From the NCBI GenBank assembly GCA_024275995.1, contig JAJRYB010000018.1, forward strand, positions 1 to 34,304: a DNA stretch of 34,304 nucleotides, given 5' to 3'. How positions within the stretch are numbered: the first letter of the stretch is position 1; each line of letters begins with the position of its first letter. Of the stretch, positions 1 to 34,304 are shown one piece after another. The translations under genes were made by a program, and so were the position numbers. The notes beneath the pieces were generated by a model. That model made no database searches and was not told the origin of the DNA. It saw only the letters and a program-made list of their open reading frames with translations. The DNA is from Planctomycetota bacterium. Its GTDB lineage: Bacteria > Planctomycetota > Phycisphaerae > SM23-33.

Positions 1-47
1 AAAGCGTTTTTTAATTTCTCTGAATCTCTGTATCTCTGTGTATAATA

Positions 48-270
48 AGATGTTACGTATTTTTGCCCCTCGAAAACCCCTTTCCAGCCTGTTCCTGGTT
101 GTCCCTGGATTTGCGTACTTGTGCGGAGTTGTGCGAACTTGTACGAAACGGTACGCTTTGGTTCGCCACGGCGCAGCCCGGTACGGGCGAAGACGGGTAC
201 GGACGGGTACGTTTCGGTTCGCTGCGGCGTAGCTCTTGAGCGAAGACGGGTACGCTTTGGTACGCCGGAC
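48..270 (+). repeat. Degenerate 10-bp phased GTACG repeat, left copy
   Basis: From about 91 the sequence reads as 10-nt units with GTACG, GTGCG or GTTCG at the same place in each. Examples begin at 121, 131, 141, 151, 161, 181, 197, 207, 217, 250 and 260, with two short interruptions. Upstream are AGATGTTACG (48-57), GTTCCTGGTTGTCCC (91-105) and GGATTTGCG (107-115). All of these recur inverted at the right end of the window. The period equals one DNA helical turn. The function is unknown; it could be a protein-binding array or a mobile repeat. Confidence 0.8.
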
Positions 271-463
271 GAAGCCGCAGACTGCAGGGGATGTTGCGGA
301 TCAAGCGTGAATTGCTCTAACCTGCCAGTTTCTAACTTCCACGACACACCATGTATACGTCCATTTGTTCCAACCGAAACAAGGCGGAATCCGCGCCACT
401 CCCCCTATACGACAGGTTTCCTGATAAAATGATAAAAATCGGTGAATTCACAGCCTTTTTGAC

Positions 464-492
464 TTGCCCATTCGGGGAAAATCGGTTATAAG
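464..492 (+). promoter_or_regulatory. Putative sigma-70 promoter for the sigma-54 activator gene
   Basis: TTGCCC (464-469), a 17-nt spacer, then TATAAG (487-492). The predicted start is near 499, giving a leader of about 83 nt before the ATG at 582. It matches the consensus at 4/6 and 5/6 positions with ideal spacing. Confidence 0.5.
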
Positions 493-581
493 ATGGGGAC
501 CAAGGAAGGTGTAGCAGCCTCTGACTGCTCACAAGAGAGGCAAAGTAGGCTTTTTCAGCTCACTGCTCAAAGTAAGGTAGA

Positions 582-1625
582 ATGGATAAGGGAGGAGTAA
601 AATCTGCGCGCCTTGCGGCCCGCTCTCCGCAAGGCCGGTTCGAGCAAGAGGAGGTTGCCCTCGTAGGGGGCGGCGCGCTCTTTCAACAGGTCCTCAAGGT
701 CATCGACGCCGTGGCATCGAACGACTGCGTTGTGCTGCTGGAGGGCGAATCCGGTACCGGAAAAGAGCTTCTCGCCCGACGAATTCACGCCCTTTCTTCC
801 CGCTGCGACAGCCCGTTTATCCCCGTCAACTGCCCGGCAGTGACCGATACCCTGTTCGAAAGCCAGTTCTACGGGCATGTCAGAGGCGCCTTTACGGGCG
901 CCGCCACGGACACGCTGGGCGTCGTCCGGGCTGCGGAAGGCGGAACGCTTCTACTGGACGAAGTGGGCGAAATGCCCCTGCATCTCCAACCCAAACTGCT
1001 GCGCCTGCTTCAGGAAAGCGAAGTATGTCCCGTCGGATCGCCCACGCCGATATCCGTGGATACGCGGTTCATCGCCAGCACGAACCGCAATCTCGCCCAG
1101 GCCGTTCGTGAAGGCAAGTTCCGGGGCGATCTGTATCACCGGCTGAACATTGTCCGGATCGAAGTTCCACCGCTGCGAAACCGGCCGGATGATATTGAAC
1201 AGCTCCTGGACCACTACGTGGCATATTACGCACGTCAATACGCGATGCCTCCGCGACGCCTGAGCCCATATCTGCGTGCGTGCCTTCGCGAGTACCCCTG
1301 GCCCGGGAATGTGCGTGAACTGTGCGGCTACGTCGAGCGTCTGTATGCCGCCGACCTTCCACCGGCGCCACCGGCACTGGTTGACTGGGAAAACAACTAC
1401 GTTTCGCGCTCTCGTGGAATAGATCCCGCTCCGGGACGCCTCCCCGAGCCGGACCATACGCCGGTCTGTTGCACGCTTGCCGAGGCGGAGGCCCGCGCCA
1501 TCCACCAGGCGCTCAAGGCCGCCCGCTACAACAGGACAGCCGCCGCACGTATGCTGCAAATCCACCGCAGCACGCTGCTTCGCAAAATCCGTCGGCATGG
1601 TCTGGATGCCGGCAGCAGATTCTGA
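582..1625 (+). CDS. Sigma-54-dependent transcriptional activator lacking a sensor domain
   Basis: This bacterial enhancer-binding protein (347 aa) should use ATP hydrolysis to open promoters bound by sigma-54 RNA polymerase. The AAA+ domain starts about 25 residues in. It shows Walker A GESGTGKE (55-62), the sigma-54-contacting GAFTGA loop (102-107), Walker B GTLLLDEVGEM (121-131) and the WPGNVREL motif (about 240-247). A Fis-type helix-turn-helix lies at about 309-345. There is no receiver, PAS or GAF domain ahead of the AAA+ core, so, as in PspF, control is likely to come from a partner protein. An AAGGTAG sequence just upstream supports the ATG at 582. The next gene has a near-consensus sigma-54 promoter, so this protein is the obvious candidate activator for it; that link is inference. 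Confidence 0.88.
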   Translation: MDKGGVKSARLAARSPQGRFEQEEVALVGGGALFQQVLKVIDAVASNDCVVLLEGESGTGKELLARRIHALSSRCDSPFIPVNCPAVTDTLFESQFYGHVRGAFTGAATDTLGVVRAAEGGTLLLDEVGEMPLHLQPKLLRLLQESEVCPVGSPTPISVDTRFIASTNRNLAQAVREGKFRGDLYHRLNIVRIEVPPLRNRPDDIEQLLDHYVAYYARQYAMPPRRLSPYLRACLREYPWPGNVRELCGYVERLYAADLPPAPPALVDWENNYVSRSRGIDPAPGRLPEPDHTPVCCTLAEAEARAIHQALKAARYNRTAAARMLQIHRSTLLRKIRRHGLDAGSRF

Positions 1626-1717
1626 TTCGATTTCTTTCTCTTTTTTCACGCCGATTTTTTGATTTCACAATTTCGCGCGCCTAGAATTGTCCGAGTTCTC
1701 GAAATGGCAGTTTCTGT

Positions 1718-1736
1718 GCGCCGCGAATTGCGGCGC
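1718..1736. repeat. GC-rich perfect dyad between activator gene and sigma-54 promoter
   Basis: GCGCCGC and GCGGCGC are separated by GAATT. This 7-bp perfect dyad is centred about 188 bp upstream of the predicted sigma-54 start site. It could be an upstream activator site or a hairpin behind the first gene. There is no U-tract directly after it, so terminator is the weaker reading. Confidence 0.4.
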
Positions 1737-1851
1737 GCCGCGTCGCGCGTCGCTGCGCTCGGTGTCGCGATACACGTCGCTTTCAAATCCACTCCTTTGT
1801 GCCTCGAAACGTACTCCCCAAAAAAGAATCTCCGTAAGTGCCTTTGCTCTG

Positions 1852-1878
1852 ACGACCTGCAAAAAAAGCTCAGGTCGT
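1852..1878. repeat. 8-bp dyad immediately upstream of sigma-54 promoter
   Basis: ACGACCTG and CAGGTCGT are separated by an 11-nt A-rich loop. The dyad ends 11 bp before the -24 element. It could bind a repressor or activator, or form a hairpin. Its distance from the start site (about -50) is short for a classical enhancer site. Confidence 0.45.
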
Positions 1879-1888
1879 GGAACATCTC

Positions 1889-1904
1889 TGGCACGGTGCG
1901 TGCT
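1889..1904 (+). promoter_or_regulatory. Sigma-54 (-24/-12) promoter
   Basis: TGGCACGGTGCGTGCT matches TGGCAC-N5-TTGCW with a single mismatch, the first T of the -12 box. The GG/GC spacing is exact. The predicted start is about 1914-1916. The GAGGAG ribosome-binding site of the next gene begins at 1918, so the 5' leader would be only about 17 nt. Confidence 0.8.
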
Positions 1905-1931
1905 TTATTGAGGGGGTGAGGAGCCTGAGAA

Positions 1932-2411
1932 GTGGAGCGGAGGGCAGTAAAAAATGGTGTGTCGGTGTTGAGATCGACACGCAGTCGGGCGTGCATTTTG
2001 ATGGCATGCTCGGACATGAGCGAGGCCGACCAGGTCGGCCGACTGATGCAGGAACTGAATACGGGATGCCTGGTCACCTACCGGCGGACGCAGGACGTGA
2101 TGAGTAACGCCCCGGCGGGCAAGGTGGCCTTGATTATTCTTGCTTCCGAAGATTCCCCTGCAGCGCTGGGACGGATGCTGAAGTGGTTGCGTCACCGCTG
2201 GCCTGATTCCCCGGTTACCGTAATCGGAAACCAGGGCGCAGGCGAGCACGAGATGGCGGCCCGGGCAGGTGGTGCATTCTACCTGACGCGTCCGGTGGCA
2301 ACGCAGGATTGGACAGCGATATTGTCCCACGTGCTCGTGGGACAGATTGGGAGACCGTCGATGGAGGAGACCAATGAGGGCCCGGCTGGTGCTCAGTCGG
2401 GTTGGTCCTGA
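1932..2411 (+). CDS. Receiver-like protein without the phospho-acceptor Asp
   Basis: This 159-aa protein has the rough alternation of strands and helices of a CheY-type receiver. Strand 1 is about ACILMACSD (20-28). Strand 3 is ALIILAS (66-72), where the usual Asp is Ala/Ser. Strand 4 is PVTVIGN (94-100), with Asn at the Thr/Ser position. Strand 5 ends in LTRP (118-121), with Arg for the conserved Lys. It is therefore probably a pseudo-receiver that signals by binding rather than phosphorylation. There is no output domain; about 25 residues of tail follow. The GTG start is chosen because GAGGAG lies 8 nt upstream and directly behind the sigma-54 promoter. Confidence in it being a gene is good; the family call is moderate. 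Confidence 0.68.
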   Translation: MERRAVKNGVSVLRSTRSRACILMACSDMSEADQVGRLMQELNTGCLVTYRRTQDVMSNAPAGKVALIILASEDSPAALGRMLKWLRHRWPDSPVTVIGNQGAGEHEMAARAGGAFYLTRPVATQDWTAILSHVLVGQIGRPSMEETNEGPAGAQSGWS

Positions 2412-2524
2412 CGGTTTGGTTGGTTGCACCGAGGAGCCTGTAGTACGGCTGGACGTTCATCCAGTCGCAAAGTGAGGAGCGATAAGCCTCACAAATGTTG
2501 AGGACTTTCAGCCACACGCGATCG

Positions 2525-2551
2525 TTGATAAGTGGAGTTGAGCGCCCACTT
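2525..2551 (+). repeat. Stem-loop copy 1 with loop AGTTGAGCGC
   Basis: AAGTGG and CCACTT (2530-2535 and 2546-2551) enclose the 10-nt loop AGTTGAGCGC. The exact 15-mer GGAGTTGAGCGCCCA (2534-2548) recurs at 2631-2645. Confidence 0.5.
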
Positions 2552-2624
2552 GGGTTCCCCCTCATGGGGAGCTGATCGTTTGAGAGTTCTCGATGCGTAG
2601 AGGTCTGAAGCGCCTGCTGCGAGG

Positions 2625-2650
2625 ATTGTTGGAGTTGAGCGCCCAATGAT
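2625..2650 (+). repeat. Stem-loop copy 2 with the same loop
   Basis: ATTGTTGG and CCAATGAT can pair over 8 positions, two of them G-U, around the same AGTTGAGCGC loop. The outer stem bases differ from copy 1 yet still pair. That is the pattern expected of a conserved RNA hairpin. Confidence 0.5.
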
Positions 2651-2787
2651 CTTGAGTCCGGTTCCTCCTCCTCCGGACGTCGCAGAGTTTGGAGCCTCAT
2701 TTGAACTGAGAGGGGACCTCTACCAAGGCGAAGGGCGACGACGAGGCCTTGAGCAAGCCAAGTCTCGCCCTCTTTTTTGCGCTTTGC

Positions 2788-2816
2788 GAAGGGTCCGTCA
2801 TTGTGGCGGACCCTTC
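2788..2816 (+). terminator. Intrinsic terminator
   Basis: A perfect 10-bp stem GAAGGGTCCG/CGGACCCTTC with a 9-nt loop is followed by T-rich TTCATTTGTG. It closes the sigma-54 locus before the pdxJ promoter. Confidence 0.8.
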
Positions 2817-2897
2817 TTCATTTGTGTCCCGGACGAAACCACGGGCTGGACAGTCAGGCGCACGGGTCACGTTTACGCTGATCGTCGCCTTTTGCCG

Positions 2898-2926
2898 TTG
2901 ACGTTCTTCGCCGCGAGGCCGACAAT
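2898..2926 (+). promoter_or_regulatory. Putative sigma-70 promoter for pdxJ-dapA
   Basis: TTGACG, a 17-nt spacer, then GACAAT. The start would be near 2933, giving a leader of about 90 nt before the pdxJ ATG. It lies just downstream of the terminator, as expected for a new unit. Confidence 0.4.
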
Positions 2927-3024
2927 GACTTTCCGTCACCGAATCAGGAATTTACGATGCTGGATCAATTCAAAACGCAAGTGTGCCGCGTCAATCCGCG
3001 TCTCGTCGAAAAGGGGTTGGCGGC

Positions 3025-3789
3025 ATGACGGCGCTCAGCGTAAACGTGAACAAGATCGCGCTGCTGCGAAACGCCCGTGACATCGGGACTCCCTCCGTCA
3101 CGCGCGCCGCGGGAATCTGCATGGATGCCGGCTGCGATGGAATTACCGTTCACCCGCGGCCGGACATGCGCCACATCCGCCCGTCGGACGTTTACGAGCT
3201 TGCGGAGATGCTTTCGGCGCCCCTCGAGTTCAACATCGAGGGAAATCCGTTCGCCGGACCTTCGGGCGATTATCCCGGCTTCATGGAGATCGTTCGACGG
3301 GTCCAGCCGGACCAGTGCACGCTCGTTCCGGACGATCCGGGGCAGCTTACCTCCGATCACGGATGGGACCTCACCGACGAGACGATCAAGCGCCTTGCGC
3401 CGCTCGTGGTGGAATTGAAGGGTCTTGGTATCCGCGTGAGCCTGTTCATGGACGCCGATCCGCGGCGAATGGCCGGCGCGGTCGATTGCGGCGCGGATCG
3501 TGTCGAGCTTTACACCGAGCCCTATGCGCGTGCGTTCGAGTGTGGCGAAACGTGCGAATCGCTGAAGAAATATGCCGCAACCGCACGGGCGGCGGGCGAA
3601 CGGGGGCTTGGCGTCAATGCCGGGCACGACCTGAACCTGGAAAATCTCGGCGCGTTCTGTTCGTCGGTTCCCGGCGTCCAGGAGGTGTCTATCGGGCACG
3701 CTCTTATCGCCGAGGCGCTGGAAATGGGCCTGCGCGAGACCGTGAAAGCCTACGTCAACATACTCTCAGAAAACGAGGACAACCAATGA
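3025..3789 (+). CDS. pdxJ: Pyridoxine 5'-phosphate synthase
   Basis: PdxJ condenses 3-amino-2-oxopropyl phosphate with 1-deoxyxylulose 5-phosphate to give pyridoxine 5'-phosphate in the cytoplasm, in the DXP-dependent route to vitamin B6. The 254-aa product is close to family length. It shows SVNVNKIALLRNAR at the N-terminus, the active-site His in GITVHPRPDMRHI, the Glu in LEFNIEGN and the second His in GLGVNAGHDLN. The NVNK in place of NIDH is a known variant of the family. The ORF track starts 14 codons earlier, but the ATG at 3025 is preceded by AAGGGG and starts directly at the conserved motif. Its stop overlaps the dapA start by 4 nt (ATGA), so the two are probably translationally coupled. 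Confidence 0.95.
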   Translation: MTALSVNVNKIALLRNARDIGTPSVTRAAGICMDAGCDGITVHPRPDMRHIRPSDVYELAEMLSAPLEFNIEGNPFAGPSGDYPGFMEIVRRVQPDQCTLVPDDPGQLTSDHGWDLTDETIKRLAPLVVELKGLGIRVSLFMDADPRRMAGAVDCGADRVELYTEPYARAFECGETCESLKKYAATARAAGERGLGVNAGHDLNLENLGAFCSSVPGVQEVSIGHALIAEALEMGLRETVKAYVNILSENEDNQ

Positions 3790-4664
3790 ACCTTGAAGGA
3801 TCCATGGTCGCAATGGTAACGCCGTTTTCCAACGGCGAAATCGATTTTAACGCGCTCGGTCGGCTGATCGAATTCCAGATCGACGGTGGAACGCAGGGCC
3901 TGGTCCCGTGCGGGACTACGGGCGAATCGCCTACGCTTTCCCACGACGAGCACGACGAGGTCGTCCGCTTCACCGTCCAGAAGGTAGCGGGGAGGGTTCC
4001 CGTCATCGCAGGGGCGGGGAGCAACAACACGGCCGAGTCGCTGCGACTGGCGCGACACGCCAAGGACGTAGGCGCTGACGCATGCCTCGTGGTGAACCCC
4101 TACTACAACAAGCCGCCGCAGCGCGGAATGTTCGAGCACGCCCGCTGCCTTGGCGATATCGGGCTTCCGATCGTGCTTTACAACATTCCCAGCCGGACCG
4201 GTATCGAGCTGGCCGCCGAGACGATCGCGCGCATGTACGAAGAAATCGAGATGGTCGTCGCCGTCAAGGAGGCGACCGGCAAGCTGGACCTCGCCAGCGC
4301 CATCGCGTCAAGCTGCGATATCACGATCCTCTCCGGGGACGATTCGCTGACGCTTCCGATCTGCTCGGTGGGCGGTGCGGGCGTTATCAGTGTGCTGGGG
4401 AACATTCTTCCGGGAGAGATCCGCACACTGTGCGACCTGATACTCGCCGGCGAGGCGGCAGAGGCGTGCACGCAGCACCTGAAGCTCTTCGAACTGTTCA
4501 AGGGCATGTTCGTGGAGACCAACCCGATCCCCATCAAGGCGGCGATGTCGATGACGGGTATGATCGAAAACGAGCTGCGACTGCCCTTGACGCCCCTGGC
4601 GGAGGAATACCGCGCCCCGCTGGCGGACGCGCTGCGACAGTTCGGCCTGGACGCGAAGGCATAA
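3786..4664 (+). CDS. dapA: 4-hydroxy-tetrahydrodipicolinate synthase
   Basis: DapA condenses pyruvate with aspartate semialdehyde, the first step specific to the lysine and diaminopimelate pathway. At 292 aa it has the usual length of this TIM-barrel lyase. The motifs are PCGTTGESPTL near residue 45, NPYYNKP near 105, YNIPSRTG with the catalytic Tyr near 133, and VKEATG with the Schiff-base Lys near 161. The combination of GTTGE and YNIPSRTG favours DHDPS over N-acetylneuraminate lyase or other class I pyruvate lyases. The ORF track extends far upstream into pdxJ. The ATG overlapping the pdxJ stop is the natural start. Confidence 0.94.
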   Translation: MNLEGSMVAMVTPFSNGEIDFNALGRLIEFQIDGGTQGLVPCGTTGESPTLSHDEHDEVVRFTVQKVAGRVPVIAGAGSNNTAESLRLARHAKDVGADACLVVNPYYNKPPQRGMFEHARCLGDIGLPIVLYNIPSRTGIELAAETIARMYEEIEMVVAVKEATGKLDLASAIASSCDITILSGDDSLTLPICSVGGAGVISVLGNILPGEIRTLCDLILAGEAAEACTQHLKLFELFKGMFVETNPIPIKAAMSMTGMIENELRLPLTPLAEEYRAPLADALRQFGLDAKA

Positions 4665-4687
4665 CCACGGGGGCAAATTAGTAACGA

Positions 4688-4715
4688 AATATTTATCCGA
4701 TTAGGATAAGATATT
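4688..4715. repeat. Inverted repeat behind dapA
   Basis: AATATTTATCC and GGATAAGATATT pair over 11 positions with one bulged base around a GATTA loop. It is AT-rich and unlike the surrounding coding DNA. It could be a terminator-like stem for pdxJ-dapA or an operator for the next gene; there is no clear U-tract. Confidence 0.5.
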
Positions 4716-4722
4716 GGCAGTC

Positions 4723-4742
4723 GCGGTCGAAGAAAGGACCGC
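4723..4742. repeat. Short hairpin upstream of the DUF2283-like gene
   Basis: GCGGTC and GACCGC form a 6-bp stem with an 8-nt loop, directly after the preceding inverted repeat and 27 nt before the next ATG. The function cannot be told from sequence. Confidence 0.3.
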
Positions 4743-4769
4743 AGAGAGCGTGCTACTGGTGAAGACGGT

Positions 4770-5060
4770 ATGATGGTCAAAGGCGAACTGAAATCTTTGC
4801 GTATCACGTTGGAGGCCACCGATACCGGTGTGCTTGGATACGTGTATCTGCACGAAATCGCACCGGGACAATCAGACCACACAATCGAAGTGTTCCCATC
4901 CGTCGTGGCGGATTATTCAGCCGACGACGAGTTGCTGGGTGTCGAATTTCTGAACGCCGAGATAGCCGACAGCACGATCATGCACCAATTGGCGGAACAA
5001 CTTGACGCTCCCGAACTGGCGGGGATCAACCTGGCTGAGATATGCCAAAATCGCGCCTGA
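4770..5060 (+). CDS. Small DUF2283-like protein
   Basis: The product is 96 aa, soluble and acidic, with no signal peptide. The segment FPSVVADYSADDELLGVEFLNAE resembles the core of DUF2283 proteins, which usually read valDYDxdGxlvGIEiLdA. The expected early ADALYI strand is only loosely present (TGVLGYVYL). The DUF2283 role is unknown to me. A second ATG one codon later is an equally good start, and the ribosome-binding site is weak. It lies between dapA and the cupin on the same strand, about 105 nt after dapA and behind two inverted repeats, so it may have its own promoter. Confidence 0.6.
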   Translation: MMVKGELKSLRITLEATDTGVLGYVYLHEIAPGQSDHTIEVFPSVVADYSADDELLGVEFLNAEIADSTIMHQLAEQLDAPELAGINLAEICQNRA

Positions 5061-5078
5061 GAGCCATTTTCGTATTCC

Positions 5079-5087
5079 TGCTATCAT
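5079..5087 (+). promoter_or_regulatory. Possible extended -10 promoter for the cupin gene
   Basis: TGC-TATCAT is an extended -10 motif without a good -35 box. The start would be near 5094, giving a leader of about 33 nt that includes the GGGAGG ribosome-binding site. Confidence 0.25.
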
Positions 5088-5126
5088 GCCCCGTTACATT
5101 CAAGAAACAGAAACGGGAGGTTGTGA

Positions 5127-5573
5127 ATGATCATCGCCGACCTGAAAGAAATCCAAGGGCGAACGTATCCGGCAAGGCGCCGAACGCAGTGCATCGTCGG
5201 GAAGGGCGCTCCGATCGAAACGGAAAATTTCTGCATGGGGTTGGTCACGCTGGAACCGAACGGCGGACAGGTGCCCTGGCACGATCAGCAGTCCGAGGAG
5301 GTCTACTTCGTTCTCTCCGGGACGGGCGAGATGTGCCTGGGAGCTGAGCTTCGGGAAATCCACAGCGGCCAGGCGGTGTTCATCCCGCCCGGCGAGTTCC
5401 ACCAGATCACGAATATCGGCGACGAACCGCTTGAGATGATTTACTGCTACGGACCGGCTGGGGACGTCGCCCACTGGAGACAGGAGCTTGACGGAACGCT
5501 GCCCCGCGCCGGCGAGGACGCCCCGCCGCTTCCCGAAGGCGCCCGGCGGCAATGCACAGACAAGCCCCTTTAA
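5127..5573 (+). CDS. Single-domain cupin protein
   Basis: The 148-aa small beta-barrel protein has both cupin motifs. Motif 1 spans about residues 47-66 (GGQVPWHDQQSEEVYFVLSG), with His and Glu as probable metal ligands; the second His of the usual HxH is replaced. Motif 2 is GQAVFIPPGEFHQITN (about 85-100), with its His. Such proteins bind a metal and often act as sugar isomerases, dioxygenases or sensors; the substrate here cannot be told. GGGAGG 6 nt before the ATG supports the start. The adjacent Gfo/Idh/MocA dehydrogenase would fit a carbohydrate pathway, but that is context only. Confidence 0.85.
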   Translation: MIIADLKEIQGRTYPARRRTQCIVGKGAPIETENFCMGLVTLEPNGGQVPWHDQQSEEVYFVLSGTGEMCLGAELREIHSGQAVFIPPGEFHQITNIGDEPLEMIYCYGPAGDVAHWRQELDGTLPRAGEDAPPLPEGARRQCTDKPL

Positions 5574-5577
5574 GTAA

Positions 5578-5703
5578 ATTCGAGGCACGAAGCACGAAAT
5601 CCGAAACAAACTGCAAATTCGAATGAAGCAAAGATAAAAAAACACCAGGCAGACCGGTGCATTCGTTTCGAATTTCGAGATTCGGATTTTTCGTCAAGCA
5701 TAC
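5578..5703. repeat. AT-rich degenerate inverted repeat between cupin and oxidoreductase genes
   Basis: The left half contains CGAAATCCGAAAC and AATTCGAATG. The right half, read on the other strand, contains CGAAAAATCCGAATC and ATTCGAAACGAATG. The arms are imperfect and made of shuffled TTCGAA-like words. It differs sharply in base composition from the flanking genes and looks like a dispersed intergenic repeat, not a gene. Confidence 0.55.
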
Positions 5704-5757
5704 CCGCTCAAACATTGTTGCAGGTTACTTAGACAGGACACGAAAAACGGGATCGAA

Positions 5758-6903
5758 ATGACACACAAGATCGGAATCATAATGAACGGCGTCACGGGGC
5801 GCATGGGGACCAACCAGCATCTCATGCGCTCGATCGTGGAGATCATCAAACAGGGCGGGGTCACGCTGGAAAGCGGAGAGACTATCCTGCCGGACCCGAT
5901 CCTTCTCGGGCGCAATGCGGAGAAGCTCAAGAAGCTTTCCGAGATGTCCGGCGTAGAGAAATGGACCACCAGCGTGGATGAGGCGCTGTCCGATCCGGAT
6001 AACGTCATCTATTTCGATTCGCAGACCACCGAGCGCCGCGTCGAGGCGGTCCGCAGGGCGATCGAAGCCGGCAAGCACATTTACTGCGAGAAGCCCACGG
6101 CCACCAACGCCGCCGACGCGCTCGAATTGCACGAGCTGGCCGTGAAAGCCGGCGTCAAAAACGGAGTGGTGCAGGACAAGCTCTGGCTTCCCGGAATGTT
6201 GAAGCTCCAGAAACTCCGCGACGAAGGGTTCTTCGGGAAAATACTCTCCGTGCGGGGCGAGTTCGGCTACTGGGTGTTCGAGGGCGACCGCAATACCCCG
6301 CAGAGGCCCAGCTGGAACTATCGGGCACAAGACGGAGGAGGGATTATCTTCGACATGTTCTGCCACTGGCGATACGTGCTGGACAACCTGTTCGGCCAGG
6401 TCAGGAACATGCTGGTGCTCGGCGCGACGCACGTCGATAAGCGATGGGACGAAAGCGGAAGGGAGTACAAGTGTACCGCCGACGACGCCGCCTACGCGAT
6501 ATTCGAGCTGGTGGACGACATAATCGCCCAGTTCAACTCGTCGTGGTGCGTCCGCGTTCGACGGGACGACCTGCTGACGATACAGGTGGACGGTACGGAA
6601 GGTTCAGCCGTCGCAGGACTGCGAAACTGCGTCGCGCAGTCTTACGACGAGACTCCGCGGGCAATCTGGAATCCGGACGTGGATCGGCCCATCGATTTCT
6701 ACGAGGGATGGAAACCCGTGGACGCCGAGGCGAGCTATGATAACGCTTTCAAGGTGCAATGGGAGATGTTCCTGCGTCACGTCGCCGCGGACGAGCCGTT
6801 CCGTTGGGGACTTCTGGAAGGCGCCAAGGGCGTTCAACTGGCGGAGCTTGCGATGGAATCGTGGCGGCGGCGTTCGTGGACGTCGGTGCCGGAACTCGCC
6901 TGA
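5758..6903 (+). CDS. Gfo/Idh/MocA family oxidoreductase
   Basis: This is a probable NAD(P)-dependent sugar or inositol dehydrogenase-type protein of 381 aa. The N-terminal Rossmann fold begins KIGIIMNGVTGRMG. The family motif EKP, containing the catalytic Lys, occurs in IYCEKPTATN near residue 109. The C-terminal alpha/beta domain carries GGGIIFDMFCHWRYVLD, equivalent to the substrate-binding DxxxH region. The dinucleotide loop resembles that of DapB, but the DapB catalytic signature is absent. The substrate is unknown. It is separated from the cupin by a repeat, ends 15 bp from the convergent glycosyltransferase gene, and has only a weak ribosome-binding site. Confidence 0.87.
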   Translation: MTHKIGIIMNGVTGRMGTNQHLMRSIVEIIKQGGVTLESGETILPDPILLGRNAEKLKKLSEMSGVEKWTTSVDEALSDPDNVIYFDSQTTERRVEAVRRAIEAGKHIYCEKPTATNAADALELHELAVKAGVKNGVVQDKLWLPGMLKLQKLRDEGFFGKILSVRGEFGYWVFEGDRNTPQRPSWNYRAQDGGGIIFDMFCHWRYVLDNLFGQVRNMLVLGATHVDKRWDESGREYKCTADDAAYAIFELVDDIIAQFNSSWCVRVRRDDLLTIQVDGTEGSAVAGLRNCVAQSYDETPRAIWNPDVDRPIDFYEGWKPVDAEASYDNAFKVQWEMFLRHVAADEPFRWGLLEGAKGVQLAELAMESWRRRSWTSVPELA

Positions 6904-6918
6904 GCGGCCGGGGGAAAC

Positions 6919-8037
6919 TCAACCGCATGCGCCGCGGTAGATTCGCGCGACGTCCGAAACCATCCGGCTGGCCTGGTAGTACTCTCGCAGGTACGACAGC
7001 GCGCTTTCTGCGAGCGAACGGGCGGCGTCGGTGTCGTCCAGCAGCGCTGCGAGTTTCATCGTCAGGCCCGACGCGTCGCGCAGGGAAAAACTCATCGCCG
7101 TTCGACCGTCCACGAGAAAATCCGACGCCTCGGAACCCGACGTGAGCACCGGGACGCCGGCCGAGACCGCCAGCAGCGACTCGGTATCCAACGAGTGCGA
7201 AGAATGGACCGCTATATAGATATCGGCGGCTTTGAAGATTCCAGGCAATCGTGAAACCGGACGCGCGTCGGCGAAGGTCAGCACCTCACGCAGGGAGAGT
7301 TCCTCGACGCGCTTGCGAAGGCGGCGCTGTATCCTTCCTCCACCGATGATAAAGAACGCGCAATCGTAGTTGCGCAAGTGCAACTCGGCGAAACATTCCA
7401 GCAGTACCGACAGGTCCCGGAATCTCTCCATCGACCCGCCGGCTACGATCGCCGTGGTGCGTCCGTCCTCGGTGAAACACGTCGCGTGGGGCATCTGGTA
7501 TACGCCCGGCCGGACAAGGTGGATTTTCTCCGGCGATGCGGTGCGATGCCTCAGGAGGTTTCGCTGGATAGGTTCGGACGCCGCCAGCACACCCGCGCAG
7601 CGATCACGCAACGTACCGAGCCTGCGATGGTCCCAAAGCGAATAGCTGCTGACCGCGTACGGCACGCCAAGTCGCCTCGCCAGACGCCGGGCATACTTCA
7701 GGGAATCCCCGTCGAGGGCATGCACGAGCGAGGGCTTGTCCGCCCGCAATTTCTCGGATACCCCGGCTATGCATCCGTCACCGATACGCCACCACCGTAA
7801 CGGAAGGTAGCGATGGATCTTCATCGGAGGGCTGGGAAGGCAGGAAGCGTCCGCGCCGTCTGGACAAACTCCGATCACGTCGATCAGTTCGTCCATAAGT
7901 CCGATCGAGAGCGGCTCGATGATCCTGCTCAGCCGTTCGAGCGTGCCTTCTGCTGCCACCCACGCCACGCGCAGCGGCGTCTGTTCGCTGTCGCGGCCCG
8001 GCCGCTCGTCGTCACTCTTTTCGGTAAGGGAGCTCAC
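6919..8037 (-). CDS. Glycosyltransferase, GT4-like (GT-B fold)
   Basis: This 372-aa protein likely transfers a sugar from a nucleotide donor to a glycan or lipid acceptor on the cytoplasmic side. The N-terminal half has VHALDGDSLKYARRLARRLGVPY, as in GT4 enzymes. The C-terminal half has AIVAGGSMERFRD, IIGGGRIQRRLR and the donor-site segment TESLLAVSAGVPVLTSGS. The usual first Glu of the E-x7-E motif is not evident (HSLDTESLL), so activity needs checking. The start is GTG and the ribosome-binding site is weak. It is last in the long minus-strand run, 56 nt after ftsK, and converges on the oxidoreductase gene. Confidence 0.8.
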   Translation of the reverse strand: MSSLTEKSDDERPGRDSEQTPLRVAWVAAEGTLERLSRIIEPLSIGLMDELIDVIGVCPDGADASCLPSPPMKIHRYLPLRWWRIGDGCIAGVSEKLRADKPSLVHALDGDSLKYARRLARRLGVPYAVSSYSLWDHRRLGTLRDRCAGVLAASEPIQRNLLRHRTASPEKIHLVRPGVYQMPHATCFTEDGRTTAIVAGGSMERFRDLSVLLECFAELHLRNYDCAFFIIGGGRIQRRLRKRVEELSLREVLTFADARPVSRLPGIFKAADIYIAVHSSHSLDTESLLAVSAGVPVLTSGSEASDFLVDGRTAMSFSLRDASGLTMKLAALLDDTDAARSLAESALSYLREYYQASRMVSDVARIYRGACG

Positions 8038-8093
8038 GACGATATTCTACCGCCAAAAGTCCGGAAAATGCATGGGAAGATCACTACGAAGAA

Positions 8094-10460
8094 TCAGACG
8101 CTCGTAGGTTCGCCGTCGGCAGAGGACTTGCCTGACTGATCGGCTGCGATAGACGCCTGGAACACCTGCCAGTCTTCCAGTGTCATGAGACATTCGCGGG
8201 CCTGGGACCCCTTGTACTCGCCGAGGATGCCCGCGTCGGCCATCTGGTCGATGATGCGACTGGAGCGGCTGTATCCGATCTGAAGGCGACGCTGGAGCAG
8301 CGAGACGCTTCCGCGCTTGGTCTGAAGGACGATCTCGACGGCCTTCTCGAACAGCTCGTCTTTCTCGCCGCTGCCCACACCTGCCGGTTGCGACTGCAGG
8401 CGCACCAGCTCCGCGTTATATTGAGGGTCCATCGACTTGCGGAGTTCCTTCACGATGTTGCGGATCTCCGTATCATCCACGAAGGTTCCCTGCGCCCGAA
8501 TCAGGTTGCTCGTACCGGGCTGGAGGAACAGCATGTCGCCCTGCCCCAGGAGAACGTCCGCGCCGTTCTGGTCGAGGACGATCCGGCTTTCCTGACGCGA
8601 CGCCACGCGGAAGCTTATCCGGCAGGGCATGTTGGACTTGATAAGGCCGGTCACCACGTTAACCGAAGGACGCTGGGTCGCGAGGACCATGTGGATACCC
8701 ACCGCGCGGGCCTTCTGCGCGATGCGGATTATGTGCGATTCCACTTCCTTTCCGGAAGTCATCATCAGGTCGGCGAGTTCGTCGATGATGATCACGTAGT
8801 GCGGAAGGTGCGTGGTAATACCGACCTGTTCGTCCTCGGACTCGATTCCCAGTCGTTCGTAAATTTTCTCCGCCCCGAGTGCGTTGAAGCTCGCGAGGTT
8901 CTTCACGCCCGCTTCCTTCAGCAGGTCGTAGCGCTCGTCCATTTTCTGGGCGGCCCATTCGAGAATTTCCTCCGCCTTGCGCATGTCGTTTACGATGGGA
9001 CAAAGCAGGTGCGGAATATTCTCGAAGGCGGCCATCTCGACCATCTTCGGGTCCACGAGGATAAGGCGCACGTCCTCGGGTTTCCGCAGCAGGAGCATCG
9101 ACATGATGATCGAGTTTATGCAGACGCTCTTTCCGGAACCCGTGGTCCCGGCGATGAGCATGTGCGGCATCCCCGCAAGGTCCGCGACGATCGGGTTGCC
9201 TCCGGCGTCCTTGCCGAAGTAAAGCGGTATGTGCATTTTCGTTTCCGCATCCGGGGCGAGATTCATCAGTTCCTTGATCCGGACGATCTCCTTCTCCAGG
9301 TTCGGAACCTCGATACCGACGGTATCCTTTCCGAATCTCGGAGGAACGATTCGCACGCCGGAGACGGCCAGGGACCTGGCGATATCGGTCGCCAGGCCCG
9401 CTATCTGCGCGGTCTTTACGCCCGGAGCGAGCGATACCTCGAAAAGCGTAATCACCGGACCGGTCATGTACCCGACCACTTCCGCCTGGACGCCGAAATC
9501 GCTGAGCGTCTGCTGGAGGATCAGTTTCTTGCGTGCGGCGTGCACCTCCTGCGATTCCAGGTACCCGCCCGACGGCTCTTCCAGCAGGTCCGCGGAGGGA
9601 AGCGCGTAATCTTTCCCGTTGACATCCGGCGATTTTCTCTTTGCGTTCGAACGGTCGGACTTCGAAAGTTTCCCAGGCCTGTCGGGTTGCACGAAGTGCG
9701 GGCGCACTGTCGGGCGGGGACTGAGAGTGGCGCTCGTCGCGGCAACTATCGCGGGCGGTACTGCCGCCGCTACGCGAGGAACGGACGTAACGCCCGCCGT
9801 TTCGCTTGCCGCCGACCCGCTGCCGGGAAGCCTCGCCCGGATAGCGCCCAGGACAGTCGGAATCTGTCGCCGCTGCCGCCAGACCTTTCTGCCCAGGCCC
9901 GGCAGTCGCAGCACGAGATTGTCCGCTGCGAACATCAAGCCGATACAGAACGACACGACAAGTATGATCCACGCGCCTATATCGCCGAAACGCGAAAGCA
10001 GGAACCGTCCAAGCCCTATCCCGAGAATCCCGCTCGATCCGTTCAGCAGGTCGCCGTTGATCGACGGGTCGCGCAGGAATACAGCGGCGCTTGTTGCGGA
10101 GATTATCAAAGCCAGCCCGACAATTCGCCACGGAAGGTCGGTAATCCTTCCACCCAGCATCAGCAGCGCGGCGAAAATCGACGCGAACAGCAGCCCCATG
10201 TACGCTCCGGCGCCTACCCAGTACCGCAGGTAGTACGCCAGGTGCGCGCCTACCGCCCCAGCGGCGTTGTCCACCGGGTTTTTCGGGGGGTACACCAGGA
10301 GCGACGGAGGATCGGTCGGCGAGTACGTCAGCAGGCTCATCCACGACAGGACCACTACGCCGCTGAGAAGCAGCACGAAAAAATACCGTCGGAAGCGCCG
10401 GCTGTCTTTTCCGACGCCGGGTGTCTCCTGTCGTCTGATTGCTTCTTTCGTTCTGGCCAT
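8094..10460 (-). CDS. ftsK: DNA translocase FtsK/SpoIIIE
   Basis: FtsK pumps chromosomal DNA through the closing septum. At 788 aa it is a compact version. The first ~190 residues hold about four membrane segments. A Pro/Ala/Arg-rich linker follows. The motor domain has Walker A IAGTTGSGKS near residue 437, LILVDPKMVE, Walker B YVIIIDELADLM and RPSVNVVTGLIKSN. The C-terminal gamma domain (KRGSVSLLQRRLQIGYSRS) is the winged helix that reads polarity sequences. The start is the ATG next to a TTCAG repeat, with a weak ribosome-binding site. It follows dut in the minus-strand run. The large 763-aa ORF on the opposite strand is its shadow. Confidence 0.96.
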   Translation of the reverse strand: MARTKEAIRRQETPGVGKDSRRFRRYFFVLLLSGVVVLSWMSLLTYSPTDPPSLLVYPPKNPVDNAAGAVGAHLAYYLRYWVGAGAYMGLLFASIFAALLMLGGRITDLPWRIVGLALIISATSAAVFLRDPSINGDLLNGSSGILGIGLGRFLLSRFGDIGAWIILVVSFCIGLMFAADNLVLRLPGLGRKVWRQRRQIPTVLGAIRARLPGSGSAASETAGVTSVPRVAAAVPPAIVAATSATLSPRPTVRPHFVQPDRPGKLSKSDRSNAKRKSPDVNGKDYALPSADLLEEPSGGYLESQEVHAARKKLILQQTLSDFGVQAEVVGYMTGPVITLFEVSLAPGVKTAQIAGLATDIARSLAVSGVRIVPPRFGKDTVGIEVPNLEKEIVRIKELMNLAPDAETKMHIPLYFGKDAGGNPIVADLAGMPHMLIAGTTGSGKSVCINSIIMSMLLLRKPEDVRLILVDPKMVEMAAFENIPHLLCPIVNDMRKAEEILEWAAQKMDERYDLLKEAGVKNLASFNALGAEKIYERLGIESEDEQVGITTHLPHYVIIIDELADLMMTSGKEVESHIIRIAQKARAVGIHMVLATQRPSVNVVTGLIKSNMPCRISFRVASRQESRIVLDQNGADVLLGQGDMLFLQPGTSNLIRAQGTFVDDTEIRNIVKELRKSMDPQYNAELVRLQSQPAGVGSGEKDELFEKAVEIVLQTKRGSVSLLQRRLQIGYSRSSRIIDQMADAGILGEYKGSQARECLMTLEDWQVFQASIAADQSGKSSADGEPTSV

Positions 10461-10467
10461 TTCGCCG

Positions 10468-10492
10468 TTTTCAGCTTTCAGTTTTCAGCTTT
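10468..10492. repeat. TTTTCAGC direct repeat between ftsK and dut
   Basis: TTTCAGCTTT and TTTTCAGCTTT are separated by CAG, filling most of the 38-nt gap. It occupies the place where the ftsK ribosome-binding site should be. Confidence 0.5.
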
Positions 10493-10498
10493 GTCTTT

Positions 10499-10951
10499 TC
10501 ACACGCCCGTATGTCCGAACCCGCCGTCGCCGCGAGTGGTCTCGTCCAGGCGATCGACCTGGACGACATCCGCCCGCGTAACCGGCGCAATTACCATTTG
10601 CGCGATCCGCATACCACGCCGGACCGTGAACGGCTGCGATCCGACGTTACCGAGTATCACGCACACTTCGCCGCGGTAATCCGAGTCGATCGTTCCCGGC
10701 GAGTTCGCCAGCGTCAGCCCGTGCTTCAGCGCCAGACCGCTTCGCGGGCGCATCTGCGCTTCGTATCCTTTCGGCACGGCAACGTAAAAGCCGCACGGAA
10801 CGAGCCTGATCTCGCCCGGCGCTACCGACACGTCGTGCTCACAGGCGGCGCAGACATCCATGCCCGATGCACACTCGGACATGTACTGCGGCAGCGGAAC
10901 GTCGGCACAGCTGTCTTTTCGGCGTATTTGTATTCTTATCGGACCGTCCAT
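10499..10951 (-). CDS. dut: Deoxyuridine 5'-triphosphate nucleotidohydrolase
   Basis: The trimeric dUTPase hydrolyses dUTP to dUMP and pyrophosphate, keeping uracil out of DNA and supplying dTMP synthesis. The 150-aa product has all five family motifs in order: [39 protein letters not shown] and [10 protein letters not shown]. The catalytic Asp lies in GTIDSDYRG. The N-terminus has a few extra Cys-containing residues ([17 protein letters not shown]) that replace the usual short lead. It lies between coaB (42-nt gap) and ftsK on the minus strand. Confidence 0.95.
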
Positions 10952-10993
10952 TCGATTGACTCCAAGGGAAATCGACCGGTCGGCGTTCGAGGA

Positions 10994-11632
10994 TTACGAC
11001 CGATCCGCCGGGCCTGCCACCAGTCGAACGATCTCCGTCGCCAGTTCGGTTTTTGGTCTTCGTGACCACGCAAGGACGACTCCCCCAGCCGAGAGGATAC
11101 ACGCCTGGGAAGTCTCGGCGGACATCGCTGCGGACGTGTTCAGCACAATGAAATCAGCCCCCTTGCGGGCCAGCTTGTCACAGGCTCGCGTTTCGATCTC
11201 GTCGTCCGAACCGTCCTCGACGGCGAAGGCGACTATTATCTGTCCGGGCCTCTTACGCTCTCGCAGACCGGCCAGAAGATCCTCCGTCGGGATCAGCTTC
11301 AGCGTGATCGGTCCAGCCGAGCGATTCAACTTGGCGGGTAGCACATCGACCGCTCGGAAGTCCCCCACCGCGGCGGCCATTATCAGCGCGTCGCACGAGT
11401 CGAAATGTTTTTCCAGGAGTTCGCGAAGGTCATCCACACTCGTGAAGCGTTGCAGGTCGCACCCTGCCGGCGGCTCGGTTGAACAAGGCCCCATAAGGAG
11501 CGTCACCTCATGACCGGCTGCTAGAGCGGCAGAGGCGACGGCGCAGCCCATCTTCCCGCTGGATGCGTTGGAGATGAAACGCACCGTGTCGATGTATTCC
11601 CGCGTAGGGCCTGCTGTGATGAGAACTCGCAT
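10994..11632 (-). CDS. coaB: Phosphopantothenate-cysteine ligase, stand-alone CoaB domain
   Basis: CoaB joins 4'-phosphopantothenate and cysteine, with nucleotide activation, in coenzyme A synthesis. The 212-aa protein starts [15 protein letters not shown] and contains [19 protein letters not shown] and the dimer-interface strands of the CoaB half of CoaBC. In most bacteria this domain is fused behind CoaC in one chain; here it is a separate gene 156 nt downstream. The ORF track starts 25 codons earlier. That extension is translated from the intergenic repeat ([12 protein letters not shown]), so the ATG at 11632, which begins at the conserved motif, is preferred. Confidence 0.92.
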
Positions 11633-11650
11633 GGTTAATCCGCGTTTTTT

Positions 11651-11774
11651 ACCACAAAGTTCACAAAGAACACGAAGTTCACGGAGAACTCTTATGACCA
11701 CAGCCAAACGATACTTTCAGATCGAACACCCTATTTATTACGTTTAACTTTGTGAGCTTCGTGAGCTTTGTGGT
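11651..11774. repeat. Inverted repeat element between coaC and coaB
   Basis: The left arm ACCACAAAGTTCACAAAGAA (from 11651) is mirrored by a right arm ending CTTTGTGGT (11766-11774). On the other strand the right arm reads ACCACAAAGCTCACGAAG. Nine-base words of the form xTCACAAAG/xTCACGAAG are repeated within both arms. The AT-rich centre has no gene. It looks like a dispersed foldback repeat inserted between two genes that are usually fused. Confidence 0.7.
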
Positions 11775-11788
11775 TATGAATATACTAT

Positions 11789-12379
11789 CTAAGCGTCCTT
11801 CGGCGGTTTTGCGAGCAGGATTTTTTTCGCCGCTTCGAGGATTTCTTCCGGTTCGGCCATTCTTCCTGCGCCCATCTCTCCGCAGGCAAGCCGCCCCTCG
11901 CCGGGACCGACGATATGCAAACCCCACTCACGCAGTTTCGCCATGTTCGCTTTTGTGGGCGGAGCATTGAACATTCTCGTGTTCATGGCCGGAGCTATCA
12001 GGATGCCGCACGCCTCGTGTGCCGACAGCGCCAGTGTGCTGACAAGATCGTCTGCGATACCCTGAGCTACCTTGGCGATGAAGTTCGCCGTCGCCGGCGC
12101 GACGATCACAAGGTCGGCGCGCTCCGTGAGCGAAAGGTGCTGCAAGTTGTAGTCCCGAGACGCAATCCAGAGAGACCTATAGACCTGCCTCGTTGAAAGA
12201 GTCTGGAAGGTAAGCGGCGCAACGAAGCGCGTCGCCGCCTCGGTCATCGCCACGGTAACGCCGCAACCTTCGCGGACAAGCCTGCTGGTGATCTCCGCCG
12301 CCTTGTAGCAGGCGATCCCGCCGGTTACGCACAACAGCACTTCATGCTCCGCAAGCGAACTGTCATGTTTTTCAGGCAT
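11789..12379 (-). CDS. coaC: Phosphopantothenoylcysteine decarboxylase, stand-alone CoaC domain
   Basis: This flavoprotein decarboxylates 4'-phosphopantothenoylcysteine to 4'-phosphopantetheine. The 196-aa product shows the N-terminal flavin-binding VTGGIACYKA, the catalytic-His region LQHLSLTERADLVIVAPATANFIAK, the substrate-binding APAMNTRM and the flap segment with its Cys, EGRLACGEMGAGRM. It ends where CoaB would begin in a fused CoaBC protein. It lies 21 nt after rpoZ. The rpoZ-coaBC order is common in bacteria, which supports both calls. Confidence 0.94.
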   Translation of the reverse strand: MPEKHDSSLAEHEVLLCVTGGIACYKAAEITSRLVREGCGVTVAMTEAATRFVAPLTFQTLSTRQVYRSLWIASRDYNLQHLSLTERADLVIVAPATANFIAKVAQGIADDLVSTLALSAHEACGILIAPAMNTRMFNAPPTKANMAKLREWGLHIVGPGEGRLACGEMGAGRMAEPEEILEAAKKILLAKPPKDA

Positions 12380-12400
12380 ACCGGTCGCCGACGTGAAAGG

Positions 12401-12634
12401 TCACTTGGCTAGTTCCTCCGGACTCGGAACGTCGGAGTTCTCGTAGTCGATGGCGATTTTATCTTCGAGGATTTCCCGGATCACCAGTTCCATGTCGGTC
12501 ATGCCCTCCTCGCGATCCACCAGCGCGCGTTCGCCGTTCATTATCTGCACCAGGCGCTTCTGGATCAGCGCCGTCAGCTTGAACCTGCCACCGACCTTGT
12601 TGACGATATCCTCGCTCTTCAGTGCTTCAATCAT
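12401..12634 (-). CDS. rpoZ: DNA-directed RNA polymerase omega subunit
   Basis: The 77-aa protein assists assembly of beta' into RNA polymerase. It has the family pattern of an early K-x-G-G-R-F-KL (VNKVGGRFKLTALIQKR), followed by N-GE-ALV (MNGERALVDREE), and an acidic tail. It is short but typical. The ATG overlaps the gmk stop by 4 nt, with GAGGAGAGTGGG upstream, so translation is probably coupled. The gmk-rpoZ-coaBC order is conserved across many bacteria. Confidence 0.9.
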   Translation of the reverse strand: MIEALKSEDIVNKVGGRFKLTALIQKRLVQIMNGERALVDREEGMTDMELVIREILEDKIAIDYENSDVPSPEELAK

Positions 12635-13206
12635 TCGTTCCCACTCTCCTCGTTGACAATTCGGACTACCTTCCGGACAGCTTTTTCCAGGTCGTCGTTG
12701 ACCACGCGATGATTATACACGCCGCTTCTGATTGCGGTGTCTATTTCTTCGGCCGCCTTTTCCAGACGCCTCTTGCGAGACTCTTGGTCTTCCGTCCCGC
12801 GACCGCAAAGGCGACGGGCGAGTTCCTCCTCGCTTGGAGGAAGGATCAGAACGAACGTGGCGCCCGGCATCTGTTTCGCCACCTGCAGGCCGCCTTGTAC
12901 GTCGATCTCAAGGATCACGGTCTTCCCGTCCTGGATCGCTTTGCGAACCGGACCGGCGGGCGTTCCGTACATCTCGCCGAAGACCTCGGCCCATTCCAGC
13001 ATTTCGCCGCGACGAACCATTTCCGCAAAGGTATCGCGGTCCACGAAGTAAAACGCCTCGCCTTCCCGTTCTCCGGGGCGCCGGCGGCGCGTCGTAACGG
13101 AAACGCTGAACGTAGCGCCGGTCCGCTCGAGCAGTTCACGAAGAATAGTGCCCTTGCCCGTTCCCGACGGACCGGAAATCACGATGAGTTTTCCGACGTT
13201 GCTCAT
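12631..13206 (-). CDS. gmk: Guanylate kinase
   Basis: Gmk phosphorylates GMP to GDP using ATP. The 191-aa product shows the P-loop ISGPSGTGKGT, the GMP-binding SVTTRRRRPGEREGEAFYFVD and EMYGTP segments, and VILEIDVQGG. The ATG at 13206 (MSNVGKLIVISG) is preferred over the upstream TTG used in the ORF track, which would add only two residues. It follows yicC after 30 nt, as in many genomes, and overlaps rpoZ by 4 nt. Confidence 0.95.
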   Translation of the reverse strand: MSNVGKLIVISGPSGTGKGTILRELLERTGATFSVSVTTRRRRPGEREGEAFYFVDRDTFAEMVRRGEMLEWAEVFGEMYGTPAGPVRKAIQDGKTVILEIDVQGGLQVAKQMPGATFVLILPPSEEELARRLCGRGTEDQESRKRRLEKAAEEIDTAIRSGVYNHRVVNDDLEKAVRKVVRIVNEESGNE

Positions 13207-13236
13207 TTTCAATCGTCAATGCAGGCCTTTCGCCTG

Positions 13237-14118
13237 TCATTCCGCGTTCTGAACCTGCTCCTTCAGGCGGTCGATGGCCGTTTTTATCTCCACCACCGCC
13301 CGCGTGATCTCACCGTCGTTCGCCTTCGAGCCGATCGTGTTCGCCTCGCGGAGCATCTCCTGGGCGATGAAGTCCAGCTTGCGCCCGGCGGGTCCATCGG
13401 CGCCTATCGCCTCGTCAAACTGCTCCAGGTGCCCCCTGAGACGCGAAATTTCCTCGGCGATATCGCATCGCTCGGCGAAGATCGCCACTTCACGCGCGAG
13501 GTTTTCCTCGTCGATCTTCACGTTGCCTACGTTGAGAAGTTCCTGCACCCTGTCGGATAGCCTCTGGTGGTAGTCCACGACGACTCGCGGCGCCGCGGCG
13601 ATAACCGTAGAGAGGTTCTCCTCGATCACCGTCAGGTTTCCGCGGAGATCCTCGGTGAGCGCTTTTCCTTCCGTGCGGCGCATCTCCAGCAGCGAATCGA
13701 TTGCACGCTCGATCAGGTCCAAAAGCACCTTCTGCGTCTTCTCGCAGAGGTCTTCGATCGGGGGCGGCTCGCAGACCTTCGGCAGTTGCAGCAGGCCCGC
13801 AAGGTCGATCCGCAACGTGGGGTTCGCCTCGACCTCCAGCTCGCGAAGCTGATCGACGTAACTCCGCAAGGCGACGTGATTCACCCTGTACGCAGCCAGG
13901 TCGTCCGGGAGCTTCATTCGCACGCTAAGCGTCACCGTTCCGCGATTGATCCGGCCGCGCACGAGACGCTCGACGGTCTGCTCGATCGCGTTAAAACCGT
14001 CCGGCAGACGAATGACGCTCTTGAAGTAGCGATTGTTGACGGACCGGACCTCGACGGCGTACTCGACGCCTTCGGCGAGATCGGTCGCGGCACCATACCC
14101 GGTCATGGAGTGCAGCAT
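13237..14118 (-). CDS. yicC: YicC/YloC family endoribonuclease
   Basis: This 293-aa protein belongs to a widespread family associated with RNA turnover and stationary-phase fitness. The start MLHSMTGYGAA and the segment VEVRSVNNRYFK are diagnostic, as is the C-terminal FDFIAQEMLREANTIGSK-like stretch (here KLDFIAQEMLREANTIGSKA). The ORF track extends 86 codons upstream into Arg-rich sequence with no family match; GGGAG 7 nt before the ATG at 14118 sets the start. It lies between secG (13-nt gap) and gmk (30-nt gap). Confidence 0.93.
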   Translation of the reverse strand: MLHSMTGYGAATDLAEGVEYAVEVRSVNNRYFKSVIRLPDGFNAIEQTVERLVRGRINRGTVTLSVRMKLPDDLAAYRVNHVALRSYVDQLRELEVEANPTLRIDLAGLLQLPKVCEPPPIEDLCEKTQKVLLDLIERAIDSLLEMRRTEGKALTEDLRGNLTVIEENLSTVIAAAPRVVVDYHQRLSDRVQELLNVGNVKIDEENLAREVAIFAERCDIAEEISRLRGHLEQFDEAIGADGPAGRKLDFIAQEMLREANTIGSKANDGEITRAVVEIKTAIDRLKEQVQNAE

Positions 14119-14131
14119 GGAGGAACTCCCG

Positions 14132-14677
14132 TTATGGCTGAACCGCCGGCCGGCTCGCGGAAAACGTCGCCGGTACGCTGGTCGGAATAGTGGTCGCGGA
14201 ATCCTTCCGCGTGTACCGTGCGATAACGACGGGGCTTGGCTTCCACCCGGCGCGGTAGGCCCGGGCCTTGATCGTCGTTCCAGGCTCAACGCGAATACTG
14301 CCCTCGAACGCGGTGCTCTTATCGGTCGGATCGGAACCATCCAGCGTGTATCGGACGATAGCGCCCTTGACTGCACAGGTGCTCGTTACGTCCTTCGCCT
14401 CGTCGATCTCGCCAGGCGCGGGCAGAAAGATGGGCGCCGTCACCGTACCGGTCGGCTGTCGGTAGACTATCGTCGTACCGATCGCCAGAAGAAGGAACAG
14501 CGCCGTCAGCGTGATGGTAACCCACGTGAACACGTCGCCCGTGCGGGTTCCGAACGCCCCGCCGCCCCCCCCGCCGAACGCAGCGCCCAGGCCGCCACCG
14601 CGCCCCTTCTGAAGCAGTACGACGAGAATCAGAAGGATGCACGTAATGATGAACAAGGTTCCGACAAAGATATCCAT
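14132..14677 (-). CDS. secG: SecG translocase subunit fused to a chitobiase-C-terminal/FN3_assoc-like domain
   Basis: Residues 1-70 are SecG: a first membrane helix (IFVGTLFIITCILLILVVLL), the loop QKGRGGGLGAAFGGGGGGAFGTRTG typical of the family, and a second helix (TWVTITLTALFLLLAIGTTI). SecG stimulates protein export through SecYE. Normal SecG ends soon after helix 2. Here about 110 more residues follow, including VRYTLDGSDPT, SIRVEPGTTIKARAYRAGWKPS and a closing VVIARY. That is the pattern of the CHB_HEX_C/FN3_assoc beta-sandwich found in secreted enzymes. By E. coli SecG topology the tail would be on the outer face of the membrane. The reading frame is continuous, with no sign of a frameshift. 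Confidence 0.85.
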   Translation of the reverse strand: MDIFVGTLFIITCILLILVVLLQKGRGGGLGAAFGGGGGGAFGTRTGDVFTWVTITLTALFLLLAIGTTIVYRQPTGTVTAPIFLPAPGEIDEAKDVTSTCAVKGAIVRYTLDGSDPTDKSTAFEGSIRVEPGTTIKARAYRAGWKPSPVVIARYTRKDSATTIPTSVPATFSASRPAVQP

Positions 14678-14743
14678 CTTAATTGTCTCCGTGTCACCGC
14701 CAGGGGCGCATAGGGCCTCTGCTGCAATTCAAAGGTTTCACTT

Positions 14744-15535
14744 TCACATCCCGGCTTTGATAATCGACGCGAAGTCCTCTACCTTGAGGCTCGCCCCGCC
14801 GATCAGTCCACCGTCGATATCGTCTTTCGCGAACAGCTCGGCCGCGTTGTCGGGCTTCATCGATCCGCCGTACTGGATCCGCAGGCCGTCTGCGATCTGT
14901 CGGTCGTACATGTCCGCAAGAAGGCTGCGGATCATGGCGTGTACTTCCTGGGCCTGCTCGGGAGTGGCGGTTACGCCCGTCCCGATCGCCCAGACAGGTT
15001 CGTAGGCTATCGTCAGACGTTCGGGCAAACCTTTTTTGCCTTTTTCGCCTTTTTCGCTAAAACTCGACGGAACGCCTTCCATGCCGATCTTCACCTGCCT
15101 CGTTACAACGTCGTTGGTCTGTCCCGCCTGACGCTGCTCCAGCAGTTCTCCGACGCACAGGATAACGTCCAGCCCGGCGTCCAGCGCCTTGAGGACCTTC
15201 CGGTTAATCAACTCGTCCGTCTCGCCGAGGACGTGCCGCCGCTCGCTGTGACCGAGGATAACCAGATCGCACCCGACGTCCAGCAGCATATCCGTGGAAA
15301 TTTCGCCCGTGTAGGCGCCGTTGGGTTCGTACCAGCAGTTCTGTCCGGCCAGCGATATATTGCTACCCTTGAGAACCTCGCCAACCGCACTGAGATACAC
15401 AGACGGCGGCGCCACGGCTACGTCAATCTCCTCAACGCTTCCAATCGCCTCGACAAGCCCGCTCGCAAGAGAGGCCGCCGAATCACGATCCGTGTTCATT
15501 TTCCAGTTACCGCCGATGAATAGCTTCCGTGACAT
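14744..15535 (-). CDS. tpiA: Triosephosphate isomerase
   Basis: TpiA interconverts dihydroxyacetone phosphate and glyceraldehyde 3-phosphate. The 263-aa product has FIGGNWKMN with the catalytic Lys, the electrophilic His in ILGHSERR (His96), the catalytic Glu in IAYEPVWAIGTG (Glu179), and the phosphate-binding IQYGGSMKPDNA and GGLIGGASL. It is slightly longer than usual because of a Lys/Gly/Glu-rich stretch (about residues 158-172) just before the YEPVWAIGTG strand. AGGA upstream of the ATG supports the start. It lies 15 nt after pheA and 66 nt before secG. Confidence 0.96.
   Translation of the reverse strand: MSRKLFIGGNWKMNTDRDSAASLASGLVEAIGSVEEIDVAVAPPSVYLSAVGEVLKGSNISLAGQNCWYEPNGAYTGEISTDMLLDVGCDLVILGHSERRHVLGETDELINRKVLKALDAGLDVILCVGELLEQRQAGQTNDVVTRQVKIGMEGVPSSFSEKGEKGKKGLPERLTIAYEPVWAIGTGVTATPEQAQEVHAMIRSLLADMYDRQIADGLRIQYGGSMKPDNAAELFAKDDIDGGLIGGASLKVEDFASIIKAGM
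15030..15060. repeat. Simple repeat inside tpiA
   Basis: GCCTTTTTC-like 9-mers are repeated about three times in frame. They encode the extra EKGEKGKKG loop of TpiA. It is in frame and does not break the gene. Confidence 0.6.
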
Positions 15536-15550
15536 CTGATTCCTTTCAGG

Positions 15551-16684
15551 TCAGACTGCCGCGACGGCCTTGGGAAAACTCCCCAGGACGTGCAGATCGC
15601 CGCAATGGCCGCGACATTCTTCCATAGCTTTCTTGAAATTTTCGTCCTCGCAGTGCCCCACGGCGTCCACGAAGAAGTAATACTCCCAGTTACGCCGCTG
15701 AGACGGGCGCGTGTCTATATTCGTGAGGTTGATACCGTTGCGGGCGAGGATGTTCAGCACCTCGACCAGCGCGCCGGACTTGTGTGCGGTCGTGAATACC
15801 AGCGCGGTCTTGTCGTTTCCCGTGCGCTTCGCGGGCTGGCGCGAAATCGCGAAAAACCGCGTCTGGTTGTTCGGGTTGTCCTCGATATTGGCGAATAGCA
15901 CCTGGAGTCCGTACAACTCCGCAGCCAGCGTGGAACCGATCGCGCCGAGTCCGTGCTCGCCGGCGGCCATCTCCGCAGCCTTGGCGGAACTCGCCACCGG
16001 AACGAGCTGCACCTCGTTGAGCATGGTCGAAAGCCACTTTCGACACTGCGCGAATACTTCCGGCTTGGACGCCACGACCCGCAACTCGTCGACCGAACAC
16101 TTCGCCAGCAGGTTGTGGCGTATCTCCACGATCACCTCCGCGCAGATGTACACCTGCGCCTCGATGAACGCGTCCAGCGTATCGATCACACCGCCGCCGA
16201 CGCTGTTTTCGATAGGCACCAGTCCAAGGTCGCAATGGCCTCGCGTGACCTCCTCGAAGACGGCCCGGATATCCGCGACCGGGTGATACTCCACCGACGC
16301 GCCGAACTTGCGCTGCGCCGCCAGGTGCGAAAAACTGCCCTCCGGCCCGAGGTATCCGATTCGCAGGGGCTTTTCCAACGCCAGCGAGCCGCTCATAAGC
16401 TCACGATGAATCGCCTGGAGCGTTTTGTTCGGCAGCGGCCCGTCGTTAAGCTCGATCACACGCTGGAGAACCGCCTGCTCACGATCCGGAGCGTAAATGC
16501 TCGTGCCGTCGATCAGCTTGGCCTTGCCCACGTCCACGACGACCTTTGCACGTTCGTTCAGCAGAGTGACGAGCTTCTCGTCAAGCTCGTTGATCCTGAC
16601 GCGAAGCGCCTGGAGCTTCGGAGAGGTTTTGGGGTCGGCTTCGGCTTCGTTTTTATTTTTGTTTTTGTTTTCCCGGTTCGTCAT
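15551..16684 (-). CDS. pheA: Chorismate mutase/prephenate dehydratase (P-protein)
   Basis: This bifunctional enzyme converts chorismate to prephenate and on to phenylpyruvate for Phe synthesis. At 377 aa it has an AroQ-type mutase domain (about 20-105, LRVRINELDEKLVTLLNERA). The dehydratase domain (about 107-290) has RIGYLGPEGSFSHLAA, VPIENSVGG and the catalytic-Thr motif QTRFF. The C-terminal ACT domain has GALVEVL and DTRPSQRRNWEYYFFVD, with DTRP in place of the usual ESRP of the Phe-binding site. The ATG at 16684 is preferred over the upstream GTG. The first 15 residues (NRENKNKNKNEAEAD) are low-complexity, from a T-rich tract. It lies 124 nt after priA and 15 nt before tpiA. Confidence 0.93.
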   Translation of the reverse strand: MTNRENKNKNKNEAEADPKTSPKLQALRVRINELDEKLVTLLNERAKVVVDVGKAKLIDGTSIYAPDREQAVLQRVIELNDGPLPNKTLQAIHRELMSGSLALEKPLRIGYLGPEGSFSHLAAQRKFGASVEYHPVADIRAVFEEVTRGHCDLGLVPIENSVGGGVIDTLDAFIEAQVYICAEVIVEIRHNLLAKCSVDELRVVASKPEVFAQCRKWLSTMLNEVQLVPVASSAKAAEMAAGEHGLGAIGSTLAAELYGLQVLFANIEDNPNNQTRFFAISRQPAKRTGNDKTALVFTTAHKSGALVEVLNILARNGINLTNIDTRPSQRRNWEYYFFVDAVGHCEDENFKKAMEECRGHCGDLHVLGSFPKAVAAV

Positions 16685-16808
16685 ACGCTTGTCCCAGCAA
16701 GGGCGGGCGCAGGGATTCTCCACCCGTAGTGGAATCGAATCTTTTACACGCCCCGCCGCCCCCGGTCAAGCGGTTTTTGGACGAGAACTGGATGCTGCCG
16801 GGGCAGAA

Positions 16809-19067
16809 TCACATCAAACTCGTCGGATCGACGTCGGCGAGAATCTCGGCTGGGATTCCCCTGGAAAGCTCCTCCATTCGCGGAGCGAGGAACTGCTGCA
16901 CGAGTCCGCCGCGGCTGGTCCTCAGACGCACCTCGTGACGGAACTGTCCGCGAAGGCGGATCACCCCCGCCGGCTGGGGTCCGATAATCACGGCCAGTCC
17001 GTCAGGAAGCATTTCCCGAAGGCGTTTGGCAAGAGCGGCTGCGCCATTCTCAGCCCGCTGCTGGTCGGCGTGGCGGACCACGAAACGCACCAGCCGAGTG
17101 AACGGTGGAAGATGGATTTCTTTGCGAAGCGGCATTTCGTAAGCGGCGAAGCCGTCGTAATCGTGCCGGCTGGCGAATTGAATCGCGGGGTCTTTCTCGT
17201 GGATAGTCTGCACGATCACCTCGCCGGGGATATCCGCACGTCCAGCCCGTCCGGCGACCTGGACGATCAGCTGGAACGTCCGCTCGGAGGATCGGAAGTC
17301 CGGAATCGCCAGCGACGTGTCGGCTGAGACTATGCCCACCAGCGAGACGCGCGGGAAGTCCAGACCCTTGCCCACCATCTGCGTGCCGAGAAGGATATCC
17401 ACCTTGCCCTCGCCGAAATCGCCCAGCACCCGGTGGAACTGTTTCGTCGATGTCATCGTGTCGCTGTCCATCCGCGCAACGATAGCGCCGGGGAACTTCC
17501 GCGACAGCTCGTTTTCGATCCGCTGTATGCCGAACCCGAACAGTACGAGCTTGCCTCCGGTCACGGGGCATCGCTCCGGCAGCGTTTCCGTGCGGTCGCA
17601 GTGGTGGCACATCGCAAGGGCAGTCGCCTGGTGGTACACCATCGGGCGAGAGCACTCCGGGCACATCATCACCCATTTGCTCGACGGGCTGAAAACGTAG
17701 CTGGCGTACCCGCGACGATTCATCAACAGGATAACCTGCTCGTTGCGATCGAGCGTGGAGGCTATCCGGTTCGTCAAAGTTTTGCCGATCAGCTCGATCC
17801 TGTGCTCGGCGGAGGTAAGCTCCTTGCGCAGGTCCACAATCGTCAGCCGGGGCATCGGCAGGTTCCGCACCCGGTGCGGAAGGCGGATAAGTTCGTACCT
17901 TCCCTGCCCCGCGTTGCGGAACGACTCCAACGACGGCGTCGCCGATCCGAGAACGATCGGAACGCCCTCGATCTGCGCCCGCTTTACCGCAACGTCGCGC
18001 CCGTGATATCGCGGCGCGGTGTCCTGCTTGTAGGACGATTCATGCTCCTCGTCGACGACGATAAGCCCTAGCTTTCGCGCCGGGGCGAACACCGCGCTGC
18101 GCGGGCCTACGACGACGGCTGCGTGCCCGTCGCGGATCTGCTCGTAGTGGAACGACCTCTGCGCGTCGGTAAGTCCACTGTGCAGGACCGCCACTCGCGG
18201 CAGGCGTTTGAGCAGCCGTTCGAGCGTCTGGGTCGCAAGGGCGATTTCCGGAACGAGCAGTATCGCCTGCCTGCCCGCGGCGATCACCTCGCGAATCACA
18301 CGAACGTACACTTCCGTCTTTCCGCTTCCGGTCACGCCGTGCAACAGCGTCGCGCTGAAACCCGCGCCGAGTTTTTCCTTCAGCTTCGCCATTGCGGACA
18401 ACTGGTCGGCGTTCAGTTCGAACGGATCGGCGGCCGTCTCGTCGGACAGTTCCGCAAGGCGGACCGGTCGGGAGTCCATGCGGATCAACCCGCGTCCGGC
18501 AAGGCGCTTTACGCTGTCGCGCGACGCGCCGCTGTGTCGCAGGAGATCGCCGAGTGGAAGTTCCTCGACGCCCTGCCTGCGTGCTTCGAAAAGTTCGTCG
18601 AGAACCCGCTTCTGCCGGGCGCCCAGCGACGAGGGCCAGTCCCCGCGCGAGCCTTCCATACGGACCACGGTTTCACTCCGCGACCTGTGCCGACCGACGG
18701 CTGACGGTATCATCGCCGCCAGCGTCATGCCGGGCGGGGTGAGGTAGTATTGGCTGATCCACTGTCCAAGTTTCAGGAGCGGCTCGTCGAGCTGCGGCTG
18801 GGCGTCGAGCACTTCCAGGACGCTCTTGAGTTTGCGGTCGCCGGCGCGGCGAAGCGTATCAGTAACGAACCCCAGCAGCTTTCGACCGCCCCGTCCAAAC
18901 GGCACGTACACCCGCTGGCCGAGCGCAGGGGCATCGAGGGCGTCCGGCCAGATATAATCGAACGAACGCCACACGTTGGTGTTGACGACCACGCCGACGA
19001 CGTGAGCGTCGGCGTCGGATACAACCGTATCGGAAGGTTCCTCGAAGAGCTTTTCCGTGAAAGCCAT
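16809..19067 (-). CDS. priA: Primosomal protein N' (replication restart helicase)
   Basis: PriA recognises stalled forks and reloads the replisome. The 752-aa product has the N-terminal 3' DNA-binding domain (SFDYIWPDAL, GQRVYVPFGRGGRKLLGFV), Walker A HGVTGSGKTEV, DEEHESSYKQD, LGSATPSLES, and helicase motifs V and VI in GTQMVGKGLDFP and QVAGRAGR. The zinc region is unusual. The first CxxC of the family is SPSS here (YVFSPSSKWVMMCPEC), CPEC and CHHC are kept, and the last CPxCG is CPVTGG. So about three of eight zinc-binding Cys are missing. The ATG at 19067 is preferred; the track adds 53 Arg-rich residues from the intergenic region. Confidence 0.93.
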   Translation of the reverse strand: MAFTEKLFEEPSDTVVSDADAHVVGVVVNTNVWRSFDYIWPDALDAPALGQRVYVPFGRGGRKLLGFVTDTLRRAGDRKLKSVLEVLDAQPQLDEPLLKLGQWISQYYLTPPGMTLAAMIPSAVGRHRSRSETVVRMEGSRGDWPSSLGARQKRVLDELFEARRQGVEELPLGDLLRHSGASRDSVKRLAGRGLIRMDSRPVRLAELSDETAADPFELNADQLSAMAKLKEKLGAGFSATLLHGVTGSGKTEVYVRVIREVIAAGRQAILLVPEIALATQTLERLLKRLPRVAVLHSGLTDAQRSFHYEQIRDGHAAVVVGPRSAVFAPARKLGLIVVDEEHESSYKQDTAPRYHGRDVAVKRAQIEGVPIVLGSATPSLESFRNAGQGRYELIRLPHRVRNLPMPRLTIVDLRKELTSAEHRIELIGKTLTNRIASTLDRNEQVILLMNRRGYASYVFSPSSKWVMMCPECSRPMVYHQATALAMCHHCDRTETLPERCPVTGGKLVLFGFGIQRIENELSRKFPGAIVARMDSDTMTSTKQFHRVLGDFGEGKVDILLGTQMVGKGLDFPRVSLVGIVSADTSLAIPDFRSSERTFQLIVQVAGRAGRADIPGEVIVQTIHEKDPAIQFASRHDYDGFAAYEMPLRKEIHLPPFTRLVRFVVRHADQQRAENGAAALAKRLREMLPDGLAVIIGPQPAGVIRLRGQFRHEVRLRTSRGGLVQQFLAPRMEELSRGIPAEILADVDPTSLM

Positions 19068-19073
19068 GGACGC

Positions 19074-19103
19074 ATGGTATCTCGCCGGCGCCCTCGATGA
19101 CAA
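19074..19103 (-). promoter_or_regulatory. Putative sigma-70 promoter for priA, leaderless
   Basis: On the minus strand: TTGTCA, an 18-nt spacer, TACCAT. The -10 box ends 6 nt before the priA ATG, so the predicted start coincides with the start codon. No ribosome-binding site fits in the gap. Confidence 0.4.
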
Positions 19104-19128
19104 GTAGGTGGCGCAGGTCGATGCGAGG

Positions 19129-19157
19129 TTGCTATTCGCCGGGCATACGGATAGTCT
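19129..19157 (+). promoter_or_regulatory. Possible sigma-70 promoter for the receiver gene
   Basis: TTGCTA, a 17-nt spacer, TAGTCT. The start would be near 19164, giving a leader of about 32 nt that contains GGAG. The consensus match is moderate. It is divergent from priA. Confidence 0.3.
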
Positions 19158-19195
19158 GTGGCGATTCATCGTTACCCCGAATGGAGACTTACGAG

Positions 19196-19711
19196 ATGAG
19201 CGACGCCGCCCGGACACCCGCCGCACCGAACGGAGGTGCGAGCGACGAGGAAACGATCGCCGGCAGAAGGATCCTCGTTGTCGACGACAACCCTCAGAAC
19301 CTTGAATTGCTGGTGGCTAACCTGGACTCGCTGCCGTGCGAGGTAATCACGGCTACCGATGGCGTGGAGGCGCTCGAGAAGGTCGCCGGCGAAAAACCCG
19401 ACCTGATCCTGCTGGATATAATGATGCCGCGAATGAGCGGATTCGAGGTCTGCCGCAAGCTCAAGAGCGATCCCCAGACGCGCGACATTCCGGTTATCGT
19501 GGTGACTGCACTGAATGAACTGGGCGATATCGAACGCGGCGTGGACTGCGGAACGGACGATTTTATCTTCAAGCCGATCAACCGCCTGGAGCTTCTCACG
19601 CGGGTAAGAACAATGCTGCGACTGGCCCACGTTACCGACGAGCGGGACCGGGCGCTGGCGTACATCAGCGCGATGGAGCGGCGCGGGGTTGATTCGGGGA
19701 ACGATCAGTAA
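19196..19711 (+). CDS. Single-domain response regulator, PleD/DivK-like receiver
   Basis: The 171-aa protein has a complete phospho-receiver: RILVVDDNPQNLELL with the acidic pair, LILLDIMMPRMSGFEVCRKL with the phospho-acceptor Asp, VIVVTALNE with the Thr, and DDFIFKPINRLEL with the Lys. A ~25-residue Asp/Arg-rich helix follows (VTDERDRALAYISAMERR). There is no output domain, so it must act through a partner. The ATG at 19196 has GGAG 9 nt upstream; the track starts 33 codons earlier inside the divergent promoter region. It is 32 nt ahead of the M16 peptidase gene and probably co-transcribed with it. No cognate kinase lies next to it. Confidence 0.88.
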   Translation: MSDAARTPAAPNGGASDEETIAGRRILVVDDNPQNLELLVANLDSLPCEVITATDGVEALEKVAGEKPDLILLDIMMPRMSGFEVCRKLKSDPQTRDIPVIVVTALNELGDIERGVDCGTDDFIFKPINRLELLTRVRTMLRLAHVTDERDRALAYISAMERRGVDSGNDQ

Positions 19712-19743
19712 CAGGCCGCAGGAACGCTCACTGGAGAGATGGT

Positions 19744-22500
19744 ATGACACGCTATGTTCTGCTCATATTCGCAGCCGCCGTTATCGTCTGCGGGTGCGCC
19801 CCGCGCGATGTCCGGACCGACGCCCAAGGCGCCGCGTGGCGCCCCGCTTTCGCCAAACGGTCGAAGCGGCTTGCGGCGGATACCGGCAGCGGAGCGGTTG
19901 CTCCTTCGCGCGGAGACGTTGTAGTTTCGCACCTCGATAACGGATTGACGGTGATCGTCAAGCCGACGCGCACCGCGCCGGTTGTCTGCGTGCGCGCATA
20001 CGTGCGGGCCGGCGCGATGCTCGAAAAGGAATGGCTGGGATGCGGCCTGAGCCACCTGAGCGAACATCTCGTCGCCAGGGAATCCATTCACCGGATGCCA
20101 GGTGGCGGCGCGTCGCAGACCGCCCGGGACAAGCGAGCCGGGTCGCTCGATATCGGCGGGCAAGCCAACGCGTACACCACGATGGACCACACCTGCTACT
20201 ACATCGCCGCCGCTTCGGAGAAGACGATGCAGTGCGTGGACCTGATCGCCGGCCAGATGATCAGGCCGGAAATTACGCAGGCGGATTTCGATCGCGAACA
20301 CGGCGTGGTCCAGCGAGAGCTGGAGATGCGCAAGGACGATCCAAACAGGCAGATGTGGTATGAACACATGGCGAATTCTTTCGGAACTCACCCGGCTGCG
20401 GTTCCGACGATCGGATTCCTCGAACCGTTGAAAGCCGTCACGCGAGACGACGTGTTGAAGTATGTCCGGCGGATGTACGTTCCGCAGAACATGATTTTCG
20501 TAGTCGTGGGCGACGTGGACGCCGAAGCTGTAATAAAGCGCGTCAAGCGGCGTTTCGGCGATTTACCAAGGGGACGCACGCCGGATTTGTCGCTTCCACC
20601 GGTGCCGACGATTACGGGCTTGCGCCTCCGAACGGTGACCAACAAAAATATCCGCGACGTCATGGAGCGAATCAGCTTCCAGACCATTCCGCTGGTCCAC
20701 GAAGACCTTTACGCCCTGGACGTATTGAGCTACATCCTTTCCCGCGGCCGGTCCAGCAGGCTTGTCCGCAAACTCCAGTTTGAAAAGAGCCTCGTCACGA
20801 ATATTTCTACCGGTTCATGGACGCCGGCATGGGGAAAAGGCCTTTTCACCGTGTCGTTCCGCGCCGAGGTGGGCAAGTTCAAGCTCGCCGAAAAAGCTGC
20901 GCTCGCGGAGCTTCGCGCCGTCGTCTCCGGCGGCGTAACGTCGGAAGAACTCGCCAAGGCAAAGCGCCAGAAGCTCGCGGACCTGGTGCGCGGGCGCCAG
21001 ACGGCTGAGTCTCTCTCGGCGCAGCTCGCGACGGACTATCTCTCGACGGGCGACGTGGATTTCTCTCGCAATTACACCAATAGAATCCAGCGGGTCACGG
21101 CTGGGGATGTCCTGGCGGTCGCAAAGAAATATTTCACGTTCGATCGCATGGTAATCACGCGAATGGTGCCCGAATCGCTCGAAGCCCAGACCACGATCGG
21201 GGCGCGGAAAACCGACGATTCGACGGCGACGGTTTTCACACTTCCCAACGGTCTGAGGGTCGTGATGCGCCCGAGCAGATCGGCTGGACTCGTCGCGATG
21301 ACGTTCATGACAAAAGGCGGGCTCCTGGCTGAGAACGAAAAGACCAACGGGATCGGGTCGCTGATGATGTCCCTCACCACGCGCGGCGCCGGCGAACGAA
21401 GCGGAAACGCCATCGCGTCGTTCTTCGACGAGGCGGGCGGAGGAATATCCGGCCGGTGCGGAAACAACACGTTCTACTGGCGGGCGTCGGTGCCGGCAGA
21501 CAGGTTTGACGGTGCGTTGGATATTTTTGCGGACGTCGTGCAGAAGCCGACGCTGGACGGCGACCAACTAGACAAGCTCCGCCCGCTCGCCATCTCGGCG
21601 ATCAAGCAGGTCGACGAGCGATGGACTTCGCAGCTCTTCAAATTCTTCCACCGGCGGTTCTTCACGGGATCGCCGTATCGCCTGCACTCCGGCGGAACGG
21701 CGGACATCGTCGAGAGCGTCACCGCCGCGCAGATACGGGAATATCACGCACGCATGATCCGCGCGAATGGAAGCGTGCTGACAATTTACGGCGACTTCGA
21801 CGTAGCGGCGGCTAAAGAACGTGTCAAAAAGCTGTTCGCGTCTCTGCCTTCCGGCAAGTTCGATCCGCCCTCCGTCGCCGCAAGAAAAGTCGACGCCGCC
21901 GGCGAGCTGTACGTCCTTGAGACCACAAACGCGCAGGCGGGCATTATCGTCGCTTCCAGCGGAATGAAGGTGACGAACGTTCCGGATCGCCTGGCGATTA
22001 ACGTTCTGGACACGATCATCAGCGGCTATCGACTGCCTTCGGGCTGGTTGCACTCCGAATTGAGAGGCAAGCAGCTCGTCTACGTCGTACACGCGTTCAA
22101 CTGGACGGGGTTGCTTCCCGGGGCGTTTGTGACCTACGCCGGCTGTCAGCCCGACAAGGCGCCGCAGGTCGTGGATATTATCAGGAAGAACCTGAGAAAA
22201 GCCTCTCGTTACAAACCCACGCAGAAGGAAATAGATCGCGCCGTCAACATCATCCTGACGGCCGATGCGCTCGGTTCGCAGACCATGCCCTCGCAATCGA
22301 TGAGTGCGGCGACGGATGAATTGTACGGGCTTGGGTACGACTTCCGGGAAAAGTCTCGCCGGATGTACCGCAAGGTCACGCCGGAGGACGTTGCCCGCGT
22401 AGCGAAAAAATATCTCGGCGGCGGCTACGTGGTGATCGTAACAACGCCGAAGCCTGACTTGTTCAAGACGATTGCGCCGGATAAAAACGACGTAAAATGA
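19744..22500 (+). CDS. M16 family zinc metallopeptidase, lipoprotein, tandem domains
   Basis: The 918-aa protein carries two M16 halves in one chain, like pitrilysin-type enzymes, and should degrade or process peptides in the periplasm. The N-terminus is a lipoprotein signal, with Cys18 in VIVCGCAP as the probable lipidation site. The first half has the inverted zinc motif HLSEH (His104, Glu107, His108) and downstream Glu185 and Glu192 in REHGVVQRELEM. The second half (from about 500, FTLPNGLRVVMRP) has GIGSLMM where HxxEH would be, so it is catalytically dead and structural, as is common. There is a ~15-residue insertion after the zinc motif. GGAGAG precedes the ATG. It overlaps the next gene by 4 nt. 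Confidence 0.9.
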   Translation: MTRYVLLIFAAAVIVCGCAPRDVRTDAQGAAWRPAFAKRSKRLAADTGSGAVAPSRGDVVVSHLDNGLTVIVKPTRTAPVVCVRAYVRAGAMLEKEWLGCGLSHLSEHLVARESIHRMPGGGASQTARDKRAGSLDIGGQANAYTTMDHTCYYIAAASEKTMQCVDLIAGQMIRPEITQADFDREHGVVQRELEMRKDDPNRQMWYEHMANSFGTHPAAVPTIGFLEPLKAVTRDDVLKYVRRMYVPQNMIFVVVGDVDAEAVIKRVKRRFGDLPRGRTPDLSLPPVPTITGLRLRTVTNKNIRDVMERISFQTIPLVHEDLYALDVLSYILSRGRSSRLVRKLQFEKSLVTNISTGSWTPAWGKGLFTVSFRAEVGKFKLAEKAALAELRAVVSGGVTSEELAKAKRQKLADLVRGRQTAESLSAQLATDYLSTGDVDFSRNYTNRIQRVTAGDVLAVAKKYFTFDRMVITRMVPESLEAQTTIGARKTDDSTATVFTLPNGLRVVMRPSRSAGLVAMTFMTKGGLLAENEKTNGIGSLMMSLTTRGAGERSGNAIASFFDEAGGGISGRCGNNTFYWRASVPADRFDGALDIFADVVQKPTLDGDQLDKLRPLAISAIKQVDERWTSQLFKFFHRRFFTGSPYRLHSGGTADIVESVTAAQIREYHARMIRANGSVLTIYGDFDVAAAKERVKKLFASLPSGKFDPPSVAARKVDAAGELYVLETTNAQAGIIVASSGMKVTNVPDRLAINVLDTIISGYRLPSGWLHSELRGKQLVYVVHAFNWTGLLPGAFVTYAGCQPDKAPQVVDIIRKNLRKASRYKPTQKEIDRAVNIILTADALGSQTMPSQSMSAATDELYGLGYDFREKSRRMYRKVTPEDVARVAKKYLGGGYVVIVTTPKPDLFKTIAPDKNDVK

Positions 22501-23144
22501 CGGAGATTATTGTGGCTGATGAAAAAATGGATGACCTGCTGGGCATGTCGGTTCGCGATTTCGCAGCCGCCACGGCTGGGAAAACCCCAACGCCGGGCGG
22601 TGGGAGCGTCGCCGGCGTGGTTGCGGCGCTCGGCGTGGCGCTGGGGGAAATGTCGCTGAATTTCACGCGCGGGAAAAAGAAGTTCGCCGAACACGAGGAA
22701 TATTACTCCGCCCTCGGTAAACGACTCGCGCGGGCAAGGGGCATGTTCGAAGACCTCCTCGCCGACGACGTAATCGCATACAAGCTCTACCAGGCTGCGA
22801 TGAAACAGCAAGACTCTCCCGAAAAGGACCAGGCCGTGCAACTCGCCACCGCCGCGGCGATAAACGTTCCGCGCGAGATGATGAAGCTCGCCCTGGCGAT
22901 GCTGGTGGACTTCAAGACCTTTGCGGAGAAGGTAAACCCCTGGCTGGTTACGGACCTGATGGCGGCTGGGGTGCTGGCGGCGGCGGCGGTGAGGCTGAGC
23001 GATTATAATGTCCGCGTCAACGTGCCGAACCTGTCGGACAAGTCCGACGCCGAGGAAGTAAAATCGTCCTCCGCAGCGGACCTCGTAAAAGCGGACGAAC
23101 TTCTCGCGGAAATCGAAGATCTGGGATCAGCGTATCTGACCTGA
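22497..23144 (+). CDS. Cyclodeaminase/cyclohydrolase-family protein (FtcD C-terminal domain-like)
   Basis: The 215-aa all-helical protein resembles the formimidoyltetrahydrofolate cyclodeaminase half of FTCD (PF04961-like). The diagnostic segment is TPTPGGGSVAGVVAALGVALGEM followed by TRGKKKF, and LVTDLMAAGVLAAAAVR matches the late helix with the conserved SD-type motif. Family members act on formimino-tetrahydrofolate or related cyclic substrates; when the transferase half is missing, the substrate is less certain. There is no histidine-degradation gene nearby. The ATG overlaps the M16 stop (ATGA), so translation is probably coupled. Confidence 0.85.
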   Translation: MTEIIVADEKMDDLLGMSVRDFAAATAGKTPTPGGGSVAGVVAALGVALGEMSLNFTRGKKKFAEHEEYYSALGKRLARARGMFEDLLADDVIAYKLYQAAMKQQDSPEKDQAVQLATAAAINVPREMMKLALAMLVDFKTFAEKVNPWLVTDLMAAGVLAAAAVRLSDYNVRVNVPNLSDKSDAEEVKSSSAADLVKADELLAEIEDLGSAYLT

Positions 23145-23172
23145 AACTCCGGGTAAGGCAGGGTTTGTTAAA

Positions 23173-23682
23173 GTGCCTAAAGACTACAATATATCCAAGA
23201 CTTCCGAGCGGTGCCGTTTGTGCGGCGCGAACCTCCAGCCCGGACAGCAGCTCGTCGCTACCGTCCAGGAAAACGACGATCAGTTCGAGCGCATGGACTA
23301 CTGCCCCGACTGCTGGGAAAAACGTCAGTCCGAACGCGGCGAAGAAGGCGTCTTCGGAGTGTGGCGAACGCGAGTTCCGAACCCGGAAGAAAAAAAGAAA
23401 CTCTTCGTCGACGACGATCTGTTGATCAATTTTTTCGAGCGTCTGGAAGGCGCAGAAGAACCGGCGAAGGTGAACTTCCGGTTCGTCCTGGCGCTTATCC
23501 TTATGCGAAAGAAGCTGCTGATCTACGACAAGTCCGTCAAAGGCGAAGATGGCAACGAGACCTGGCGGATGCATTTCAAAGGCTCCCAGCAGAGATGCGA
23601 GGTGATCGACCCGCACATGGACGAAGAAAAAATCGCACAGGTCAGCGGCAGCCTCGGCGACATACTGGAGGGACAACTGTGA
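23173..23682 (+). CDS. Conserved two-CxxC protein of unknown function
   Basis: The 169-aa cytoplasmic protein begins with a zinc-ribbon-like module: Cys14 and Cys17 (CRLC) with Cys44 and Cys47 (CPDC). A hydrophilic region and the helical segment VNFRFVLALILMRKKLLIYDK follow. I do not recognise a named family; I believe similar proteins occur in planctomycetes, without known function. The GTG start is preceded by little that looks like a ribosome-binding site. It follows the cyclodeaminase gene by 28 nt, and its stop overlaps the GTG start of the lipoprotein gene by 4 nt. It therefore sits in the middle of one operon. Confidence 0.75.
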   Translation: MPKDYNISKTSERCRLCGANLQPGQQLVATVQENDDQFERMDYCPDCWEKRQSERGEEGVFGVWRTRVPNPEEKKKLFVDDDLLINFFERLEGAEEPAKVNFRFVLALILMRKKLLIYDKSVKGEDGNETWRMHFKGSQQRCEVIDPHMDEEKIAQVSGSLGDILEGQL

Positions 23683-24623
23683 AACGCGCAGCGGCGATAT
23701 TCCCGGTGCTGTTCGCGATGGGTCTGGCGGGATGCCAACAGTGCCCCCCCGCGGCAGTGTCTATCCAGCGCCTCGTCGGCGAATACAACGCCAACGCTGC
23801 GGCGGTCCCCCGGCTGTGGGCGATGGCGAGGATTCGCGTAACGCTTATCGACCCTGGCTCGGGACTGCCGTTCACCTGGGATACCGGCGACGCCACGAGC
23901 GTCCTGCTACTGTCCAAAGGACCGAAAAAACTCGGCCCGCATGACTTCGTGCTCATCGGTCGCGAGCTTGGCGCCGACCTGTTCCGCCTGGGAAGCGACG
24001 CCGAGTCGGGCGTCTATTACATGTGGTACAAGTTCGGCGACGAAGCCGGGGCGTGGTGGGGACGCCATGAATTTGCCGGAGCGCCTGGCGTGACGCTCCT
24101 GCCGATGGACCCCAACCAGCTCCTTGCGGTGCTGGGCGTCTGCGAGCTGCCGGAGCAACTCGACCGCCTGCCCGCCGTGGCGATGCGGATGAACACCGAA
24201 GGCGGCAAATGCGCCTACGTAGTCTCGTACATCGACCGACAGAGCGTATCGGGGAGAATACTCTTCAAACGGCAGGTGTACTTCGAATGGGACAAAAAAC
24301 GGCCGAGGCGTCCGTTCCGGATCGATTTCCTCGATGCGGCGGGCATGCGCGTCGTGACGGCGGAACTCAAGGATTATCGCCCCATCGACCTTACGGACGG
24401 TGGGCCAGCATCCAAAAAACCGACTTCGGGGCAGGCGATGATGCCGACCGACATACGACTTACCAGGATCGATCCGAAAACGCATCGGGAAACGTCGAGC
24501 GTTCACATATGGCTGTCGCGAATGACCACCGAAGACAAGTGGGACCGCGACGCCGTGAAGCTCAACCCGCCTGCGAACGTCAAGATGATACAGGTAGACC
24601 GCAACGTGAAGGCAGGGAAATAA
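23679..24623 (+). CDS. Putative lipoprotein of unknown function
   Basis: The 314-aa product starts with a lipoprotein signal (VKRAAAIFPVLFAMGLAGC), with Cys19 the predicted lipidated residue. The mature part is mostly beta-strand with aromatic clusters such as GVYYMWYKFGDEAGAWWGRHEF, followed by LLAVLGVCELP and IDRQSVSGRILFKRQVYF. The overall pattern could suit a LolA/LolB-like lipid-binding half-barrel, but I see no decisive motif. The track's 470-aa version starts within the preceding gene. GTG at 23679 is chosen because GGAGGG lies 6 nt upstream and its TGA overlap couples it to that gene. It is 5 nt ahead of the RDD gene. Confidence 0.78.
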   Translation: MKRAAAIFPVLFAMGLAGCQQCPPAAVSIQRLVGEYNANAAAVPRLWAMARIRVTLIDPGSGLPFTWDTGDATSVLLLSKGPKKLGPHDFVLIGRELGADLFRLGSDAESGVYYMWYKFGDEAGAWWGRHEFAGAPGVTLLPMDPNQLLAVLGVCELPEQLDRLPAVAMRMNTEGGKCAYVVSYIDRQSVSGRILFKRQVYFEWDKKRPRRPFRIDFLDAAGMRVVTAELKDYRPIDLTDGGPASKKPTSGQAMMPTDIRLTRIDPKTHRETSSVHIWLSRMTTEDKWDRDAVKLNPPANVKMIQVDRNVKAGK

Positions 24624-24628
24624 CGCCA

Positions 24629-26311
24629 ATGCATCCTGACCGACGTATTCAAATCATCGCAGCCATGCTGATCGTCGGCGCGGCGTCCATGGCTACCGCG
24701 ACGGACGAGTTTATCTTCGCGGGCGGGGAAAAGAGTATCTGGATCGGCCGATTCGACCGCGAGAGCAAGACGTTCCAGATCGTCGCTCGATCACTCGGCG
24801 AGGGCAAGTGGGAATGGATCGACAAGGACCTCCCGTCCGTACCGCTGCTGGCGGTCGCCGTCGCCGATCGTCTGCATCTGCTTGCCGAATCGAACCAGCA
24901 TTATTTTTATCGGCTCGGCGACAAACCGAAACGCCTGCCGTGGGAAAAATTTCCTGCCGCCCCGATGGCGCTTTGCGAAGGGACGCCGGGATTCAACGGT
25001 TCGTCCTCGCCGACACTGTTGAGCGTTTCGTCAGTAGATGCCGCCCTCGGCAGCACTCGTCCGGAAAGCGGCGCAGCGGCGATCGTGGCGAGTTCCAGAC
25101 CCGCCAGGCGGGTTGGCCTTATCGTGCATCAGCTCGTCGGATACGAGTGGAAACCTCTCGGCGCACCTTCGCCGCAAGTGTCGCTCGAGGCGAAAGGGCA
25201 AGTGCTCCTGGCCGTGCTCGACGGCGTAGTCTACGTGTTGATTCAACAGGCGGACGGGCCGGTCAAGGAACTGCTCGCGCTGCGCGGCGAGAAATGGACG
25301 CGAATCGACCTGCCATCGGAGATATCGCTGCGGCGAGCGATTACGATAGCTCCGCTCAAGGGCAAGTTGCTGATGCTTCTGGCGGATGTATCTCCCTCCA
25401 CCCAGCCGAGCCGGACGGCAAGTGCGAACGTAAGTGTCGCCGAGTTCGACCCGCAGGACGGACGAATCACGGTCCGCCGGGTAACACTCGACGGAAAGCC
25501 CGTCGACGCGTGGTCGCGGGGGCAGACGCCTCTGGCGACACGCTTCGGCGATGGGATCGCGCTGCTCTGGCGCGACGGTGACGACGATAAAAAACTCCAG
25601 TTCGCCACCTGCGACGCTACGGGCAGGCTCTCGAAACCCGAGGCGATGGTGGTGTTCACCCAGCCGCCCGGAAACGGAGAGGCGCAGAAAATTATCGACG
25701 CCTTCATGTGGGGCGTGCTGCTTGCTGTGTTCGTTCCGATGCTCGCACTGAAACCCAAAAGCCCTCCGAAGCCGTTCACCCTCCCGCCGGGTATCCGGCC
25801 GGGAAGTCTGCTCAGGCGGTTGGTGGCGGGCCTGATCGACTTCGTTCCGTTTACGCTGCTGGGCGCGGCGATTTTCCTTCCGGAAGTGTTCGAACAGCAG
25901 GATATCGCCACCTTCCAGAACGCCAGCGACTACATGAACAGCGTCGGGCAGTCCACCTCGGCGGCGTACATGCTGATCTTCTCGATGCTCACCTACGCCG
26001 CCTACGGAATATTCATGGAGCTTCGCTTTCAGGCGACGCTCGGAAAGATGCTGCTCAAACTGCGTGTCGTCGCCGATGAAGGCCGGCGGTGCGGCCTCCG
26101 CGAGGTGTCCATCCGGAACCTCATTCGCATAATGGAACTGCTTTGGCTGATCCTGATTCCCCTGTTCATTCTGGTCATGCTGATGACGCGGAATCGCCAG
26201 CGTCCGGGCGACATTCTCGCGCGATCCACCGTGATCGACGCGAGAAGCAAACCGCTGCCCGTTCCACCGGACGATGAGGAACACCCCGAAGGTGACGACG
26301 ACCTGACGTGA
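24629..26311 (+). CDS. Exported-domain/RDD membrane protein
   Basis: The 560-aa protein has a signal peptide (about 1-24, RIQIIAAMLIVGAASMATA). A ~330-residue extracytoplasmic beta-rich region with repeating short strands follows, possibly a propeller (WIGRFDRESKTFQIV, LAVAVADRLHLLAES, GDGIALLWRDGDD). A membrane helix (FMWGVLLAVFVPMLAL) leads to a C-terminal RDD domain with about three helices. The RDD signature residues appear in LLRRLVAGLIDFVPFTLL, TLGKMLLKLRVV and RQRPGDILARSTVID. RDD proteins are often linked to transport or ion exchange. The ATG 5 nt after the lipoprotein stop is chosen; the track's longer version overlaps that gene. It converges on the S41 peptidase gene with a 19-nt gap. 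Confidence 0.82.
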   Translation: MHPDRRIQIIAAMLIVGAASMATATDEFIFAGGEKSIWIGRFDRESKTFQIVARSLGEGKWEWIDKDLPSVPLLAVAVADRLHLLAESNQHYFYRLGDKPKRLPWEKFPAAPMALCEGTPGFNGSSSPTLLSVSSVDAALGSTRPESGAAAIVASSRPARRVGLIVHQLVGYEWKPLGAPSPQVSLEAKGQVLLAVLDGVVYVLIQQADGPVKELLALRGEKWTRIDLPSEISLRRAITIAPLKGKLLMLLADVSPSTQPSRTASANVSVAEFDPQDGRITVRRVTLDGKPVDAWSRGQTPLATRFGDGIALLWRDGDDDKKLQFATCDATGRLSKPEAMVVFTQPPGNGEAQKIIDAFMWGVLLAVFVPMLALKPKSPPKPFTLPPGIRPGSLLRRLVAGLIDFVPFTLLGAAIFLPEVFEQQDIATFQNASDYMNSVGQSTSAAYMLIFSMLTYAAYGIFMELRFQATLGKMLLKLRVVADEGRRCGLREVSIRNLIRIMELLWLILIPLFILVMLMTRNRQRPGDILARSTVIDARSKPLPVPPDDEEHPEGDDDLT

Positions 26312-26330
26312 GGTCTTCGAACCCCGTCCC

Positions 26331-28880
26331 TCAGGCTGCATCCTTGGTCGTCTGGAATCGCTTGAGTTGGAGCAGCAGCACCGCCGTGCGAAGCTGCAGG
26401 TCGGACTCGAACTGTTTCCGGAGGTCGCGAGTCAATTCCCCGTTCTCGACGTCCTGAAGCAGATCGGTTTTCCGACGGATGTCGAGCCATCGCTTGAGCT
26501 GCTTGGGGGTCATGAATACTTTTACGTCCGGGTCCACGCCCCAGTCCTTGGCGCCGTTGCGCCGGTGGAGCAGCCGACCCGACGGCAGGTAGTAGTACGC
26601 CGTCGTCAGTTTGAGCAGCGCCCGGTGCTGTGGAATCGGGATCACGTTCTGCACGCTGCCCTTTCCATACGACCGCTGCCCGACGACGATGGCGCGTTTC
26701 CAGTCCTTCAGCGCGCCGCAGACTATCTCCGCCGCCGAGGCGCTTTGCTCGTTGACCAGCACCGCCAGGTTCCCGGAGAGGTATTTACCGCGGCCTACGG
26801 CGTCGTACTCGCGATTGGTGACCTGGCGACCCCGGGTGGAAATAATCCGGCCGGAAGAAAGAAACTCGTTTCCAACGCCGATCGCCGATCTCAACAATCC
26901 GCCGCGATTGAAACGCAGGTCCAGCACCAGCGACTTGATTCCCGCCGCTCGTAACTCGCCGAGCGTCTCGATGATGTCCCGCGTCGTGGTGCTCGTGAAC
27001 TGCGTGAGCCTCAGGTACCCGATGGACTTGTCCGCGTCCAGCTCGAACGACCACTCACCCGTTCCCGGCGCCCGCCGCCAACCCTTGATCGTTACGATGC
27101 TGATCTTCGCGCGTACGACGGGAATTTCGATCGGGCTTGGAAGCCCCTGGCGACGGATTCGAAGTTTTACCGTCGTACCGGCCCGACCCATGATCCGCCC
27201 TATGATCCTGCGAAGAGGAATGTCTTTCGTCGGTATTCCATCCACGGCTATGATCAGGTCGCCCGCCTTGATCCCGGCACGATACGCCGGCGAACCGGCA
27301 AGCGGCGTGATGACCTTCAGAGGCTCGCCGAGTTCTTTCGAAATCCGAATGCCGACACCGGTAAAGTTGCCGCGCGTGTCCTTGTTGAAATCTTCCACCC
27401 CCTGCGGCCAGATCATCGAACTGAACCGGTCCAGCTCGTTGAGAAATCCGTCGGCGAACTCCACCGCCAGGACCGCCACCGGAATTTCAACGCTGCGCTC
27501 GGAGGCGTCCAGTACCTCGTTCATCGCCAGTTGCAGGTCGAGATGATCCACGCGATCGCGCTTCTCTATGTTGCGCATCGCCTTATTGAGAGCATCGACG
27601 AACCGTTTCTTTTTGGCGGCGTCCTTCAATCCGGGGAAACTGTTCACGGCCTGCGGGGTTTCCGCGAGTGTCCGCACGCTGGAAAGCCCGCCGCGCGCAA
27701 GCTTGCGGAAATCGACCGCCGTAACGTAAGAGGCGTTCAGCAACTGGACCGCCTTCATGACCATGTCCGCATCGGCGTTACGGGTATACTCCTTCCATAT
27801 CGGCTCGGATTTGTCCGTCGAGGGCTGGGTCGTCGGCTTTTTTCCGTACATCGCGAGCACGCGAACGTGCCTCCGGACCTCCTTGAGCTTCTGGTAGTAT
27901 TTCTCCTCCTGCGGCGCAAGCTCTTTCAGTCCGCTGTATGCAGCCAGCGCCTCGTACCACTCGGCATCGGCGATGCTTTTTCTACCGCGGGCTTCCACGT
28001 CCGCCAACAGTGACTTCAACCACCCCTGAGTGGCGAACTTCTCCTTGTCCTCGGCAAGATCGCGCGCCAGGACGGCCTGCGAAAGAGCGCTGCGCCACGG
28101 CGACTTGCCCGTGACGACCTCAAGGTCGCCCAGTACCTCGATGAGCGGGTGTTCCGCCTCCGCGATGATCGCGACACCTTTCCTGCGCCGCTTGAGAGGC
28201 TCGGTTTGCAAGGACGACCACGCCGACTTATACGCCTCCATCCGCTCGAGCGCCGTTGCGCCCATCTCGGCGAGCATCTTTCCGTACCTGCTTCCGGAGG
28301 CGACCTTCATCGCCATGGCCTCGTTCAGGAGCCTCGTCGCCTTGTCCAGCGACTTGCGCGCCTGCTCACGGAGCTTTTTCGTGCTCTCCGCGTCGGCGAA
28401 CTCCAACGAGTTGGCGTTGCCGGCCTTGGACCAGGCATCCAACATCCCGGACACTTTCTTGCGAAGCTTCTCGACGCTCTTGTCATCGCCGAGTTTCTGC
28501 AAATACTCCTGCGCCAGGCGATACTGTTTCACGCGATGCACCGTATCGAGATACTGGCCGTGCCGTTCCGTGACAGACTTGCGCCTGAGCTGGACGTATT
28601 GCTCCAACAGGCGGCGAGCCTCGTGGGCGGACTGGTTCTTCGGAGCGACTTTCTCCGCGATTCGGATTTTCGCCAGCGCCTCGTCGAAACGTCCCGCCAT
28701 CGCCTGCTCGACGCCGGCGGCAAGCAGCTCGGAAGAACGCAAATCCGACGCCGCGGTCGTAGAGGTCCCGCTTCTTATCGCAAGCTCCTGCCCCGTCGCT
28801 ACCTGTCCGCCAAGCGCGGCAAGAAACATGAACGCGAGCAACGCGAATACCGTCCGATGCAATAGATTTCTGGGCTTCAC
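26331..28880 (-). CDS. S41 family C-terminal processing peptidase with long N-terminal region
   Basis: This 849-aa periplasmic serine protease is of the CtpA/Prc type. It has a signal peptide (1-30, LLHRTVFALLAFMFLAALGG). A ~450-residue helical, Lys/Arg/Glu-rich region with TPR-like features follows. The PDZ domain is at about 505-590 (SPAYRAGIKAGDLIIAVDG). The S41 core carries FNRGG and the catalytic Ser/Lys dyad: SASAAE with Ser715 and SYGKGSVQ with Lys740, 25 residues apart as in E. coli Prc. The long N-terminal region is unusual and may bind adaptors or substrates. The start is GTG with AGGAG 6 nt upstream. Confidence 0.9.
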   Translation of the reverse strand: MKPRNLLHRTVFALLAFMFLAALGGQVATGQELAIRSGTSTTAASDLRSSELLAAGVEQAMAGRFDEALAKIRIAEKVAPKNQSAHEARRLLEQYVQLRRKSVTERHGQYLDTVHRVKQYRLAQEYLQKLGDDKSVEKLRKKVSGMLDAWSKAGNANSLEFADAESTKKLREQARKSLDKATRLLNEAMAMKVASGSRYGKMLAEMGATALERMEAYKSAWSSLQTEPLKRRRKGVAIIAEAEHPLIEVLGDLEVVTGKSPWRSALSQAVLARDLAEDKEKFATQGWLKSLLADVEARGRKSIADAEWYEALAAYSGLKELAPQEEKYYQKLKEVRRHVRVLAMYGKKPTTQPSTDKSEPIWKEYTRNADADMVMKAVQLLNASYVTAVDFRKLARGGLSSVRTLAETPQAVNSFPGLKDAAKKKRFVDALNKAMRNIEKRDRVDHLDLQLAMNEVLDASERSVEIPVAVLAVEFADGFLNELDRFSSMIWPQGVEDFNKDTRGNFTGVGIRISKELGEPLKVITPLAGSPAYRAGIKAGDLIIAVDGIPTKDIPLRRIIGRIMGRAGTTVKLRIRRQGLPSPIEIPVVRAKISIVTIKGWRRAPGTGEWSFELDADKSIGYLRLTQFTSTTTRDIIETLGELRAAGIKSLVLDLRFNRGGLLRSAIGVGNEFLSSGRIISTRGRQVTNREYDAVGRGKYLSGNLAVLVNEQSASAAEIVCGALKDWKRAIVVGQRSYGKGSVQNVIPIPQHRALLKLTTAYYYLPSGRLLHRRNGAKDWGVDPDVKVFMTPKQLKRWLDIRRKTDLLQDVENGELTRDLRKQFESDLQLRTAVLLLQLKRFQTTKDAA

Positions 28881-28924
28881 TACTGTCTCCTGTTACGAAT
28901 CCAACGATCTATCCATTTAAGACG

Positions 28925-28979
28925 TCGAATCGCTTAATAGGTTCGGCCTTTTTTAACTTCTAAAACATCGGCGATTCGA
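28925..28979. repeat. Inverted repeat upstream of the S41 peptidase gene
   Basis: TCGAATCGC (28925-28933) and GCGATTCGA (28971-28979) are perfect 9-bp arms around 37 nt of AT-rich sequence. They lie between the end of the YmdB-like gene and the S41 GTG. It could be an operator or a transcript-end structure; T6 occurs inside the loop. Confidence 0.45.
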
Positions 28980-29024
28980 ATAGGGCTTCTCTAGGAGTTA
29001 ACGCATTTGTCCGACGGATAATCG

Positions 29025-29876
29025 TCAAAATCGCCCAGCCGGCTGAGCGCGTCCATCGTCGGTGTCGTATGCCGGACCCGTCTGGACGCGTCCGCGGATT
29101 TCGACGCGCTCGATCGATTCGGCCCGGCCGGTCATCTCGTCCACGCCCACCACCACGCCGCACAAACGCGGATCACCCCTGGCTACTTCGAAGTGCGCCG
29201 GCATTCCCGTAGTCAAGGCGCTCAGGACGCGATCCTTTCGCCGTCCGAGCACGCCGTCGTAGGGGCCCGTCATACCAAGGTCCGAGACAAACGCCGTTCC
29301 CTTATCGAGCACGCATGCGTCCGCCGTCGGAACGTGCGTATGAGTGCCGAAAACAATGCTGGCGCGCCCGTTCAGGTTCCATCCCATGGCGATTTTTTCG
29401 CTGGACGCTTCGGCGTGCATGTCCACGATGCGAATCCGCACGCTCTCGGGTATCTCGCGGAACGCCTTTTCGACCGCTTCCCACGGAGAGTTGTTCGAGC
29501 CCATGAACAGCTGGCCGAGCAGGCACGTGACGGACGCCTCGTGACCGCTCGTCTTGGTCTGGACGACGGTCCAGCGTTTTCCCGCAGCCGGCGTCGGAAG
29601 GTTCGCCGGTCGAACAATACGATCCGACGTCTCGAGCACCTCGATGATCTCACGCTTGCGATACACATGATCTCCGAGCGTAACTGCATCCACGCCGTAG
29701 CGGAGCAGCTTCGTGAATATCTGCGGCGTCAGACCGCTCCCGCCGGCTGCGTTCTCGGCGTTGCAGACGACTAGCTCCAGGTTGTGACTGGCGATAAGTT
29801 CAGGCAGGTGGTCGGCCAGGAGCACCCTTCCGGGCCTGCCTACCACGTCACCTACGCAAAGAATATTTATGGACAT
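29025..29876 (-). CDS. YmdB-like metallophosphoesterase
   Basis: The 283-aa protein belongs to the TIGR00282-type family (Bacillus YmdB, Deinococcus DR1281), cyclic-nucleotide phosphodiesterases with a binuclear metal centre. It shows VGDVVGRPGR with Asp10, CNAENAAGGSGLT, DMHAEASSEK and the GTHTHVPTADA metal-binding histidines. The usual GNH motif is GDH here (TLGDHVYRKREI, residues 69-70), replacing the conserved metal-site or catalytic Asn with Asp. The C-terminus is extended by about 15 residues (PAYDTDDGRAQPAGRF). The ATG has only a weak ribosome-binding site. It is transcribed toward the S41 gene with a 144-nt gap. Confidence 0.88.
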   Translation of the reverse strand: MSINILCVGDVVGRPGRVLLADHLPELIASHNLELVVCNAENAAGGSGLTPQIFTKLLRYGVDAVTLGDHVYRKREIIEVLETSDRIVRPANLPTPAAGKRWTVVQTKTSGHEASVTCLLGQLFMGSNNSPWEAVEKAFREIPESVRIRIVDMHAEASSEKIAMGWNLNGRASIVFGTHTHVPTADACVLDKGTAFVSDLGMTGPYDGVLGRRKDRVLSALTTGMPAHFEVARGDPRLCGVVVGVDEMTGRAESIERVEIRGRVQTGPAYDTDDGRAQPAGRF

Positions 29877-29969
29877 AACACCCGTACTTTCCAGGGCCTC
29901 GTTCAGGTCTATTGATGTTCGTATCGTAAATGTAACCTTCGGGTTCCGTTTCGACCCGATTTGACTGAC

Positions 29970-29989
29970 GCAACCCCGTAAGGGGTTGC
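29970..29989. repeat. Perfect hairpin GCAACCCC-GTAA-GGGGTTGC
   Basis: An 8-bp perfect stem with a GTAA tetraloop lies in the 206-bp divergent gap between the YmdB-like gene and the small Cys-rich gene. A smaller AACC-TTCG-GGTT stem lies at 29934-29945. There is no U-tract on either strand. It may be a dispersed palindrome or an RNA structure in either leader. Confidence 0.55.
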
Positions 29990-30082
29990 ATTGGCGGCAC
30001 GAAGATCAATAAATGAAGTATACACTCACGAATAATCATTCCAAGTGCATTTCCGTCTACGTTGCGGTATCATGTAACTATC

Positions 30083-30421
30083 ATGATCCAGTGCGAACAA
30101 TGCGAACACTGCCGTCGCTCGGAGACAGGCGAAATATCCTTCTCGTGCGATCCGTTCCGCAACATCAAGGAGCCCGAGTGCCTCCAGAAATGGCAGCTCC
30201 TCAAGATCAACCAGATGGTCGCAAGCTACCAGGCGACACTCGACTACTACCGCAAGCTCGCGCCGATGCAGGAGAAGATGTTCAAGGTCATGGAGCACGA
30301 GCTTGACGGTATGAGCGAGTCCGAAAAGTGGAAGATCGCCGACGAGGAAGAGGAAGAGGACGACCTCCCTTACGATGAGGACACCTGGAAGCCGGACGAC
30401 TCCTCGGGCGGACTGCTCTAG
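30083..30421 (+). CDS. Small Cys-rich protein with acidic tail, unknown function
   Basis: The 112-aa protein begins MIQCEQCEHC, with Cys4, Cys7 and Cys10, plus Cys22 and Cys33 (SCDP, PECLQKW), a likely metal-binding N-terminus. A helical middle (INQMVASYQATLDYYRKLAPMQEKMFKVMEHEL) follows, then a strongly acidic tail (DEEEEEDDLPYDED). I recognise it only as a conserved planctomycete-type hypothetical protein. The ATG at 30083 is preferred to the TTG used in the track. No ribosome-binding site precedes it, and a TATCAT box lies 9 nt upstream, so the mRNA may be leaderless. It ends 2 bp from a convergent oxidoreductase gene. Confidence 0.72.
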   Translation: MIQCEQCEHCRRSETGEISFSCDPFRNIKEPECLQKWQLLKINQMVASYQATLDYYRKLAPMQEKMFKVMEHELDGMSESEKWKIADEEEEEDDLPYDEDTWKPDDSSGGLL

Positions 30422-30423
30422 AT

Positions 30424-31434
30424 TCAGATTGCTACATGCGTCCGCCCCCCTTCGGCGGCACCCTGGACCGCCAGCGCCACGCGCGACGCTGCCAGCACCT
30501 CGCCCGTCGTGAGATCCTCCTCGTCCGTCTCGGAGGCGATGTCCTTCAGGAACGAGTCGAAGTATCCACCCGCTACGTCCGGCTCCGCATCCATCCACTC
30601 GATGGGTTTTTCTCCGCAGCCGCCCATGAACACGCGCTTGTCCGTCGCCGATGTTTCGAGCACGCCATTCTCGCCGTGCAGCGTCATGCGCCAGTACTGC
30701 GGCATGTCGTATCCGCCGCGCTGCGGCGAGAGGTAAGACACGTCGCCCATTACCCCTCCGTCGTTGTCCAGCCGCAGCAGCATCTGCGCCCCCACCTGGA
30801 AGGACGGGCACTCGGTGAAAGAGGCGTTCCAGACGCGCGCCGCGACGACCTCCACGAACCTGCGCCCGGTTATCCAGGGTATCGCGTCCATCGCGTGGAT
30901 GGCGATATCGTTGATCGTGCCGCCGTGCATACCTTCCTCGAAGTACCACGACGGGCGCGAACCGTACATCAGCGGATGCTGCCCGGCGAAGGTTACCGTG
31001 TGGACTTCACCTATGACGCCCTGGCGGACCAGCCGTCGCATCGAGCGGAACTGCCCGCCGTCGCGCAGGTCGAGTTGGCAGCCGACACGGAGATTCCTCT
31101 CGCGCGACAGGACCGCGATTCTCTCCAACTCCTCCGGCGACGTGCAGATCGGCTTGTCGCTGATGACGTGCAGGCCGGCTTCCAGGCCCGCGATGATTAT
31201 TTTTCCGCGTCGCCCGTAGCGGTCGCCAACCGCCAGCGCGTCGCACTCGATATCCGCGAACATCTGCGCGTAATCGTCGTGCGTGATTTTGACTTTCCCT
31301 TGCGAGACAAGCCGCTCGCGCGTCGGCGCGTGAGGTTCGCAGGCGGCGACGATCTCGACGTCCTTCCGTTCGGAAAGCAGCTCGTACAGCACTTCGATAT
31401 GCCCGTGTCTCAGGCCCGCAAACGCAATTCGCAT
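30424..31434 (-). CDS. Gfo/Idh/MocA family oxidoreductase
   Basis: The 336-aa probable NAD(P)-dependent dehydrogenase starts RIAFAGLRHGHIEVL, a degenerate dinucleotide-binding loop with His after the glycine. It carries VISDKPICTS, where DKP replaces the usual EKP but keeps the catalytic Lys. The GGTINDIAIHAMDAIPWITG segment corresponds to the DxxxH substrate site. The substrate is unknown. It is not closely similar by eye to the other oxidoreductase in this window: the N-terminal loop and the Lys motif both differ. AAAGGCG upstream of the ATG supports the start. On the minus strand it lies 217 nt downstream of the sigma-54 regulator, with the foldback palindrome between them. Confidence 0.87.
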   Translation of the reverse strand: MRIAFAGLRHGHIEVLYELLSERKDVEIVAACEPHAPTRERLVSQGKVKITHDDYAQMFADIECDALAVGDRYGRRGKIIIAGLEAGLHVISDKPICTSPEELERIAVLSRERNLRVGCQLDLRDGGQFRSMRRLVRQGVIGEVHTVTFAGQHPLMYGSRPSWYFEEGMHGGTINDIAIHAMDAIPWITGRRFVEVVAARVWNASFTECPSFQVGAQMLLRLDNDGGVMGDVSYLSPQRGGYDMPQYWRMTLHGENGVLETSATDKRVFMGGCGEKPIEWMDAEPDVAGGYFDSFLKDIASETDEEDLTTGEVLAASRVALAVQGAAEGGRTHVAI

Positions 31435-31486
31435 GTATTCGCCTTTCGGTATATGTTACAGCGCACTCCGGTTGTCACTGCCTTTT

Positions 31487-31662
31487 GGGCACTTTGAATA
31501 ATTCATTTCTGCTGCGAACGGCTGCAAATCGTGCCACCTTCGTTGTCGGGCTAAAATCGTCCTCGACGTAGTTATTACTACGCCTGTGGGGATTTTAACC
31601 CTCCGTCTCGGTGACGCGATTTTCGCTCGTTCTCGCGATGAAAGCAATTATTCAAAGTACCC
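31487..31662. repeat. 176-bp foldback palindrome
   Basis: The two 88-nt arms are colinear. The outer 17 nt (GGGCACTTTGAATAATT and GGGTACTTTGAATAATT) match at 16 positions. CGGGCTAAAATC/AGGGTTAAAATC match inside. The centre is perfect CGTAGT-TATT-ACTACG (31567-31582). As RNA it would form one long imperfect hairpin. The right arm overlaps the last codons and stop of the sigma-54 regulator gene. No transposase is present. It is probably a miniature inverted-repeat (MITE/REP-like) element. Confidence 0.8.
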
Positions 31663-33070
31663 TTATCGCCGAGGGGCCCTGAAGCCCGTATCGTTTCATC
31701 TTCTTGTATAGCGTCGTCCGGTTGATGCCGAGCTGGTTGGCGGTCTCCTGGCGATTCCCGTTGTTCGCGCGAAGCGCCGCCAGGATGATTCGTTTTTCAG
31801 GCCCGGCGAGCGCTTCTGAAAGCGTCGTCGGCTGGGTTGGCGCGTCCACCTCGTCGGTCGCCTCACCGGCGCCGCCCAGCACCGCCGCGGGAAGGTCGCC
31901 CACGCCCACCACCGATTGGCGGCAGAGCACCAATGCGCGCTCGACACAGTTCTCCAGTTCGCGCACGTTGCCCGGCCAGTCGTATCGCTGCATCCGCTCC
32001 ATCGACTCCGGACTGAAGCCCCGCACTCTACTAGCGGCGCCCTGCTGGTACTTGCCCAGGAAATGCTCCGCCAGGAGCGGGGTATCGCCGATCCGCTCCC
32101 GTAGCGTCGGCAGAGCGATGTTCACGACGTTCACCCGGTAATAAAGGTCCTCCCGAAACCGCCCCGCCTTCACCTCCTCCGCGAGATCGTGGTTCGTCGC
32201 CAGGATCACCCGAACGTTCACCTCGCGCGTGGTATTGCTTCCAAGCGCCTCGAAGCGTCGCTCCTGAAGCACCCGAAGCAGCTTCACCTGCAACTGCGGT
32301 GACGCGGTCGATACCTCGTCCAGGAAAATCGTCCCGTTGTCCGCAGCCGCGAACTTGCCGGGCTTGTCCACCACGGCGCCGGTGAACGCGCCTCGCACGT
32401 GCCCGAACAGCTCGCTCTCCAGCAGCGTGTCCGGAAGCGCCCCGCACGCCACCTCGATAAAAGGCTCGTTCGCCCGCGGGCTGCGTCCATGAATCGCCCT
32501 GGCGATCATGCTCTTTCCCGTGCCGCTTTCACCGGTAATCAGGACGGTGCTTTTACTGTCGGCGACGGCCTCGATGAGGTCGAACACCTTCGCCATGCGA
32601 TAGTCCTGGCCGATGATATTCTCGTAACTGTATCTCTCGCGAAGCGCCGCCTTGAGGCGCCGGTTCTCCTCGATGAGCTGCTGCTGGTGCAGCGCCCGCT
32701 GAACCGCCAGACGCACGTCGTCGTCGATAATCGGCTTGGTGAGATAATCGTACGCGCCTTCCTTGATCGCCTCGACCGCCGATTCGATCGTTCCGTAACC
32801 GGTAATCAGGATAACCACCGTCCCGGGATGGTTCGCCTTGATGTATCGAAGCATCTCGAAGCCGTTGCTTTCCGGCATGCTTACGTCGGTCAGCACCAGG
32901 TGATACGATCCGGCCTTGAGACAATCGATCCCCTGGGCGATTGACGGACTTTTCGTCACGTCGTATCCGTCCAGCTCGAGGAACCCGCCAAGGCTGTCCA
33001 GCACTATCGGATCGTCGTCCACCAGGAGGACCCGCGCGATTTTCGAATCCGTGTTTTGCTCCTGCACCAT
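31652..33070 (-). CDS. NtrC-family sigma-54-dependent response regulator
   Basis: The 472-aa regulator has a full receiver (VLLVDDDPIVLDSLGG, phospho-acceptor Asp62 in LTDVSMPESNGFE, LTKPI). The AAA+ domain has Walker A GESGTGKS (180-187), GAFTGA (228-233), GTIFLDEVSTAS and WPGNVREL (366-373). A Fis-type helix-turn-helix (NRQETANQLGINRTTLYKKMKRYGL) follows. It should activate sigma-54 promoters when phosphorylated, most likely by the adjacent kinase. The track starts 69 codons earlier inside the kinase gene. The ATG at 33070 with AGGAG upstream overlaps the kinase TAA by 1 nt (TAATG). Its final residues (RVL, stop) are encoded by the foldback palindrome arm. Confidence 0.95.
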   Translation of the reverse strand: MVQEQNTDSKIARVLLVDDDPIVLDSLGGFLELDGYDVTKSPSIAQGIDCLKAGSYHLVLTDVSMPESNGFEMLRYIKANHPGTVVILITGYGTIESAVEAIKEGAYDYLTKPIIDDDVRLAVQRALHQQQLIEENRRLKAALRERYSYENIIGQDYRMAKVFDLIEAVADSKSTVLITGESGTGKSMIARAIHGRSPRANEPFIEVACGALPDTLLESELFGHVRGAFTGAVVDKPGKFAAADNGTIFLDEVSTASPQLQVKLLRVLQERRFEALGSNTTREVNVRVILATNHDLAEEVKAGRFREDLYYRVNVVNIALPTLRERIGDTPLLAEHFLGKYQQGAASRVRGFSPESMERMQRYDWPGNVRELENCVERALVLCRQSVVGVGDLPAAVLGGAGEATDEVDAPTQPTTLSEALAGPEKRIILAALRANNGNRQETANQLGINRTTLYKKMKRYGLQGPSAIRVL

Positions 33071-34071
33071 TATTGCTCCTGCCGATGCGTCGGCGTCGCG
33101 GGTAGACGGACCGTCATGACCGCCCCTCCGTTTTCGCCGCAGGACGCCGAGATCGTTCCTCCGATCCGCTCGGTGATCTCGCGCGATATCGCCAGTCCCA
33201 GGCCCATGCCTCCACCGCCCTTGGTCGTGTAGAACGGTTCGAATATGCGCTCCTCCGACCCCGGCGGTATTCCGCAACCGTTATCGGAGAACTCGACGAC
33301 GCACCGATCGTCCCCGCTCGCCAGGCGTATCTTCAGCAGCCCACCGTCGCTCATGGCGTCCAGCGAGTTGCGGATAACGTTGCAGAACACCTGGAACATA
33401 CCCGACGGCGTCGCCGTTTCGCTGTTGTCCATTTCGCACACTATCGCTGCGCCCAGGGCGTCCGCTCGCGGCTGCATCGCGACGATGGCTTCGGCGAGCA
33501 GTTCCGAAACGCCCTGACGCCGCCCGGCGCCCGAGTCGCCTTCGCCCTCATCGCGCAGCTCGCGGATGACCTGTGCTATCCGTCGCAACCCGGACCGCGC
33601 CGAGGCGAGGTGCCTGCGGGCGTCTTCACCCGCCAGGCGTTCAGCCAGCCCGACGTATCGCAGCACGCCGTCCAGCGGATTGTTCAACTCGTGCGCCACG
33701 CGGGCGGCAAGCTTGCCGGAAGCCGCCATTCGCTCGCTCGTCGCCAGCCGGCGCTCCATCGACACGCGACCGGAAACGTCCGTCGCTACGATCAGGAGAG
33801 GCGAATCTTCACCACCGGCCTCGACGAGCGGACGGACCGATACGTCCAGCGTCAACCGCCTGCCATCGGCGCCCGTGACGGAAACGCCCCGCAGCGTATG
33901 TTCGCCGTCCTCGCCAACGCGAATGAGATGAGAGATTTGAGACTCATCCGGCCGCAGCGTCCTGGCGGCTGCGTTGCGCCACAGCACGGCGCCATCCCTG
34001 CCGACGAGCAGCACAGCCTGCGGCAATGCATCCAGTGCGACGAGCAGCATTTCTTTGACCGATGAGTTCAT
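33070..34071 (-). CDS. PAS-domain sensor histidine kinase, cytoplasmic
   Basis: The 333-aa kinase is a likely partner of the overlapping sigma-54 regulator. It has a PAS-like N-terminus (about 8-100, LPQAVLLVGRDGAVLWRNAAA). The dimerisation H-box is AARVAHELNNPLDGVL with His127. The ATPase domain has N-box NVIRNSLDAM (Asn235), G1 DNGCGIP, F-box FEPFYTTK and G2 GMGLGLAIS. No membrane segment or signal peptide is seen, so the signal is probably cytoplasmic, in the manner of NtrB. The ATG lacks a good ribosome-binding site; a promoter lies 15 nt upstream. It is the first gene of a kinase-regulator operon. Confidence 0.93.
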   Translation of the reverse strand: MNSSVKEMLLVALDALPQAVLLVGRDGAVLWRNAAARTLRPDESQISHLIRVGEDGEHTLRGVSVTGADGRRLTLDVSVRPLVEAGGEDSPLLIVATDVSGRVSMERRLATSERMAASGKLAARVAHELNNPLDGVLRYVGLAERLAGEDARRHLASARSGLRRIAQVIRELRDEGEGDSGAGRRQGVSELLAEAIVAMQPRADALGAAIVCEMDNSETATPSGMFQVFCNVIRNSLDAMSDGGLLKIRLASGDDRCVVEFSDNGCGIPPGSEERIFEPFYTTKGGGGMGLGLAISREITERIGGTISASCGENGGAVMTVRLPATPTHRQEQ

Positions 34072-34085
34072 GAGCGTGAGCCGAC

Positions 34086-34114
34086 ATCGTATTTCTCGTG
34101 TTGTCTTAAGTCAA
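34086..34114 (-). promoter_or_regulatory. Putative sigma-70 promoter for the kinase-regulator operon
   Basis: On the minus strand: TTGACT, an exact 17-nt spacer, TACGAT. The start would be near 34079, leaving a leader of about 8 nt before the ATG at 34071, too short for a normal ribosome-binding site. Confidence 0.55.
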
Positions 34115-34140
34115 CATGCGTTTCCAGAAAGCAACATCCT

Positions 34141-34304
34141 TCGGACGCACCCGTCCGTACCAGAGCGTACCGTTTCGTACCACTTCGGACAGTTTCGCAA
34201 ATCCCGGGACAACCTGGGACAACCAGGAACCACTAGAGAACGAAAAAAAACAGGGTTTGGAGACCTGGGATCAGGGTTCGAGAAGGCGTAACATCTTTAG
34301 TATT
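34141..34304 (-). repeat. Degenerate 10-bp phased GTACG repeat, right inverted copy
   Basis: Read on the minus strand, it has the same ordered blocks as the left end: AGATGTTACG (34287-34296), GTTCCTGGTTGTCCC (34216-34230), GGATTTGCG (34196-34204) and GTACGAAACGGTACGCT (34164-34180), each an exact match. CGTAC or its variants recur at 34156, 34166, 34176, 34186 and 34196, exactly 10 bp apart. It differs from the left copy by whole 10-bp units. The window ends inside it. Bases 34072-34140 hold the kinase promoter region. Confidence 0.8.

Follow-up and report, generated by a model that had tools for sequence, protein, structure and literature searches.

Tandem repeats with a constant unit size and a variable unit sequence were described in Bacillus by Subirana and Messeguer, with units of 52 or 20-21 nt, and the same authors proposed a protein that requires the constant spacing (PMC8161180). 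The BOX and related repeats of Streptococcus pneumoniae are short, dispersed and intergenic, and are thought to be parasitic (PMC3049150). In the Beggiatoaceae, intergenic direct repeats of the heptamer TAACTGA keep an exact 7-bp unit and lie mostly just upstream of start codons (PMC4679880). Direct repeats of 10-11 bp are found in the parC iterons bound by ParR in the plasmids pB171 and R1, as cited in PMC9426499. The tract studied here repeats every 10 bp and lies at the start of a 34,304-nt stretch of DNA from a Planctomycetota bacterium (contig JAJRYB010000018.1), the whole of which is called the window below.

A dispersed element with the window tract as its 3' tail

The initial annotation described degenerate 10-bp units at positions 91-270 of the window, and its core starts are borne out: GTACG, GTGCG or GTTCG begins at 121, 131, 141, 151, 161 and 181, then at 197, 207 and 217, and then at 250 and 260. 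The autocorrelation check that it proposed gave the expected 10-bp signal. Across positions 91-270 the lag-10 identity is 0.52, compared with 0.27 +/- 0.03 in dinucleotide shuffles (z = 7.5), and none of 2000 shuffles matched this value at any lag. Chance or composition as the source of the array is ruled out by these shuffles and by reversed-pattern controls. The 10-bp register extends upstream through GTTCC at 91, GTCCC at 101 and TTGCG at 111. Two register jumps, from 181 to 197 and from 217 to 250, arise because a module of ~56 bp is repeated (TRF, 150-254); a similar module is present in loci L037 and L045. The whole-element consensus matches window positions 1-132 at 93%.

A second copy lies at the opposite end of the window, on the minus strand from 34230 to 34146, with a lag-10 z of 6.7 (Table 1). 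The end of contig C55 (L256) is this same copy and reaches further upstream. The left copy neighbours a gene for a sigma-54-dependent activator without a receiver domain (582-1625), and the right copy neighbours genes for a sensor histidine kinase and then its sigma-54 response regulator (33070-34071).

Table 1 Coordinates of the parts of the two element copies in the window
Feature	Position	Strand	Basis
Left copy, cut off at the contig start, of which the 3' portion of the subtype-A module remains (CTCTGTATCTCTGTGT arm, TGTTACGTATTTTTGCCCCTC)	1-80	+	Alignment with 24 other subtype-A copies
First 10-bp tail units TTTCCAGCCT GTTCCTGGTT GTCCCTGGAT	81-110	+	Register shared with the GTRCG units in the tabulated copies
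Main GTRCG array: TTGCG-TACTT GTGCG-GAGTT GTGCG-AACTT GTACG-AAACG GTACG-CTTTG GTTCG-CCACG, interrupted unit GCGCAGCCCG, GTACG at 181	111-190	+	
Two sub-arrays (197, 207, 217; 250, 260), each off the register of the preceding one, inside the repeated ~56-bp module	191-270	+	TRF period 56 at 150-254
Right-copy tail, 34230 down to 34146: GTTCC, GTCCC, GTCCC, TTGCG, GTCCG, GTACG, GTACG, GTACG, GTGCG	34146-34230	-	
Right-copy subtype-B leader (GATGTTACGCC..CCTGATCCCAGGTC..TTTTTTTTCG), truncated by the contig end	34231-34304	-	Continues in contig C55

Further copies, which the initial annotation had proposed to count, exist throughout the source genome (2.64 Mb in 134 contigs). A strict three-unit GTRCG pattern gave 98 matches and its reversed control none; a relaxed four-unit pattern gave 79 and none. 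About 40 places carry an array, and at each of those inspected it closes a longer repeat as its 3' tail. The element consensus has 46 matches in this genome. At a few contig ends one copy probably appears twice (C20/C78 and C62/C67, for instance, have the downstream flank in common), which puts the count of distinct copies with a tail somewhat under 40. The element is dispersed, intergenic, non-coding and modular, measures ~450-600 bp, and has the window tract as its 3' tail. The initial annotation had read the 10-bp array correctly and had missed the larger element.

Full copies consist of a 5' core of ~200 bp, exchangeable modules made of hairpins or short repeats, a T-rich stretch, GTYCC units and GTRCG units, in this order. 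Within the core, TTTTGCGCGC is followed by an AT-rich stretch, CTTACG, AAGTATGGAGG with a GC hairpin, and TTTGACAA. The exchangeable module of subtype A is a CACAGAG/CTCTGTG hairpin, and those of subtype B are GGTTAACC-type or GTAGAGAG hairpins. The copies look pieced together from variant blocks, and small indels are few in the core. The CACAGAG.../...CTCTGTG repeat hairpin also stands alone between genes in several related genera (L068, L070, L071, L072, L075, L078).

Genes around the copies were called with a simple hexamer-scored ORF finder. The copies are intergenic and show no orientation bias to the neighbouring genes, and a period of 10 bp is out of frame, so a coding role is rejected. 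A role as the leader of a single gene type in the source genome is ruled out by the lack of orientation bias, with about half of the downstream genes on each strand, and tRNA-linked insertion by the presence of a tRNA in only 4 of 47 loci. No rRNA was found within the ~1 Mb of the genome's sequence examined. Among the copies compared, no common 3' end sequence follows the tail. A contig end comes within 800 bp of 25 of the 40 arrays, against an expectation of ~3, which indicates that the assembly breaks at the arrays; the element thus accounts for where the assembly of its own genome breaks and for the copy at each end of the window. Intergenic heptamer arrays (AAATCTC..., ATTTGAG..., ATTGGAA...) were also seen in this genome (L228, L232, L244, L250, L263, L278, L288). 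They are akin to cyanobacterial short tandem repeats, and away from the element the most frequent period is lag 7.

Tail units in the source genome and in other genera

The 41 tails of the source genome hold 266 units, 3-9 per tail and every one in exact 10-bp register. The design is that of a GTRCG core with variable 5-bp spacers, preceded by GTYCC units that share the register. Conservation is strong at the core positions, and the spacer varies almost freely (heterogeneity p = 6e-20 over distinct unfiltered units, which are not independent because the copies share ancestry). The conserved TRCG contains two successive pyrimidine-purine steps. Small indels are almost absent from the subtype-A leaders, so a clean register seen within a single genome carries little weight. 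Elsewhere in the same genome, over 0.98 Mb of sequence, the sole 10-bp tract was another copy of the element.

The relatives compared all belong to other genera. Searches with the consensus of the element and with a short pattern from its core brought up a homologue in genus g12 (G011). Its core aligns to that of the source genome with few gaps, and its tail has 9-13 units, mostly NTGYGRS, in exact 10-bp register. No orthologous insertion sites were found between the two genomes, and the flanking genes are non-orthologous. A sequence-only profile of the upstream ~200-bp core, from which the tail was excluded, led to homologues in one genome of another family (G108) and, inside the family, in five other genera. 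The tails carry TTTCC/GTTCC/GGCCC units in G032, G034, G028 and G022, GGCAGAA units in G030, GGGCAG units in G024 and CAAACCCAAT(T) units in G108. Spacing outside the source genome is mostly exactly 10 bp, with lone 9s or 11s at array ends, and in G108 it is 10 or 11 bp throughout (mean 10.63, n = 27). A 10-bp-type tract lies within 1 kb downstream of 12 of 17 core hits compared with 2 of 71 control pieces; as the tail is absent from the profile, the way in which the loci were located has no bearing on this association. The element family is common to several genera, and the helical period is kept while the unit sequence changes between genera.

The unit of the source genome itself was recovered elsewhere in the genome collection only as five short unrelated tracts and one viral contig, and a generic TGCGR 10-bp pattern, tried among the relatives, gave about background outside the family. 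One short, intergenic-looking 10-bp tract with a similar unit, GTGCGAAAGG GTACGAAACG GTACGAAGCG GTGCGAGACG GTACG, lies at ~1490-1545 of L065 in the unrelated Burkholderia sp. Nafp2/4-1b. The core of G032 (L166, L177, L184) contains the palindrome TTTGCGCGCGCAAA twice, ~110 bp apart, and the second lies inside a 28-bp perfect palindrome, GTTCACGTTTGCGCGCGCAAACGTGAAC.

Possible roles of the tail and the core

The initial annotation offered two suggestions for the array, sites for a DNA-binding or architectural protein and growth by slippage in 10-bp steps. We favour the former and give a probability of about 45% to a tail whose sites lie on one face of the helix and bind protein or bend the DNA, the protein itself being putative. 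The strict 10-bp phase, the conserved core, the variable spacers and the period kept across genera all argue for it. A period that survives complete unit change, fixed cores with free spacers and the 10/11-bp alternation in G108 fit protein sites or hinges on one helix face. Judged from the sequences, the differently spelled tails of the relatives, which still repeat once per helix turn, suggest that the spacing itself matters.

In such a mechanism, the tail would be a row of sites for a putative DNA-binding or bending protein, one per helical turn, with each core (TRCG here; GTTCC, GGCAG or CCCAA elsewhere) facing the same side of the helix. Cores on one side might serve the cooperative loading of the protein, or the DNA might be bent in one direction. 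The protein and its sites may co-evolve, which would lead to turnover of the cores at fixed phase.

As for slippage, growth in 10-bp steps is seen between copies, which have 3 to 9 units. Taken further, the suggestion would make the tail a non-functional product of slippage or unequal recombination in steps of 10 and 20 bp, within a selfish dispersed repeat that spread and homogenised it, and the period would have no role. We consider this unlikely. The number of units does vary by tens between close copies, a 20-bp duplication (GTACGCTTTG GTACGGACTT GTACGCTTTG) is found in L024 and L043, and constant-size tandem repeats without known function occur in other bacteria (PMC8161180). However, only 3 of 225 neighbouring pairs of units are identical, and this, together with the conserved cores beside free spacers and a period kept amid sequence turnover, argues against slippage alone. 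That six other genera have other units at this period, or at one equivalent to it on the helix, also stands against a roleless tail, and the mixed 10/11-bp spacing of G108 is not predicted by slippage of one unit. Slippage in a selfish repeat accounts for the variation in unit number but not for the remaining features.

A broader core profile gave matches in 60 of 298 genomes of the class. In other families most cores are without a phased tail, which counts against the protein-array reading. AP2/HNH-endonuclease-like genes lie downstream of the core in nine loci and portal-like genes in three (L201 and L169 in the family of the source genome, L215 in family f5). An STGPRT-type gene occurs twice in G108 (L180/L188 and L190), each time with the CAAACCCAAT tail after it; one copy sits between core and tail, the other has no core. 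Its protein (STGPRTPRGKA...NSLKHG) has no PHROGs match and no Pfam match above the cut-off. Among the proteins tested, Pfam and PHROGs searches bore out the domain for two of the HNH type and one of the portal type; the remaining HNH/AP2/portal assignments are by sequence resemblance. Because the core elsewhere in the class precedes AP2/HNH, portal-like and one STGPRT-type gene, we infer that it is the 5' leader of a mobile unit. The copies of the source genome would be gene-less, non-autonomous derivatives that were spread through recombination or by functions acting in trans, and the element is probably mobile. In L201, L169 and L215 a single core copy lies directly 5' of the portal-like gene. 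The portal loci of G007 and G018 both adjoin a purB-like gene on the other strand, and this core-portal-purB arrangement suggests an orthologous domesticated phage or transfer-agent locus.

These neighbours, and the copies at non-orthologous sites in different genera, would also suit an array and core that serve a mobile element or phage-like satellite as recognition ends, to which a recombinase, endonuclease or packaging machinery of its own would bind. The G108 gene between core and tail, with its second copy, points the same way. Yet no fixed 3' end is seen, core and tail are separable, and the element loci of the source genome have no HNH, portal or STGPRT match. Neither that genome nor the family genomes searched have a match to the STGPRT protein, which was rejected as a general driver. 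No plasmid or phage record matching window positions 1-300 was found, and an origin from either was set aside. We hold recognition ends to be improbable, more so than a roleless tail. A structured or regulatory RNA, in which the element would be transcribed and its 10-nt units would work at the RNA level, is very improbable: single-copy folds show many stem-loops and the GGAGG-hairpin followed by TTCTTTGACAAGTGAATAG resembles an rRNA-type antitermination leader (boxA), but the covariation term is only -0.24 kcal/mol over 28 sequences, compensatory change of any kind appears in 3 of 18 pairs, helical spacing has no obvious reason in an RNA, and no Rfam family is reached at the gathering threshold (a full copy gives chance-level hits only), which together with the negligible covariation rules out a known RNA family.

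Returning to the protein-binding or bending array, a broader proposal can be put forward only tentatively, and we hold it to be somewhat doubtful. Portal-type operons, gene-less satellites and solo HNH/AP2 endonucleases would have one class-wide mobile leader in common, and the satellites of several genera would end in a helix-phased array. Selection would hold the spacing and each genus would rewrite the units, as a putative protein polymerises along one DNA face or bends it. If the phase is selected independently of sequence, the arrays (GTRCG, NTGYGRS, GTTCC, GGCAG, CCCAA; 10 and 10/11 bp) form a natural series for a direct test of helical phasing function. A large repeat family for which no name was found is now linked to endonuclease- and portal-associated leaders across the class.

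Comparison with known repeat systems

None of the nearest known kinds agrees with the element in all the features tested, and it is therefore not assigned as a member of any. BOX offers an analogy in its modular, dispersed and intergenic design; the sequences are not known to be related. The number of BOX modules is variable, and we know of no helix-phased 10-bp array in BOX. The heptamer repeats and cyanobacterial STRR also form many small intergenic tandem arrays, whereas the unit here is not 7 bp: the peak lag is 10, the units are degenerate and orientation bias is absent.

REP/RAYT systems are similar in that they are multicopy intergenic repeats, the source genome has Y1 transposases, and the core has GGAG and a hairpin. 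REP/RAYT palindromes are of 20-40 nt and flank a Y1 transposase gene of the same genome. However, the element is far larger, and the Y1 genes of the genome carry their own unrelated palindromes; in four of the five Y1 loci, which were compared, other palindromes and no element copy were found, and membership was rejected. On contig C9 (L155), three spaced copies of the palindrome AGTTAGCCGTGGGCGTAAGCCCACGGAAAC stand beside a Y1 transposase gene in a REP/RAYT-like arrangement.

The constant-size repeats of Bacillus share with the element a fixed unit length and a unit sequence that varies between families. Their units are of 52 or 20-21 nt and not of 10 or 10/11 bp, and the present array forms the tail of something larger, a dispersed element whose core is conserved. 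The parC iterons are a single plasmid centromere beside parM, whereas the arrays here occupy ~40 chromosomal places with varied neighbours. They supply a working model for the tail, namely direct repeats of about one helical turn that carry a higher-order protein structure.
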